This document shows, piece after piece, positions 1-64,000 of a stretch of DNA of 64,000 nucleotides; positions within the stretch are counted from its first letter, which is position 1, and each line of letters opens with the position of its first letter. The notes beneath the pieces were generated by a model that had not been told where the DNA came from, did no database searches, and saw only the letters and a list, made by a program, of their open reading frames with translations. The DNA comes from Lysobacteraceae bacterium (GTDB lineage Bacteria > Pseudomonadota > Gammaproteobacteria > Xanthomonadales > Xanthomonadaceae). The position numbers and the translations under genes were made by a program. Location: contig QBLY01000016.1 in assembly GCA_003241895.1 (NCBI GenBank), forward strand, positions 1-64,000, in the 5' to 3' direction.

Positions 1-1065
1 ATCGGGCTTGGCGACCGTGGCGGCCGTGGCGGCCGGCGCGACCGGCGCGACCGGCGCGGGTGCGGGTGCGGGTGCGGGTGTCGCGGGGGCCACGTATTCC
101 ACCGCGATTGCAGCGGGCTGCCGTGCGGGCGGCGGGGCCGTGCTGCGGGGCAAGGGCGGCGCCAGCTGATCGGTGGCTAAGCGCGCCGGCGGTTCGGGGG
201 CCAGGGTCGCGGGCAAAGGCGTGGGTGCGCCCGTTTCCAGCACGGTTGTCTGCACCGTTTCCTGTACCGCAAGCTCCGGCTCAGGCACGGGCACGGGGCT
301 GTCGACCACCCACGCCACGGGGGCTGCGGGCACTGCGGGCGGCTCGGCCGGGGCCGCATCCACCGCGGGCGCCGGTGCGTCGGCGGTCCGGATTTCACGC
401 TCGGCTTTTTTCAGCTGCGCGTACCACAGCAGTGCCACCAGGCTGACCGCAACCAGCCCGAGGCCGCCCATCACAAACGCCGGAAGATGGCGGGCGGTGC
501 GCGCCGACACCATGGGCGGTGCCGCCGGAGCTTCGCGGGAAATGCGCGCAAGACGGGCGGCGGCCAGCACGGTGAGTTTTTGCGCCGCGTCGGCACGCTC
601 GCTGCCGCTGGGCGCGGGCAGGCCGGCGTCGGGTACGGCGTCACCCTCGCCCGCCAGCGCACCGCTGCGACGCAGTGACTGCCAGGCGCGGGTAACGCGG
701 TCGCTGTAAACGCTGTCCCAATCGTCCGGGTTGCGGTCCGGGTGCAGCCAGCGGATCAGCCAGCGGAAGTGTTCGCGCAGGCGCACCGCCGGCGCGCCCG
801 GGTTTACGCCCAGCACGCGGTAGTCGTCGGCTTCGGCGCTGAACATCACCTGCTGCACGAAGAACACCGCCGCCTCGACCACGCGCTGCGGCGATTCGCC
901 GCTGGCGTCCGCGCTCTGCGCCGCCTGGGCGTCGTCGCCGGCCGCCAGGCGCAGCAGTTCGATCACGTCGTCGGGCAGCGGACGCAGCGCGGCCTTGGCC
1001 AGCAGCGCCGGCGCGCGATAGTAGGCCAGGGCCTGTTCCAGGGCGTGGCTGACGCCTGCGTTCAC
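1..1065 (-). CDS. Membrane-anchored J-domain protein of the EPS operon (3' end outside window)
   Basis: I read this frame by hand from a GTG at 1065, which overlaps the stop of the upstream kinase gene (GTGA). About 355 residues are visible and no stop is reached before position 1. A J-domain-like segment follows YRVLGV (residues 83-88) and contains the diagnostic HPD tripeptide at 108-110 within WLHPDRNP, so it probably stimulates a DnaK-type chaperone. One hydrophobic helix lies near 196-216. The remainder is a Pro/Ala-rich linker running into the window edge. The topology suggests a cytoplasmic J-domain and a periplasmic tail. What it acts on is unknown; its place at the end of the Wza-Wzc-like operon suggests a role in polysaccharide assembly. 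The call rests on HPD plus context; the J-domain is degenerate elsewhere. Confidence 0.75.
   Translation of the reverse strand, partial: MNAGVSHALEQALAYYRAPALLAKAALRPLPDDVIELLRLAAGDDAQAAQSADASGESPQRVVEAAVFFVQQVMFSAEADDYRVLGVNPGAPAVRLREHFRWLIRWLHPDRNPDDWDSVYSDRVTRAWQSLRRSGALAGEGDAVPDAGLPAPSGSERADAAQKLTVLAAARLARISREAPAAPPMVSARTARHLPAFVMGGLGLVAVSLVALLWYAQLKKAEREIRTADAPAPAVDAAPAEPPAVPAAPVAWVVDSPVPVPEPELAVQETVQTTVLETGAPTPLPATLAPEPPARLATDQLAPPLPRSTAPPPARQPAAIAVEYVAPATPAPAPAPAPVAPVAPAATAATVAKPD
13..80. repeat. Short tandem repeats inside the J-protein tail
   Basis: Three consecutive short tandem arrays: a 9-mer CCGTGGCGG twice (15-32), a 9-mer CCGGCGCGA about three times (33-59) and a 6-mer TGCGGG three times (61-78). 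They encode the Ala/Pro/Val-rich tail on the minus strand. All units are multiples of three, so copy-number change would keep the reading frame. Confidence 0.7.
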
Positions 1066-3347
1066 CGGCGTCCCAGTTTCTTCGTTTCTTCCTGGCCGCC
1101 GTACGAATAGTAGTTGTAGGCGCCATAGCCATAGCCGTGGCCCGCGTGCTTGCTGCTGAACTTGGTCAGCAGGCCGCCCACCACGTGCGCGCGCGCGGCC
1201 AACAGTCGCTTGAGCGCGTTGCGGCCCACGGTGATGCGGGTCTCGCCCGCCTCCACCACCAGCAGGGTGCCGTTGGCCATGTTGGCCAGGATGGGCGCGT
1301 CGGCCAGGCCCATCACGGGCGGGCCGTCGATGATCACCTGGTCGAACTTCTCGCGGGCGATGGTGAGCAGGCTGAGCATCTTCGGGCCCATCAGCAGCTC
1401 GGCCGGATTGGGCGGCAGCGGGCCCGACGACATGAACATCAGGCCCGGGGTGTCGGTGGCCCGGATGACTTCGGTGGCCTTGCCCGCGCCGGCCAGGTAG
1501 TTGCTCAGGCCCGCGCTGTTGTCCACGCCCAGCAGGCGGTGCAGCGACGGGTTGCGCAGGTCGGCGTCGATCACCAGCACGCGCTTGCCCAGCTGGGCGA
1601 AGTTGCGCGCCAGCGTCAGCGCGGTGGTGGACTTGCCCTCGGCCGGCGTGGAGCTGGTGACCAGCAGGCTGCGCGGCACGCCGGTGTCGGTGGCGAACTG
1701 CAGCGCGGTGCGAACCGACCGGTACGACTCGGCAAACGCCGACCGTGGATCCTCCACCGCCTTGGCCGGGGTCATGGGCAGCTTGAGCAGCGGGATTACG
1801 CCCAGCACCGACAGGCCCAGCTGTTTCTCGACGTCTTCGGGCGACTTCAGCGTGTCGTCCAGGTATTCGAAGACAAATGCCAACAGCACGCCAGCGAACA
1901 AGCCCAACAACAGGCCTACGGCCACGTTCAACGCCAGCCTGGGTTTGAATTTGTTGGTAGGTGTCTCGGCCTGGTCCACGACGGAAATATTGTTGGTGCC
2001 CACGCCTCCAGCGATGCCGATTTCCTTGTACCGCTGCAGGAGCGCGTCGTATTGCTGACGGTTCGTGTCGACCTCACGCTTGAGGATGTTGTATTGGATC
2101 GATCGACTCTGCAGGTCAAGCACTTCGTCGCGCAGCAGGCCCACCTGCGAAGTGAGCAATTCTTCCTGCGCCAGCGCGGCCTGGTACTCCGACCGGATCG
2201 AAGACTTGATGTTGCCGACTTCCGAAGCAAGTTGGAGATCGATCTCGTCGATCTGTGCCTTGAGCTGCTGCATTTCGGGGAAGGCCGGCTTGAACACGCT
2301 GAGCTTGTCCTGGTACTGAGCCCTGAGGTTGGCGCGCTGTTCCTGCAGCGTCTGAACTATCGGGCTGCCCAGCACGGTGGCCAGCCCCATTCCTGACGCG
2401 GTCTCTGCTTGCCGCCAGCGAGCCTCCGCGCGAATGCGCTCGTCCTGGGCCTTGGCCACGGCGGTATTCAGTTCCCCCAGGCTTTGGGTAGAAAGCGACG
2501 AGCCATCTTTGGCGTCGACGATCCGCTCCCGCTGTGCAAAAGCCACCAGTTCCTTCTCGGAATCCTCGAGCTTGAGCTTGAGCTGCTCAAGCCTGTCTTC
2601 AAGGAAGTTAGTGGCATAGCTGGAGGCGTCGAAACGCCGGTCCAGGTTCGAGGCAATGTAGGCCTCGGCAACCGCATTGACCACGCGCCGGGAAAACTCG
2701 GGTTCTTCACTGTCAAAATGAACGCGGACCAAGCGCGAATTGCGTACCGGTTCAATGTTGAGGTTGCCAAGGAACCAGCTGGTCGTGCTGCTCTGGGTCC
2801 GCTGCTCTGCGGTGGCCACTTCGGCTGGCGTCAACGTCTCCAGGTCATCCTTGCCGCCCCCACCCAGCAGGACTTTCCAAGGCGACGGCGACGTCATGTC
2901 CCGATAGACCGGGTCGTTGGGAATATCGAGCTGAGAGATGACCCGCTGCGCCAAGGACCGGCTCTTCAGCAGTTCGTACTGGGTCTGGTAGAAATCACGG
3001 TCGCCAGGCGACTCGGTGGGCGTGAACCCTTCCACTTCCACCACTTTGATCGTGTCGCGCTCAATCTGCACGGTGGTGCTGGCGCGGTAAATCGGCGTCA
3101 TCAGCAGCGTGCCCACCAGCGTGGTGACGAACACGATGGCCAACACGCCCAACACGGTCCAGCGCCGCTTGGCGATGATCCGCCAGTAATCCAGCAGGTT
3201 GATCTCGTCACTCGACTCGGCATTGTCCTGCGCGCGAAGCTCCAGGCTGAGCGCCTGGTTGCGCGCCAGGGCCAGGCCCTTGGCGGCGGAGTCGTTGGAA
3301 GTCGCGGGCAGGCTTTCGCCCTGCCCTTCGGGCTCTTGTTGGCTCAT
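1062..3347 (-). CDS. Wzc-type polysaccharide co-polymerase / tyrosine autokinase
   Basis: A 761-residue inner-membrane protein that controls exopolysaccharide polymerisation and export. The order is a Wzz domain with a transmembrane helix at about 63-83, a long coiled-coil periplasmic part, a GNVR-type segment ending in a second helix at about 470-492, then a cytoplasmic BY-kinase domain. Walker A is TPAEGKST (567-574), Walker A' is VLVIDADLR (590-598) and Walker B is VIIDGPP (671-677). Six tyrosines cluster at 739-749 near the C-terminus, the usual autophosphorylation sites. The ATG start is 25 bases after the Wza-type gene. The CpsB-type phosphatase in the same operon is its expected antagonist. 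The fused kinase plus co-polymerase arrangement is the proteobacterial type. Confidence 0.93.
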   Translation of the reverse strand: MSQQEPEGQGESLPATSNDSAAKGLALARNQALSLELRAQDNAESSDEINLLDYWRIIAKRRWTVLGVLAIVFVTTLVGTLLMTPIYRASTTVQIERDTIKVVEVEGFTPTESPGDRDFYQTQYELLKSRSLAQRVISQLDIPNDPVYRDMTSPSPWKVLLGGGGKDDLETLTPAEVATAEQRTQSSTTSWFLGNLNIEPVRNSRLVRVHFDSEEPEFSRRVVNAVAEAYIASNLDRRFDASSYATNFLEDRLEQLKLKLEDSEKELVAFAQRERIVDAKDGSSLSTQSLGELNTAVAKAQDERIRAEARWRQAETASGMGLATVLGSPIVQTLQEQRANLRAQYQDKLSVFKPAFPEMQQLKAQIDEIDLQLASEVGNIKSSIRSEYQAALAQEELLTSQVGLLRDEVLDLQSRSIQYNILKREVDTNRQQYDALLQRYKEIGIAGGVGTNNISVVDQAETPTNKFKPRLALNVAVGLLLGLFAGVLLAFVFEYLDDTLKSPEDVEKQLGLSVLGVIPLLKLPMTPAKAVEDPRSAFAESYRSVRTALQFATDTGVPRSLLVTSSTPAEGKSTTALTLARNFAQLGKRVLVIDADLRNPSLHRLLGVDNSAGLSNYLAGAGKATEVIRATDTPGLMFMSSGPLPPNPAELLMGPKMLSLLTIAREKFDQVIIDGPPVMGLADAPILANMANGTLLVVEAGETRITVGRNALKRLLAARAHVVGGLLTKFSSKHAGHGYGYGAYNYYSYGGQEETKKLGRR

Positions 3348-3372
3348 GAGGTCGGGTTATTCCTTAATTTGC

Positions 3373-4098
3373 TCAGAAAGACCGGAAGCCAACGATGCCA
3401 CGCAAAGCGTCGGTGATGGATTTAATGGCGGTCTTGCTGCCGGACTGGTCGACGACGATGATGTCTTCGCCGTAGATGAGCGGGTCTTCCGAATCACCGG
3501 CTCGGATAGCGCGCAGGTCGAACAACGCCGCCATGCGCTTGCCTTTGATGGTACGGAATACCACTACCGATGATGGGTCGGCCAGGGGATCGAGACCTTC
3601 AGACATGGCCACGGCCTGCAAAAGCGTGGTGCGCCCGGTAATCGGGAATATGCCGGGCTTGCGCACCGCGCCTTCCACCGTCACCCGCTGGCTGGTGAAC
3701 TCCTTCACGAACACGCTGACCTGCGGGTTCTGGAGATAGGTTTCGGTGAGCTTGGCCGCGATAAGGGACTCAAGCTCGGAAACGGTCTTGCCGCCAGCCT
3801 GAAGTGAGCCCACCAACGGCAGGGAAATCATGCCGCTGGAGTTCACACGAACGTCCCGATCGAGGTCCTCAAGCTGGAAGACGGTGACCTGCAGCATGTC
3901 CAGCGCGCCGATCCGATAGTCTGAAACACCAGTGTATGCACCGCTTTCGGCGGTGGTGTCGGGCGCAGGCAGGCTGTCGGTGGAGATAACCGCCTTGGTG
4001 GTGCCTGCGCGGACGGAGCCACTGGTGGAGTTGCCGCATGCAGTGATGGCGATAGCAAGCAGCAGCACGGCGAAAGTCCGGAGGATGGAACAGGTCAT
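3373..4098 (-). CDS. Wza-type polysaccharide export lipoprotein
   Basis: 241 residues from the ATG at 4098, preceded by AGGAG at good spacing; an upstream TTG in the same frame has no such support. A lipoprotein signal (hydrophobic 9-20, lipobox ITAC with Cys21) precedes a Poly_export domain (about 59-145, DYRIGALDML to VSVFVKEF) and one SLBB domain (about 148-235, starting VTVEGAVRKPG). It should form the outer-membrane or periplasmic exit channel of the EPS machine. It is shorter than E. coli Wza (379 aa) and shows a single SLBB and no obvious C-terminal amphipathic helix, so a separate outer-membrane barrel may be needed. Confidence 0.9.
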   Translation of the reverse strand: MTCSILRTFAVLLLAIAITACGNSTSGSVRAGTTKAVISTDSLPAPDTTAESGAYTGVSDYRIGALDMLQVTVFQLEDLDRDVRVNSSGMISLPLVGSLQAGGKTVSELESLIAAKLTETYLQNPQVSVFVKEFTSQRVTVEGAVRKPGIFPITGRTTLLQAVAMSEGLDPLADPSSVVVFRTIKGKRMAALFDLRAIRAGDSEDPLIYGEDIIVVDQSGSKTAIKSITDALRGIVGFRSF

Positions 4099-4126
4099 GG
4101 CGACTCCTGGGGGTCCGGGCGGGACA

Positions 4127-4924
4127 TTATGCGTTGCCAAACAGGCGCTGCCATAGGCCGGCGCGGCGCTGGGGCGCACGCGGCCGTTCGGGAAGGGGGG
4201 GCAATTGGCAGGGCGACACGTCGTCAATGATGCCCTGCGGGCGGGTCTGCACCAGGTGCGTGGCTTCCTGGGCGCCGACGCGGGTGGCGGCGGCGTCGCG
4301 GGCTTCGCCCAGCAGCGGCGGGCGCTTGTCGATGTGGTGGGCGTCGGTGGCCAGGATATGCACCAGGCCTTCGTCGAGCATGCGTTCGGCCCAGTACTTC
4401 GGGCGGCGGCCGAAGCGGCCGGTCAGGCTGCCGGCGGTGATCTGCATCCAGGCGCCCTGCTTCACCAGTTCACCGAACACGCTGTAGTGGGTTTCGATCC
4501 AGCTCAGGCGCTCGGGGTGGGTGATCACCGGCACGATGCCGGCCGACATCAGGCTGAAGACGGATTGGTCGAAGCGCGGCGGCGCCACGTGGTGCGGCGG
4601 CTCCAGCAGCAGGTAGCGGCTGCCGTTGAGGGTGGGCACGCGGCCGGCGCGGATGCTGCCCAGAAGATCGGGCGCCAGGTGGGTGTCGGCGCCGGTGCCC
4701 AGCTGCAGCGGGATGCCGGCCTCGGCCAGGGCCAGGCGCAGCGCGTCCACGGCGGCGATGATGCCGGCCTGGTTGTTTTCGTAAAGGCCCGGGTAGATGT
4801 GCGGCGTGCAGGCGGTGAACGTGATGCCGTCGGCCACCGCGCAGCGCGCCATGGCCAGCGACACGTCCAGCGTGGCGGGGCCGTCGTCGATGCCCGGCAA
4901 GAGGTGGCAGTGCAGGTCGATCAT
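4127..4924 (-). CDS. CpsB/CapC-type PHP tyrosine phosphatase
   Basis: 265 residues starting at the ATG at 4924, whose A is also the last base of the preceding stop (TGATG). PHP-fold metal motifs are visible: HCHLLPGIDDG (5-15), TPHIYPG, THPER and ATDAHH. Family members are manganese-dependent phosphotyrosine phosphatases that dephosphorylate the BY-kinase of capsule systems, here the Wzc-type protein two genes downstream. One oddity is GADTH where better-known members have a Glu (GQEIR type), so a metal ligand may be Asp. The C-terminal 30 residues are Pro/Arg-rich and not part of the fold. Confidence 0.88.
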   Translation of the reverse strand: MIDLHCHLLPGIDDGPATLDVSLAMARCAVADGITFTACTPHIYPGLYENNQAGIIAAVDALRLALAEAGIPLQLGTGADTHLAPDLLGSIRAGRVPTLNGSRYLLLEPPHHVAPPRFDQSVFSLMSAGIVPVITHPERLSWIETHYSVFGELVKQGAWMQITAGSLTGRFGRRPKYWAERMLDEGLVHILATDAHHIDKRPPLLGEARDAAATRVGAQEATHLVQTRPQGIIDDVSPCQLPPLPERPRAPQRRAGLWQRLFGNA

Positions 4925-6060
4925 CAGTGGGCTTCGGATTCGGCGGCGTCGGGGCTGGGACCCGAGATGCGGGCGTTGCGCCAGCGTGCCAGCCTCGCGA
5001 CCGCGCGGTCGTAATCGCAGCTGAACGCGTACCAGCCCGCCAGCAGCACCAGGAAGGCCAGCACCAGCAGCGGCCGGTACACGCCCAGCTTCAGCGCCAC
5101 CGCGGCGGCCACGCCCAGCATCAGCGAGCTGCCGGCGATGATCACGACCACGGCGCTGGCCCGGAAGCCCGCGTCCAGCAGCATGTGGTGCATGTGGTGG
5201 CGGTCGGCCGCGAAGGGCGACCGGCCCTGGCGCCAGCGGCGGATCATCAGCGTAACGCAGTCGATCAGCGGCAGGGCCAGCGCCCACGGGCCCAGCACCG
5301 GCGACACCGGGTGGTCGACGCCCTGCGACAGCCGCACCGAGAAATAGGCAATGGTGAAGCCCAGCAGCATGCTGCCACCGTTGCCCAGGAACACCTTGGC
5401 CCGCGGCTGCCACGGCAGGCGCGCGTTCCACACCAGGAAGCCCAGCACGGCGGCGGCCACGATCAGGATGCGCTCAACCACCACCAGGTTGCCCGCGTAA
5501 AGGGCGAAGCAGGCGTAAAGCACCAGCGCCACCAGCGACAGGCTGCCGGCCAGGCCGTCCACGCCATCGGCCATGTTCAGCGCGTTGATCACGCCCACCA
5601 CGATGAACACCGTGAACGGTATGGCCAGCCAGCCCATGTTGGCGCCGGTGAATCCGAAGACATCGTGCAGGTTGGTGGCCATCACCCCGGCCACCAGCAC
5701 CAGCATCAGCGCAGCCACGGCCTGGGCACCGATGCGCCAGGTCCAGCGCAGGTCGAAGTAGTCGTCCAACTGGCCCACCAGCATCAGCAGCCCGGCGCAG
5801 GCCATGAAGGTGCCCGTGCGCCTGTCGAAGCCACCCTCGAAAAACCAGAAGGACGCCACGACTACCAGATAGATCACCAGGCCACCGACCACGGGCATGG
5901 CGCAGTGATGGTCTTTGCGGCCGCCAGGGTGGTCGACCAGGCCGAAGCGGCGGGCCAGCGGCAGTGCCAAAGGCATCAACGCCGCACACAGCGCGAAGCT
6001 GAAGGCGACGCGCTGCCAGGCAGGAGTGCCAAGTTGGCTGAAGAGGTCGAGGTAGTCCAT
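4924..6060 (-). CDS. WecA/MraY-family polyprenyl-phosphate sugar-1-P transferase
   Basis: 378 residues from the ATG at 6060; an upstream TTG at 6105 is in frame but less likely. About ten membrane helices. Family motifs are present: QLDDYFDLRW (Mg-binding aspartates), NALNMADGVDGLAG, FLGNGGS and the C-terminal His-rich loop RHHMHH. It should move a HexNAc- or hexose-1-phosphate from a UDP-sugar to undecaprenyl phosphate, starting repeat-unit synthesis for the downstream Wza/Wzc-type export system. The Asp usually found in F-x-G-D-x-G-S is Asn here. First gene of the operon. The sugar specificity cannot be read from sequence. Confidence 0.9.
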   Translation of the reverse strand: MDYLDLFSQLGTPAWQRVAFSFALCAALMPLALPLARRFGLVDHPGGRKDHHCAMPVVGGLVIYLVVVASFWFFEGGFDRRTGTFMACAGLLMLVGQLDDYFDLRWTWRIGAQAVAALMLVLVAGVMATNLHDVFGFTGANMGWLAIPFTVFIVVGVINALNMADGVDGLAGSLSLVALVLYACFALYAGNLVVVERILIVAAAVLGFLVWNARLPWQPRAKVFLGNGGSMLLGFTIAYFSVRLSQGVDHPVSPVLGPWALALPLIDCVTLMIRRWRQGRSPFAADRHHMHHMLLDAGFRASAVVVIIAGSSLMLGVAAAVALKLGVYRPLLVLAFLVLLAGWYAFSCDYDRAVARLARWRNARISGPSPDAAESEAH

Positions 6061-6418
6061 CTCGATGGGAACGCAGTTTTCCGAATATCCGGCCAGCCGG
6101 CGCAAAGGGAGGGTGGCTCGGGCGCGGCCTTGACTTGATTGACCGCTGCGTAGGGTATGAACCCGGACGCGACTTTACCCGAGAACATCACCGCGGAGGC
6201 CTAAAAGTCTGGTGGGACGCCGTTGACATGGGACCAAGTCGAACAAATCAGCGCCCAACGACGCATTTCCAAATACAGTCCCGCACATCGCCCCGTGCGC
6301 CACATCCCGATAGGCCTGTCATGCAAAACGCAATTTTTCCCGCCAGTGCGTGGCTATGGCACGTCGCTGGTGGTGGTGCCGGACGCCGACGCGTGAGGCG
6401 GCGCAGCGAGGTCCCGAC
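6061..6418. other. Divergent intergenic region (358 bp) upstream of the EPS operon
   Basis: No credible coding frame. It must carry the minus-strand promoter of the EPS operon and the plus-strand promoter of the small membrane protein. On the plus strand a TTGACT (6129-6134) and TATGAA (6155-6160) pair is 20 bases apart, so it is weak. No clear inverted repeat, riboswitch core or RNA gene was found. Confidence 0.5.
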
Positions 6419-6814
6419 ATGATCAGCCTGCTTGCTTTCGCGTTGGTGTTGCTCGCCGGCCTGTACCTGGCGGGCCTGGGCGTGGCGGTGCTGGCCAAGC
6501 CCGCCGCAGCGTCGCGATTTCTGCTGGGCTTCGCGGGCTCCGGGCCGCTGCATTACCTGGAGCTGGTGGTTCGCATCTTGGTGGGCCTGGCCTTCGTGCA
6601 CCGCGCGCCGGGCATGATGCTGTCCGGCGTATTCACCGCGTTCGGCTGGGTGCTGGTGGTCACTTCGGCGGCCCTGCTGCTGGTGCCCTGGCAGTGGCAT
6701 CGCCGCTTCGCCGGGCGCGCGGTGCCGCAGGCGCTGCGCTTCCTGCCGCTGGTCGGGATCTGTTCGCTGCTGCTGGGCGGGTTGGTGCTGGTGGCGGCGC
6801 TGCGCGGCGGCTAG
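6419..6814 (+). CDS. Small four-helix membrane protein, function unknown
   Basis: 131 residues from the ATG at 6419, with GAGG seven bases upstream. Four hydrophobic stretches (about 3-26, 44-62, 68-87 and 107-128) fill most of the protein; the loop between helices 3 and 4 is basic (WHRRFAGR). No motif that I recognise. Its stop overlaps the 3' end of the convergent AraC gene by 4 bases. It resembles small conserved inner-membrane proteins of xanthomonads, but I cannot assign a role. Confidence 0.75.
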   Translation: MISLLAFALVLLAGLYLAGLGVAVLAKPAAASRFLLGFAGSGPLHYLELVVRILVGLAFVHRAPGMMLSGVFTAFGWVLVVTSAALLLVPWQWHRRFAGRAVPQALRFLPLVGICSLLLGGLVLVAALRGG

Positions 6815-7833
6815 CCGGCTTCGGGCAAACGGCGCGGGCGGAACGCCGAGGGCGGCTTCGCCTCCCAGCGCTTGAAGGCGCGGCGGAAATTGGACAGGTC
6901 GGAATAGCCCAGCGCGTACGCGATTTCCTCCACCGTGAAGCGGCCCTGGCGCAGGTGCGCCAGCGCCAGCGTGTGGCGCACGCCTTCGAGCAGCTGCTTG
7001 AACGAGGTGCCCTCTTCTTCCAGCCGCCGGTGCAGCGTGCGCGCGGGCAGGCGCAGTAGGCGCGCGGTGACCCCCAGCGAAGGGAAGCCGGTTTGCTGTT
7101 CCAGCATCAGCCGCTGCACGCGCGCGGCCAGGGTGGTGTGGGCGGTGAGCTTGTCGAGCTCGCGCTGGCAGGTGCCGGCGGCTTCGCGGAAGGCCACCGG
7201 GTCGGCGGCGCGCAGCGGCTGGTCCAGCAGCGCCAGCGGCAGGCGGAAGCCGGTCCAGGTTTGCGCGTAGCGCACCGGGCAGCGCAGCAGCTCGCGCGCC
7301 AGGGCGGCGTAGTCAGGGGCGTCGAATGCGAAGCCGACCGAATCGATGCGGCTGGCGCCGAGCGAAATCGCCTCCACAGCATTCTTCACGCTCAGCAGCA
7401 CCGCCTCCAGCACGGGCCGCTGGATGTCGCCCAGCGGGCAGGTTTCGGCAACGCACAGGCGCGCCTGCGTGGCGCTGACTTCCAGCGTCACCGCAACGAT
7501 GGGCAGCCGCAGCGGCACGAAGCGTTCGAACAGGCCGATGGCCTGGCGCAGCGTTGCGCTGCTGAGCACGGCGTCGCCGAGCACGCCGTGGGTGGCCGGC
7601 GCCAGCCGCTCGCCCACGAACAGGCCCAGCGCCGGCTCCTTCGACAGCGTCAGGGCGTCGCGCACCAGCTGTTCGAAATGCGCGAACGGCACGGTAAGGA
7701 CGGGGTCGGCGAGGTCGGCCTCCGACAGTCCGGCCGGCTGAAGCCAGCGTGAGACCGGCACGTCGCGGCGCCGCAGCTGGTCGGCCACGTGGCGCAGGTA
7801 GTAGCCGGGAAGCGGGGGCCGCGGGTCGGTCAT
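6811..7833 (-). CDS. AraC-family transcriptional regulator (probable regulator of the divergent AlkB fusion)
   Basis: 340 residues, ATG at 7833. The N-terminal two thirds match the Arabinose_bd-type sensor domain found in OruR/ArgR-like regulators. The C-terminal 100 residues are the double helix-turn-helix (LLRLPARTLHRRLEEEG and YALGYSDLSNFRRAFKRW). It is divergent from the ferredoxin-AlkB gene; AraC/XylS-family regulators such as AlkR of Acinetobacter control alkane hydroxylases. The intergenic space holds a tandem 16-bp direct repeat at 21-bp phasing, the expected target. No strong ribosome site precedes the start. Confidence 0.88.
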   Translation of the reverse strand: MTDPRPPLPGYYLRHVADQLRRRDVPVSRWLQPAGLSEADLADPVLTVPFAHFEQLVRDALTLSKEPALGLFVGERLAPATHGVLGDAVLSSATLRQAIGLFERFVPLRLPIVAVTLEVSATQARLCVAETCPLGDIQRPVLEAVLLSVKNAVEAISLGASRIDSVGFAFDAPDYAALARELLRCPVRYAQTWTGFRLPLALLDQPLRAADPVAFREAAGTCQRELDKLTAHTTLAARVQRLMLEQQTGFPSLGVTARLLRLPARTLHRRLEEEGTSFKQLLEGVRHTLALAHLRQGRFTVEEIAYALGYSDLSNFRRAFKRWEAKPPSAFRPRRLPEAG

Positions 7834-7845
7834 GCGGGTGGGGGC

Positions 7846-7882
7846 TGGCGAGAGATGACCTAGTGTTGGCGATAAATGACCT
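7846..7882 (+). promoter_or_regulatory. Tandem direct-repeat operator, probable AraC-family site
   Basis: TGGCGAGAGATGACCT (7846-7861) and TGGCGATAAATGACCT (7867-7882) match at 14 of 16 positions and are offset by 21 bp, two helical turns. That is the geometry of AraC/XylS-family binding sites. The second half-site touches a candidate -35 of the AlkB-fusion promoter, as in class II activation. The first lies 13 bp from the regulator's own start, so autoregulation is possible. Confidence 0.65.
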
Positions 7883-7917
7883 GACTTCCAGTGCCGCAGG
7901 CCCTTAGATTCGAATCT
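7881..7917 (+). promoter_or_regulatory. Candidate promoter of the ferredoxin-AlkB gene, with a palindrome
   Basis: CTGACT (7881-7886) and TTAGAT (7904-7909) are separated by exactly 17 bases and match the sigma70 consensus at 4 of 6 positions each. A perfect 12-bp palindrome, AGATTCGAATCT (7906-7917), overlaps the -10 and the expected transcription start and could be a second operator. Confidence 0.45.
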
Positions 7918-7946
7918 GGAACCAGCCCGCCCTTGGAGCGTTGACG

Positions 7947-9506
7947 ATGGCAGTGATCAAAGAAGGCACGGCCGCGCACATCAACGGCCAGCGCATTGAC
8001 GTGGCGCCCGGCGAGACGCTGCTGCAGGCCGCGCTGCGCCAGGGCATCGCCTTTCCCAACCGCTGCCGCGTGGGCGCCTGCGGCACCTGCAAGTGCCGGC
8101 TGGCCGAGGGCCAGGTGCGCGCGCTGACCCCGCCGGGCTACCTGCTGGACGACGACCAGATCAAGCGCGGCTATATCCTGGCCTGCCAGAGCGTGCCGCG
8201 CAGCGACATCAGCATTGAAGTGGCGCTGGGCGCACCGGCTGCCACCAGCGCGACGGGCAAGATCGCCGCGCCTGCGCCCGAGGCCCCGCGCGAGCCGGCC
8301 GGCTTCTGGGACTACGCAAAGTATTTCGGCTTCCACCTGGTGGGCCTGTCGGCCACGGTGGCGCTGCTGGCCGGCGGCGGTTGGATTACCGCGGGGCTGC
8401 TGGCCATCGTGTCGTTCTACATCCTGGGCGACGCGGTGTCGGGCAACGACCTGCGCACGCCGCGCTACGGCCGCCCTGCCCTGCTGACCGGCCACCTGTG
8501 GCTGGCGCTGCCGCTGGTGTCGCTGATTTCCTTCGCCGCGGTGTGGGGCGTGAGCGCGGGCGATCCGCTGGGCTTTGGCGCGTGGCTCACGTCGTGGACG
8601 GGCTATGACGTGATCGCCGCACGCGAAGCCACCACGCTGGGCCACCATGTTTCGGCCGTGATACTGACGGGGCTGATGATCGGCATGATCGGCACCATCA
8701 CCGCGCACGAACTGATGCACCGCACCTGGGACAAGGTGTCGCTGCTGATTGGCCGCTGGCTGATGGCCTTCAGCCTGGACACCTCGTTCACCATCGAACA
8801 CGTGTACGGGCACCACCGCTACGTTTCCACCACGGTGGATCCCGCCACCGCGCCGCGCGGGCGCAGCGTGTATGCGCACATCGCCATTTCCACCGTGAAA
8901 AGCAACGCCAGCGCCTGGCACATCGAGTGCGGGCGGCTGCGCCGGCAGGGCCTGCCGGTGTGGTCGGTGCACAACGCGGTGCTGCGCGGCTGGGCGATGA
9001 GCGCGGTGGTGCTGGCCCTGGCCTGGGCGGTGGGCGGCGCGGTGGGCCTGGCGTTCTTCGCGGCCTGCGGGCTGATGGGCAAGGCGCTGCTGGAAGTGGT
9101 GAACTACATGGAGCACTACGGCATCGTGCGCGACCCGGCGGCGGCGGTGCAGCCGCGCCATTCCTGGAACACCAACCGCCGCATCAGCTCGTGGACGCTG
9201 TTCAACCTGAGCCGGCATTCGCACCACCACGCGCAGGGCGACGTGCCCTACCAGGATCTCAAGCCGATGGCCGATGCGCCGATGATGATCGGCGGCTACC
9301 TCACGGTGATGGTGCTCACCCTGCTGCCGCCGCTGTGGCATGCGCTGATGACGCCGCGGCTGCTGGCCTGGGACCGCGACTTCGCCGACCCCGGCGAGCG
9401 CACGCTGGCGCGCGAAGCGAATGCGGCCAGCGGCATCGCCGCGCTGGTGCGCGCGGCCAATCAGTCCAGCCGCGGCCAGCTCGAGGCGTCCAGCGTCTCG
9501 CGGTAA
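7947..9506 (+). CDS. Ferredoxin-AlkB fusion (membrane di-iron alkane/fatty-acid hydroxylase)
   Basis: 519 residues from the ATG at 7947 (GGAG nine bases upstream); an in-frame TTG at 7941 is less likely. Residues 1-95 are a plant-type 2Fe-2S ferredoxin with Cys40, Cys45, Cys48 and Cys80. Residues 118-480 are an AlkB-type integral membrane hydroxylase with the His boxes HELMHR (254-259), EHVYGHHR (284-291) and LSRHSHHH (421-428), plus the NYMEHYG signature (386-392). It should hydroxylate a terminal methyl of an alkane or fatty acyl chain, with the built-in ferredoxin replacing rubredoxin as electron donor. No ferredoxin reductase is nearby. The last 46 bases overlap the convergent DUF2189 gene. 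Confidence 0.9.
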   Translation: MAVIKEGTAAHINGQRIDVAPGETLLQAALRQGIAFPNRCRVGACGTCKCRLAEGQVRALTPPGYLLDDDQIKRGYILACQSVPRSDISIEVALGAPAATSATGKIAAPAPEAPREPAGFWDYAKYFGFHLVGLSATVALLAGGGWITAGLLAIVSFYILGDAVSGNDLRTPRYGRPALLTGHLWLALPLVSLISFAAVWGVSAGDPLGFGAWLTSWTGYDVIAAREATTLGHHVSAVILTGLMIGMIGTITAHELMHRTWDKVSLLIGRWLMAFSLDTSFTIEHVYGHHRYVSTTVDPATAPRGRSVYAHIAISTVKSNASAWHIECGRLRRQGLPVWSVHNAVLRGWAMSAVVLALAWAVGGAVGLAFFAACGLMGKALLEVVNYMEHYGIVRDPAAAVQPRHSWNTNRRISSWTLFNLSRHSHHHAQGDVPYQDLKPMADAPMMIGGYLTVMVLTLLPPLWHALMTPRLLAWDRDFADPGERTLAREANAASGIAALVRAANQSSRGQLEASSVSR

Positions 9507-10252
9507 GCGTGCCAGGCCGAATAGGCCAGCCACGGCATGATCACCGCCAGGCCCAGGTAGGCGGTGAGGAAACCCACCGCCGTCAGCACCGCGATCAGCC
9601 CCGCCCACAGCACCATCACCGCCTTGTTGCGCAGCACGGCGTTGGCGCTGGACACGCCGGCCGTCACCATGTCTACGTCGCGGTCGGCGATCATCGGCAG
9701 CGAAAATGCCGCCGTGGCGAAGGTGAAGATGGCGAACACCGATCCCGCCGCTGAACCGATCAGCAGGAACTCCAGCAGCGTGACCCAGCGCCCGTCCTCG
9801 ACCGCCACGAAGGCGTTCACCATCATGCCGGCGCGCGACCACAGCATCAGCACCACCAGCTGCACCAGCGCGAACACGCCGGCCTGCCCCGCCATCCGCC
9901 GCGCCAGCACGAACGAATCGCGCAGCGTGGGCGTGCGCCCGGCCTCCAGCGCGCGGCTGACGCAGTAAAGCCCCACCGCGATCAGCGGCGCCACGAACAC
10001 GAAGCCCGACAGCAGCGCCGCCAGCAGCGCGAACCGCCCCAGCGCCCAGGCCAGCGCCGACACCGCCAGGCTCACGCAGACGATTACCGCGCCGAACAGC
10101 AGGCTCAACCCGGGCGCGCGCCGGAAATCCGCCCAGCCCAGCCGCAGCCAGCGCCAGGGCGCGCCGGCGTCGAGCGTGGCGCAGGGCACCGCGAAGGGGC
10201 GCTCGGGTTCCGGCCCGGGCGCCGGCGACGGTTCGCCCTGCGCCGGAACCAC
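9461..10252 (-). CDS. DUF2189-family inner-membrane protein
   Basis: 263 residues from a GTG at 10252, two bases after the stop of the nuclease gene, so probably co-transcribed. About six hydrophobic helices in three pairs (48-70, 73-95, 125-142, 160-190 and 212-242). The segment WLRLGWADFRRAPGLSL at the start of the membrane region and the helix layout match DUF2189, a family of unknown function. The N-terminal 30 residues are Pro-rich and cytoplasmic. The 3' end runs 46 bases into the AlkB fusion on the other strand. Confidence 0.75.
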   Translation of the reverse strand: MVPAQGEPSPAPGPEPERPFAVPCATLDAGAPWRWLRLGWADFRRAPGLSLLFGAVIVCVSLAVSALAWALGRFALLAALLSGFVFVAPLIAVGLYCVSRALEAGRTPTLRDSFVLARRMAGQAGVFALVQLVVLMLWSRAGMMVNAFVAVEDGRWVTLLEFLLIGSAAGSVFAIFTFATAAFSLPMIADRDVDMVTAGVSSANAVLRNKAVMVLWAGLIAVLTAVGFLTAYLGLAVIMPWLAYSAWHAYRETLDASSWPRLD

Positions 10253-10254
10253 GG

Positions 10255-11640
10255 CTAGACCTCGATTTCCATGCCCGGCCGGGACAGCGAGACGTCGCTG
10301 CCGAAGCGCGACTTCATCGCTTCGGCCAGCGCCTCGCGGGCGTCGTCCTCGCCGTGCACCAGCACCGTGCGCGGGCGGTTCTCTATCTGCGCGTACCAGG
10401 CCAGCAGGCCGGGCTGGTCGCTGTGCGCCGACAGGCCGCCCACCGTGTGGCGCTGGGCGTTGACCTGGATGTCTTCACCGAACATCCGCACCCGCGGCGC
10501 GCCGTCCACCAGCCGCCGGCCCAGCGTGCCGTGGGCCTGGTAGCCGACGAACAGCACGTGTGCCTGCTTGCGCCCCAGGTTCTGGCGCAGGTGGTGGCGG
10601 ATGCGGCCGCCGTTGCACATGCCCGAGCCGGCGATGATGATCGCGCCGCGCTCGTGGGCATTGATGCCGCGCGACGCCTCGACGTCGGCGGTGTAGCGCA
10701 GGTTGGGCAGGCGGAACGGATGCGGCTTGCCGGCGAAGACTTTCCGGCCCGCGGTGTCGAACAGGTCTTCGTGGCGGTCGTAGACCTCCACCACTTTGGT
10801 GGCCATCGGGCTGTCGAGGAATATCTTCCAGCGCGACAGGTTCCATTCGTCCCAATAGCGCGCGAACCAGTACAGCATTTCCTGGGTGCGCCCGACCGCG
10901 AACGCGGGAATGAGCACGTTGCCGCCGTCGCTCCAGGCGTGGTCGAGGATCTCGCCGATTTCGGTGACGGTGGCCGCGCGTTCGCGATGGGCACGGCCGC
11001 CGTAGGTGGACTCGAGCAGCAGCAGGTCGGCCCGCGGCACGGGCGCGGGGTCGCGCAGGATCGGCGTGCCCTTCATGCCCAGGTCGCCTGAGAACACCAG
11101 CGTGCGTTCGGCGCCGTTTTCGCGGGCGCGCAGCTCGACGGTGGCCGAGCCCAGGATGTGGCCGGCATCGCGCAGGACAACCGTCACGCCGGGAAGTATT
11201 TCCTGCGGCGCGTCGTAGGCCAGCGGCTTCACCTGCCGCAGCACCGGCCCGACATCGGCGCGGGTGAACAAAGGCTTGTGGTCGGCGTGACCGTCTTCCC
11301 GGCGCTTGTTGGCCTGCTCGGCGTCCATCTCGGCGATGAACGCGGAATCTTCCAGCATCACCTTGAGCAGGTCGGCGGTGGCGGCGTGTGTCCAGATGGG
11401 CCCGGTGAAGCCACGCTTGACCAGCACCGGCAGCCGACCGCAGTGGTCGATATGGCCGTGGCTGAGCACTAGGGCATCCACCGCCGCGGGATCGAAAAGG
11501 AAGGGTTCGAAGTTGCGGCGCTCGTCTTGGGCGCTGCCCTGGATCAGGCCGCAGTCGAGTATCACGCGATGGCCGTTGGCCTCGACTTCATGGCAGGACC
11601 CGGTGACTTCACCGGCAGCACCGTGGAAGCGGACGCGCAT
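10255..11640 (-). CDS. Metallo-beta-lactamase/beta-CASP RNA-processing nuclease
   Basis: 461 residues, ATG at 11640. The N-terminus carries the metal motif SHGHIDHCG (HxHxDH), followed by DAGHILGSA and SGDLG. The beta-CASP insert has LLLESTYGGR, and the C-terminal part has GSGMCNGGRI, GYQAHGTLGRR and SAHSDQPGL plus VHGE. This order is that of CPSF73-like bacterial and archaeal proteins, which act as RNA endo- or exonucleases. It lacks the C-terminal domain of RNase J, so it is a stand-alone beta-CASP enzyme. RNA substrate unknown. Upstream gene of a pair with the DUF2189 protein. Confidence 0.88.
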   Translation of the reverse strand: MRVRFHGAAGEVTGSCHEVEANGHRVILDCGLIQGSAQDERRNFEPFLFDPAAVDALVLSHGHIDHCGRLPVLVKRGFTGPIWTHAATADLLKVMLEDSAFIAEMDAEQANKRREDGHADHKPLFTRADVGPVLRQVKPLAYDAPQEILPGVTVVLRDAGHILGSATVELRARENGAERTLVFSGDLGMKGTPILRDPAPVPRADLLLLESTYGGRAHRERAATVTEIGEILDHAWSDGGNVLIPAFAVGRTQEMLYWFARYWDEWNLSRWKIFLDSPMATKVVEVYDRHEDLFDTAGRKVFAGKPHPFRLPNLRYTADVEASRGINAHERGAIIIAGSGMCNGGRIRHHLRQNLGRKQAHVLFVGYQAHGTLGRRLVDGAPRVRMFGEDIQVNAQRHTVGGLSAHSDQPGLLAWYAQIENRPRTVLVHGEDDAREALAEAMKSRFGSDVSLSRPGMEIEV

Positions 11641-11730
11641 GGTGTTTCCTTCTACGGTGGCTGCGCCAATGTAGCGCAGAAACGGCGCCGGCCGGGCAAG
11701 CCCGCCCGTCGCCTGGTCAGCGCGCAGGGC

Positions 11731-13869
11731 TTACTTGCGCGCGGCTTCCAGCTCCTTGAGCAGCTCCGGCGCCGGGTAGGCCGACTGCATGATCCACTGC
11801 ATGTAGCGGTGGTCCACGGCGATCATGCGGGTCATGGTGGGGTCGAACACCCAGTTCGAGCTGACGCTTTCCCAGTTGCCGTCGAAGGCCAGGCCCACCA
11901 GCTCACCCTTGCCGTTGAGCACGGGCGAACCGGAGTTGCCGCCGGTGATGTCCAGGTCGGACAGGAAGTTCACCGGCACCTTGGCTTTCTGTTCAGCGCT
12001 CATCGCGGCGATGGCGTCGAGCTGGGCCTTGGGGGCGTCGAACGGCTCCACGCCCGTCGCCTTCGCGGCCAGGCCGTCGAGCGAGGTGAACGGGGTGTAG
12101 GCCACGCCGTCCTTCGGGCTGTAGCCCATCACGTTGCCGTAGGTGATGCGCAGGCTGAGGTTGGCGTCGGGATACACGCCCTGGCCCTGGCTGCGCTTGT
12201 AGTCCTGCACGGCGGCCAGGTAGACCGGGCGATAGCGGCTGCTTTCTCCGGAACGGGCGCGGGCGGTGTCCTCCAGCGCCAGCAGGGTCGGCTGCAGCGC
12301 CACGGCCAGCTTCAGCAGCGGGTCGGTGCTGGCTTCGAAGCCGGCGCGGTCGGTGCTCAACAGGGCCAGGCGTGCATCCACCGTACCCAGTTTGGTTGCC
12401 GCGTAGGTTTCATCCAGCGCGCGCTGGATGGCGGCGGCATCGCTGCCGCCCAGCCACGCGTCCACGGCGGCGACGCGCTGGTCGGCCGGCAGCTTCACGT
12501 ACTCGGCCAGCCAATAGGCCAGCAGCTGCTTTTCCATCTTCGGGTCGTAGCGACGGTCGAGCTGGCGCGTGTTGCCCTCGATGGCCGGCAGGTCGCGGTC
12601 CTGGTAGCCCGGGGCGCGCTCGGCGTTGGGCTTGGCGCGTTCTATCGCCAGGCGGTACAGGCCGCGCACGTTGCCGAGCAGGCCAACGCCCGACACCTGG
12701 TTGATGGCGGTGTCGCGCACGCGGGTTTCGCGCGCTTGCGCGGCCTGCGCCACCAGCTTGGCGTGGGCTTCCAGCGCCGGCTTGCCGGCTTCGCCGCGGG
12801 TGCGCAGCCAGGCCAGCACGGCGTCTTCCTCGGCGCGTTTGGTGGCGCTGGCGTCTATGCGGCGGAAACCTTCCAGCTGCCCGTCCCAGTTCTTCATCGT
12901 GTTCTGCCAGCCGCGGATGGTGCTGGCGTACTTCACTTCGATCTCGGGGTCGGCCTTGCCGGCGGCGTCGGTGATGGCCACCAGGTTTTTCAGGTGCTGG
13001 CCGATGACCGGGTACTGCCAGTCGGCCACGGCCTGGAATTCGTTGAACAGGGCGTAGCGGTTGGTGGTGCCCGGGTAGCCGGCCACCATCACGAAATCAC
13101 CTTCTTCCAGCGGGTCGGTGGCCATGCGCAGGTGGTGCCTGGCCTTGAACGGGACGTTGTCGGGCGAGAACGCCGCCGGCTTGCCGTCCTTGCCGACGTA
13201 GGCGCGGTAGAAGGTGAAGTCGCCGGTGTGGCGCGGCCACATCCAGTTGTCGATTTCGCCGCCGTAGTTGCCGATGGCACCCGGCGGTGCGTACACCAGG
13301 CGCACGTCCTTGATTTCGATCTGGCGGAACAGGCGGTAGGTCTGGCCGCTGAAGAAGCTGTACACGGTGCAGCGCATGCCCGGCTCGGACTCGCAGGCGG
13401 CGATCAGCGACTTCTGCGCGTCTTCCAGCGCCTTCTGGCGCGCCAGGCCGTCCTGGTCGGGCGACGTGGCGGCCAGCATCTGAAGGGTGACGTCGGTGAT
13501 CTGGTCCATCACGTACACGCGGGCGTTGGGGCCGGCGGAAATTTCCTGGTCGCGGGTGGCGGCGTTGAAGCCGTCGGTCATCAGGTTGCGCTGCGCGGTG
13601 GAGTTGAGCTGGATGGCGCCATAGGCGCAGTGGTGGTTGGTGACCACCAGGCCATCGGGCGACACCAGCGACGCGGTGCAGCCACCCAGTGCCACCACGG
13701 CGCCCATCGGGTCGCCGGTGAGGTTGGCAAGCTGGGTGGGGTCAAGCTCCAGGCCCGCCTGCTTGAGCGGACCGGCGATTTCGGGCAACTGCTGCGGAAC
13801 CCACATGCCTTCCTTGGCCTGGGCGGCGAAGGACAGCGAAAGAGCGGCAGCCAAGACAGCGATACGCAT
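11731..13869 (-). CDS. S46-family dipeptidyl-peptidase, DPP7-like
   Basis: 712 residues from the ATG at 13869 (GAGG eight bases upstream); an in-frame extension to 13953 lacks support. A Sec signal peptide (about 1-18) targets it to the periplasm. The chymotrypsin-like double barrel carries VTNHHCAYG with the catalytic His (79/80) and TGGNSGSP with Ser646. Eighteen residues after that Ser lies Gly664 (FDGNWE), where DPP11 enzymes have Arg that selects acidic residues; Gly fits a DPP7-type preference for hydrophobic P1. Such enzymes release dipeptides from imported or extracellular peptides. Divergent from the barrel gene at 13974. Confidence 0.92.
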   Translation of the reverse strand: MRIAVLAAALSLSFAAQAKEGMWVPQQLPEIAGPLKQAGLELDPTQLANLTGDPMGAVVALGGCTASLVSPDGLVVTNHHCAYGAIQLNSTAQRNLMTDGFNAATRDQEISAGPNARVYVMDQITDVTLQMLAATSPDQDGLARQKALEDAQKSLIAACESEPGMRCTVYSFFSGQTYRLFRQIEIKDVRLVYAPPGAIGNYGGEIDNWMWPRHTGDFTFYRAYVGKDGKPAAFSPDNVPFKARHHLRMATDPLEEGDFVMVAGYPGTTNRYALFNEFQAVADWQYPVIGQHLKNLVAITDAAGKADPEIEVKYASTIRGWQNTMKNWDGQLEGFRRIDASATKRAEEDAVLAWLRTRGEAGKPALEAHAKLVAQAAQARETRVRDTAINQVSGVGLLGNVRGLYRLAIERAKPNAERAPGYQDRDLPAIEGNTRQLDRRYDPKMEKQLLAYWLAEYVKLPADQRVAAVDAWLGGSDAAAIQRALDETYAATKLGTVDARLALLSTDRAGFEASTDPLLKLAVALQPTLLALEDTARARSGESSRYRPVYLAAVQDYKRSQGQGVYPDANLSLRITYGNVMGYSPKDGVAYTPFTSLDGLAAKATGVEPFDAPKAQLDAIAAMSAEQKAKVPVNFLSDLDITGGNSGSPVLNGKGELVGLAFDGNWESVSSNWVFDPTMTRMIAVDHRYMQWIMQSAYPAPELLKELEAARK

Positions 13870-13973
13870 TGCGGCACCTCGGAGGGACAAGAACCCCAAG
13901 CGTATCAGCGGTGGTGCTGGCGGGGGCATGGCCGCGGTATAAGCTTTTGGCATACGACAAAGGGGAACGAACT

Positions 13974-15119
13974 ATGCAGGTGGTGCGCCGGACGATGCTG
14001 GTTGTGATGATGGCCTGGGGCGGATTGGCCAGCGCCCAGTCGCCCGATGCGGCCTTGGCCAACGGCTGGAACGCCGTTTGCGCGGGCGCCGCGCCGGGCT
14101 CCGGGTTGGCCAGCCGCTGCGCGGAGATCTTCGCCGGCGGCGCCAACAGCCGTGAACGCGCGGCGGCCGGCAATTTCCTCGGCGAGATCCCGGGCCAGGG
14201 CCGGGTCGCCACCCGCGACGGCGCGCCCGATGACGCGGCGCTGAGTTCGCAACTCGGCGCCGGCTGGTCGGCATTCGCCAGTGCCGACACCGGCCGCCTC
14301 AAGCGCCGCGACGGTGTGAACGAAGCGCCGTTCGACGGCGACACCGGCTCACTCAGCGCAGGCCTCGACTGGGCACCCACGGCGAAATGGCGGCTGGGGC
14401 TGGTGGCCAACCACGCGCGCGACGACCTGGACTACGTGCTCTCGGACGGCACGCTGCGCACGCGCTTCACCGGGCTGATGGCCCTGGGCGGCTGGAACCT
14501 CGGCGACACGGTGTCGCTGGACGGCTACGCCGGCCGGCTGCAGGGCGACTACCGCGTGCGCCGCGCCATCAACTACTCGCTGCCCAGCGGCGTCGCCGTG
14601 GCCACCGTTGCCAATGCCTCCACCGACGCCGTCCGCAAGCTGGCCGGCCTGGGCCTCACCTGGTCACTGCCGGCGGGCGCCTGGGAATGGCAGCTGGGCG
14701 CCGGCGTGGACTGGCAGCGCACCGAGCTGGACGCCTACACCGAATCAGGCGGCCTGGGCCTGGCCCTGCGGCTGCCCGCGCGCGAAGTGGTCAGCCGCCG
14801 TGGTCGGCTGGACGCCGCGCTGGCACGCACGTTCTCGCGCGACTGGGGCGTCTGGCAGCCGATGCTGCGGCTGGGCTGGCGCCACGAGTACGCCAATCCT
14901 GCGCGGCCCGTGGGCGTGAGGTTCGTGGAGGACCTCAACGCCACCACCGTGCGCTTCAACACCGACGACGCCGACCGCACCTGGGGCGAGGCGGGCCTGG
15001 GCGCAGTGTTCGTGTTCACCGGCGGGCATTCGGCCTTCATCGAACTGCGCCAGCGCCTGGGCCATGACTTCCTGCAGGAACGGCTGCTTTCCGTGGGCTG
15101 GCGGATGGAACTGCCCTGA
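13974..15119 (+). CDS. Stand-alone autotransporter-type outer-membrane beta-barrel protein
   Basis: 381 residues from the ATG at 13974 (AAAGGGG nine bases upstream). A signal peptide ends near ASAQ (22). After a short Cys-containing stretch (about 29-45) the rest alternates polar and hydrophobic residues in strands with an autotransporter-domain look: LSAGLDWAPTAKWRLGL, MALGGWNLGDTVSLDGYAG and a last strand RLLSVGWRMEL. There is no long passenger domain; only about 100 residues precede the barrel. It could be a small-passenger autotransporter or a free barrel. Partner unknown. Confidence 0.8.
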   Translation: MQVVRRTMLVVMMAWGGLASAQSPDAALANGWNAVCAGAAPGSGLASRCAEIFAGGANSRERAAAGNFLGEIPGQGRVATRDGAPDDAALSSQLGAGWSAFASADTGRLKRRDGVNEAPFDGDTGSLSAGLDWAPTAKWRLGLVANHARDDLDYVLSDGTLRTRFTGLMALGGWNLGDTVSLDGYAGRLQGDYRVRRAINYSLPSGVAVATVANASTDAVRKLAGLGLTWSLPAGAWEWQLGAGVDWQRTELDAYTESGGLGLALRLPAREVVSRRGRLDAALARTFSRDWGVWQPMLRLGWRHEYANPARPVGVRFVEDLNATTVRFNTDDADRTWGEAGLGAVFVFTGGHSAFIELRQRLGHDFLQERLLSVGWRMELP

Positions 15120-15152
15120 GCCGGACTTACCGACCGGTTCACGCCCGGCGGG

Positions 15153-15158
15153 TATAAT
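15153..15158 (+). promoter_or_regulatory. Consensus -10 box upstream of tdh
   Basis: A perfect TATAAT lies 40 bases before the tdh start. No good -35 is found at 16-18 bases, so an activator may assist. It fits transcription of tdh independent of the barrel gene, whose stop is 34 bases upstream. Confidence 0.5.
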
Positions 15159-15197
15159 CGCGTCCCTCGGGCCCGACGGGCCTCGCCGGACGCAGAC

Positions 15198-16235
15198 ATG
15201 GCACAGCAGACGATGAAGGCGCTGGTGAAGCGCCACGCGGAAAAGGGCATCTGGATGGAACAGGTGCCGGTGCCGTCGCCCGGCCCGAACGAAGTGCTGA
15301 TCAAGCTTGAGAAAACCGCCATCTGCGGCACCGACCTGCACATCTACAAGTGGGACGAGTGGAGCCAGCGCACGATCAAGCCCGGCCTGGTGATCGGCCA
15401 CGAATTCGTGGGCCGCGTGGTGGAAATGGGGCCCGGTGTCACCGGCTACCAGGTAGGCGACCGGGTGTCGGCCGAGGGCCACATCGTCTGCGGCCACTGC
15501 CGCAACTGCCGCGGCGGGCGCCAGCACCTGTGCCCGAACACGGTGGGTATCGGCGTCAACCGCAACGGCGCCTTCGCCGAATACATGGTGATGCCGTCGT
15601 CGAACCTGTGGCCGATCCCGGACTCGATTTCCTCCGAGCTGGCGGCGTTCTTCGACCCCTACGGCAACGCCACGCACTGCGCGCTGGAGTTCGACGTGGT
15701 GGGCGAAGACGTGCTGATCACCGGCGCCGGCCCGATCGGCATCATCGCCGCGGGCATCTGCAAGCACATCGGCGCGCGCAACGTGGTGGTCACCGACGTC
15801 AACGACTACCGCCTCAAGCTGGCCGCCGACATGGGCGCCACGCGCGTTGTGAACGTTTCCAAGCAGTCCCTCAAGGACACGATGGCCGAGCTGCACATGG
15901 AAGGCTTCGACGTGGCGCTGGAGATGAGCGGCAACCCGCACGCCTTCAACGACATGCTCGACTCGATGTACCACGGCGGCAAGATCGCCCTGCTGGGCAT
16001 CCTGCCCAACGGCGCCGGCATCAACTGGGACAAGGTGATCTTCAAGGGCCTGACCATGCACGGCATCTACGGCCGCAAGATGTACGAGACCTGGTACAAG
16101 ATGACGCAGCTGGTGCAGTCGGGTTTCCCGCTGCAGAAGGTGCTGACGCACCAGATCCAGATAGACGACTTCCAGAAGGGTTTCGATCTGATGGAAAGCG
16201 GGCAGTGCGGCAAGGTCGTGTGCAGCTGGACCTGA
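15198..16235 (+). CDS. tdh: L-threonine 3-dehydrogenase
   Basis: 345 residues. A zinc-dependent medium-chain dehydrogenase that oxidises L-threonine to 2-amino-3-ketobutyrate with NAD+. The catalytic zinc site starts at [14 protein letters not shown] and GHEFVG, the structural zinc site is [15 protein letters not shown], and the Rossmann motif is [21 protein letters not shown] near the C-terminus is typical of Tdh. Length matches E. coli Tdh (341). Its product is handled by Kbl, encoded 2.6 kb downstream with two genes between, an unusual separation. The 3' end overlaps the next gene by 16 bases. Confidence 0.96.
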
Positions 16236-17650
16236 CCCGCCCCGCCGCACGCACGCTCCGCCCCTGGTCGCGCCGCCCACTGCTGGCCGCGGGGCTGCTG
16301 GCGCTTGCCTTGGCCAACGGCGCGCGCGCCGAAAGCGAGCCCGTGCTGGACGCCGCCGACCTGGTGGACGCGTCGCTGCTGTCCGGCCCCGGCTGGCAGG
16401 TGGAGCCGCGCGTGCAGGTGCGCGGCTACCAGGCGCGCTTCGTGGTGCGCACCGACTGGGGCGTGCTGGAAGCCGACAGCGTGGACCTGCTGGCCCTGCG
16501 CGTGGCCGAGATGCCGGCGGTGGAGGCGCTGCACCGCACCGGCGTAACGCAGGTGCTGATGGAATCGGCGGCCGGCAGATTCGGTGAACCCGTGGACGCC
16601 GTGACGGCGATCGGCAGCGAACCGATGCGCGCCGGCAAGGGTTTGCCCAACGGCGTGGCCCGCTATTTCGGCGAGCGCTGGGAGCGGCTGCGCAGCGGCA
16701 CGCGCCGCATCGCCGACCGCAGCCACCGGCTGGTGATGCAGGACGGTTCGCCCTACGACAACCCCACCGGCCCGCTGGGCGACGCCGGCACCGATGACCC
16801 CGAGCCAAAGCGCGGCTTCTGGCAGCGCCGGGGCCGCGAGCTGGGTCGGCTGGCCAAGCAGGAAATCGGCGTCAACGCCGCGCGCCAATCCCTGGCCGAG
16901 CGCCTGGCGCTGGATCCGCACACGCGCAACCCGCTGATCGTGCCGCGCCTGGACGGCCTGGCCTGGGCCGAAACCACCGGCCGCCTGGCCACCGGCGAAG
17001 CGCTGGGCCTGCTGGGCGGCCCGGCCGTCGCCGTGCTGTCGCGCGCCATCCAGGTCAACCGCCTGGTGCTGCAGGAACCCCCCGAGCAGCTGCGCGCGCG
17101 CAACCACGACATCCTTTCCAACTATTGCGCCGACGAGATGCTGCTGCGCGGCTTCATCGCCGATGGCGCCTACTCGCCGACGCTGCAGGTGGAGTTCACC
17201 GACCTGTACGTGGAGCTGGCGCCGGCCGGCGGCTGCGAGGCGCTGCTGGAAACGGCGCTGATGGCCGGCGACGAGGCGCAGGCGCGCTTCGTGGTGAACG
17301 GGCTGCGGCTGATGCTGCATGCGCTGGGCGAGGAGTCGCGCGGCGGTACGTTCGTGCCGCAGGGCGCGCTGTTGGCGTATGAAACCACCGGCGGTGAGTT
17401 CGTGCTGCCGCTGGCGGTGGACTGGCTGGCGTGGACGCCGCAGATCCGGCGCTGGTTCGACATGCCCACCGTGGGCAACCGGCCGCAGCGCACGCTGCTG
17501 GTGGCCGGCGCCATCAGCCCGCGCGCCGAAAGCGAACTCACCGAACGCGGCTGGAGCCTGGTGCAGCGGCCGCCCTACCCCGGCGCGCCGCCGTACCGGC
17601 GCATGCTGAGCTTCGCGCCCGAGGCCGCGGCTGCGGCCGGCGCGGAATAG
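16220..17650 (+). CDS. Exported protein of unknown function, coupled to tdh
   Basis: 476 residues from a GTG at 16220 that lies inside the end of tdh (16-bp overlap), so translation is probably coupled. The N-terminus has SRRPLLAAG followed by a hydrophobic stretch and an AxA-type cleavage site (GARA, about 34-37). The twin Arg resembles a Tat signal but would also work for Sec. The mature part is Arg/Glu-rich with no further membrane helix. One conserved-looking stretch is [16 protein letters not shown], with cysteines either side. I do not recognise the family. A strong terminator lies 170 bases beyond the stop. Confidence 0.75.
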
Positions 17651-17818
17651 AAAAGCTTCTACGCCCAAGTGAGGGGAGTGTCGGCTTGGCCGGGTCCACG
17701 AAAAGCCGCACAACGTCGGTTCGCGGCAGCTCCGCCCTGCAATGCAGTAGCTCGCCGACCGCCAATCGGAACGACGTCAGCAAGGCCGGCCAATCCCGCA
17801 GTTGGGCGAAGAGCCATG
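17651..17818 (+). other. 168-nt 3' region before the terminator
   Basis: Between the stop of the unknown exported protein and the hairpin terminator. No convincing frame. Base composition is slightly less GC-rich than the genes around it. It would be transcribed as a long 3' UTR and could yield a 3'-derived small RNA, but nothing in it matches a known RNA. Confidence 0.3.
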
Positions 17819-17846
17819 AAAAAGGGCGCCCGAAGGCGCCCTTTTT
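17819..17846. terminator. Bidirectional intrinsic terminator
   Basis: GGGCGCC (17824-17830), a CGAA tetraloop and GGCGCCC (17835-17841), flanked by five A's on one side and five T's on the other. It works on both strands and separates the tdh unit from the convergent porin gene. Confidence 0.92.
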
Positions 17847-17864
17847 CCTTGCGGGGTGGCTGGA

Positions 17865-18593
17865 TCAGCCGCCGATCGAGAAGCTCAGCACGAAGCGGTT
17901 GCCGGCGATGTCGCCGAAATTGTCGTCGCCGCTGGCGTCGGTGCCGTAGAAGCCCAGCGCCGCGTTGACGATGCCGAAGTCGCGGTTCACGGCGACCGAC
18001 CAGTCGGTGTAGTCGTCGTAGCCGGTGCTGCTCTCGAAGGTGCTGCGGCCCAGGCCGACGTCCAGGCCCACGCCCGAGCCCAGTTCCCAGCTGCCGGCCG
18101 CGGCGTAGTAGAAGCCGTTCTCGCCGAGGTTGTAGACGTCGTTGGTGTAGCCGAAGGTGAAGCTGTAGGTTTCGTCGTAGGCCAGGGTGGTGATGAACTC
18201 GTTGTAGTCAGCGTCGCCGAAGCCGTCCTGCTCGCCGATGTAGTTGTAGCGGTTGAGCATCAGGTCCAGGTTCCAGACCTCGGTCAGGTCGGTGTTCCAG
18301 CCGATGTAGGTGTCGAGCTCGATGTCCGGGCCACCGGCGCCGAAATCGACGTTCGAAGCCCACACGCCGACGTAGAAGCCGCTGTCGAAGTTCAGGTCGG
18401 CGCCCAGCTGCACGGAGGCCTCTTCGTCGGTCTGGGAAACGCCGCGGAAGACGTAGTCGCTGGCGATGGCGGCGTTCCAGCTGTAGATGGACGCTTCTTC
18501 CTCGGCGGCCGCTTCGTCCTGCGCGAAGGCGGTGAGGGGCAGCGCGAACAGCGCGGTGGCGAGCGCAAGCGAAAGCTTCGTGGTGGTCTTCAT
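17865..18593 (-). CDS. TorF-family putative porin
   Basis: 242 residues from the ATG at 18593 (GAGGA upstream). The signal peptide ends near FAQ (25). The mature protein is acidic and strand-rich and matches the TorF / gcw_chp outer-membrane family: WNAAIASDYVFRGVSQTD at the start, YVGVWASNVDF and ELDTYIGW in the middle, and a C-terminal aromatic-rich strand ending FSIGG. It is expected to form a small outer-membrane barrel; the transported solute is unknown. Monocistronic, with a bidirectional terminator just downstream. Confidence 0.88.
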   Translation of the reverse strand: MKTTTKLSLALATALFALPLTAFAQDEAAAEEEASIYSWNAAIASDYVFRGVSQTDEEASVQLGADLNFDSGFYVGVWASNVDFGAGGPDIELDTYIGWNTDLTEVWNLDLMLNRYNYIGEQDGFGDADYNEFITTLAYDETYSFTFGYTNDVYNLGENGFYYAAAGSWELGSGVGLDVGLGRSTFESSTGYDDYTDWSVAVNRDFGIVNAALGFYGTDASGDDNFGDIAGNRFVLSFSIGG

Positions 18594-18783
18594 CGGGAGT
18601 TCCTCGTCGTTGGGCAATGGGGTGTGGCTGTAGTTTTTTTTGACTGCTGGTCTTGGCCGTTTCGCATTCCCGGTCAAGTGTTGAAAATAATAGCCGCTTG
18701 GAGCGCCTGCGCGAAGGATAAAGCATGGTGCGCCGCAACATGCCGGACGGCCCCGGGACCTGACCTGACTGGCCCCGAACCCG

Positions 18784-18789
18784 GATAAT
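18784..18789 (+). promoter_or_regulatory. Candidate -10 box of kbl
   Basis: GATAAT 34 bases before the kbl start; a weak TGACCT (18761-18766) lies 17 bases upstream. The 18594-18822 gap must also carry the porin promoter on the other strand. Confidence 0.4.
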
Positions 18790-18822
18790 GCTGCCCATTC
18801 CCCCGCACCGAGCCCGCCCGCC

Positions 18823-20018
<1,196 letters not shown>

Positions 20019-20022
<4 letters not shown>

Positions 20023-20516
20023 GGACGCAGGCGGGCCAGGCTGAGCGCGTCCACGTAGGCGCCGTCGCGGAAGGCGAAGTCACGGTGGCGGCCTTCCTGG
20101 ACGAAGCCGTGGCGGGCGTAGAGCGCGATGCCCGGTGCGTTGTCGGCGTAAACCTGCAGCTCGATGCGCCGCAGCTGCAGCCAGCCATCCGCCAGCTCCA
20201 GCGCCGCGCGCAGCAGGGTGCCGCCGACGCCGCGCCCCTGCCAGTCGTCGTGCACGCCCATGCCGATGTCGCCCACGTGGCGTCGGCGCGGGTGGGTGGC
20301 GGCGTACAGGCCCAGTTGGCCAACCACCACGTCGCCGGCGCAGGCCAGCAGCACGTGCGCGTTGGGGTCGGTCGCCTGCAGCCGCTGGCGCCACAGGTCC
20401 AGCGACGGGAAGGGCAACTGCAGGGTGCCCGCCTGGGCGCGCGGCCCGGCGTAGATGGCCTGTACCGCGGCGAAGTCGTCGGGCTCTGCGCGCCTCACGG
20501 CGTAGGGCTGGGTCAT
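20019..20516 (-). CDS. GNAT-family N-acetyltransferase
   Basis: 165 residues, ATG at 20516. The acetyl-CoA-binding signature is [17 protein letters not shown] (about 91-107), followed by [21 protein letters not shown], the standard GNAT motif A and B arrangement. The substrate cannot be deduced; the overall pattern resembles YhhY/PhnO-like amine acetyltransferases. It starts 4 bases after the stop of the pseudouridine synthase gene, so the two form a small operon. Confidence 0.85.
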
Positions 20517-20520
20517 GGCT

Positions 20521-21297
20521 TCAATCTTTGGAGGCGGAGGCTAGTATCGATACTTCAGCATCCGTCAGCGCACGCCAAGTGCCCTTGGGCAGCTCGCCCA
20601 AGGCGACGGCGCCGACGGCAGTCCGCACCAGCCGCAGCACGCCCAGTCCGTGGGCGGCCAGCAGGCGCCGGATCTGCCGGTTGCGGCCTTCGTCGAGGAC
20701 GATTTCCAGCCAGGCATTGCGGCTGCCGCTGCGCAGCAGGGTGGCCGACTTGGCGGCCAGGGGCTCGCCGTCGTCCACCACGCCCTGCACCAGCCTGGCC
20801 AGCAGCGCCGGGTCGGGGATGGCGTCCACCTGCACGTGGTAGGTCTTGTCGGGGCCGGTGCCGGGGTCGGTGATGGCCGCGGCCCAGGCCGGGTCGTTGC
20901 TCATCAGCAGCAGGCCTTCGCTGGCCTGGTCGAGCCGGCCCACCGGCGCCAGCCAGGGCAGCCCGGCGTCGGCGAAGCAGGCGTAGACGGTGTCGCGACC
21001 CTTTTCGTCACTGGCCGTGGTGACCAGGCCGCGCGGCTTGTTCAGGGCCAGATAGAGGCGCTGCGCCGCGGCGATGTCGCGGCCGTCCACGGCCACGCGG
21101 TCCACCCCGGGCCGAACCGGGTGCTCGGGGTCGCGCACCACGCGATCGTTGACGGCCACCCGCCCCTCCCGCACCCACGCCGCAGCGTGGGTGCGCGAAC
21201 ACAGGCCCGCCTTGGACAGCACGCGGGCGATGCCGTGGCGGGGTCCGTCGGTGGTCGGGGGCTTGGATGAACGCTGCATCCGCGAAGGATGGCGCAT
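20521..21297 (-). CDS. RsuA/RluB/RluE-family rRNA pseudouridine synthase
   Basis: 258 residues from the ATG at 21297 (GAGGA nine bases upstream); a second ATG lies at 21279. An S4 RNA-binding domain (about 23-70, VLSKAGLCSRTHAAAWV) precedes the catalytic domain with GRLDQASEGLLLMSND, whose Asp is the nucleophile, and EGRNRQIRRLLAAHG near the end. It isomerises a uridine in 16S or 23S rRNA. The sequence does not decide between RsuA, RluB and RluE targets. Confidence 0.88.
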   Translation of the reverse strand: MRHPSRMQRSSKPPTTDGPRHGIARVLSKAGLCSRTHAAAWVREGRVAVNDRVVRDPEHPVRPGVDRVAVDGRDIAAAQRLYLALNKPRGLVTTASDEKGRDTVYACFADAGLPWLAPVGRLDQASEGLLLMSNDPAWAAAITDPGTGPDKTYHVQVDAIPDPALLARLVQGVVDDGEPLAAKSATLLRSGSRNAWLEIVLDEGRNRQIRRLLAAHGLGVLRLVRTAVGAVALGELPKGTWRALTDAEVSILASASKD

Positions 21298-21402
21298 GCG
21301 TAGTTATCCTCGCTAGTCTGCAGCTTGCAGTGCATGCCTGCATACGCCTGCGAATGTGGACGGTTCACCCACCCATCACCGTTGGAAAACCACCATACGC
21401 CC

Positions 21403-22362
21403 ATGCCTGAATCCTCCTCCGACGCCACTACGCCGCCCCTTTGGCGGCGCGCCGTCCGCGCCACGCTGCTCTGGTTCGACACCAGCGCGGTGGCCGCCGA
21501 CGACGGCGACCTCGACCGCATCGACTGGCTGCGCGTGGTGCCGTTCATCGCGCTGCACGTGGCCTGCCTGGCGGTGTTCTGGGTCGGCTTCTCGTGGTTT
21601 GCACTGTGGACGGCGGTGGCGCTGTACGCGGTGCGCATGTTCGCCATCACCGGTTTCTACCACCGCTACTTCGCCCACAAGGCGTTCAAGACCTCGCGTC
21701 CGGTGCAGTTCGCCTTCGCGGTGGTGGGCGCCGCTTCGGTGCAGCGCGGGCCGCTGTGGTGGGCCGCGCACCACCGCCACCACCACCGCCATGCCGACAC
21801 GGCGCAGGACGTGCATTCGCCGCGCCATGGTTTCTTCCGCAGCCACATGGGCTGGTTCCTGACCCGGCGCGGCTTCGGCACCAACTTCGACGGCATCAAG
21901 GACATCGCGCGCTTCCCGGAGCTGCGCCTGCTCGACCGCTTCGACATCCTGGTGCCGGCGCTGCTGGCCGTGGGCCTGTACGCCTTGGGCAGCTGGCTGC
22001 AAGCCGCACACCCGGGCCTGGGCACCAATGGCCCCCAGCTGCTGGTGTGGGGCTTCTTCGTGTCCACCATCGTGCTGTTCCACGCCACGGTCACCATCAA
22101 CTCGCTGGCGCACCGCTGGGGCACGCGCCGCTTCGCCACCCGCGACGACAGCCGCAACAACGCCTTCCTGGCCCTGATCACCTTCGGTGAGGGCTGGCAC
22201 AACAACCACCACCACTTCCCCGGTTCGGCGCGGCAGGGCTTCGCCTGGTACGAACTCGACCTCACCTACCTGGGGCTGCGCACCATGGCCATGCTGGGCC
22301 TGGTGCGCGACCTCAAGCCGGTACCCGCGGACATGCGCACGGCACGCCCGGAATCGGCATGA
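21403..22362 (+). CDS. Acyl-CoA delta-9-type fatty acid desaturase
   Basis: 319 residues from the ATG at 21403; longer in-frame starts are less likely. A membrane di-iron desaturase with the three His boxes HRYFAHK (87-93), HHRHHHRH (about 123-130) and HNNHHHFP (266-273), arranged as in stearoyl-CoA desaturases, with four membrane helices between. It would insert a double bond into an acyl chain, making the substrate needed by the Cfa-like enzymes downstream. First gene of a seven-gene unit; the next gene overlaps it by ATGA. Confidence 0.92.
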   Translation: MPESSSDATTPPLWRRAVRATLLWFDTSAVAADDGDLDRIDWLRVVPFIALHVACLAVFWVGFSWFALWTAVALYAVRMFAITGFYHRYFAHKAFKTSRPVQFAFAVVGAASVQRGPLWWAAHHRHHHRHADTAQDVHSPRHGFFRSHMGWFLTRRGFGTNFDGIKDIARFPELRLLDRFDILVPALLAVGLYALGSWLQAAHPGLGTNGPQLLVWGFFVSTIVLFHATVTINSLAHRWGTRRFATRDDSRNNAFLALITFGEGWHNNHHHFPGSARQGFAWYELDLTYLGLRTMAMLGLVRDLKPVPADMRTARPESA

Positions 22363-23603
22363 AGGTCGCGGTGGTCGGCAGCGGCATCGCCGGGCTGGGC
22401 GCCGCCTGGCAGCTTTCTCGCGAACACGACGTGGTGCTGTTCGAGCGCGAGTCGCGCCTGGGCGGCCATACCCACACCCACAGCGTGGTGCAGGCCGGGC
22501 GCCGCTACGCGGTGGACACCGGCTTCATCGTCTTCAACGCCCAGAACTACCCGCTGCTGACGCGGATGTTCGACGAGTTGGGCGTGGCGTCGAAGGAAAC
22601 CACGATGAGCTTCGGCGTGCACGACGCGCGCAGCGGGCTTGAGTACAACGCCACCGACTTCAACAGCCTGTTCTGCCAGCGCCGCAACCTGGTTTCGCCG
22701 CGCTTCTGGGGCATGGTGCGCGACATCCTGCGCTTCTACCGCGAGGCGCCCGCCCTGCTTTCCCTGGCCGGCGACGGGCCATCGCTGGGCGACTACCTGC
22801 AGCAAAACCGCTATTCGCAGATGTTCATCGACGACCACCTGGTGCCGATGGCTTCGGCGCTGTGGTCGTCGCCGTCGGAGAGCATCATGGGCTTCCCGGC
22901 CAAGTACCTGGCCCGCTTCATGGACAACCACCACATGCTGCAGGTGCAGGGCCGACCGCCCTGGCGCGTGGTGCGCGACGGCTCGTCGAGCTACATCCAG
23001 GCGCTGCAGGCGGCGTGGTCGGTGAAGGTGCGGCTGTCGTCGTCGGTGGCACGGGTGCAGCGCGACGCCGACGGCGTCATCGTCACCACCGACACCGGCC
23101 CGGAGCGCTTCGACCAGGTGGTGCTGGCCTGCCACAGCGACCAGGCCCTGGCGATGCTGGCCGACCCCAGCGACGCCGAACGCGAGGTGCTGGGCGCGAT
23201 GCCCTACCAGGCCAATGAAACCGTGCTGCACACCGACGCCAGCCTGCTGCCGCGCAACCGCAAGGCGTGGGCCGCATGGAGCGCCTACGTGCCGGCCGAG
23301 CCCGGCGCGCCCTGCACGGTGAGCTACGTGATGAACCTGCTGCAGGGCATCGACTCGCCGGAACCCTTCGTGGTGACGCTCAACCGCAGCAAGCACATCG
23401 ACCCGGCCAAGGTGCTGGCGCGCATGCGCTACCACCATCCCGTGTACTCGCACGCCAGCGTCGCGGCGCAGTCGCGGCGGGCGCAGATCAACGGCGTCAA
23501 CCGCACCTGGTACGCCGGCGCCTACTGGGGCTTCGGTTTCCACGAGGACGGCCTGCGCAGCGGCATCGACGTGGCCCGCGGGCTGGGCGTGGCGTGGCCC
23601 TGA
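22359..23603 (+). CDS. FAD/NAD(P)-dependent amine-oxidase-like oxidoreductase of the lipid cluster
   Basis: 414 residues; the ATG overlaps the desaturase stop by 4 bases. The N-terminal FAD motif is [18 protein letters not shown] followed by [16 protein letters not shown], and the C-terminal flavin site is [18 protein letters not shown]. It belongs to the flavin amine oxidase-like group often found beside DUF1365 and Cfa-like genes and annotated as cyclopropane/cyclopropene fatty acid synthesis protein. By analogy with flavoproteins of furan and methyl-branched fatty acid pathways it may oxidise or reduce the modified acyl chain. The reaction is not known. Confidence 0.85.
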
Positions 23604-24367
23604 AATCCGCCATCTACGAAGGCTGGGTCCGGCATCGCCGGGTGTCACCGCGCAGCCACGACTTCAGCTACCGGATCTTCCAGCTGTACCTGGACCTGGC
23701 CGAGCTTGACCAGGTGTTCGCCGGCCGCTGGCTGTGGTCGGTGGACCGGCCGAACCTGGCGCAGTTCCGCCGGCGCGACTATTTCGGCGACCCGTCGGTC
23801 CCGCTCGACACCGCCGTGCGCGATCGGGTGCAGGCCCACCTGGGCCGTCGCCCCGACGGTCCGATACGGCTGCTCACGCACGGGCGCTATTTCGGCAAGA
23901 CGATGAATCCGGTGAGCTTCTACTACGGCTTCCTGGCCGACGGCGAAACCCTGGACTGGATCATGGCCGAGATCACCAACACGCCGTGGGACGAGCGCCA
24001 CGCCTACGTGCTGCCGGTGGACAAGGCCCAGCGCCGCGGCGACGCGCTGCATTGGGACTTCGACAAAGCCTTCCACGTGTCGCCGTTCATGCCGATGCAG
24101 CGCCAGTACCACTGGTCCTTCCAGGTGCCCGGCGAAACGCTGCGGCTGCACATGGACGTGCTGGCCGAAGGCAGCCGCGAGTTCGACGCCACGCTGGTTT
24201 TGGAGCGTCGCCCGCTGGATGCCCACACGCTGGCTTCATGCCTGCTGCGGTATCCCTTGCAAACCGGGAAAATCGCCCTGGCGATCTATTGGCAGGCCGC
24301 CCGGCTCTGGTTCAAGCGCGTACCCTTCCACGACCACCCCGACAGCAAACCCCGGAGTCCCCGATGA
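23594..24367 (+). CDS. DUF1365 family protein
   Basis: 257 residues from a GTG at 23594, overlapping the preceding gene by 10 bases. Matches DUF1365: [21 protein letters not shown] at the N-terminus, [20 protein letters not shown] in the middle and [18 protein letters not shown]. No membrane helix is obvious apart from a moderately hydrophobic segment near 225-240. DUF1365 genes travel with Cfa-like methyltransferases in many proteobacteria, but their biochemical role is not established. Confidence 0.88.
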
Positions 24368-25644
24368 GCAGCCCCGCCGACACCCTGAGCACCCGCACCG
24401 AGGAAGCCGCCCGCTTCGGCACCCTCGACCGCGCGCTGCGGCAGCGCCTGCTGGCCACGCTGGACGGCCTGCAGGGCGGCGTGGTGACCGTTTGCGACGG
24501 CATGGGAACGGTGACCGTGGGCGAGGCCGGCGCCGAGCTGGACGTCACGATGCACATCAACGACCCGGGCTTCTACCGCGCGCTCGCCGCGAACGGCTCG
24601 GTGGGCGCGGGCGAGGCCTACATGGACGGCCTGTGGACCTGCGACGACCTGGTGGGCCTGGTGCGGCTGCTGGTGCGCAACCGCGACCGCCTGGACGCGA
24701 TGGAAACCGGCCTGGCGCGCCTGGGCGGCTGGGCCATGCGCGCGCTGCATGCGTTCAAGCGCAACACGCGCCTGGGCAGCCAGCGCAACATCGCCGCGCA
24801 CTATGACCTGGGCAACGACCTGTTCAAGGTGTTCCTGGACGAGAACATGATGTACTCGTCGGCCATCTTCGCCAGCCCGGACGAATCGCTGGAGGCGGCG
24901 CAGCGCCGCAAGCTCGAGCGCATCTGCCGCAAGCTCGACCTGCAGCCCAGCGACCACCTGGTCGAGATCGGCACCGGCTGGGGCGGCATGGCGCTGTATG
25001 CCGCCAGCCACTTCGGCTGCCGCGTCACCACCACCACCATTTCCAGGGAACAGCACGCGCTGGCGGTCGAACGCATCGCCCAGGCCGGCCTGTCCGACAA
25101 GATCACCGTGCTGTTGGAAGACTACCGGGACCTGCAGGGCACCTACGACAAGCTGGTGTCCATCGAGATGATCGAGGCCATCGGCCACCAGTACCTCGAC
25201 ACCTACCTGGCCAAGTGCGCGTCGCTGCTCAAGCACGACGGCCTGGCCCTGATCCAGGCGATCACCATCGAGGACAGCCGCTACGAACAGGCGCTGGGAT
25301 CGGTGGACTTCATCAAGCGCCACATCTTCCCGGGCAGCTTCATTCCCTGCGTGAGCGCCATCACCAACGCCGCGGCCAAGGCCAGCGACCTGCGCCTGGT
25401 CAACCTGGAAGACTTCGGCCCCAGCTACGCGCTGACCCTGAACCACTGGCGCCAGCGCTTCCTGGGCCGCCTGGACGAAGTGCGGGCGCAGGGCTACGAC
25501 GAGCGCTTCATCCGCATGTGGGAGTTCTACCTGTGCTACTGCGAGGGCGGCTTCATCGAGCGCTCGATCGGCGACGTGCACCTGCTGCTGGCGCGCCCGG
25601 GCAACCGGCGCCCGCAGTACATCCCGGCACCCGAGGCGGCCTGA
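24364..25644 (+). CDS. Cfa-like SAM-dependent lipid methyltransferase lacking bicarbonate ligands
   Basis: 426 residues; ATG overlaps the DUF1365 stop by 4 bases. An N-terminal lipid-binding domain precedes a SAM fold with [15 protein letters not shown]. It is full length compared with E. coli Cfa (382). By my alignment, of the E. coli bicarbonate-site residues Cys139 is Ser166 (MYSSAIF) and His266 is Gln298 (LIQAIT), while Glu239 (Glu271, EMIEAIG) and a Tyr in FGPSYALTL are kept. It probably transfers a methyl to a double bond without normal cyclopropane closure, as in furan or methyl-branched lipid pathways. That is inference. Confidence 0.88.
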
Positions 25645-26193
25645 GTGAATCCGACCTTGCGGCTTGTGGCAAACGTGGTGGGCTACCAGACGGTCTGGGT
25701 GGCCAGCGTCGCCGGAGCGGGACAAGGCCTGGCCTGGACCGGCCCGCTGGCGGCGCTGCTGTTCGTGGCCGCCGTGCTGGCTTTCGGCGGCAAGGCCCGG
25801 CACGACCTGCGCATCCTGGGCATCGCCCTGGCCGTCGGCTTCGTGCTCGACAGCGCGTTCGCGGCGTCGGGCTGGCTGCGCTACGCCGAGCCGATTCCCT
25901 GGACGTTCGCCGCACCAGTCTGGATCTGGTCGCTCTGGGCCGGCTTCGCGATGACGCTCAACCACTCGATGGACTTCCTGCGCGGGCGTCCGTGGGCCTG
26001 CGCCGTGTTCGGCCTGGTGGGTGGCCCGCTGGCCTACCTGGCCGCCGCACGCGCGTTTGACGCGGTCAGCTTCGGCGTCCCGCTGGCCTGGGCCATGGCG
26101 GCGCTGGCGCTCGGCTGGGCGGTGGTGATGCCGCTGCTGTACGCCCTGGACCAACGCCTGGCGTCGCCCCGGCCGCGCAAGGCCGCGGCATGA
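25645..26193 (+). CDS. DUF2878 membrane protein
   Basis: 182 residues from a GTG at 25645, directly after the stop of the Cfa-like gene. Five or six hydrophobic helices. Typical DUF2878 features are the N-terminal NVVGYQTVWVASVAGAG, then LRYAEPIPWTFAAPVWIWSLW and FAMTLNHSMDFLRG. The family is found almost only in clusters with Cfa-like, DUF1365 and DUF1295 genes. Function unknown; a membrane subunit or scaffold for the lipid-modifying enzymes is one possibility. Confidence 0.85.
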   Translation: MNPTLRLVANVVGYQTVWVASVAGAGQGLAWTGPLAALLFVAAVLAFGGKARHDLRILGIALAVGFVLDSAFAASGWLRYAEPIPWTFAAPVWIWSLWAGFAMTLNHSMDFLRGRPWACAVFGLVGGPLAYLAAARAFDAVSFGVPLAWAMAALALGWAVVMPLLYALDQRLASPRPRKAAA

Positions 26194-26972
26194 ACCTCTG
26201 GCTGGCGCTGGCGATCATCTGGCTGGCGTCGGCACTGGGGATGACGGCGCTGTGGGCGTTCTCCATGCGCGTTCGCAACATCGGCTACGTGGACGTCGGC
26301 TGGGCCGGCCTGATGGCGCTGGCGGCGCTGTTCGCCGGCGCGGTGGGCGAAGGCTCGCCGCTGGCGCGCAGCCTGGTGGCGATGTTCGGCGCCGTCTGGG
26401 GCGCGCGCCTGTGCCTGCACCTGCTGCACCGCGTGCTGAACGAAGAAGAGGACGGCCGCTACCGGGCCCTGCGCGAAAAATGGCAAGGCAGCCCTGTGCG
26501 CTTCTTCGCCTTCTTCCAGATGCAGGCGGGCGTGGTGGCGCTGTTCTCGCTGCCCTTCCTGGCGGCGGCCGCCAACCCCGAATACCACGTCAGCGCCTGG
26601 GTGCTGCTGGCCGGCTTGGTGTGGCTGGTGTCGATGGCCGGGGAAAGCCTGGCCGACCGCCAGTTGGCCCGGTTCCGCGCCGACCCCGCCAACCGCGGCA
26701 AGACCTGCCGCGTCGGGCTGTGGTCATGGTCGCGCCATCCGAACTATTTCTTCGAGTGGCTGCACTGGTTCAGCTACCTGCTGCTGGCGATCGGCAGCCC
26801 CTGGTTCTGGCTGAGCCTGCTCGGCCCGGTGGTAATGTTCGCCTTCCTGTACCGGGTCAGCGGCATTCCCTGGACCGAGGCGCAGTCGCTGCGCTCGCGC
26901 GGGGAAGACTATGCCCGCTACCAGCGCGAAGTGAGCGCTTTCTTCCCCTGGCCGCCGCGCCGGGATTCCTGA
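26190..26972 (+). CDS. DUF1295 membrane reductase/methyltransferase-like protein
   Basis: 260 residues; ATG overlaps the DUF2878 stop by 4 bases. Seven or so hydrophobic helices. The C-terminal motif SWSRHPNYFFEWLHWFSYLLLA and the final YARYQREVSAFFPWPPR are hallmarks of DUF1295, related to steroid 5-alpha-reductases and isoprenylcysteine methyltransferases. It may reduce a double bond in a lipid or polyprenoid substrate. In this operon a reductive step on the acyl chain made by the Cfa-like enzyme is plausible but not shown. Confidence 0.88.
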   Translation: MNLWLALAIIWLASALGMTALWAFSMRVRNIGYVDVGWAGLMALAALFAGAVGEGSPLARSLVAMFGAVWGARLCLHLLHRVLNEEEDGRYRALREKWQGSPVRFFAFFQMQAGVVALFSLPFLAAAANPEYHVSAWVLLAGLVWLVSMAGESLADRQLARFRADPANRGKTCRVGLWSWSRHPNYFFEWLHWFSYLLLAIGSPWFWLSLLGPVVMFAFLYRVSGIPWTEAQSLRSRGEDYARYQREVSAFFPWPPRRDS

Positions 26973-26988
26973 TCCACGGAGTCATTCA

Positions 26989-28017
26989 ATGTCACTGATC
27001 GATTTGTGCGAACGCGGGCTGCTGCCCGATGCCCTGACCCGCCTCGGCATCCGCCGCCTGAACGCACAGCGCCTGCGCGATGAAGGCGCACTCGACGTGC
27101 AGGCCGCCGACCAGCGTTTCCGCACGCTGCTCGACGAGCTGCGGCAGAGCCCCATCGCCATCGAGACCGCCGCCGCGAACGAGCAGCATTACGAGGTGCC
27201 GACCCGGTTCTTCGAGCTGTGCCTGGGCAAGCGGCTGAAGTATTCGAGCTGCTTGTATGCCACCGGCAGCGAAGACCTGGACACCGCCGAAGAGGCGATG
27301 CTGGCCCTGTACGGCCAGCGCGCCGAACTGGCCGACGGTCAGCGCATCCTCGAGCTTGGCTGCGGCTGGGGCTCGCTGACGCTGTGGATGGCGCAGCAGT
27401 TCCCGAACGCGCGCATCACCGGCGTGTCCAACTCGCGCACCCAGCGCGAGCACATCCTGGCCCAGGCGGCCCGTCGCGGCCTGGGCAACGTCGACATCAT
27501 CACCTGCGACGTGAACCGGCTGGAGCTGCCCGAGGGCGAGTTCGACCGCACCGTGTCCATCGAGATGTTCGAGCACATGCGCAACTACCAGCACCTGTTG
27601 GGCAACGTGTCGCGCTGGCTCAAGCCGGGCGGCAAGCTGTTCGTGCACATCTTCTGCCATCGCAGCCTGATGTATCCGTTCCAAACCCAGGGCGAAGACA
27701 ACTGGATGGGCCGCTACTTCTTCACCGGCGGCCTGATGCCGTCGGCCGACACCCTGCTGCACTTCCAGCGCGACCTGAACATCGAACAGCGCTGGCTGCT
27801 GCCCGGCACGCACTACCAGCGCACGGCCGACCACTGGCTCGAGAACCAGGACCGCAACCGCGAGGAAGTGATGTCAGTGCTGGTGCAGGCCTATGGCGCC
27901 GCCGACGCGGCCCTCTGGAACCAGCGCTGGCGCATGTTCTGGATGGCCTGCGCCGAGCTGTTCGGCCATGCCGACGGCAACGAGTGGCTGGTGGCGCACT
28001 ACCGCTTCAGCAAGTAG
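26989..28017 (+). CDS. Second Cfa-family methyltransferase, coclaurine N-methyltransferase-like
   Basis: 342 residues, ATG at 26989 with GGAG upstream and only 16 bases after DUF1295. No N-terminal lipid domain. The SAM fold carries ILELGCGWGSLTLWMA. The pair Glu192/His196 in SIEMFEHMRNY has the same four-residue spacing as the catalytic Glu/His of plant coclaurine N-methyltransferases, and LFVHIFCHR plus NWMGRYFFTGGLMPS also match that branch. Cys88 sits in KYSSCLY. It may methylate a small amine or a lipid; its place as last gene of the cluster favours a lipid-linked role. Clearly distinct from the upstream Cfa-like paralog. Confidence 0.85.
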   Translation: MSLIDLCERGLLPDALTRLGIRRLNAQRLRDEGALDVQAADQRFRTLLDELRQSPIAIETAAANEQHYEVPTRFFELCLGKRLKYSSCLYATGSEDLDTAEEAMLALYGQRAELADGQRILELGCGWGSLTLWMAQQFPNARITGVSNSRTQREHILAQAARRGLGNVDIITCDVNRLELPEGEFDRTVSIEMFEHMRNYQHLLGNVSRWLKPGGKLFVHIFCHRSLMYPFQTQGEDNWMGRYFFTGGLMPSADTLLHFQRDLNIEQRWLLPGTHYQRTADHWLENQDRNREEVMSVLVQAYGAADAALWNQRWRMFWMACAELFGHADGNEWLVAHYRFSK

Positions 28018-28028
28018 CGCGCCTGGTC

Positions 28029-28448
28029 TTACTGCTTGGCCGCCGCCGGTATCGCTTCGGCGACCGGTGCAGCCGGCTGAGCGGTGGGCTTTCCGCTGGC
28101 CACGCGGATCCCCTTGGCTTTCATCCACGCTTCGAATTCGTCCGCCGTCATGCGGCGGCCGTTCTGGCTCATGTCGAAGCGCCAGGGGCTGTTGTCGTGC
28201 TGGGTCCTGGGCACGTACGCCGTGCCCGAGGCCGGGGCCGCCGTGGCGGCGGGCGCGACGGCAGGCTGGCGCAGGCGCTGGGTGAATGAAAGCAGGCTGA
28301 CGCAGGTGGCCAGGGCCGGGGCGCTGTGCAGCATCTCGGGCGTTGGCACCGAAGCGGGCATCGGCGCCACCAGCGGCGTACCGCAGGGCGCGGCGGCGAC
28401 GGCAAGCGCCGGCAGGAAGACGATGGAAGCGATTGCGCTGCGGATCAT
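28029..28448 (-). CDS. Small secreted protein with a conserved C-terminal motif
   Basis: 139 residues, ATG at 28448. Signal peptide (about 1-19, VAAAP). A low-complexity Pro/Ala/Thr middle is followed by a well-structured C-terminal part: DNSPWRFDMSQNGRRMTADE, then FEAWMKAKGIRVASG (about 85-118), ending in another Pro/Ala tail. I have an impression of similar tails on other exported xanthomonad proteins but cannot name a family. Convergent with the lipid cluster, 11 bases from its last stop. Confidence 0.65.
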   Translation of the reverse strand: MIRSAIASIVFLPALAVAAAPCGTPLVAPMPASVPTPEMLHSAPALATCVSLLSFTQRLRQPAVAPAATAAPASGTAYVPRTQHDNSPWRFDMSQNGRRMTADEFEAWMKAKGIRVASGKPTAQPAAPVAEAIPAAAKQ

Positions 28449-28527
28449 GGTGCACCGGCGTGGTCTGGGATGGCTTGAAGCTTAGGCCCGCTCACCGCGC
28501 CATGCAAATCCAATTTGCCAACGCCAC

Positions 28528-28560
28528 AAAAGCGAAGCCCGGCACAAGGCCGGGCTTCGC
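28528..28560 (-). terminator. Intrinsic terminator of ompA
   Basis: GCGAAGCCCGGC (28532-28543), loop ACAAG, GCCGGGCTTCGC (28549-28560). On the minus strand it is followed by TTTT, 23 bases beyond the OmpA stop. Confidence 0.88.
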
Positions 28561-28583
28561 GTATTGCCGTGGAGACTGAAGAA

Positions 28584-29663
28584 TCAGTTCTGCACGTTCA
28601 GCTCGGTGCGACGGTTGGTCTCGCTCTTGCAGCCCGGGAAGCTTTCACCCATCTGCTCAAGCGGACGGCTTTCGCCGAAGCCGTTCGGACCCGCCATGCG
28701 GCCGGAGTCGATGCCGGCGTTGACGAGGTAGTCGTACACCACCGCGGCGCGACGGCCGGAGAGGTCCTGGTTGTAGTTTTCCGAACCGCACTGGTCGGTG
28801 TGGCCGGCCACTTCAACGCGCAGCTGCGGGTACTTCTGCAGGATCGACACGGCCTCGCCGAGGATCGCCTGAGCGTCCGGACGCAGGGTGGCCTTGTCGA
28901 AGTCGAAGTTCACGCCCTTCAGGTCGATGGTCAGCGGCACCGGGCAACCGTCCGGACCGATCGCCTGGCCGGCAACCGAGTTCGGGCACTTGTCGTTGCA
29001 GTTGTTCACGCCGTCGCCGTCGTCGTCGAGGTCGGCGCAGGTGTCCTGCGGCGCCATCGGCTGCGGGGTGACGACCGTGGCCAGGTCGCCGAGCTTCACG
29101 AGCACGGTGACGGAGGCAAGCAGGTCGCCGAAGTTGTTGGAGTTCGGGCTGACGACGCTGGTGTCGTCGAACGAGTAGCGGGTACCGATTTCGCCGCGGA
29201 CGGCGTAGCGGTCGTAGTCAGCCTGCAGGCCGACGCCGAGCTGCGCGGTCAGGTTGGTGTCTTCGCGCTGGCCCGGGGAGTTCGGGTTCGGGAAGGCATC
29301 AAACTCTTCTTCCGAGCGCTGCGCGCCGACGCCGGCGCGGATGTACGGCCACCAGGCGCGGCCTTCCTTGATGAAGTGGTAGCGCGCGTCGATGGTCGCA
29401 CCGTACTGGCTGAACAGGAGTTCCTGTTCATTGAAACGCGGATTCTGGTAGTTCAGCTCGCCGTCGATCGACCAGTTCGGCGTGATCATCTTGCCGAAGC
29501 CGAGGGTGGCGAACGGCACGTCCTTGGTGTCGCGGTCGCTGTCCTGGAAGTTCATACCGAGACCGCCGGTCAGGTACCAGCGATCGTCAAAGTCTTGGGC
29601 AGTAGCGGATTGCGCCATGGCGGCCGCGGCAAGCAGGGCGCAGCACAGGATGTTCTTCTTCAT
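28584..29663 (-). CDS. ompA: OmpA-family outer-membrane protein
   Basis: 359 residues, ATG at 29663 (GGAG eight bases upstream). Signal peptide 1-22 (ATAQ). Residues 24-200 form an eight-strand-type barrel (YLTGGLGMNF, FATLGFGKM, WPYIRAGVGAQ, YAVRGEIGTRYSF). A short Asp-rich thrombospondin-3-like linker with cysteines follows (DLDDDGDGVNNCNDKCP). Residues 245-359 are the OmpA C-terminal peptidoglycan-binding domain (NFDFDKATLRPDA, VAGHTDQCGSENYNQDLSGRRA). It anchors the outer membrane to the wall. Two cysteines, one in GHTDQC and one in FPGC, could form a disulfide. Confidence 0.93.
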   Translation of the reverse strand: MKKNILCCALLAAAAMAQSATAQDFDDRWYLTGGLGMNFQDSDRDTKDVPFATLGFGKMITPNWSIDGELNYQNPRFNEQELLFSQYGATIDARYHFIKEGRAWWPYIRAGVGAQRSEEEFDAFPNPNSPGQREDTNLTAQLGVGLQADYDRYAVRGEIGTRYSFDDTSVVSPNSNNFGDLLASVTVLVKLGDLATVVTPQPMAPQDTCADLDDDGDGVNNCNDKCPNSVAGQAIGPDGCPVPLTIDLKGVNFDFDKATLRPDAQAILGEAVSILQKYPQLRVEVAGHTDQCGSENYNQDLSGRRAAVVYDYLVNAGIDSGRMAGPNGFGESRPLEQMGESFPGCKSETNRRTELNVQN

Positions 29664-29769
29664 GACTTAGCTCCAAAGTTTTACAGGGGTACTTTCACAC
29701 GGATTAGCGCGCCGGTTTGGACCGACTCCGCTGCGTGATGACAACGCTACAGGATCTTGCGTTAACGGG

Positions 29770-29778
29770 AACATAACA
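29770..29778 (-). promoter_or_regulatory. Candidate extended -10 promoter of ompA
   Basis: On the minus strand TGTTATGTT reads as an extended -10 (TG, one base, TATGTT), 107 bases before the OmpA start. It would give a leader of about 100 nt, a length in keeping with ompA mRNAs that are regulated by small RNAs. Confidence 0.35.
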
Positions 29779-29807
29779 ACTCGGCCAGGCGATGGCAAGC
29801 ATGGCGT

Positions 29808-31256
29808 TCAAATTATGAACAGATCCATCAGGCGGTGGATCGGGGTGGCTTCGAACCGGGACGTGTCCCGGGTGAGCTCCAGGATCTGCTCGACCCGCTT
29901 GGCCGGCAGCTGGCCGCCCACGGCCGCCTCGAACTTGTTCAGGAGCACCGGAATGCCGTCCCCGCGGCGCTCACGGTGGCCCAGCGGGGCGTCGATGGAC
30001 ACTTTGCCGGTGGAGCTGCCGTCCTTGAAGAAGACCTCCACGGCATTGCCGATGAAGCGCTTCTCGGGGTCGAAGTAGTCGCGGGTGAAGTCCGGGTTCT
30101 CACGGACCTGCATCTTGGCCCGGAGCGCGTCAATACGGGGGTCGGCCGCCACGGCGTCAGAATAGTCGTCGGCGTTCAGGCGCCCGAAGATCAGGGGCAC
30201 GGCCACCATGTACTGCAGGCAATGGTCGCGGTCGGCCGGGTTGGACAGCGGGCCGGTCTTGTCGATGATGCGCATCCCGGCTTCCTGGGTTTCGACCACG
30301 ATGCGGTCCACCTGGTCGAGCTTGCCGGCCACCTTGGGGTGCAGGGCCATGGCGCACTCCACGGCCGACTGGGCGTGGAACTCGGCCGGATGGCTGATCT
30401 TGAAGAGCACGTTTTCCATCACGTAGCTGCCGAACGGGCGCTCGAACTCGAACGGCTTGCCTTCGAAAAGCACGTCGTAGAAGCCCCAGGTCTTGGCGGT
30501 CAGGGCGCTGGGGTAGCCCTCGCAGCCTTTCACCGCGTTCAGGGCGTGGATGACCGCCCGACGGCAGGCGTCGCCTGCGGCCCAGCCCTTGCGGGGGCCG
30601 GCGTTGGGGGCGTGGCGGTAGGTGCGCAGGGCACCCCCGTCCAACCAGCTGTTGCTGACCGCGCTGATGATCTCGTCCTTGCCGCCGCCCAGCATATGGG
30701 TGACCACCGCGGTGGACGCCAGGCGCACCAGCAGCACGTGGTCGAGGCCAACGCGGTTGAAGCTGTTCTTGAGGGCGTAGGCGCCCTGGATCTCGTGGGC
30801 CTTGATGGCGGCCGTGAGCAGGTCGCGCACGGTGAGCGGCTTGCCGTGCTCGCGCTCGGCCTTCCGGCTCAGGTAGTCGCCCATCGCCAGGATGGCGCCC
30901 AGGTTGTCCGACGGATGGCCCCATTCGGCGGCCAGCCAGGTGTCGTTGAAGTCGAGCCAGCGCACCTGCACGCCGATGTTGTAGGCGGCCTGCGCGGGAT
31001 CGAGTTCGAATGACGTGCCCGGCACGCGGGCGCCGCCAGGCAGGTTGGCGCCGGGCACCAGCGGGCCCAGGTGCTTCACGCACTCGGGGTGGCGCATGGC
31101 CAGCATGGAGCAGGCCAGCGAGTCGAGGAGCATGTAGCGCGCGGTGGTGTAGGCCTCGGACGAACCGATGTAGTAGTCGGTGATGTAGTTCGCGATGTCG
31201 ACCATGGCCTGGTCGGGATCGGGGCGCCGGGCGGATCGGCTGTCGTGGAGGCTCAT
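29808..31256 (-). CDS. prpD: 2-methylcitrate dehydratase
   Basis: 482 residues from the ATG at 31256 (MSLHDSRS), the length of E. coli PrpD (483); another ATG at 31271 adds five residues and neither has a clear ribosome site. Hallmarks of the MmgE/PrpD fold: VDIANYITDYYIGS, LDSLACSMLAMRHPEC, VRWLDFNDTWLAAEWGHPSDN and HAPNAGPRKGWAAGDACRRA. It dehydrates 2-methylcitrate to 2-methyl-cis-aconitate in propionyl-CoA catabolism. It stands alone here, 6.2 kb from prpC and prpB, with no acnD or prpF seen. Confidence 0.94.
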   Translation of the reverse strand: MSLHDSRSARRPDPDQAMVDIANYITDYYIGSSEAYTTARYMLLDSLACSMLAMRHPECVKHLGPLVPGANLPGGARVPGTSFELDPAQAAYNIGVQVRWLDFNDTWLAAEWGHPSDNLGAILAMGDYLSRKAEREHGKPLTVRDLLTAAIKAHEIQGAYALKNSFNRVGLDHVLLVRLASTAVVTHMLGGGKDEIISAVSNSWLDGGALRTYRHAPNAGPRKGWAAGDACRRAVIHALNAVKGCEGYPSALTAKTWGFYDVLFEGKPFEFERPFGSYVMENVLFKISHPAEFHAQSAVECAMALHPKVAGKLDQVDRIVVETQEAGMRIIDKTGPLSNPADRDHCLQYMVAVPLIFGRLNADDYSDAVAADPRIDALRAKMQVRENPDFTRDYFDPEKRFIGNAVEVFFKDGSSTGKVSIDAPLGHRERRGDGIPVLLNKFEAAVGGQLPAKRVEQILELTRDTSRFEATPIHRLMDLFII

Positions 31257-31427
31257 GGGCGGGCGGTCCATACGGTCGGTGGGCGTGAAGGTATCGAGTG
31301 TGCCAGAACCCGAAGCAAGTAGTCGGCTCCTCTAACAACGCAGGCCAGCCCCGGGCACGGCCGCATCAGCCGCCATACGCTTGTCCGGATTTGGCTTTAC
31401 GGGCATCGTGCAAGCCTTGTCCGTTAA

Positions 31428-33467
<2,040 letters not shown>

Positions 33468-33510
33468 GTCCTCCAGGCACGGCCTTCGCTGGCCGTGCTT
33501 GAGCAATTAC

Positions 33511-33534
33511 TCCAAATAAAATCAATCATTTGGA
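33511..33534. promoter_or_regulatory. AT-rich inverted repeat downstream of fadH
   Basis: TCCAAAT and ATTTGGA, 7-bp arms with a 10-bp spacer, in an AT-rich island inside very GC-rich DNA. It includes a TAAAAT (33517-33522) that could act as a -10. It may be an operator or the promoter for the SleB-type gene; no known regulator consensus is recognised. Confidence 0.35.
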
Positions 33535-33765
33535 ATCGGCCGTTCAGCTGGCGTTCGGCTGGCGGCCGTACCATGCGCCTCGGAACTGACCCCCGACCCT
33601 TCGGGCAGTCCGGTCCAAATACGGCCCCCCCGGCAGATTGCCGGGCAGGGTTTCCGGACGGCGCCCCCACAGTCGACGCCCCGACCGGAATGCGAGCCAA
33701 GCTCGTCCATCCCCAAAACGCCAGGCCGCCGGCCCCTCCCCGCCAAGTCGTTTCCTGACAGGCGA

Positions 33766-33783
33766 GTCCGCACCAGTGCGGAC
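33766..33783. repeat. Perfect inverted repeat before the SleB-type gene
   Basis: GTCCGCAC and GTGCGGAC with a 2-base centre, 37 bases before the start codon. The centre is too short for a stable RNA loop, so a protein-binding palindrome is at least as likely. Confidence 0.4.
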
Positions 33784-33819
33784 GTGAGACCGCGGCGCAA
33801 CGGAGCAAGGAGTTCCGCC

Positions 33820-34320
33820 ATGAAGCTGTCTTTCATCCTTTGGCTTGCATCGATCCTGCCGCAGCCCGCCGCCGACCCGCTGTGCCTGGCGACGACGGTT
33901 TACCTGGAATCGCGCAACCAGAGCGAGCTGGGCCAGCGCGCCGTGGCCGAAGTGGCCCTGCGCCGCCGCGACAGCGGCCAGTGGGGCGAATCGGTGTGCG
34001 ACGTGGTGCTGGCGCGCAAGCAGTTCGCCCCGACCATCGTCAATCCCGGCCTGCGCATGCGCAACCTCGAGGCCTGGCAGAAAGCGGTGGACGTGGCCTT
34101 CCAGGCGCAGCAGGACTGGACCATGCCGATCGGCGAGCGCAATGAAGTGGTGCCCGGCGCCAGCCATTTCGCCGCCCTGGACCTGGCCAACCCCGCCTGG
34201 GCCACGGCGCCGCGCGTGGCCACCATCGGCGACCACACCTTCTTCCGCGTGCAGCGGCTGACGCCGCCCGTGGTTGCGGTCGGGTCCGGTCCGGCGCCGG
34301 GCCAGCGACTGGCGCCCTGA
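33820..34320 (+). CDS. SleB-type cell-wall hydrolase
   Basis: 166 residues from the ATG at 33820, with a strong AAGGAG eight bases upstream. A short signal peptide (1 to about 18). The Hydrolase_2 (SleB/CwlJ) domain covers the rest: LATTVYLESRNQSELGQRAVAEVALRR, where the Glu after YL is the presumed catalytic residue, then ARKQFAP and GASHFAALDLANPAWA. It should cleave peptidoglycan in the periplasm. Spore-related names of the family do not apply here; Gram-negative members are general wall hydrolases. Confidence 0.85.
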   Translation: MKLSFILWLASILPQPAADPLCLATTVYLESRNQSELGQRAVAEVALRRRDSGQWGESVCDVVLARKQFAPTIVNPGLRMRNLEAWQKAVDVAFQAQQDWTMPIGERNEVVPGASHFAALDLANPAWATAPRVATIGDHTFFRVQRLTPPVVAVGSGPAPGQRLAP

Positions 34321-34333
34321 TCCGGACGTCGGC

Positions 34334-35233
34334 TCAGCCCACCACCGGCTCGGGAACCAGCAACACATCGCATTTCAATCCGTTCACCGCAAAAAGCGCG
34401 GTGCTGCCCAGCAGGTTGGCTTCCCATCGCGCGCGGGCGCGCGCGCCAAGCACCACCAGGTCAATATCCGCCTCGCGCACGAAGGCTTCCAGCACCCGCC
34501 CGGGAGCGCCCTCGCGCGGGGCGCGGACGGCGGCACGTGCGACCGGTCCAACCGCCGTAGCGAACGCTTCGATCCGGTCGCCGACTTCCCGCTGGAATTG
34601 GCTTCGGTATTCGTCCAGCGTTTCTCTGGACAGGTTCGCGAACGCAAGGCCGCGGTCCAGCGGGATCTCGCTGGCATGCAGCAGGTAATGGCTGGCATCG
34701 GGCGCCAGCCACAGGCCCAGCGCCGTCGAATGGGCGGATACCGGTGAGAAATCCGTCGCCAGGGCCACGTGCCGGTAGGCCTTGGTAGGGTCGCCGCGCA
34801 CCAGCAGCACGGGGACAACCCCCGCGCGGAGCGCGCGGTCGGCGGTCGAGCCCAGCAGCTTGGCTCGGATGCCTCGTTCACCGAGCGCCCCCATCACGAG
34901 CAGCCCGATACCGTCATCGTGCACCAGGCTTCCCAGGCACTGATGCAACGGCTGGGCGACGACCTCCGTCGCGATGCCGACGTGCCCCTGGTCTTCCAGC
35001 GCGCGGCGGATGCGGGCCAAAGCGGCCACTGCGGCCTTGGTCCACATCTCATGGCTGAAGGCCCCATGGCTGTGGTCGGCCAGCCGCGCCAACCAGTCGC
35101 CCTCGCCGGTCGAGTGCACGAGCGTGAGACGTGCCTTGTGCTGGCGCGCAAGCCAAGCGCCCCGCGCCACGGCCCTCGCAGACGCGTCGGAAAAATCGGT
35201 GGCGACCAGGATGGTTTCGGGCGATCCGCTCAT
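34334..35233 (-). CDS. Tandem universal stress protein
   Basis: 299 residues; its ATG overlaps the antiporter stop by 4 bases. Two UspA folds in tandem. The first starts ILVATDFSDASARAVA and ends with LVMGALGERGIRAKLLGSTADRAL; the second starts RHVALATDFSPVSAHS and ends with LVVLGARARARWEANLLGSTAL. The ATP-type signature G-x2-G-x9-G-S/T is roughly kept in the first half and degenerate in the second. Co-expressed with a Kef-type antiporter, so it may act in ion or envelope stress. Confidence 0.9.
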   Translation of the reverse strand: MSGSPETILVATDFSDASARAVARGAWLARQHKARLTLVHSTGEGDWLARLADHSHGAFSHEMWTKAAVAALARIRRALEDQGHVGIATEVVAQPLHQCLGSLVHDDGIGLLVMGALGERGIRAKLLGSTADRALRAGVVPVLLVRGDPTKAYRHVALATDFSPVSAHSTALGLWLAPDASHYLLHASEIPLDRGLAFANLSRETLDEYRSQFQREVGDRIEAFATAVGPVARAAVRAPREGAPGRVLEAFVREADIDLVVLGARARARWEANLLGSTALFAVNGLKCDVLLVPEPVVG

Positions 35234-36879
35234 GCTGTTCCTCCTTGCTGGATCGACAGGCCAATGCGACGTGCGGCGTTGTCCGCGGCGTCCTTGTAAG
35301 GCATCAGTATGGCGTCGGCGCCCGCGGCCACCAGGCGATGGCCATTGCCTGGGGTATGTGCCGTCGCCGTGATGACACCGGCGTACCCATGGCGGCGAAG
35401 TGCTGAAAGCAGGCCAACATCGGTATCGACGTCCTTGAGCGTGCTGACGACCACCTTCACGCTGGACAGCGGCAGGTGGGCCACGAACTCGTCATCGGCG
35501 GCATCGCCGAAAACCACGGGCAGGTCGTCGCCAGCGCGGCGCACCTGCATTTCAGGGTCGAAATCAACGCCCAACACCCTGAATCCGTCGGCGCGCAGCA
35601 GTTCGGCGATCCGCCGACCATAGCGCCCCATGCCAAAAACGATAACGTCGCAGGCCGTGGGCGGCGTCTCGAGGGCGCGTTCGCGGAACGGGTCCTTGCG
35701 CTCGAACGATCCCAGCCATGGCTCGCACCAGGCATACAGCCGATGCGAGTACAGGATCATGTACGTGCTGGTGGTGATGGTCACCAGCCCGACCAGCGTC
35801 ACCAGACCCAACGCCGAGGCGTCAACTTGCCCCAACGCGACGCCCATCGCGACGAAGATGATCGAGAACTCGCTGATCTGGGCCACGGTAAGCCCAGCCA
35901 TGAAGCCCGTGCGCTTGCGATATCCCATGTACCCCATGATGGCCATCACGATCAGCGGGTTGCCGACCAGGACGAACAGCGAGAGCACGAGCGCCGAGGG
36001 CAATTCGGCGCCAAGACTGCCCAGGTCCATCTGGGTGCCCAGGTGGATGAAGAAGAACAGAAGCAGGAAATCGCGAAGGCTGGCCAACCTGGCGCTGATC
36101 GCTTCGCGGAAAGGCAGCGAGGCCAGCGACAGCCCGGCCACGAAGGCGCCCACCTCCATGCTGAAACCCAGCCATTCGCCACCGGCGGCCAGCGACGCCC
36201 CCCAGCCCACGGCGAATACCAGCAGCAACTCCTGCGAGGCCGCCACCGCACGCAGCACGCCGGGGAGCACGAACCGCATCAGCACGAAGACCAGCGCGCC
36301 CATGCCGAGCATCTTGCCGACGATGGCGGCCAGCTTCCCGAGCAGGGCCGGTTCGTCTCCGCCCATGGCAGCGCCCTGCGAACCGATGACCATCATCGCC
36401 AGCACCACGGCGATGTCCTGCACAATCAGGAAACCCATCGCGATCCGGCCGTGGAGCGAGTCGATCTCGCGCTTGTCCGAAAGCAACTTGACGATGATGA
36501 TCGTGCTGGAGAAGGTCAGCGCCACCGCGACATAGGTCGCGCGAACCCAGTCCATTCCCAGCCCGACGCAGATCAGGAAACCGAACACGATGGTGAACAG
36601 CAATTGCCCCAGCCCGGTGGCCAACGCCACGAGACCGAGCTGCCGCACCAGCTTGATGTCCAGTTTCAGGCCGACCACGAACAGCAGGATGGTGACACCG
36701 ATCTCGGCCAGCAGTTCCATGGGTTCGTGCGCGCTCACCCAGTCGAGCACCGAGGGCCCGGCGACGATCCCGACGATGATGTAGGCGACGATCACCGGCT
36801 GCCGGAGCCGGAGCGCCGCCAGGCCGATCAGGGCCGTGGCGAAAAGCAACCACGCGATCTGGTTGTAGGGTGAGTCCAT
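35230..36879 (-). CDS. Kef-type CPA2 cation:proton antiporter
   Basis: 549 residues from the ATG at 36879; a longer frame to 36987 is not supported. An N-terminal Na+/H+-exchanger domain with about 12 helices, including LLFVVGLKLDIKLVRQLG and ALTFSSTIIIVKLLSDKREIDS. A C-terminal TrkA-N Rossmann domain follows (VIVFGMGRYGRRIAELLRADG, VVFGDAADDEFVAH) that binds a nucleotide and gates transport. It exports K+ or Na+ in exchange for protons. Followed by the overlapping universal stress gene and preceded, 163 bases away, by a K+ channel gene. Confidence 0.9.
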   Translation of the reverse strand: MDSPYNQIAWLLFATALIGLAALRLRQPVIVAYIIVGIVAGPSVLDWVSAHEPMELLAEIGVTILLFVVGLKLDIKLVRQLGLVALATGLGQLLFTIVFGFLICVGLGMDWVRATYVAVALTFSSTIIIVKLLSDKREIDSLHGRIAMGFLIVQDIAVVLAMMVIGSQGAAMGGDEPALLGKLAAIVGKMLGMGALVFVLMRFVLPGVLRAVAASQELLLVFAVGWGASLAAGGEWLGFSMEVGAFVAGLSLASLPFREAISARLASLRDFLLLFFFIHLGTQMDLGSLGAELPSALVLSLFVLVGNPLIVMAIMGYMGYRKRTGFMAGLTVAQISEFSIIFVAMGVALGQVDASALGLVTLVGLVTITTSTYMILYSHRLYAWCEPWLGSFERKDPFRERALETPPTACDVIVFGMGRYGRRIAELLRADGFRVLGVDFDPEMQVRRAGDDLPVVFGDAADDEFVAHLPLSSVKVVVSTLKDVDTDVGLLSALRRHGYAGVITATAHTPGNGHRLVAAGADAILMPYKDAADNAARRIGLSIQQGGTA

Positions 36880-37042
36880 GGCTTGAGCGCTGCCGGAAGG
36901 TTCCGCAGGGAATACATTAGCACCGGGAACCCGGCGAACTGGCCGCCGTTGGCGACTACACGGCAGGGAAAGGGCCGTATACGCCACCGGCCAGACCCGT
37001 CAGCAATGGGCCGGGACCACCACCGGCGCGCCACCCCTCCAA

Positions 37043-37489
37043 TCAGCGCCGCCAGAAGCGTTCCATCTCCAGGAACAGGAAGGAGGCCGACCAGGTGATC
37101 ATCACGAAACCGGTCAGGGCACAGGTTCCCGCGAGTAACCGGATGGCACCCACCGGAACCACATCGCCGAAGCCGACGGTGGTGTAGGACATCGTCGCCA
37201 TGTAAACGGCGTCCAGCAGCCCCAGCGGATCGGCGCCCACCACATGGCCCGTGCCGGCCACCCGGCCCAGCCCCCAGAACGTGGCGCCGAACAACCACAG
37301 TTCGGCCACGTGGAGCATCAGTACGCCCAAGACGCCGAGCAGGACCTTGCGGCGCGGGTTCGCTTCATGGCGGCGCAAAAGCGAACGAGACATCCACACG
37401 AGGCCTTCGTAATGAAGCAGTACGCACGCGACCACAGCTCCCACGGTCGCCAGCACCACCGCAACATTGGCGAGCCAGTCGCCGTACAT
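37043..37489 (-). CDS. Small potassium channel
   Basis: 148 residues, ATG at 37489, one base after the prpC stop. Hydrophobic segments at about 7-27, 49-72 and 115-140, with a pore loop carrying the K+ filter in SYTTVGFGDVVP (about 100-111). It resembles minimal Ion_trans_2 channels with an extra N-terminal helix and no regulatory domain. The tight junction with prpC suggests it is translated from the prp messenger, although its function links better to the K+/H+ antiporter downstream. Confidence 0.88.
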   Translation of the reverse strand: MYGDWLANVAVVLATVGAVVACVLLHYEGLVWMSRSLLRRHEANPRRKVLLGVLGVLMLHVAELWLFGATFWGLGRVAGTGHVVGADPLGLLDAVYMATMSYTTVGFGDVVPVGAIRLLAGTCALTGFVMITWSASFLFLEMERFWRR

Positions 37490-37490
37490 C

Positions 37491-38636
37491 TCAGCGCTTG
37501 TCGATCGCCACGAAGGCGCGGTCGTCGGGGCCCGTGTAGTTGGCGCTGGGGCGGATGATCTTGCCGTCGATGCGCTGCTCGATCACGTGCGCCGACCAGC
37601 CGCTGGTGCGGGCGATCACGAATAGCGGCGTGAACATCGCGGTCGGCACGCCCATCATGTGGTACGCCGACGCGCTGTACCAATCCAGGTTCGGGAACAT
37701 CTTCTTGAGGTCCATCATCAGGTTCTCGATGCGCTCGCTGACGTCGAACAGCACCTGGTTGCCGCCGTCCTTGCAAAGCTTGCGGCTGATTTCCTTGATG
37801 ATCGGGTTGCGCGGATCGCTGACGGTGTACACCGGGTGGCCGAAGCCGATGACGATTTCCTTGCGCTCCACGCGCGCGCGGATGTCGGCCTCGGCCTCGT
37901 CGGCGCTGCCGTAGCGGGCGATGATTTCCATCGCCACTTCGTTGGCACCGCCGTGCTTGGGGCCGCGCAGCGCGCCGATGCCGCCGGTGATGCAGCTGAA
38001 GATGTCCGAACCGGTGCCGGCGATCACGCGCGAAGCGAACGTGGACGCGTTGAACTCATGCTCGGCGTACAGCACCAGGGACTGGTCCATGGCGCGCGCG
38101 TGCGAGGCGCTGGGCGGCTCGCCGTGCAGCAGGTGCAGGAAGTGCCCGGCGATGGTGTCGTCGTCGGTTTCGACGTCGATGCGGCGGCCGTTGCGGGTGA
38201 AGTGCCACCAGTACAGCAGCATCGAGCCGAAGCTGGCCATCAGCTTGTCGGCGATGTCGCGGGTTTCGTTCACCGGGTGGCCGTCGCGCTCGGGCAGCAC
38301 CACGCCCAGCATCGAACAGCCGGTGCGCATCACGTCCATCGGGTGGGCATTGGCGGGCACCAGCTCCAGCGCGTCGGCGACGATGGCGGGCAGGCCGCGC
38401 AGGCGCTTGAGCTTGGTCTTGTAGGCGGCCAGCTGGCTGGCGGTGGGCAGCGCGCCGTGCACCAGCAGGTGCGCCACCTCCTCGAAGCCGGCCTTCGTGG
38501 CCAGGTCGTGGATGTCGTAGCCGCGGTAGTGCAGGTCGTTGCCGCTGCGGCCAACGGTGCACAGCGCGGTGTTGCCCGCGGGCGTGCCGCTGAGGGCGAC
38601 GGACTTCTTGGCTTTCGGCAGGGTGGACTCGGTCAT
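37491..38636 (-). CDS. prpC: 2-methylcitrate synthase
   Basis: 381 residues, ATG at 38636, 11 bases after prpB. Citrate-synthase fold: [57 protein letters not shown] split by short loops, [17 protein letters not shown] and [13 protein letters not shown] with the catalytic His. It joins propionyl-CoA and oxaloacetate to 2-methylcitrate. Distinguished from GltA by its short length (E. coli PrpC 389) and the adjacent prpB. Confidence 0.94.
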
Positions 38637-38647
38637 GGCGCTCTCCC

Positions 38648-39535
38648 TTATTTCTTTTTGGCGAACAGGGCGTCGAGGCGCTGTTCGTAGTCGTGATAAT
38701 TGATGCGGTCGTAGAGTTCGTCGCGGGTCTGCATCGCCTCGACCACCGCCTTCTGGTGGCCGTCGCGGCGGATCGCGGTGTAAACCGCCTCGGCGGCCTT
38801 GTTCATCGCGCGGAACGCCGACAGCGGGAAAAGCTGGATCGCCACGCCCACCGAGGCGAGCTCGTCGCGGGTGAACAGCGGCGTCTGCCCGAACTCGGTG
38901 ATGTTGGCCAGCACGGGCACCTTCACCGCATCCACGAAGCGCTTGTAGGTGGGCAGGTCGTAGGCGGCCTCGGCGAAGATGCCGTCGGCGCCGGCCTCGA
39001 CGCAGCGCACCGCGCGCTCGATGGCGGCGTCCACGCCGTCCACGGCGATGGCGTCGGTGCGGGCGATGATGAAGAACTGGTCGTCGGTGCGCGCATCCAC
39101 GGCAGCCTTCATGCGATCGACGAACTCGTCCACCGGCACGATTTCCTTGCCGGGACGATGGCCGCAGCGCTTGGCCCCGACCTGGTCCTCCAGGTGGCAG
39201 GCGGCGGCGCCGGCCTTGACCAGCGACTTCACCGTGCGCGCCATGTTGAACGCGCTCGGGCCGAAGCCCGTGTCGATGTCCACCAGCAGCGGCAGGTCGC
39301 AGACGTCGGTGATGCGACGTGTGTCGATGAGCACGTCTTCCAGACCGGTGATGCCCAGGTCCGGGATGCCCAGCGAGCCGGCGGCCACGCCGCCGCCCGA
39401 CAGGTAGATGGCGCGGTAGCCCGCGCGCTTGGCCAACAGCGCATGGTTGGCGTTGATGGCGCCGATGACCTGCAGCGGGGATTCGGCGGCGAGCGCGGCG
39501 CGGAAACGTGCGCCGGCGGAGGTGGATTGCGTCAT
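38648..39535 (-). CDS. prpB: 2-methylisocitrate lyase
   Basis: 295 residues, ATG at 39535. PEP mutase/isocitrate lyase superfamily with the PrpB loop [10 protein letters not shown], the metal-site stretch [10 protein letters not shown] and HLEDQ, and IIARTDA. It splits 2-methylisocitrate into pyruvate and succinate. First gene of prpB-prpC; the succinate can re-enter through malate dehydrogenase, encoded just upstream (102-base gap). Length equals E. coli PrpB (296). Confidence 0.95.
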
Positions 39536-39603
39536 GGGGCTTCCTTCATGCGCGAAGGCGACGCACAGGGATGTGCGAGTACCGCCGCAGGCAGGACGCC
39601 GTT

Positions 39604-39625
39604 GGCGGCCGGCCCTGGGGCCGCC
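39604..39625. repeat. Hairpin between mdh and prpB
   Basis: GGCGGCC (39604-39610) and GGCCGCC (39619-39625) with an 8-base loop, 13 bases beyond the mdh stop on the minus strand. No T-run follows, so it is a processing or pause structure rather than a proven terminator. Confidence 0.4.
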
Positions 39626-39637
39626 TTCGTTGCAACA

Positions 39638-40621
39638 TCACAGCAGGTGGGCGACGCCCGCACGCTCTTCCTCGAGCTCGGCCAGGGTCTTGTCCATCAT
39701 GGTGCGCGAGTAGTCGTCGACCGCCAGCCCCTGCACGATCTCGTACTTGCCGTCCTTGCAGGTGACCGGGAATCCGTACATCACGTCCTTGGGAATGCCG
39801 TAGCTGCCGTCCGACGGGATGCCCATGGTGGCCCACTTGCCGTTCGTCCCCAGCACCCAGTCGTGGATGTGGTCGATGGCGGCATTGGCGGCCGAGGCGG
39901 CCGAGCTCAGGCCGCGCGCTTCGATGATGGCGGCGCCGCGCTTGCCGACCTTGGGGATGAAGGTCTCGCGGTTCCAGGCCTCGTCGCCGATCTTGTCCTT
40001 GAGCGACCCGCCGGCCACGGTGGCGAAACGGTAATCCGGGTACATGGTCGGGCTGTGGTTGCCCCACACCACCAGGCTGTCGATGGCGGCCACCGGCACG
40101 CCGGCCTTGATGGCCAGCTGCGACAGCGCGCGGTTGTGGTCCAGGCGCAGCATGGCGGTGAAGTTGTTGGGGTGGATGTCCGGCGCCGACTTCATGGCGA
40201 TGTAGGCGTTGGTGTTGGCCGGGTTGCCGACCACCAGCACCTTGATGTCGCGCGAGGCGACGGCGTTGATCGCCTTGCCCTGCACGGTGAAGATCTCGGC
40301 GTTCTTGAGCAGCAGGTCCTTGCGCTCCATGCCCGGGCCGCGCGGCATGGCGCCGACCAGCAGGGCCACGTCGGCGTCCTTGAACGCCACCATCGGGTCG
40401 TCGGTGCCGACCACGCCGGCCAGCAGCGGGAAGGCGCAGTCTTCGAGCTCCATGATCACGCCCTTGAGCGCGGCCTGGGCCTTCTCCATCGGCAGTTCAA
40501 GCAGCTGCAGGATGACCGGCTGGTCCTTGCCCAGCATTTCGCCCGAGGCGATGCGGAACAGCAGGGAGTAACCGATCTGGCCGGCAGCTCCGGTGATGGC
40601 GACACGGACGGGGGTTTTCAT
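39638..40621 (-). CDS. mdh: Malate dehydrogenase
   Basis: 327 residues from the ATG at 40621, with GAGGAG six bases upstream. NAD-dependent enzyme of the cytosolic/tetrameric-like Mdh type (328 residues in many proteobacteria): [15 protein letters not shown] is the nucleotide-binding loop, [13 protein letters not shown] the substrate loop, [11 protein letters not shown] the cofactor site, and [11 protein letters not shown] holds the catalytic His. It interconverts malate and oxaloacetate, providing oxaloacetate for prpC and the TCA cycle. Confidence 0.95.
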
Positions 40622-40638
40622 GACATCTCCTCGGGGGA

Positions 40639-40658
40639 GGCGGGCCTGAAGGCCCGCC
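40639..40658. repeat. Hairpin in the mdh leader
   Basis: GGCGGGCC (40639-40646), loop TGAA, GGCCCGCC (40651-40658), ending 18 bases before the mdh start on the minus strand. It could influence ribosome access or mRNA stability. Confidence 0.5.
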
Positions 40659-40661
40659 GGC

Positions 40662-40688
40662 AAAAAGACGGCGCCCGGGCGGGCGCCG
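40662..40688 (-). terminator. Intrinsic terminator of the aminotransferase gene
   Basis: On the minus strand CGGCGCCC-GCCC-GGGCGCCG (40688-40669) is followed by TC and TTTTT (to 40662). It lies 9 bases beyond the aminotransferase stop and separates it from mdh. Confidence 0.88.
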
Positions 40689-40697
40689 CGCAATGGC

Positions 40698-41897
40698 TTA
40701 CGCGAGTTCGGCGAAGAACTCCTCGATGCGCTTCAGGCCCACCGGCAGCTGGGCCGTGGGGCAGGTGTAGCTGATGCGAAGCGCGTTGGGCGCACCGAAC
40801 GCCGAGCCCGGCACGCAGGCCACGCCCTTGGCTTCCAGCAGCACGCTGCAGAAATCCACGTCGTTCCTGATGGCGACGCCGTTGTGCGACTTGCCGAAAG
40901 CGCAGCTGATGTCCGGGAACACGTAGAACGCGCCCTGCGGCTTGGGACAGATCACGCCCGGGATGGCGTTCATGGTGGCCACCACCAGGTCGCGCTTGGC
41001 CTGGAATTCGGCGCACTTGGCCACCGGCACGTCCTGCGGGCCGGTGAGCGCCGCAACGGCCGCGGCGGTCACCACTTCGGGCAGGTTGGTGATGTGGGTG
41101 GAGTTGAGCACCGTGATCGCCTTGGCCACCACTTCAGGGCCGGCCATGAAGCCCACGCGCCAGCCGGGCATGCCGTAGGTCTTGGACAGCGAATCCACGA
41201 ACACCAGGCGGTCGCGCAGCTCCGGACGGGCCTGCACGAAGTTGTGGTAGCCCAGGCCGTCGAACACCATCATGTTGTAGATGTCGTCGGTGATGATCCA
41301 GGTGTCGGGGTACTTCACCAGCACGTCGGCCAGCGCGGCGATTTCCTCGCGCGTGTAGACCATGCCGGTGGGATTGTTCGGGTTGTTGAACAGGAACACC
41401 TTGGGCTTGGTCGCCAGCGCCACCTCGAGCTGGGCCGGGGAAAGCTTGTAGTCCTGGCTGGCCGGGCACGGCAGCTCGAGGATCCTGGCGTCCAGGACCT
41501 CGGCGATGTCGGCGTAGGTGGTCCAGTAGGGGGTGGCGTAGGCGATGGTGTCGCCTTCGTCCAGCAGGGCCTCGGCCAGGTTGTAGAGGATGTGCTTGGC
41601 GCCGACGCCGGTGGCGCAGTGCATGCGCGTGTAGCCGGTCAGGCCCAGCGCCTCGATGTGCTGCAGGAAGGCGTCGAGCAGGGCGTCCGAGCCGCGGTTG
41701 CTGCCGTACTGGCCGCTGTCCTTGGCCAGGGCGTCGCGGGCGGCGGCGTAGACGTGGTCACCGGGCAGGAAGTTGGGTACGCCGATCGAAAAGCTGACGA
41801 TGTCGCGACCTTCGGACTTTAGCTTCTTGGCCTTGTCGGCAACGGCCATGATGGCGCTGGGCTTGGCACGGCCCATGCGCTTGGCGAGCTGTGGCAT
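40698..41897 (-). CDS. Class I pyridoxal-phosphate aminotransferase (aspartate-type)
   Basis: 399 residues from the ATG at 41897 (GAGGA upstream); a much longer open frame upstream is not coding. Type-I fold: [38 protein letters not shown] and the PLP lysine Lys239 in [16 protein letters not shown]. The final RISYTCP provides the Arg that binds the substrate carboxylate. Closest to AspC/AspB-like aspartate aminotransferases, which would link oxaloacetate from the adjacent mdh to aspartate. Exact amino-acid specificity is not certain. Confidence 0.88.
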
Positions 41898-42026
41898 CGC
41901 ATTCCTCGCGGGAGTTGTGGCGGGGCTGAAAAACCCCGCAAGGATACCACGCCGCATCCCGCCGAGCCCTGCCCCGGGGCTTGCCTGGCGCAGGCGTTCG
42001 GGCATGCTGGGGGGCAGGAGGACCCC

Positions 42027-42764
42027 ATGGCCCAGCGCTCCCGTTCCGCTCCCCGCTTCGCTGCGCTGCTTGTCTTGCTGCTGCCGCTGCAGGCACTCGC
42101 CTACAACCAGGACCGGGTCGCCACCGACGACGCCGGCCGTCCGCTGCGCATCGCCGGCAGCGTGGTCGTGGTCGAGCCCGACATCGAACTGACCGAAGTG
42201 ACCGCCGGTGGGCTCAACGAGCCCAGGCGGGAATGGTCGGACGCCGCGCGCCGTCTGTTCCCCGAGGCGATGGGCCGTGTGTTGGCTCAGGGCGGCCAGG
42301 ACCGCAAGCCCGATTTCGAGGTCCGGGACGACCTGCCACCGCGCTCGCGCCTGGGCCAGGTGATCCGCCTCAACGAGGCCGTGGCCATGAGCATCGCCGT
42401 CTACACCCGGCGCGGCAGCCACCTGGCCACCAAGGACCGCCGCCTGGACTGGACCCTGGGTCCGGGCGTGGGCGAACTGCGTGACGCCACCGGCGCCGAC
42501 TACGCACTGTTCACCTACGTGCGCGACAGCTACGCCAGCGAGGGCCGGGCGGCGATGCGGGTGCTGGGCTTCCTGGCCGGGGCCGCCATGGGCGGCGTGG
42601 TGGACATCGGTGGCGGCCAGCAAATGGGCGTTGCCACGCTGGTGGACCTGCGCACCGGGCAGGTGGTGTGGTTCAACCTGATGTCCAACCAGACGGGCGA
42701 CCTCAGGGACCCCGAAGGCGCGGCGAAATCCGCCCGCCAGATGCTGACCGGGCTTCCGCTGTGA
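42027..42764 (+). CDS. Secreted protein of unknown function, first gene of a protease operon
   Basis: 245 residues, ATG at 42027 with AGGAGG close upstream. Signal peptide 1 to about 25 (LQALA). The mature protein is mixed alpha/beta with the stretches VVVVEPDIELTEVTAGG, RGSHLATKDRRLDWTLG, ADYALFTYVRDSYASEG and VATLVDLRTGQVVWFN. The last resembles periplasmic lipoproteins that turn over or sense other components, but no family name can be given. The next gene's GTG overlaps its stop, so it works with the M48 protease and lipoprotein downstream. Confidence 0.78.
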   Translation: MAQRSRSAPRFAALLVLLLPLQALAYNQDRVATDDAGRPLRIAGSVVVVEPDIELTEVTAGGLNEPRREWSDAARRLFPEAMGRVLAQGGQDRKPDFEVRDDLPPRSRLGQVIRLNEAVAMSIAVYTRRGSHLATKDRRLDWTLGPGVGELRDATGADYALFTYVRDSYASEGRAAMRVLGFLAGAAMGGVVDIGGGQQMGVATLVDLRTGQVVWFNLMSNQTGDLRDPEGAAKSARQMLTGLPL

Positions 42765-43924
42765 AAGCCGCCACCTGGCTGATTGCCGCCTGCCTGGCCA
42801 GCGCCGCCGCCTGGGCCGCCGACCCGGTGGCCACCGCCCTGCCCGGCCAACGGCCGCCGCCGGGCAGCGACGAGGACGAGCTGTGGTACGCGATGGAACG
42901 CGCCGAGCGCGACCTGCTGCAGCATCCGCAGCTGGTGCGCGACCCGGAGCTGAACGCGTACGTGCGCGACGTTGCGTGCCGGGTCGCCGGCGACCACTGC
43001 CCGGACCTGCGGGTTTATATCGTTGAACAGCCCTGGTTCAACGCATCCATGGCGCCCAACGGCATGTTGGTGGTCTGGACCGGCGCCCTGCTTCGGTTCC
43101 AGGACGAGGCCGAACTGGCGCTGGTGCTCGGGCACGAGTTGGCCCATTTCCGCGAACGCCACGCCATCAGGCAGTGGCGCAAGGCCAAGAACACGTCGGC
43201 CGTAATCGGCTCCATCAGCCTGCTGGCCTTCGGTGGCGGCGCCGGCGCAGCCGGCTACCTGGCCAACTTCCTGGGCGTCGCCGGGATGTCGCAGTTTTCC
43301 CGCGACGCCGAGCGCCAATCCGACGACCTGGGTTTCGCGGCGGCTGTTGGCCAAGGCTATGAGCCCGCCGCCGGGGCCCGGCTTTGGCAGCGCATGAAGG
43401 CCGAGGAAGACGCCCGTGGATACGGCAAGCCCATCCCCGTGTTCGCCAGCCACCCACGCACCGCCGAGCGCCTGGCCGACATACAGGCGGCCGCCAAGCG
43501 CTATGACGGTGGCGGCCTGTCGGGTCGCGATGCCTACCAGGCCGCCGTGCGGCCCTTCCTGGTTCAGTGGCTGGAGGGCGAGCTGTCCCGTCGCATGTAC
43601 GACACCTCGGTCCAGGTGATCGGCGACCTGCGGGCGCTGGCCGACCCGGGGCTCGAGGCGACCTATGCGTACTTCCTTGCCGAGGCATTGCGTCGCCGCG
43701 GCAAGGACGGCGACGCCGCCCGGGCGCAGGCCCTGTACGAAGAGGCCGTCGCCCTGCCCGACCCGCCCGCCGGGGCCTTGCGCGAACACGGCATGGCCCT
43801 GCGCGCGCAGGGCGACCGCGAAGGCGCCGGCGCGGCCTTCCGGCGCTACCTGGCGATGGCGCCGGAGGCCGGCGATGCCGCCTTCGTGCGCCAGTACCTG
43901 GCCCAAATGCAGGCCACGCCGTGA
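42761..43924 (+). CDS. Periplasmic M48-family metalloprotease with a C-terminal helical-repeat region
   Basis: 387 residues from a GTG at 42761 overlapping the previous stop (GTGA). Signal peptide (1-19). The peptidase domain has LGHELAHFRERHA (HExxH zinc motif) and RDAERQSDDLG with the third zinc ligand Glu, as in BepA and Oma1. An internal hydrophobic segment (about 142-165) precedes it. The C-terminal 100 residues look TPR-like (ALYEEAVALPD, AFRRYLAMAPEA). By analogy with BepA it should degrade stalled outer-membrane proteins in the periplasm. Confidence 0.9.
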   Translation: MKAATWLIAACLASAAAWAADPVATALPGQRPPPGSDEDELWYAMERAERDLLQHPQLVRDPELNAYVRDVACRVAGDHCPDLRVYIVEQPWFNASMAPNGMLVVWTGALLRFQDEAELALVLGHELAHFRERHAIRQWRKAKNTSAVIGSISLLAFGGGAGAAGYLANFLGVAGMSQFSRDAERQSDDLGFAAAVGQGYEPAAGARLWQRMKAEEDARGYGKPIPVFASHPRTAERLADIQAAAKRYDGGGLSGRDAYQAAVRPFLVQWLEGELSRRMYDTSVQVIGDLRALADPGLEATYAYFLAEALRRRGKDGDAARAQALYEEAVALPDPPAGALREHGMALRAQGDREGAGAAFRRYLAMAPEAGDAAFVRQYLAQMQATP

Positions 43925-44502
43925 CCCGGTGCCTGGTTCGCATCGTCGCGTTGGCGGCCACGCTGGTGCTGCTGGTGGCCTGCGGCGGCAATCGCCTGCA
44001 AAAGGCCGGCAATGCGTCGGTGTTCGACCTGCAGCTGACCACGGACCTGGACTGGGCCCGCATCAGCGCGCCGCGCCAGGAGCAATGGACCGTGGACGGC
44101 GCCGCGCTGAACCAGCTGATGATCCTGTCGCGCATCAAGCCGCGCGAACACGTGTTCCTGCGCGCCAAGGAGCGGTCCTGGCGACCCGACGGCCCCTGGT
44201 TCCGCGCCGGCGTGCGGCCCGACGAAGTGCGCGACATCGTGCTCGACGGGCTGCGCGGCGCCGGCTGGGCCAACGTGGAGGCCCGCCAGCTGCGGCCGGT
44301 GCGCTGGGGTGGCACGGCCGGACTGCGCTTCGACCTGGACCTGGACAACCCCAACGGCCTGGTTTACCGCGGCATGGTCACCGCCGCCGAGCGCGAGGGC
44401 CGGCTGACGCTGCTGGTGTGGATCGCGCCGGCCGAGCACTACTACGGCCGGGACGCCGAAGCGGTGGGCCGGATGTTCGACAGCCTGCGCTTCGTGGAGT
44501 GA
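43921..44502 (+). CDS. Lipoprotein of unknown function, third gene of the M48 operon
   Basis: 193 residues from a GTG at 43921 overlapping the protease stop (GTGA). A lipoprotein signal with lipobox LVAC (Cys about 20). The mature part has LTTDLDWARISAPRQEQWTV, LMILSRIKPREHVFL and a C-terminal LVWIAPAEHYYGRDAEAV, with a repeated mixed strand/helix look. Not recognised as a family. The two GTGA junctions tie it to the protease and the secreted protein, so an envelope quality-control role is likely but unproven. Confidence 0.78.
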   Translation: MTRCLVRIVALAATLVLLVACGGNRLQKAGNASVFDLQLTTDLDWARISAPRQEQWTVDGAALNQLMILSRIKPREHVFLRAKERSWRPDGPWFRAGVRPDEVRDIVLDGLRGAGWANVEARQLRPVRWGGTAGLRFDLDLDNPNGLVYRGMVTAAEREGRLTLLVWIAPAEHYYGRDAEAVGRMFDSLRFVE

Positions 44503-44507
44503 GGCGA

Positions 44508-44531
44508 CCCGGGGCGGCCATGCGCCCCGGG
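44508..44531. terminator. Hairpin between the convergent lipoprotein and cyclophilin genes
   Basis: CCCGGGGCG (44508-44516) pairs perfectly with CGCCCCGGG (44523-44531) over a 6-base loop. It has no T-run on either side, so it is a hairpin that probably protects or ends both transcripts; Rho-independent release is uncertain. Confidence 0.5.
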
Positions 44532-44544
44532 CCGCGGCTTGGCA

Positions 44545-45051
<507 letters not shown>

Positions 45052-45158
45052 TGGGGGCTCCGTGGGGTACGGGCCGGCACGTCGCCGGCAGGGCGCCTAG
45101 GATGCCACACGGGCCGGCCCATGACCTCCGTTCAGGCCGTTCGTTCACGGAATCAGGC

Positions 45159-45164
45159 TATAAT
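45159..45164 (+). promoter_or_regulatory. Consensus -10 box of typA
   Basis: A perfect TATAAT 51 bases before the typA start. No good -35 at normal spacing (CCGTTC at 16 bases is poor). Confidence 0.5.
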
Positions 45165-45215
45165 TCCCGGCTTACTTACCCACCTGAGACAGCGCGCCGT
45201 CCGGCGCCCATCCGC

Positions 45216-47057
45216 ATGTCCATCGAAAAGCTCCGCAACATCGCCATCGTCGCCCACGTTGACCACGGCAAGACCACCCTCGTCGACTGCCTGCTCAAGC
45301 AGTCGGGCACCTTCGCCGAGCGCACGGTGACCACCGAGCGGATGATGGACAGCAACGACATCGAGAAGGAGCGTGGCATCACGATCCTGTCGAAGAACAC
45401 CGCGATCCGCTGGAAGGCGCCCGACGGCGAGGAATACCGCATCAACATCGTCGACACCCCGGGCCATGCCGACTTCGGCGGCGAAGTGGAGCGCGTGCTG
45501 TCGATGGTGGATTCGGTGCTCATCCTGGTGGACGCGATGGACGGCCCGATGCCGCAGACGCGCTTCGTCACCCAGAAGGCCTTCGCGATGGGCTTCAAGC
45601 CGATCGTCGTGGTGAACAAGGTCGACCGCCCGGGTGCCCGCCCGAACTGGGTGCTGGACCAGACCTTCGACCTGTTCGACCGCCTGGGCGCCACCGACGA
45701 GCAGCTCGACTTCACCACCGTCTACGCCTCGGCGCTGCACGGCTACGCCGGCATGGAGCAGGAAGTGCGCTCGGGCGACATGACCCCGCTGTTCCAGACC
45801 ATCATCGACCACGTGTCGCCGCCGCCGGTAGACCTGGACGGCCCGTTCCAGATGCGCATCACCTCGCTGGACTACAACAACTACGTCGGCATCATCGGCG
45901 TTGGCCGCATCCAGCGCGGCAAGGTCCGCACCAACATGCAGGTCACGGTGATCGACCGCAACGGCAAGCCGCGCAACGCCAAGGTGCTGCAGGTGCTCGG
46001 CTTCCACGGCCTCGAGCGCCATGAAGTGAAAGAGGCCCAGGCCGGCGACATCGTCGCCATCTCGGGCATCGAGGGCCTGAGCATTTCCGAGACCGTCTGC
46101 GATCCCTCGCAGGTCGAGCAGCTTGAAGTGCTCACGGTCGACGAGCCGACCATCAGCATGACCTTCCAGGTGAACAACTCGCCGTTCGCCGGCACCAAGG
46201 ACCGCAGCGGCGGCAAGTTCCTCACGTCGCGCCAGCTGCGCGACCGCCTGATGCGCGAGACCCAGCACAACGTCGCGCTGAAGGTGGAAGACACCGACGA
46301 CGCCGACAAGTTCAAGGTCAGCGGCCGCGGCGAACTGCACCTGTCGATCCTGATCGAGACCATGCGCCGCGAAGGCTACGAAATGGCCGTGTCGCGCCCG
46401 GAAGTGATCATCAAGATGATCGACGGCGTGAAGTCCGAGCCGATCGAAGCGCTGGTGGTGGACCTGGAGGAACAGTTCCAGGGCGGCGTGATGCAGCGCC
46501 TTGGCGAGCGCAAGGCGATCCTCCAGAACATGGAGCCGGACGGCAAGGGTCGCGTGCGCATGGACTTCATGATCCCGGCGCGTGGCCTGATCGGCTTCCA
46601 GACCGAGTTCCGCACCATCACGGCCGGCACCGGCCTGCTGTTCCATGTGTTCGACCATTACGGCCCGCGTGCCGACGGTGAGATCGGCCAGCGCCAGAAC
46701 GGCGTGCTGATCTCCAACGGCACCGGCCCGTCGCCGGCCTATGCGCAGATCGCCATGCAGGAGCGCGGCCGCCTGCTGGTCGAGCCGGGCGAGGAAATCT
46801 ACGAAGGCCAGATCGTTGGCATCCACGCCAAGGACAACGACCTGACGGTCAACGCCCTGCGCGGCAAGCAGCTGACCAACTTCCGCGCCTCGGGCACCGA
46901 CAAGGACGAAGGCCTGATCCCGGCCATCAAGATGTCGCTCGAGCAGGCGCTGGAGTTCATCGACGACGACGAACTGGTGGAAGTGACGCCGGTGGCGATC
47001 CGCCTGCGCAAGAAAGAGCGCACCGAGAACGACCGCAAGAAAGCCAACCGCGGCTGA
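45216..47057 (+). CDS. typA: Translational GTPase TypA/BipA
   Basis: 613 residues from the ATG at 45216. G-domain motifs are [10 protein letters not shown] (G1), ERGITI (switch), [12 protein letters not shown] (G3) and [13 protein letters not shown] (G4). An EF-G-like beta domain and the BipA-specific C-terminal part with [33 protein letters not shown] and [12 protein letters not shown] follow. Length agrees with E. coli BipA (607). A ribosome-binding GTPase needed for ribosome assembly at low temperature and under stress. Confidence 0.97.
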
Positions 47058-47080
47058 CCTGACACCCGGGTGTCCCGGCC

Positions 47081-47845
47081 ATGTCCTGGGAGCTTTGGCT
47101 GCTCACCGGGCTGGCTGGCTTCGCCGCCGGCCTGCTCGACAGCATCGTCGGCGGCGGCGGCCTGATCCTGACGCCCGCGATGCTGAACCTGCATCCGGGC
47201 CTGGGCATCCTGCAGACCATTGCCACCCAGCGCACCAGTTCGCTGCTGGGCACCAGCGTGGCGGCCTGGAACTACTTCCGCCACGTCAGCGTGGAGCGCC
47301 GCATCGTGGTGCCCGCGCTGTTCTCCGCCCTCGCCTTCTCGGCCATCGGCGTGCAGTTCGCCAAACGCATCGACCCCGACACCCTGAAGATGGCGGTGCT
47401 GGTGGTGTGCGTGCTGTTGGCCGTCTACACCGTGCTGCGCAAGGACCTGGGCACGCGCGAGGAACGCCGTTTCAATCCGCGCGCCGAGGCGTGGGCGGCG
47501 GCCGTGGTGGGCGGTGCCTGCGGCTTCTACAACGGCCTGATCGGACCCGGCACCGGCACCCTGATGGTGTTCGCCTTCGTCAGCGTGATCGGGCTGGACT
47601 TCCTCAAGTCGTCGGCGGTCTCCAAATCAACCAATGTCGCCGCGGACCTCAGCTCCTGGACGGTGCTGGCCGTGGGCGGCTTCGTGCAGTGGACGCTGGC
47701 GGTGCCGCTGATCGTGGGCAACGTGGTGGGCAGCTACGTCGGCAGCCGGCTGGCCATCCGCAAGGGCGACCGCTTCATCCGCATGATCTTCCTGGCGGTG
47801 GTGCTTGCGCTGGTGGCGCGCGTGGGCTGGGGCCTGCTGCAGTAG
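47081..47845 (+). CDS. TSUP-family (TauE/SafE) sulfite/anion exporter
   Basis: 254 residues, ATG at 47081, 23 bases after typA. Eight or nine hydrophobic helices. The duplicated family signature is visible as LLDSIVGGGGLILTPAM near the N-terminus and GFYNGLIGPGTGTLMVFAF in the second half. Members export sulfite, sulfoacetate or similar anions, or transport carboxylates; the substrate here is unknown. Probably transcribed with typA. Confidence 0.88.
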   Translation: MSWELWLLTGLAGFAAGLLDSIVGGGGLILTPAMLNLHPGLGILQTIATQRTSSLLGTSVAAWNYFRHVSVERRIVVPALFSALAFSAIGVQFAKRIDPDTLKMAVLVVCVLLAVYTVLRKDLGTREERRFNPRAEAWAAAVVGGACGFYNGLIGPGTGTLMVFAFVSVIGLDFLKSSAVSKSTNVAADLSSWTVLAVGGFVQWTLAVPLIVGNVVGSYVGSRLAIRKGDRFIRMIFLAVVLALVARVGWGLLQ

Positions 47846-47913
47846 CTTGATTGCGGCCTCACGGTGCCGGCGCAATACTCCGGCTTGCTGGTCAGCCAAC
47901 CCGAGGAAACCCG

Positions 47914-49509
47914 ATGCGCCTGATTTTCATCCCGGCCTGCGCCCTGCTGCTGGCCGCGTGCGGCCGCGAGCCGGCACCCGACGCCGTCGCCCCGGCACCG
48001 GTGCAGGAGCGCGCGGTGGGTCCGCTGGTGGCCGAGATGACGCTGGCCGAAGCCAGCGCGCAGCTTGCCGCGGGGAGCCTCAGCGCCGAAGCGCTGACCC
48101 AGGCCTACCTCGAGCGCATCGAGCAGATCGACCGCAGCGGGCCGGCGTTGAATTCGGTGATTGAACTCAACCCCGAGGCGCTGGCCGACGCCCGCACGCT
48201 CGATGCCGAGCGCCGCGCCGGCAACGTCCGCGGGCCGCTGCACGGTATCCCGGTGCTGCTCAAGGACAACATCGACGCCGTCGGCATGGCCACCTCGGCA
48301 GGCTCGCTGGCGCTGGCGGGCAACCGCCCGACGCGCGACGCCTTCATCGTGGCGCGCCTGCGCGCCGCCGGCGCCGTGATCCTGGGCAAGACCAACCTGA
48401 GCGAATGGGCCAACTTCCGATCCACCCGCTCCAGCTCCGGCTGGAGCTCGCGCGGTGGCCAGACCCGCAATGCCTACGTGCTCGACCGCAACCCCTGCGG
48501 CTCCAGCGCGGGTACCGGCACGGCCGTCGCAGCCAGCCTGGCCATGGTCGGCGTAGGCACCGAAACCGACGGCAGCATCATCTGCCCCTCGGCGGTGAAC
48601 GGGCTGGTGGGCCTCAAGCCCACGGTGGGCCTGGTCAGCCGCGGCGGCATCATCCCGATCTCCGTTTCGCAGGACACAGCGGGCCCGATGGGCCGCAGCG
48701 TCGCGGACGTGGCGGCGCTGCTGAACGTGCTGGCGGCGGTTGACCCGGCCGATCCGGCGTCGCCGGCGGCGGACGGCAGGCCCGCCGTCGACTACACCGC
48801 CGGGCTGGACGCCGATGCCGTGCGTGGCAAACGTTTCGGCGTGCTTCGCCAAGCCATGGGCTTCAACCCCGACGTGGACGCCGCCGTGGAGCGCGCCGTC
48901 GCCAGCCTGCAGGCCGCCGGCGCCGAAGTCATCGACGTCGAGGTCACGACGTGGCGGCAGTGGGGCGAGGACGAGTTCAACGTGCTGCTGTACGAGTTCA
49001 AGGACGGCCTGGATGCCTACCTCGCCGCCGCGGGCGGCGAGCACGGTTCGCTTGAGTCGCTGATCGCCTGGAACACCGCGCATGCCGCCCAGGCCATGCC
49101 GCACTTCGGGCAGGAAATCTTCGAACAGGCCCAGGCCAAGGGACCGCTGAGTGAACCGGCCTACCTGCAGGCCCGTGATGCCGCCCGCCGCCTGGCCGGC
49201 GAACAGGGCCTGCTGGCTACGATGGACAAGAACCAGCTTGATGCGGTGATCGGCCCCAGCACGTCGCCGGCCTGGCCCACCGACCACGTCAACGGCGACC
49301 ACTTCTCGGGCGCCGGCTATGGCATCGCGGCGGTTGCGCGAACGCCCAGCATCACCGTGCCGTCGGGCGACGTGCGCGGGCTTCCGATCGGCGTGGTGTT
49401 CATGGGCCGGGCCTACAGCGAGGCGCAGCTGCTGGGCTATGCCTATACCTTCGAGCAGGCGACAAGGGCGCGCAAGCCGCCGACGTTCATGCCGACCCTG
49501 GCGGATTGA
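47914..49509 (+). CDS. Lipoprotein amidase (amidase-signature family)
   Basis: 531 residues from the ATG at 47914 (GAGGAAA upstream). The N-terminal lipoprotein signal has the lipobox LAAC (Cys16). The amidase-signature triad is visible: Lys in VLLKDNIDAVGM, the cis-Ser in CGSSAGTGTAVAASLA and the nucleophile Ser in GTETDGSIICPSAVNG. It hydrolyses an amide bond in the periplasm or at the cell surface; the substrate is unknown. Unlike GatA it is exported and has no GatB/GatC neighbours. A terminator lies just after the stop. Confidence 0.92.
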   Translation: MRLIFIPACALLLAACGREPAPDAVAPAPVQERAVGPLVAEMTLAEASAQLAAGSLSAEALTQAYLERIEQIDRSGPALNSVIELNPEALADARTLDAERRAGNVRGPLHGIPVLLKDNIDAVGMATSAGSLALAGNRPTRDAFIVARLRAAGAVILGKTNLSEWANFRSTRSSSGWSSRGGQTRNAYVLDRNPCGSSAGTGTAVAASLAMVGVGTETDGSIICPSAVNGLVGLKPTVGLVSRGGIIPISVSQDTAGPMGRSVADVAALLNVLAAVDPADPASPAADGRPAVDYTAGLDADAVRGKRFGVLRQAMGFNPDVDAAVERAVASLQAAGAEVIDVEVTTWRQWGEDEFNVLLYEFKDGLDAYLAAAGGEHGSLESLIAWNTAHAAQAMPHFGQEIFEQAQAKGPLSEPAYLQARDAARRLAGEQGLLATMDKNQLDAVIGPSTSPAWPTDHVNGDHFSGAGYGIAAVARTPSITVPSGDVRGLPIGVVFMGRAYSEAQLLGYAYTFEQATRARKPPTFMPTLAD

Positions 49510-49513
49510 CCAG

Positions 49514-49540
49514 GGGCCGGGCGAAGTCGCCCGGCCCTTT
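49514..49540 (+). terminator. Intrinsic terminator of the amidase gene
   Basis: GGGCCGGGCG (49514-49523), loop AAGT, CGCCCGGCCC (49528-49537), then TTT. The 10-bp stem is perfect; the T-run is short. It also lies at the 3' end of the convergent DAHP synthase gene. Confidence 0.8.
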
Positions 49541-49551
49541 CCGCCGCCGCC

Positions 49552-50949
<1,398 letters not shown>

Positions 50950-51040
50950 CGTGGATCCAGAATCGTGGAAGTGGAGGGAAATCATGCCACAGCGCCGCCG
51001 CATGGCGACGGGAAGCTTCGTTCAGAACATCACGCGCAGC

Positions 51041-51550
51041 TCAGCGCTTGCGCAGCCCGGCCCAGAGGGCGCCCAGGCCCAGGCCGATAAACCAGACAAG
51101 CGTCCAGGCGGGCATGGACACGCCCAGGAACGCCCAATCAACCTTCGCACATTCACCCGAACCCGTGAGCACCTTCGACAGCGCATTCATCGGACCCATG
51201 GCCTGGACCATGTAGTCCAGGCCCATGCCCGAGCACAGCGGCACTTCGCTGGGCGGCAGTGACTGCAGCCAGACATGGCGGCCGGCCACGCCTGCGCCAG
51301 CGGCGGCGGGAATGAGCACCAGCAGGCCGTACACCGCGCGCCCCACCCGCCCCTTGGGCGAATGCAGGCCACCCAGCAGGAAGGCGATGCCCATGGCCGC
51401 GAAGGCGATGCGCTGGAGGATGCACAGCGGGCACGGCAGCATCAGCATGTTGAACTGCACGTAGAGGGCAAACGCAAGCAGCGCCGCGCAAAGCGCGAAG
51501 CCGGCGAGGTACTGGCCGCGGAACGACCAGGCGAAAGGATTGGCAGACAT
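51041..51550 (-). CDS. dsbB: Disulfide bond formation protein B
   Basis: 169 residues, ATG at 51550. Four membrane helices. The first periplasmic loop has the redox pair in PCPLC (about 35-39). The second loop has a Cys in PLCSGMGL and another in GECAKVDW, the second redox pair. It reoxidises periplasmic DsbA and passes electrons to ubiquinone. Upstream of the DAHP synthase gene on the same strand, about 90 bases apart. Confidence 0.94.
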   Translation of the reverse strand: MSANPFAWSFRGQYLAGFALCAALLAFALYVQFNMLMLPCPLCILQRIAFAAMGIAFLLGGLHSPKGRVGRAVYGLLVLIPAAAGAGVAGRHVWLQSLPPSEVPLCSGMGLDYMVQAMGPMNALSKVLTGSGECAKVDWAFLGVSMPAWTLVWFIGLGLGALWAGLRKR

Positions 51551-51619
51551 GGGCGGCTTCCGGTGCAGTGGGGGCTAGGTTACACAGACCACCCCGGGCC
51601 GGTGAAGTTTCCGGGCCCG

Positions 51620-51649
51620 AAAACAAAGACCCCGGCCGAGGCCGGGGTC
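51620..51649 (-). terminator. Intrinsic terminator of the ribosomal alpha operon
   Basis: GACCCCGGCC (51628-51637) pairs with GGCCGGGGTC (51640-51649), giving a tight stem. On the minus strand it is followed by TTTGTTTT, 25 bases beyond the rplQ stop. It ends transcription of the whole ribosomal cluster. Confidence 0.92.
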
Positions 51650-51673
51650 CAGTGGATACCTTGCTCGCCGGGA

Positions 51674-52057
51674 TTACTCGGCGGCTTCGGCAACCTCGCG
51701 CGGGCGATCAACCAGCTCGACATAGGCCATCGGGGCGTTGTCGCCCGGACGGAAGCCGCACTTGAGGATGCGCAGGTAGCCGCCGGGACGGGCCTGGTAG
51801 CGCGGGCCCAGCTCGACGAACAGCTTGCCGACCGCTTCCTTGTCGCGAAGGCGGGACATGGCCAGGCGACGATTCGCAACGCCATCGATCTTGCCGATGG
51901 TGATCAGCGGTTCGGCGACGCGGCGCAGTTCCTTGGCCTTGGGCAAGGTGGTGCGGATAAGTTCGTGCTTGATCAGGGACGCCGCCATGTTGCTGAACAT
52001 CGCGTCGCGATGGGCACTGGTACGGCTGAGTTGGCGTCCGGAATTCCGATGGCGCAT
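51674..52057 (-). CDS. rplQ: 50S ribosomal protein L17
   Basis: 127 residues, ATG at 52057. Starts [20 protein letters not shown], the standard L17 N-terminus, and contains [20 protein letters not shown]. Last gene of the alpha operon, 29 bases after rpoA and followed by a strong terminator. The C-terminus is a little acidic (VAEAAE), as in other xanthomonads. Confidence 0.97.
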
Positions 52058-52086
52058 GGTCGTGGTTCCTTAGTGAATTACCGGGC

Positions 52087-53082
52087 TCAGCCCAGCATGC
52101 CCTGCTGGAGGCCGGCCGGCGGCCAGTTTTCCAGCTTCATGCCGAGGGACAGGCCGCGCTGTGCAAGCACTTCCTTGATCTCGGTGAGCGACTTCTTGCC
52201 CAGGTTCGGGGTCTTGAGCAGCTCGACCTCGGTACGCTGGATCAGGTCGCCGATGTAGTAGATGTTCTCGGCCTTGAGGCAGTTGGCCGAACGCACCGTC
52301 AGTTCGAGGTCGTCGATCGGGCGCAGCAGCACCGGATCGATGCCCGCGGCGGACGGCTTGGCGGCGCTGCGGTCACGCTGCGTGAAGTCACCGAACACCG
52401 ACAGCTGGTCGGTGAGGATGTCGGCAGCCGTGCGGATCGCGTCCTCGGCGTCGATCGTGCCGTTGGTCTCGATCTCCAGGACCAGCTTGTCCAGGTCGGT
52501 ACGCTGTTCGACGCGGGCCGACTCGACGGCGTACGCAACGCGGCGGACCGGCGAGAACGTGGCATCAAGCACCAGGCGACCGATCGCACGGGATTCTTCG
52601 TCCGGGCGGCGGCGATCGGCGGCCGGCTGGTAGCCGAAACCGCGCTCGATCTTCAGCCGCATGTTCAGCGACGTGTCCTTGGTGAGGTGGCAGATCACGT
52701 GGTCGGGATTGAGGATCTCGACGTTGTGGTCAACCTTGATGTCGGCCGCCGTCACCAGGCCCGGGCCCTTCTTCTGCAGCGTCAGCGTGGTGTGGTCCAC
52801 GTTGTGCATGCGGATGGCGACGTCCTTGAGGTTGAGCAGGACTTCAAGTACGTCCTCCTGCAGGCCTTCGACGGTGGTGTATTCGTGCAGCACGCCGTCG
52901 ATCTCGACTTCCGTGATGGCGAAGCCGGGGATGGACGACAGCAGGACGCGACGCAGGGCGTTGCCCAGCGTGTGTCCGTAGCCGCGCTCAAGCGGCTCAA
53001 TCACGACCTTCGCGCGGTTGGCACCGAGGCGTTCAATGTGGGGGCCGCGCGGACGCAGCACCGAAGTAGCGGTAACCGTCAT
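52087..53082 (-). CDS. rpoA: RNA polymerase alpha subunit
   Basis: 331 residues from the ATG at 53082, starting [14 protein letters not shown] as in Xanthomonas; an in-frame TTG two codons earlier is ignored. The N-terminal domain has [23 protein letters not shown] in parts, and the C-terminal domain has [20 protein letters not shown] and [13 protein letters not shown], which contact UP elements and activators. Length agrees with E. coli RpoA (329). Confidence 0.98.
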
Positions 53083-53105
53083 GGTCAAGGTGTCTCCTGA
53101 GAGGA

Positions 53106-53735
53106 TTACTTCGAGTACAACTCGACGATCAGCGCTTCATTGATATCCGAGGGCAGGTCGGCGCGATCCGGGACGGCTTTGAAAACGCCGGCGAACTTCT
53201 TCGCGTCGACTTCGCACCAGCTCGGAACCAGGTCCATCTGCTGGGAGAGGTTGAGTGCTTCCTGCACGTTGAGGTGCTTCTGCGCCTTCTCGGTCAGTTC
53301 GACGCTGTCGCCAGCCTTGATCTGGTAGGACGGCAGGTTGACGGACTTGCCGTTGACCAGCACGCCCTTGTGCGAAACCAGCTGGCGGGCCTGGGGACGG
53401 GTGACGGCGAAGCCCATGCGGTACACGACGTTGTCGAGGCGCTGTTCGAGCATCTGCAGCAAGGTTTCGCCGGTGTTGCCCTTCTTGCGCGAAGCCTTGG
53501 TGTAGTACGAACGGAACTGACGCTCGAGCAAGCCGTAGATGCGCTTGACCTTCTGCTTCTCGCGAAGCTGGGTTGCGTAGTCGGACAGCTTGCCCTTGCG
53601 GGCGACCGCGCCGTGCTGGCCGGGCTTCTGCTCGAGCTTGCACTTGGAGTCGATGGCGCGAGCCGGCGACTTCAGACTGAGGTCGGCGCCTTCGCGGCGG
53701 GCGAGCTTGCAGGTGGGACCAATGTAACGAGCCAT
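53106..53735 (-). CDS. rpsD: 30S ribosomal protein S4
   Basis: 209 residues, ATG at 53735. [19 protein letters not shown] at the start and an S4 RNA-binding domain with [19 protein letters not shown]. In E. coli S4 is the translational repressor of the alpha operon; the same order (S13, S11, S4, alpha, L17) is seen here, so similar control is likely. No zinc-type Cys cluster. Confidence 0.97.
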
Positions 53736-53755
53736 GATTTAGTCTCCAGTTCCCG

Positions 53756-54145
53756 TTAGACGCGGCGCTTTTTCGGCGGCCGGCACCCGTTGTGCGGGAT
53801 CGGGGTGACGTCGATGATGTTGGTGATCTTGTAACCGACCGCGTTCAGGGAACGCACTGCCGATTCACGGCCCGGGCCGGGGCCCTTGATCCGCACTTCC
53901 AGCGTTTTCACACCGTAGTCGAGAGCGGCCTTGCCGGCCTTCTCGGCGGCCACCTGGGCAGCGAACGGCGTGGACTTGCGGGAGCCGCGGAAACCCGCGC
54001 CGCCCGAAGTGGCCCACGACAGCGCATTGCCCTGGCGATCGGTGATGGTAACGATGGTGTTGTTGAAAGAAGCCTGGACGTGGGCGATACCGTCGGTGAC
54101 GATCCGCTTGATCTTCTTCTTGGTCTTGACTGCCGGCTTATTCAT
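53756..54145 (-). CDS. rpsK: 30S ribosomal protein S11
   Basis: 129 residues, ATG at 54145. [20 protein letters not shown] and [18 protein letters not shown] (C-terminal) are invariant S11 features. Part of the 30S platform. Second gene of the alpha operon, 12 bases after rpsM. Confidence 0.98.
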
Positions 54146-54157
54146 TTGGCCAGGTCC

Positions 54158-54514
54158 TTACTTCTTGATGGCTTTACGCGGACCCTTGCGGGTACGAGCG
54201 TTGGTCCGGGTGCGCTGACCGCGCATCGGCAGGCCGCGACGATGACGCAGGCCGCGGTAGCAGCCCAGGTCCATCAGACGCTTGATCGACATGCCGACCT
54301 CGCGTCGGAGGTCACCCTCGACGGTGTACTTGGCCACTTCGGCGCGGATACGCTCGATTTCAGGCTCGGACAAATCACGGATCTTCGTGGCTGACGCCAC
54401 TCCGGCCGCTACACAAACAAGCTTTGACCGGGTACGGCCAATGCCAAAGATACTCTGCAGGCCCACCCAGACGTGTTTCTGGACAGGCAGGTTGATACCC
54501 GCGATGCGCGCCAT
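54158..54514 (-). CDS. rpsM: 30S ribosomal protein S13
   Basis: 118 residues, ATG at 54514. [19 protein letters not shown] and the C-terminal [19 protein letters not shown] are typical. Located in the 30S head, contacting P-site tRNA. First gene of the alpha operon, 248 bases after secY, with its own likely promoter. Confidence 0.98.
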
Positions 54515-54555
54515 CAGGCGTTCTCCAACTTAAATTTGAGCGCAGTGAATCAGGA

Positions 54556-54564
54556 AGTATATCA
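54556..54564 (-). promoter_or_regulatory. Extended -10 promoter for the alpha operon
   Basis: On the minus strand TGATATACT reads as an extended -10 (TG, one base, TATACT), 41 bases before the rpsM start. Extended -10 promoters need no good -35. It would give the alpha operon its own transcription start inside the secY-rpsM gap. Confidence 0.45.
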
Positions 54565-54587
54565 GGGCTTGGGGTTTATTTGTAGCC

Positions 54588-54609
54588 CCCCGGATCCGAA
54601 GATCCGGGG
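54588..54609 (-). terminator. Hairpin between secY and rpsM
   Basis: CCCCGGATC (54588-54596), loop CGAA, GATCCGGGG (54601-54609), a perfect 9-bp stem. The minus-strand sequence after it is only mildly T-containing, so it is a partial terminator or RNA-processing hairpin rather than a strong stop. Confidence 0.55.
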
Positions 54610-54762
54610 AACCCGGCATGGGGAGTGTGCCCATGCTCCGGCGACAAGCTGGAAACTGCCCTCCCCCATCCTGGGTTCAGGCGCCCCGCGCTACTCCAGC
54701 GCAGGAACAGGTTCCGGCTTATCCGCGCGCCAAGCCGCCGCGCGGACCGCCCATCGTTGGTG

Positions 54763-56148
54763 TCAGCTGCGGCTCAGGCCGCGTCCGCCACCTTTCAGAT
54801 TCGACTTCTTCATCAGGCTCTCGTACTGATGTGACATCAGGTGAGCCTGGATTTGGGCGGTGAAATCCATCACCACCACGACCACGATCAGCAGCGACGT
54901 GCCGCCGAAATAGAACGGAACCGACCAGAAGACACGAATGAATTCAGGCAGCAGGCAGACCAGCACCAGGTACAGCGAGCCGATCAGCGTCAGGCGGGTC
55001 AGTACCCCGTCGATGTAGTCACCCGTCGCCTTGCCGGGGCGGATGCCCGGGACCAGCGCACCGGACTTCTTGAGGTTGTCGGCGGTTTCCTGGGAATTGA
55101 AGACCAGGGCCGTGTAGAAGAACGCGAAGCCCATGATGAGGCCGCCGTACAGCAGCATGTGCAGCGGCTGGCTGGGCGCCAGGGCCTGGCTGAGGTTCTG
55201 CAGGTAGTAGCCCATCTGCCCGCGCCAGCCTTCGCCGGTCGGCGTGGCCGCCTGGCCGAACCACTGGGCCATGGTGGCCGGGAACATGATCAGGCTGGAA
55301 GCGAAGATCGCCGGGATCACGCCCGCCATGTTGAGCTTGAGCGGCAGGTGCGAGCTCTGGTTCATGTACGCCTGGCGGCCACCCTGCCGGCGGGCGTAGT
55401 TCACGGTGATGCGGCGCTGGCCGCGCTCCATGAAGACCACGAAGTAGGTAACGCCGAGCACCAGGGCGATGATGACCAGGATGGCGAACGGGCTGATTTC
55501 GTCGTTGGCGACCTGCTGCAGCGTGCCGATGACGGCCGACGGCAGGCTGGCCACGATGCCGGCGAAGATGATCAGCGAAATACCGTTGCCGATGCCACGC
55601 TCGGTGATCTGCTCACCCAGCCACATCAGGAAGATGGTGCCGGCGGTGAGTGCGACGATTGCGGTGAGGATGAAGCCCGGGCCCGGGGCGTAGACCACCG
55701 GAATGCCGGCACCCGCGCTCTGGCCCTGCAGCGCTGCCGCGATGCTGCCAGCCTGCACGACGGCCAGCAGCACTGCGCCGATGCGCGAGTACTGGGTCAG
55801 CTTGCGCCGACCGCTCTCGCCTTCCTTCTTCATCGCCTTCCAGGGCTCATAGATCTGGCCCATGAGCTGCACGATGATGGAGGAGGAAATGTAGGGGATG
55901 ACGTTCAAGGCGAACAGGCTGAAACGGTTGAGCGCGCCACCGGAGAACATGTTGAACATGTCCACGATGGTGCCTTCCTGCTGCTCCATCAGCCGCAGCA
56001 TGGCCGCCGGATCGATACCGGGCACCGGGATGAAGCTGCCGATGCGGTAAACGACCAGGGCCAGGACCACGAAGATCAGGCGCTGGCGGAGTTCGGTGAA
56101 CTTACCGAGCCCACCCAGGGCGCTTGCTGCGGATGATGACTGCGTCAA
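54763..56148 (-). CDS. secY: Preprotein translocase subunit SecY
   Basis: 461 residues from a TTG at 56148. GGAG sits eight bases before the TTG and no ATG exists near it, so the start codon is TTG. Ten membrane helices. Landmarks are [55 protein letters not shown] and a C-terminal [14 protein letters not shown]. It forms the inner-membrane protein channel. Last gene of the spc operon. Confidence 0.97.
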
Positions 56149-56152
56149 AGTA

Positions 56153-56590
56153 TTACTCCGTCACGCTGCCGCCGGCGGCTTCGATCGCGGCCTTGGCACC
56201 CGCCGTCGCAAGCACGCCCTTGAGGACGAACTTCTTGGTCAACTCGCCCTTCTTGACGAGCTTGGCCTGCTTGGCGGTGGCCGGCACGAGCTTGGCGGCG
56301 CGCAGGGCGGCGAAATCGATCTCGCCGGCCTCGAGCTTGTCGAGCTGGTACAGCAGCACTTCAGCGGTGTCGTTCTTGAGCTTCGAGCGGAAGCCGACCT
56401 TCGGCAAACGCTTGTGCATGGGCATCTGGCCGCCTTCGAAACCGGCCTTGATCTTGCCCTTGCCGGAACGGGCGAACGAGCCCTTGTGTCCGCGACCAGC
56501 GGTCTTGCCGAGGCCGGAGCCGATGCCGCGACCAACGCGGACGCGGTCCTTGCGGGCGCCGTCGGCGGGCTTGAGGGTATTGAGCTTCAT
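56153..56590 (-). CDS. rplO: 50S ribosomal protein L15
   Basis: 145 residues, ATG at 56590. [20 protein letters not shown] and the Gly/Arg-rich [18 protein letters not shown] are diagnostic. Binds 23S rRNA late in assembly. Stop is 4 bases before the secY start, so translation of the two is coupled. Confidence 0.97.
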
Positions 56591-56610
56591 ATGGTTTCTC
56601 CTAGGTCCGC

Positions 56611-56793
56611 TCAGGCTTCGACGCGAACCAGGTAATGCACCTGGTTGATCAGGCCGCGCACGGACGGCGAGTCCTTGAGTTCGCGGACATCGTTGATCTT
56701 GTTCAGGCCCAGGGCCTTAACGGAGAGGCGGTGGCGGGCCTGGCAGCCACGAAGGCCCTTGACCAGGCGAACCTTGACGGTCTTATCAGTCAT
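56611..56793 (-). CDS. rpmD: 50S ribosomal protein L30
   Basis: 60 residues from the ATG at 56793 ([16 protein letters not shown]). Short L30 with [22 protein letters not shown]-like end, typical of bacteria. Start overlaps the rpsE stop by 8 bases. Confidence 0.95.
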
Positions 56794-57307
56794 TGAGGAT
56801 CTCCTCGAGCTTCTTGCCACGCTTGGCGGCGATGCGGGCCGGCGAGGTGGTTTCGGTGAGGCCCTTGACGGTGGCGCGAACCAGGTTGATCGGGTTGCGC
56901 GAACCGACGGCCTTGGCCAGCACGTTCTTCACGCCGACGGCCTCGAGGACGGCGCGCATGGCGCCACCGGCGATCACGCCGGTACCCTCGGAAGCAGGCT
57001 GCATGTAAACGCGGGCGGCGCCGTGGCCGGACTTGACCGCGTGCCACAGGGTGCCGTCGTTGAGGTCGACCTGGACCATCGCCTTGCGGGCGTATTCCAT
57101 CGACTTCTGGATGGCGACCGGCACTTCACGCGCCTTGCCGTACCCGAAACCAACCTTGCCAGCACCGTCGCCGACGACAGTCAGCGCGGTGAAGGTGAAC
57201 TGACGACCGCCCTTGACGGTCTTGGAGACGCGGTTGACGGCGACCAGCTTCTCAATGAAGCCGTCGTCGCTTTCCCCGCGATTGCGATCGCGCTCGTTGC
57301 TGCTCAT
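56786..57307 (-). CDS. rpsE: 30S ribosomal protein S5
   Basis: 173 residues, ATG at 57307. RNA-binding N-terminal domain with [20 protein letters not shown] and [19 protein letters not shown], then [20 protein letters not shown]. Involved in decoding accuracy. Overlaps rpmD by 8 bases. Confidence 0.98.
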
Positions 57308-57399
57308 GTGGATTCCTGGGTTTGCTTACGGCCTATGGCCGCTTATGGTTGTGGTTGGATCGTGGAATTGAAGCCCGAAGGCCCGACAGGCCCGAAGGC

Positions 57400-57753
57400 T
57401 TAGAACTGCAGGCCACCTTCGCGGGCGGCATCAGCCAAGGCCTTGATACGGCCATGATAACGGTAACCGGAACGATCGAAGGCAACCTTCTCGATACCGG
57501 CAGCCAGCGCCTTCTCGGCGATGGTGCGGCCGACCTTGGCGGCGGCTTCCATGTTCTTGCAGCCCTTCAGGCCGTCCTTGACGTCGGCCTGCACGGTGGA
57601 GGCCGAAGCCAGCACGGTGGAGCCGTCGGAGGTGAAGAGCTGGGCGTAGATGTGCTGGCCCGAACGCAGCACCGAAAGGCGGGCGACGCCGAGCTTGCGG
57701 ATGTGCGAACGCGTGGTCTTGGCGCGGCGCAGGCGAGCGATGTTCTTGTCCAT
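57400..57753 (-). CDS. rplR: 50S ribosomal protein L18
   Basis: 117 residues, ATG at 57753. [19 protein letters not shown] and the final [20 protein letters not shown] are typical L18. Binds 5S rRNA. A 92-base gap to rpsE is the largest inside the spc block, with no gene in it. Confidence 0.97.
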
Positions 57754-57785
57754 GATATTTACCTCGAGGAAGCGGAAGCGCCCAA

Positions 57786-58313
57786 TCAGGCCTTCTTGGC
57801 TTCCTTCATGATGATCTTCTCGCCGGAGTAACGGATGCCCTTGCCCTTGTAGGGCTCGGGCTTACGGTACGCACGGATCTTGGCCGCAACTTCACCCACC
57901 TGCTGCTTGTCCGCGCCGCTGACCAGGATCTCGGTCTGCGTCGGGGTGGTCAGCGTGATGCCCTCGGGGGTGATGTACACCGTGGGGTGCGAGAAACCCA
58001 GGCTAAGGGCCAGGTCCTTGCCCTGCATCGCGGCACGGTAACCCACGCCGACCAGTTCGAGCTTGCGGGTGAAACCCTCGGCGACGCCCTGGATCATGTT
58101 GGCGAGGATGGCGCGGGCGGTACCGGCCATCGGGATGTTGTCGGAGTCGGCGGCAGACAGCTGCAGCAGGCCATTGTCGAGGTTGAACTCGACGCCGGTC
58201 GGCTTGGCCAGCGTCAGGGTGCCCTTCGGGCCCTTCACGGTGACGTGGCTCGACGAGACGTTGAAATCGACGCCCTTGGGCATCTGGATCGGCTTCTTGG
58301 CAACGCGGGACAT
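57786..58313 (-). CDS. rplF: 50S ribosomal protein L6
   Basis: 175 residues, ATG at 58313. [16 protein letters not shown] at the start and the C-terminal [19 protein letters not shown] signature. Located near the factor-binding site of the 50S subunit. Confidence 0.98.
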
Positions 58314-58326
58314 GGGTGCGTTCTCC

Positions 58327-58722
58327 TTAGGCCACGAGGCAGATGACTTCGCCGCCCACGCCCGCAGCGCGGGCCTGGCGATCGGTCATCAGACCCTGGG
58401 AAGTGGAGATGATGGCGACACCGAGGCCAGCCAGGATCTTCGGAAGGTCGTCCTTGCCCTTGTACTGGCGCAGGCCCGAACGGGAGACGCGCTCGAGGCG
58501 CTCGATCACCGGCTTGCCTTCGTAGTACTTCAGGGAGACTTCCAACTTGGCCTTGGCGCCTTCGCCGGCAACGCGGAACTCGCCGATGTAACCCTCGGAC
58601 TTGAGCACGTTGGCGATGGCCAGCTTCATCTTGGAGGCAGGCATGGAAACCTGCGGCTTACCGACGGCGAGCGCGTTCTTGATGCGCACCAGCATGTCGG
58701 CGATAGGATCAGTCATGCTCAT
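58327..58722 (-). CDS. rpsH: 30S ribosomal protein S8
   Basis: 131 residues from the ATG at 58722 ([17 protein letters not shown]), as in Xanthomonas; a second ATG two codons later is possible. Ends [20 protein letters not shown], the S8 signature. In E. coli S8 represses translation of the spc operon by binding near rplE. Confidence 0.97.
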
Positions 58723-58787
58723 TGATTCTTACCCTTGTAGGTGTCAGGAGCACCGATATCCGCTGGTCCCCCAGGGGGGACCGGCGA

Positions 58788-59093
58788 TTACCAGCTGGCC
58801 TTGCGGAGGCCGGGAACGTCGCCACGCATGGTGGCTTCGCGCAGCTTGTTGCGGCCGAGGCCGAACTTGGCGTACACGCCGCGCGAGCGGCCCGTCAGTG
58901 CGCAGCGGTTGGTGACGCGGCTCGGGCTCGAGTCGCGCGGCAACTTCTGCAGCTTGTCCACGGCAGCCATCTTCTCCTCGTAGGAGGCGGTGACGCTCGT
59001 GATGATCGTCTTGAGGTCCGTGCGCCTGGCGGCGAATTTCTTCACCAGCTTCTTGCGCTTGATGTCACGGTTAACCATCGACGTCTTGGCCAT
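58788..59093 (-). CDS. rpsN: 30S ribosomal protein S14
   Basis: 101 residues, ATG at 59093. The long, zinc-free S14 type: it lacks the CxxC pairs of the short form and has [20 protein letters not shown]. Ends [15 protein letters not shown]. In the 30S head. Confidence 0.97.
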
Positions 59094-59109
59094 GATCTAT
59101 ATCCTCGAA

Positions 59110-59652
59110 TCAGTTACGGAACGGGAAGTTGAAGGCCTGCAGCAGCGCCTTGGCTTCTTCGTTGGTCTTCGCCGTGGTGGTGATAGCGATATCCATGCCG
59201 CGCATGGCGTCAACGGTATCGAAATCGATCTCGGGGAAGATGATCTGTTCCTTGATGCCCATGTTGTAGTTGCCGCGACCATCGAACGAACGACCCGACA
59301 CACCGCGGAAGTCACGCACGCGGGGCAGCGAGATGTTGATCAGGCGGTCGAGGAACTCGAACATCTTGGCGCGGCGCAAGGTGACCTTGCAGCCGATCGG
59401 CCAGCCGTCGCGGATCTTGAAGCTGGCGACGGAGACGCGGGCGTTGGTGGTGATCGGCTTCTGGCCGGCGATCTTGGTCATGTCGGCGACGGCATTTTCC
59501 AGGATCTTCTTGTTGCCCACGGCCTCGCCCACGCCCATGTTCAGCGTGATCTTCGAGACGCGGGGCACCTGCATGATGTTGTCGTAACCGAACTGTTCCA
59601 TCAGCGCAGGAACAACGGTTTCTTTGTAGATCGTTTCGAGACGGGTGGTCAT
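59110..59652 (-). CDS. rplE: 50S ribosomal protein L5
   Basis: 180 residues, ATG at 59652. [20 protein letters not shown] and [20 protein letters not shown] are typical. Binds 5S rRNA and P-site tRNA. The mRNA around the rplX-rplE junction is the S8 repressor target in E. coli; I did not resolve the structure here. Confidence 0.98.
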
Positions 59653-59663
59653 TGCATCATTCC

Positions 59664-59978
59664 TTAGGCGTCGATCGCCTCACCGCTCGAGCGGAACACA
59701 CGCACTTTGCGTCCATTCTCGAGCACCTTGAAACCAATGCGTTCACCCTTGCCGTTGGCCTGGTTGAACAGCATGACATTGGAAATATGGATCGGCGCTT
59801 CCCGCTCGATGATGCCGCCGGCGACGTTCGCCTGCGGATTCGGCTTGGTGTGGCGCTTGATGATGTTCACGTTCTGCACGATGACCTTGTCACCGGCAAC
59901 ACGCACAACCTCACCCTTCTTGCCCTTGTCGGCACCGGCGATGATGATCACCTGGTCGCCCTTGCGGATACGATTCAT
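59664..59978 (-). CDS. rplX: 50S ribosomal protein L24
   Basis: 104 residues, ATG at 59978. KOW motif at the start ([20 protein letters not shown]). Assembly initiator of the 50S subunit. Follows rplN after 16 bases. Confidence 0.97.
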
Positions 59979-59994
59979 TTTCTGATTCCTTCGC

Positions 59995-60363
59995 TCAGAT
60001 CACTTCGGGAGCGAGCGAGACGATCTTCATGAACTTCTCGGTACGAAGCTCACGGGTCACGGGCCCGAAAATGCGGGTGCCGATCGGCTCCTGCTTGTTG
60101 TTCAGCAGCACGGCTGCGTTGCCGTCGAAACGGATCAGCGAACCGTCGGCCCGGCGCACGCCGGAACGGGTACGGACGACGACGGCGTCGTAGACCTCAC
60201 CCTTCTTGACCTTGCCGCGCGGAATGGCGTCCTTGACGGTCACCTTGATGATGTCACCAATGCGCGCGTAACGACGCTTGGAGCCGCCGAGCACCTTGAT
60301 GCACATCATTTCCTTGGCGCCGGAATTGTCGGCGGCCTCGAGGTAGCTCTGTACCTGGATCAT
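59995..60363 (-). CDS. rplN: 50S ribosomal protein L14
   Basis: 122 residues, ATG at 60363. [20 protein letters not shown] and [10 protein letters not shown]-type end (here [20 protein letters not shown]). Traditional first gene of the spc operon; the 12-base gap to rpsQ shows no new promoter. Confidence 0.98.
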
Positions 60364-60375
60364 TGAATGGCCTCC

Positions 60376-60639
60376 TTACTTCGCGGCACGCGTGACGATT
60401 TCGACCACGCGCCAGTTCTTGGTCTTCGACAGCGGACGGCACTCGCTCACGCGGACGACGTCGCCCTCGTTGCAGGTGTTTTCCTCGTCGTGCGCGTGCA
60501 GCTTGGTCGAGCGCCGGATGTACTTGCCGTACAGGGGGTGCTTGACCAGGCGCTCGACGAGGATCGTCACGGACTTGTTCATCTTGTTGCTGACAACGCG
60601 GCCTTCGACCGTGCGCAGCTGGTTGGCATTATCGCTCAT
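60376..60639 (-). CDS. rpsQ: 30S ribosomal protein S17
   Basis: 87 residues, ATG at 60639. [20 protein letters not shown] and the central [20 protein letters not shown] are S17 features. Early 30S assembly protein. Last gene of the S10 operon. Confidence 0.97.
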
Positions 60640-60648
60640 AGCTCGCCC

Positions 60649-60834
60649 TTACTTCTTATCGGTCAGCATGGTCATCGTCTGCGCAATCTCGCGACGGACC
60701 AGCTTGATTCGGTGGGGGGCGTTGAGCTGACCGGTTGCCTTCTGCATGCGGAGCGCGAACTGCTCCTTGTGCAGGTCCAGCAGGTGGTTCTTCAGCTCGG
60801 TCGCCGACTTTTGACGCAGTTCCTTGAGTTCCAT
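60649..60834 (-). CDS. rpmC: 50S ribosomal protein L29
   Basis: 61 residues, ATG at 60834, one base after the rplP stop. MELKELRQKSATELKNHLLD and the conserved QFALRMQKATGQL. Surrounds the exit tunnel, near the trigger-factor site. Confidence 0.97.
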   Translation of the reverse strand: MELKELRQKSATELKNHLLDLHKEQFALRMQKATGQLNAPHRIKLVRREIAQTMTMLTDKK

Positions 60835-60835
60835 A

Positions 60836-61249
60836 TCAGCGCACCGTCCGGGTCACGAAAGTGGTCTGCACCGAGAGCTTCGCGGCCGCGAGGCGGAAAG
60901 CCTCGCGAGCGGTGGCTTCGTCGACGCCCTCGATCTCGTAGATCACTCGACCGGGGGCGATCTGCGCCACCCAGTACTCGACGTTGCCTTTACCGGCGCC
61001 CATTCGGACTTCGATCGGCTTCTTGGTGATCGGCTTGTCGGGGAACACGCGGATCCACATCTTGCCACCGCGCTTGACGTAGCGGCTGATGGAACGGCGC
61101 GCGGCCTCGATCTGGCGAGCGGTCAGCTGGCCGTGCGAGGTGGCCTTGAGGCCGTACTCGCCGAAGCTGACGGACGCGCCGGCCCAGCTAAGGCCGTCGT
61201 TGCGGGACTTGAAGACCTTGCGGTACTTGGTTCGCTTGGGTTGCAGCAT
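60836..61249 (-). CDS. rplP: 50S ribosomal protein L16
   Basis: 137 residues, ATG at 61249. [20 protein letters not shown] and [17 protein letters not shown] are diagnostic. Binds near the A-site and 5S rRNA. Contains the Arg ([12 protein letters not shown] region) hydroxylated in some bacteria. Confidence 0.97.
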
Positions 61250-61255
61250 GGCGGC

Positions 61256-61957
61256 TTACCTCATTTCCTTCGCCGGGCGGGACGGGCGCTCAGAGCGCTC
61301 TTCCACTTTCTCCTGGCCAACCTGGCTGAAATCGAAAATCTCGCCCTTGTAGACCCACACCTTCACGCCAATGATGCCGTAGGTGGTGAGGGCTTCGGCG
61401 AAGCCGTAGTCGATATCGGCGCGGAGGGTGTGCAGGGGCACGCGGCCCTCGCGGTACCACTCCGAACGCGCGATCTCGGCGCCGTTGAGGCGGCCGGCAA
61501 CGTTGACCTTGATACCCAGGGCACCGAGGCGCATCGCGTTGCCGACGGCGCGCTTCATCGCGCGGCGGAACATGATGCGACGCTCGAGCTGCTGCGCGAT
61601 CGATTCGGCCACCAGCTGCGCGTCGAGCTCGGGCTTGCGCACTTCGGACACGTTGATGTGCGCCGGGACGCCCATGATGTCCGAGACTTCCTTGCGCAGC
61701 TTCTCGATGTCCTCACCACGCTTGCCGATCACCACGCCCGGGCGGGCGGAGTGGATCGTGACGCGGGCGGACTTCGACGGGCGCTCGATCAGGATCTTCG
61801 AGATGCCAGCCTGGGCAAGCTTCTTGCGCAGCATCGCACGGACCTTGAGGTCGGACGTGAGGTACTGGGCGTAGTCGCGCTTGTTGGCAAACCACTTGGA
61901 ATTCCAATCCTTGGAGATGCCCAAGCGGATTCCGGTCGGATGAACTTTGTGACCCAT
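61256..61957 (-). CDS. rpsC: 30S ribosomal protein S3
   Basis: 233 residues from the ATG at 61957 ([17 protein letters not shown]). KH domain with [21 protein letters not shown] and a C-terminal half with [19 protein letters not shown]. Forms the mRNA entry helicase with S4 and S5. Length matches E. coli S3. Confidence 0.98.
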
Positions 61958-61973
61958 ATTCTTCGTCCCTGCC

Positions 61974-62309
61974 TTACTTGCCGGAGCCCACAACCACAAA
62001 AATGTGGCTGGTGCGCTTGAGGATGCGGGTGCCGCGGCCCTTGGCGCGGGCCATGAAACGCTTCAGCACCGGGCCCTCGTCGACCATGATGCTGGTGATC
62101 TTGAGCTCGTCGATGTCAGCGCCGAGGTTGTTCTCGGCATTGGAGATCGCCGACCACAGGACCTTGCGGATCAGCGCGGCGCCCTTCTTGTCCGAGAACT
62201 GCAGCAGGTCGGCGGCGCGGGCCACCGGCAGGCCACGCACCTGGTCAGCGACCAGGCGGGCTTTCTGCGGCGAGATCCGGGCCGAGCGGAGAATGGCTTT
62301 GGCTTCCAT
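61974..62309 (-). CDS. rplV: 50S ribosomal protein L22
   Basis: 111 residues from the ATG at 62309 ([20 protein letters not shown]). AAGGAG is eight bases before this ATG but only two before another ATG at 62315, so the inner start is used. [20 protein letters not shown] is the L22 signature. Its hairpin lines the exit tunnel and is a macrolide-resistance site. Confidence 0.97.
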
Positions 62310-62321
62310 CGTCATATCTCC

Positions 62322-62594
62322 TTATTTGCCGGCTTTCTTGTCGCCGCCATGACCCTTGAAGGTCCTGGTGAGGGCGAACTCGCCGAGCTTGTGACCAACC
62401 ATGTTCTCGTTCACCAGAACCGGGATATGCACCTTGCCATTGTGGATGGCGATGGTGAGCCCGACCATTTCCGGCAGGATCATGGAACGACGCGACCAAG
62501 TCTTGATCGGCTTCTTGCTGTTGCCCTGAGCGGCCTCCACCTTCTTGACGAGGTGGTGGTCGATGAAGGGACCTTTCTTAAGAGAACGTGCCAT
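62322..62594 (-). CDS. rpsS: 30S ribosomal protein S19
   Basis: 90 residues, ATG at 62594. [20 protein letters not shown] and [21 protein letters not shown] are typical. Binds 16S rRNA with S13. Six bases after rplB. Confidence 0.98.
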
Positions 62595-62600
62595 GGCCTA

Positions 62601-63428
62601 TCAACCCCTGCGATCGCGCACGATGAACTTCTGGGTGCGCTTGTTCTTGCGCGTCTTGTAACCCTTCGCCGGCGTGCCCCACGGGGACACCGGGTGCGGA
62701 TTACCCTGGCCAGCCTTGGCCTCACCACCGCCGTGCGGATGGTCAACCGGGTTCATGGCGGCGCCGCGGACGGTCGGCTTGACGCCGCGCCACCGCTTCG
62801 CACCAGCCTTGCCCAGCTTCTCGAGGTTGTGCTCGACGTTGCCGACTTCACCGATCGTGGCGCGGCAGTCCGACGGCACCTTGCGCATTTCGCCGGAGCG
62901 AAGGCGCAGGGTGGCGTAGGCGCCGTCGCGGGAGATCAGCTGAGCACCGGCGCCAGCGGCGCGAGCCAGCTGGGCGCCCGCACCGGGCTTCATCTCGACG
63001 CAATGCACGGTCGAACCCACCGGCATGTTGCGCAGCGGCAGGCTGTTGCCGGTCTTGATCGGCGCATCCTTGCCCGCAATCACCTGGTCGCCATTGGCCA
63101 AGCCCTTGGGAGCGATGATGTAGCGGCGCTCTCCGTCGGCGTAGCACAGCAGCGCGATGTGCGCGGTGCGGTTCGGGTCATATTCGATCCGCTCGACACG
63201 GGCCGGGATGCCCTCCTTGTCGCGCTTGAAATCGATGATGCGGTAATGCTGTTTGTGGCCACCGCCGATGTGGCGGGTGGTGATGCGACCGTTGTTGTTA
63301 CGGCCGCCGCTCTTGCTCTGCTTTTCGACCAGCGATTCCAGCGGGCCACCCTTGTGGAGGCCAGCGGTGGAGACGCGCACCATGGCGCGGCGGCCAGGCG
63401 AGGTCGGCTTGAATGTCATAAGTGCCAT
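62601..63428 (-). CDS. rplB: 50S ribosomal protein L2
   Basis: 275 residues, ATG at 63428. [20 protein letters not shown]-type start (here [16 protein letters not shown]) and [20 protein letters not shown], which carries the conserved His near the peptidyl-transferase centre. Length matches E. coli L2 (273). Confidence 0.98.
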
Positions 63429-63437
63429 GGGTATGCC

Positions 63438-63734
63438 TCAGGCCTTGGCCATCACGTCGATCGTCTGGCCTTCGGCCAGCCGAACGTATGCTTTGCGCCA
63501 GTCGCCGCGACGGCCTGCGCGCGAACGGAAGGTCTTGGTCTTGCCCTTCACGTTCAACACGTTGACCGCTTCGACCTTGACGTTGAACAGCGACTCAACG
63601 GCGGACTTGACGTCGGCCTTGGTCGCAGTCGTCGCCACTTCGAAGACGTACTGGTTGCTCTGCTCCTGGATGCGCGCAGTCTTTTCAGACACGCGCGGCG
63701 CGCGGATAATGCCGAAGTTCTTGATGTTGCTCAT
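63438..63734 (-). CDS. rplW: 50S ribosomal protein L23
   Basis: 98 residues from the ATG at 63734 ([20 protein letters not shown]), which overlaps the rplD stop (ATGA); an in-frame GTG at 63743 is not needed. Contains [19 protein letters not shown], the L23 C-terminal signature. Docking site of trigger factor and SRP. Confidence 0.97.
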
Positions 63735-64000
63735 GCCAGCCACTCCTCGACCTTCGTGACCGCTTCAGCGGTCATGATCACGTACTCGGCGCCAACCAGG
63801 GCGACCGGATCCAGGCCCTGGACGTCGCGGACCTGCACGTACGGCAGGTTGCGGGCGGCCAGGAACAGGGCTTCGGTGCCGTTCTCGGTGACGATCAGCG
63901 GATGGGCGACGCCCATCTCTTTCAACTTGGCGACCATTGACTTGGTCTTCGGCTCGGCGATGTCAAACGCATCGACGATCTTCAGGCGACCTTGGCGGTT
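63731..64000 (-). CDS. rplD: 50S ribosomal protein L4, C-terminal part (5' end outside window)
   Basis: The last 89 codons, reading from the window edge ([21 protein letters not shown]...) to the stop at 63731. The frame continues without interruption upstream of the ATG at 63937, so that ATG is internal and the gene is full L4 cut by the window. LVTEN-type [17 protein letters not shown] segment is typical. L4 also represses the S10 operon in E. coli. Confidence 0.95.

Follow-up and report, generated by a model that had tools for sequence, protein, structure and literature searches.

A seven-gene operon in a Lysobacteraceae bacterium that probably encodes dimethyl furan fatty acid synthesis

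The DNA analysed here, a window of 64 kb from a Lysobacteraceae bacterium (contig QBLY01000016.1, positions 1 to 64,000), carries seven co-directional genes on its forward strand between positions 21403 and 28017. The first (21403..22362) encodes an SCD1-like membrane fatty acid desaturase of 319 amino acids, which matches FA_desaturase (PF00487, 1e-24) and the PDB acyl-CoA desaturase 4ymk (1.8e-27), and in which the three histidine boxes HRYFAH, HRHHH and HNNHH can be read. It overlaps by 4 nt the gene for a UfaD-type FAD protein of 414 amino acids (22359..23603; Amino_oxidase, PF01593, 5.6e-26), which in turn overlaps by 10 nt the gene for a UfaO-type DUF1365 protein of 257 amino acids (23594..24367; PF07103, 2.2e-80), if the GTG at 23594, which we chose as the probable start of the latter, is used. 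After a further 4-nt overlap comes the first of two ‘Cfa’ genes, encoding a UfaM-type SAM-dependent acyl methylase of 426 amino acids (24364..25644; CMAS, 3.2e-81), abutted by a gene for a predicted membrane protein of 182 amino acids (25645..26193; DUF2878, PF11086, 1.4e-38). The sixth gene, overlapping the fifth by 4 nt, encodes a DUF1295 membrane protein of 260 amino acids (26190..26972; PF06966, 2.4e-68, with a weak match to Steroid_dh, 3.9e-8), and a 16-nt gap separates it from the second ‘Cfa’ gene, which encodes a FufM-type methylase of 342 amino acids (26989..28017; CMAS, 5.1e-37). The preliminary description of this DNA had named the same seven families and five overlapping or abutting junctions, and both hold: each family is matched by its Pfam profile, and the reading frames give four overlaps and one abutment. 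Rfam and tRNA scans of the 64-kb window returned no matches.

The gene set is conserved well beyond this genome. All seven genes occur in the same sequence in 32 of the 57 loci fetched around matches in the host's taxonomic order, so the lack of shared conservation that would have refuted the preliminary description was not seen, and this arrangement turns up again in other families of the taxonomic order. Given that recurrence, and dN/dS values of 0.07–0.37 for the seven genes against four relatives, the gene set appears to be more than a chance association. Across 61 genomes, UfaO and FufM are found together in 48 and are both missing from 11, FufM standing alone in one (G039) and UfaO in one (G053). 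DUF1295 is missing from the gene run in five clusters, although a divergent DUF1295 adjoins the desaturase gene in one of them (L075); DUF2878 is missing from the run in two (L069 and L070, in genomes G031 and G036). These gaps were counted against a single furan operon.

The two ‘Cfa’ proteins were placed in a CMAS tree of 101 proteins, built by a quick search and with SH-aLRT as the only measure of support. The first lies on the UfaM branch with Rhodopseudomonas UfaM (SH-aLRT 99) and the second on the FufM branch (SH-aLRT 100), while ten non-cluster proteins, E. coli Cfa among them, fall outside both. In E. coli Cfa numbering, C139, G236, H240 and H266 are invariant in the ten Cfa rows, and the first ‘Cfa’ has none of the four, carrying S139, E236, A240 and Q266; the UfaM rows have E236 (43/43), A240 (43/43) and Q266 (all 42 scored), against G, H and H in 10/10 Cfa rows. 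C139, H240 and H266 are active-site residues of Cfa, among them those that bind bicarbonate. The first ‘Cfa’ is 39–40% identical to Rhodopseudomonas UfaM (266–273 bits), compared with 36–41% to non-cluster CMAS proteins (215–220 bits). The second matches the coclaurine N-methyltransferase 6gkv over residues 3–342 (2.2e-72) and is 48–49% identical to the FufM orthologues of four Rhodopseudomonas genomes (XCP, 2.1.18, DSM 123 and JA575), standing in for RPA0924. Both share their CMAS family and SAM chemistry with E. coli Cfa but differ from it in branch and active-site residues. On sequence, cyclopropane synthase activity is predicted for neither of the two, and the second qualifies as a FufM orthologue, distinct from UfaM and Cfa.

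These results bear on the reading given to a similar cluster of Stenotrophomonas maltophilia, by which both Cfa-type enzymes would cyclopropanate the products of the desaturase, with the other genes as accessories. The CMAS match of both proteins favours such a locus, as does the published annotation of CfaS1 and CfaS2 (PMC11832516). The position of both proteins outside the Cfa rows of the tree, the four invariant residues missing from the first and the likeness of the second to a coclaurine N-methyltransferase all speak against it, and we consider it very improbable; cyclopropane synthesis was rejected on tree placement and active-site residues. Nor do we know of any role for DUF1365 or UfaD-type flavoproteins in cyclopropanation, which also counts against this reading.

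The furan pathway, comprising UfaM, UfaD, UfaO (the DUF1365 protein) and FufM, has been characterised in two species, Rhodopseudomonas palustris and Rhodobacter sphaeroides. In the latter, ufaM, ufaD and ufaO were enough to give the monomethyl acid, and a strain producing that acid needed only fufM in addition to make the dimethyl one (PMC7380195). Homologues of all four enzymes are encoded in the window. Its flavoprotein is 40–44% identical to the UfaD orthologues of five Rhodopseudomonas genomes, and its DUF1365 protein 33–37% identical to the UfaO orthologues of five; the latter value, only about one third, was counted against a furan product. The UfaD–UfaO–UfaM order is that of Rhodopseudomonas, and in both settings DUF1295 adjoins fufM. 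However, R. palustris has these enzymes at two loci, and five named Rhodopseudomonas genomes likewise have a ufaD–ufaO–ufaM trio and a separate DUF1295–fufM pair, whereas in the window all of them lie in a single putative operon, together with DUF2878 and a desaturase; its genome has no ChrR above the cut-off.

Pairs in which a Cfa-like methylase adjoins a flavoprotein are known to make methyl-branched fatty acids, and a Cfa-like methylase and flavin reductase could likewise make a 10- or 11-methyl, tuberculostearate-like acid here, with no furan formed. We give this the lowest probability of the readings considered, as the DUF1365 protein (UfaO) sits between flavoprotein and methylase, and the three genes agree with the ufa trio of Rhodopseudomonas in order as well as in sequence. 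A dimethyl furan is the most likely product, since DUF1365 is the family of UfaO, the flavoprotein resembles UfaD, and both ‘Cfa’ proteins group with UfaM and FufM and not with cyclopropane synthases. The seven genes probably form a single operon, whose product would be a dimethyl furan fatty acid of the membrane phospholipids. A pathway running only the UfaM, UfaD and UfaO steps would end at the monomethyl furan, the second methylase having another substrate. The wider family of this methylase includes plant alkaloid N-methyltransferases, so that substrates vary within it, and a Legionella lytica plasmid carries an FAD–DUF1365–Cfa–DUF2878–DUF1295 run with FufM not in the stretch shown. Such a monomethyl end product is nevertheless unlikely, considering the 48–49% identity of the second methylase to R. 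palustris-type FufM, the linkage of fufM to ufa genes in many lineages and the near-perfect co-occurrence of UfaO and FufM.

The preliminary description had suggested that the cluster starts from a desaturated chain and makes an uncommon membrane fatty acid. This fits the tests run, and the UfaM, UfaD, UfaO and FufM matches allow it to be refined to dimethyl furan synthesis, although the place of the desaturase as supplier of the chain is something that we still infer. In the proposed pathway, the desaturase would make a cis double bond; UfaM would, by homology, methylate the unsaturated chain with SAM; UfaD would introduce a second desaturation to give a methylated conjugated diene; UfaO would insert an oxygen derived from O2, closing the furan ring; and FufM would put a second methyl on the ring. 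DUF2878 may act as a membrane accessory. Because four genes suffice in R. sphaeroides, the pathway there needs neither an extra desaturase nor DUF1295 or DUF2878, which was counted against the furan assignment. No report of the seven-gene operon as a furan locus was found among the open-licence papers listed.

Five desaturase-family matches, that of the operon among them, were found in the host genome, which was counted against a supply role for the operon's desaturase, and a FabA search of the same genome gave none over the cut-off (best 36.9 bits against 238). Lack of FabA was rejected as an explanation for the desaturase: FabA is present in 31 of the 61 genomes, the near relative G009 included, and does not follow the desaturase across them, and for this reason the desaturase is proposed only by inference to supply the pathway's substrate. 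In 63 of 84 fufM rows, a DUF1295 gene is found on the fufM strand no more than 400 bp away, and the window's DUF1295 protein is 41–42% identical to its Rhodopseudomonas orthologues. Its predicted model (pLDDT 84.5) gave nothing at E <= 0.001 in a fold search, the best matches being ICMT (0.13) and steroid 5-alpha-reductase (0.17); it is a candidate NADPH-dependent reductase or an accessory protein.

Profiles built for this analysis found no ECF or ChrR gene in the 64-kb window, in agreement with the earlier observation that the usual ECF sigma/ChrR pair is not there. Nor was ChrR found above the cut-off in the host genome, which is 99.65% complete (best 36.5 bits against 124.5), and the same holds for all 27 genomes examined in its genus, the window's own included. 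The best match, on contig C4, is an ORF of 280 residues next to a short-chain dehydrogenase gene, and two stretches of this ORF resemble the ChrR cupin; it was rejected as ChrR, being below the cut-off and having no recognised sigma factor among the ORFs listed nearby. An ECF–ChrR pair does adjoin the cassette in several relatives: three genomes of genus g31, G031, G036, G053 and G002, the last with a split ChrR that scores below the cut-off. The proposal that control differs or lies elsewhere fits the tests run. An ECF11 promoter for the operon was rejected, with no TGATCC-type -35 found within 300 nt upstream of the desaturase in the window or its genus; most ECF genes of the taxonomic order likewise have no TGATCC in front of them, which makes this a weak test. 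TGATCC-N-GTA stands upstream of both ufaD and the ECF gene in L095, L096, L098 and L125, and upstream of the ECF gene in L119.

A candidate promoter or operator, GGTTCACCCACCCATCACCG (21362..21381, forward strand), lies 21 nt before the desaturase ATG. It is a 20-bp box, GGTTCAC-N4-CCRTCACCG, conserved in an upstream DNA alignment of 15 rows. Searching both strands of 98 loci (1,451,405 bases) for GTTCAC-N3-6-CC-N-TCAC gave 16 matches, all upstream of the desaturase; these fall at 16 of 23 same-genus desaturase loci, the other seven lacking the box, and at none of 22 other desaturase loci. The host genome has one exact site among the matches listed (6 of the 10 sites at two or fewer mismatches), and a reversed-pattern control gave 7. 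We regard the box as a candidate control site of the operon.

ECF–ChrR control of a same-order cluster has been shown in S. maltophilia, where smlt2375–smlt2367 lies beside rpoEc-chrR-chrA and was published in 2025 as ChrR-controlled ‘CFA synthases’, with furans unmentioned; its genes rise 165–697-fold in a chrR mutant and do not exceed the wild-type level when chrR and rpoEc are both mutated (PMC11832516). By gene order and annotation that cluster resembles the window, with a desaturase, an FAD oxidoreductase, a hypothetical protein, CfaS2, two inner-membrane hypothetical proteins and CfaS1, but its first (periplasmic-type) gene, lipocalin, ECF and ChrR give no profile match in the window. 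As the 2025 paper reads this order without furans, the furan reading amounts to a functional reassignment. Deletion of the nine genes in wild-type S. maltophilia left menadione tolerance and ceftazidime susceptibility unchanged (PMC11832516), and sigma-Ec activation left singlet-oxygen tolerance unchanged; these unaltered stress phenotypes were counted against a furan product. An Acinetobacter plasmid (NZ_CP048671) also carries desaturase–FAD–DUF1365–Cfa–DUF1295–FufM on one strand, but with DUF2878 not annotated in the run and a photolyase gene upstream on the opposite strand.

Furan fatty acids scavenge radicals, and the literature covered describes how bacteria make them for two alphaproteobacteria only. 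Rather tentatively, the window may encode a furan acid as yet undescribed, such as a shorter or iso-branched dimethyl furan on its own desaturase's chain, with DUF1295 and DUF2878 adding a step such as reduction, a new pathway-specific regulator at GGTTCAC-N4-CCRTCACCG replacing ECF–ChrR, and the furan acids forming a standing membrane component and not a stress product. If the dimethyl furan assignment is correct, a one-operon version of the pathway, complete with a desaturase of its own and the two methylases, exists outside the alphaproteobacteria, and dimethyl furan acids would be encoded much more widely; the published Stenotrophomonas ‘cyclopropane’ cluster would be reassigned, and a compact cassette for dimethyl furan acid production would be at hand. 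The family would also offer a natural comparison of one pathway with and without sigma-E/ChrR alongside.

The seven-gene cluster set out in the preliminary description is present on one strand at 21403-28017, with Pfam matches in the order FA_desaturase, Amino_oxidase, DUF1365, CMAS, DUF2878, DUF1295 and CMAS, and the reading frames confirm the five overlapping or abutting junctions claimed for it, the sixth being a gap of 16 nt. We read the run, des-ufaD-ufaO-ufaM-DUF2878-DUF1295-fufM, as quite probably an operon for dimethyl furan fatty acids. Two minus-strand genes flank it: an RNA pseudouridylate synthase gene upstream (20521-21297, divergent) and a 139-codon gene without a Pfam match downstream (28029-28448, convergent). 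Scans of the window for tRNA and Rfam families gave no match.

In the pathway of R. sphaeroides and R. palustris, as outlined in part of PMC7380195, the methylase UfaM, the FAD protein UfaD and UfaO (DUF1365) are followed by a second methylase, FufM. FufM from a likely Rhodopseudomonas genome was scanned against named genomes, and CMAS genes were then located in five named Rhodopseudomonas genomes, all five of which carry a ufaD-ufaO-ufaM trio and a separate DUF1295-fufM pair. The UfaD, UfaO and UfaM of the window are 40-44%, 33-37% and 39-40% identical to their counterparts in the five genomes, and its DUF1295 and FufM proteins are 41-42% and 48-49% identical to those in four Rhodopseudomonas genomes. 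A CMAS tree of 101 proteins (selected by locus from 246, with three manual additions; quick search, LG+G4) unites all 48 FufM rows (SH-aLRT 100) and, on a separate branch, all 43 UfaM rows whose genes lie near a UfaO gene (SH-aLRT 99); E. coli Cfa and nine more non-cluster proteins fall outside both. Numbered as in E. coli Cfa, the residues of the UfaM rows are E236 (43/43), A240 (43/43) and Q266 (42/42 scored, one gap), against G236, H240, H266 and C139 in the 10 Cfa rows; at positions 236, 240, 266 and 139 the window UfaM reads E, A, Q and S. The second, FufM-type methylase aligns with coclaurine N-methyltransferase over its full length, and an excerpt of the plant paper PMC10940516 gives 38% identity between FufM and Arabidopsis AT4G33110.

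DUF1295, a predicted membrane protein (structure model pLDDT 84.5) whose fold similarity to ICMT and steroid 5-alpha-reductases is non-significant, is encoded at most 400 bp from fufM in 63 of 84 fufM rows, one G039 gene being counted twice. The known substrate of UfaM is cis-vaccenate; the window operon carries its own desaturase. FabA had no match over the cut-off in the window's own genome, which holds five desaturase-family matches, des among them; a second FA_desaturase-family gene in the window, at 8655-9272, scores 108 bits versus 89 for des. A deletion strain of R. palustris RPA0923 is listed in PMC7380195, in the part available, and RPA0923 is probably the DUF1295 protein, since its locus number puts it beside fufM.

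With FufM called at an identity of at least 51% (other listed methylases reach at most 38%; four contig-edge fragments counted in), FufM and UfaO occur together in 48 of 61 genomes, i.e. the own genome and 60 relatives. Neither is found in 11, among them G033, which is 72% complete, and the unpaired cases are FufM without UfaO in G039 and UfaO without FufM in G053. The 57 loci fetched comprise the FufM matches of 48 relatives, CMAS matches in seven relatives that lack FufM, another piece of G008 and one ChrR-like locus of the own genome. The gene-neighbourhood check proposed in the preliminary description finds the seven genes conserved together, the full order recurring in 32/57 loci (UfaO is split in one of them, and a contig end truncates fufM in two). 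DUF1295 is missing from the run in five of the 57 and DUF2878 in two; in two loci of one family fufM-DUF1295 precede ufaD-ufaO-ufaM, without a desaturase, and the other 16 hold an incomplete run, a fragment, CMAS alone or none of these genes. The dN/dS values of the seven genes are 0.07-0.37 against four relatives, DUF2878 being the loosest, and those of the nearby kbl are 0.12-0.20 against three. Across a phylum sample of 398 genomes, 33, counting the own genome, have a FufM-type match at E <= 1e-60. Six FufM loci of one genus, probably Bradyrhizobium (L129, L130, L131, L136, L137, L138), are without DUF1295 or ufa genes in the fetched stretch.

The ECF sigma factor and its anti-sigma factor ChrR, stated in the preliminary description to be absent from the window, indeed give no profile match there; across the own genome, no match to ChrR (TIGR02451) reaches the cut-off. 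ChrR exceeds the cut-off in 4/61 genomes and in 0/27 of the window's genus: in G031, G036 and G053 ChrR and an ECF sigma gene adjoin the cluster, and in G056 ChrR lies on a different contig from it. In G002, a member of the window's genus, an ECF gene and a split, below-cut-off ChrR adjoin the cluster. Three genomes of another genus (L111, L112, L139) have ECF-ChrR divergent from a function-unknown gene, after which come the seven genes and a gene for a lipocalin; profiles of the function-unknown gene and the lipocalin found no match in the window. ECF and ChrR genes also lie close to UfaD/UfaO-type genes on named rhizobial and Azospirillum plasmids, and on a Burkholderia plasmid an ECF gene and an annotated 'anti-sigma factor' adjoin DUF1295-FufM. 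The ECF-ChrR link thus turns up in several lineages, and almost the whole of the window's genus lacks it; we infer that it was lost there, not gained elsewhere.

Furan fatty acid genes with ECF-ChrR (or ECF and an annotated anti-sigma) are carried by large Burkholderia, Rhizobium, Ensifer and Shinella plasmids (L093-L096), two of the four being typed conjugative. L059 and L068 have an ECF sigma gene upstream of the cluster but no detected ChrR, and may use a different kind of anti-sigma. Contig C4 of the own genome encodes a protein with two ChrR-cupin-like stretches (L085, 5842-6684); a short-chain dehydrogenase gene adjoins it, and no sigma partner was recognised in its surroundings. In most of L069, L055, L111, L112, L139, L059, L061, L068 and L114, the desaturase is preceded by a member of a family of ~250-residue proteins (e.g. 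L069 1849-2640; L055 2880-3647). The start of the family resembles a signal peptide by eye, two copies tested had no Pfam match, and its position corresponds to smlt2375 of S. maltophilia; a profile search did not find it in the window.

The DNA upstream of des has diverged in a 15-row alignment, except for CGGTTCAC-N4-CC[AG]TCACCG, a candidate control site. As a regular expression this box has 16 matches in 98 loci (1.45 Mb), all 16 upstream of des; it is present at 16 of 23 same-genus des loci, lacking at seven, and found at 0/22 other des loci. The own genome has one exact copy among 10 sites with at most two mismatches (six of the 10 listed); the reversed control gives 7, which puts the inexact sites close to chance. 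The two genes that flank the window operon also flank a remnant in G002 (L269, 539-1520), in which the box is exact, DUF1295 is spread over two frames and fufM is reduced to its last 27 codons; the ECF-ChrR-type cluster of that genome lies elsewhere (L055). It looks as though G002 lost the operon typical of its genus while carrying the other type of cluster; the frame change in DUF1295 could also be a sequencing error.

According to parts of the respective papers, the core sigma-E/ChrR regulon includes furan fatty acid genes (PMC6852236), Halomonas ufaM expressed in E. coli gave a reported furan fatty acid intermediate (PMC12089945), and a related Aeromonas cluster is listed as function-unknown (PMC10012899). 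In S. maltophilia, the available part of PMC11832516 gives the order of smlt2375-smlt2367 as a periplasmic hypothetical protein, desaturase, FAD oxidoreductase, hypothetical protein, CfaS2, two inner-membrane hypothetical proteins, CfaS1 and lipocalin, and reports that these genes are induced 165-697-fold in a chrR mutant, from RNA-seq performed once. Deletion of the nine genes almost reverts the altered menadione tolerance and ceftazidime susceptibility of that mutant and has no effect in the wild type. The paper also reports that sigma activation left singlet-oxygen tolerance unchanged, a result that argues against a simple singlet-oxygen role. Its main text contains none of the words furan, DUF1365, chromatography or lipidom. 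The window operon matches smlt2375-smlt2367 in gene order; this type of locus was therefore already known, yet, on the evidence here, misassigned.
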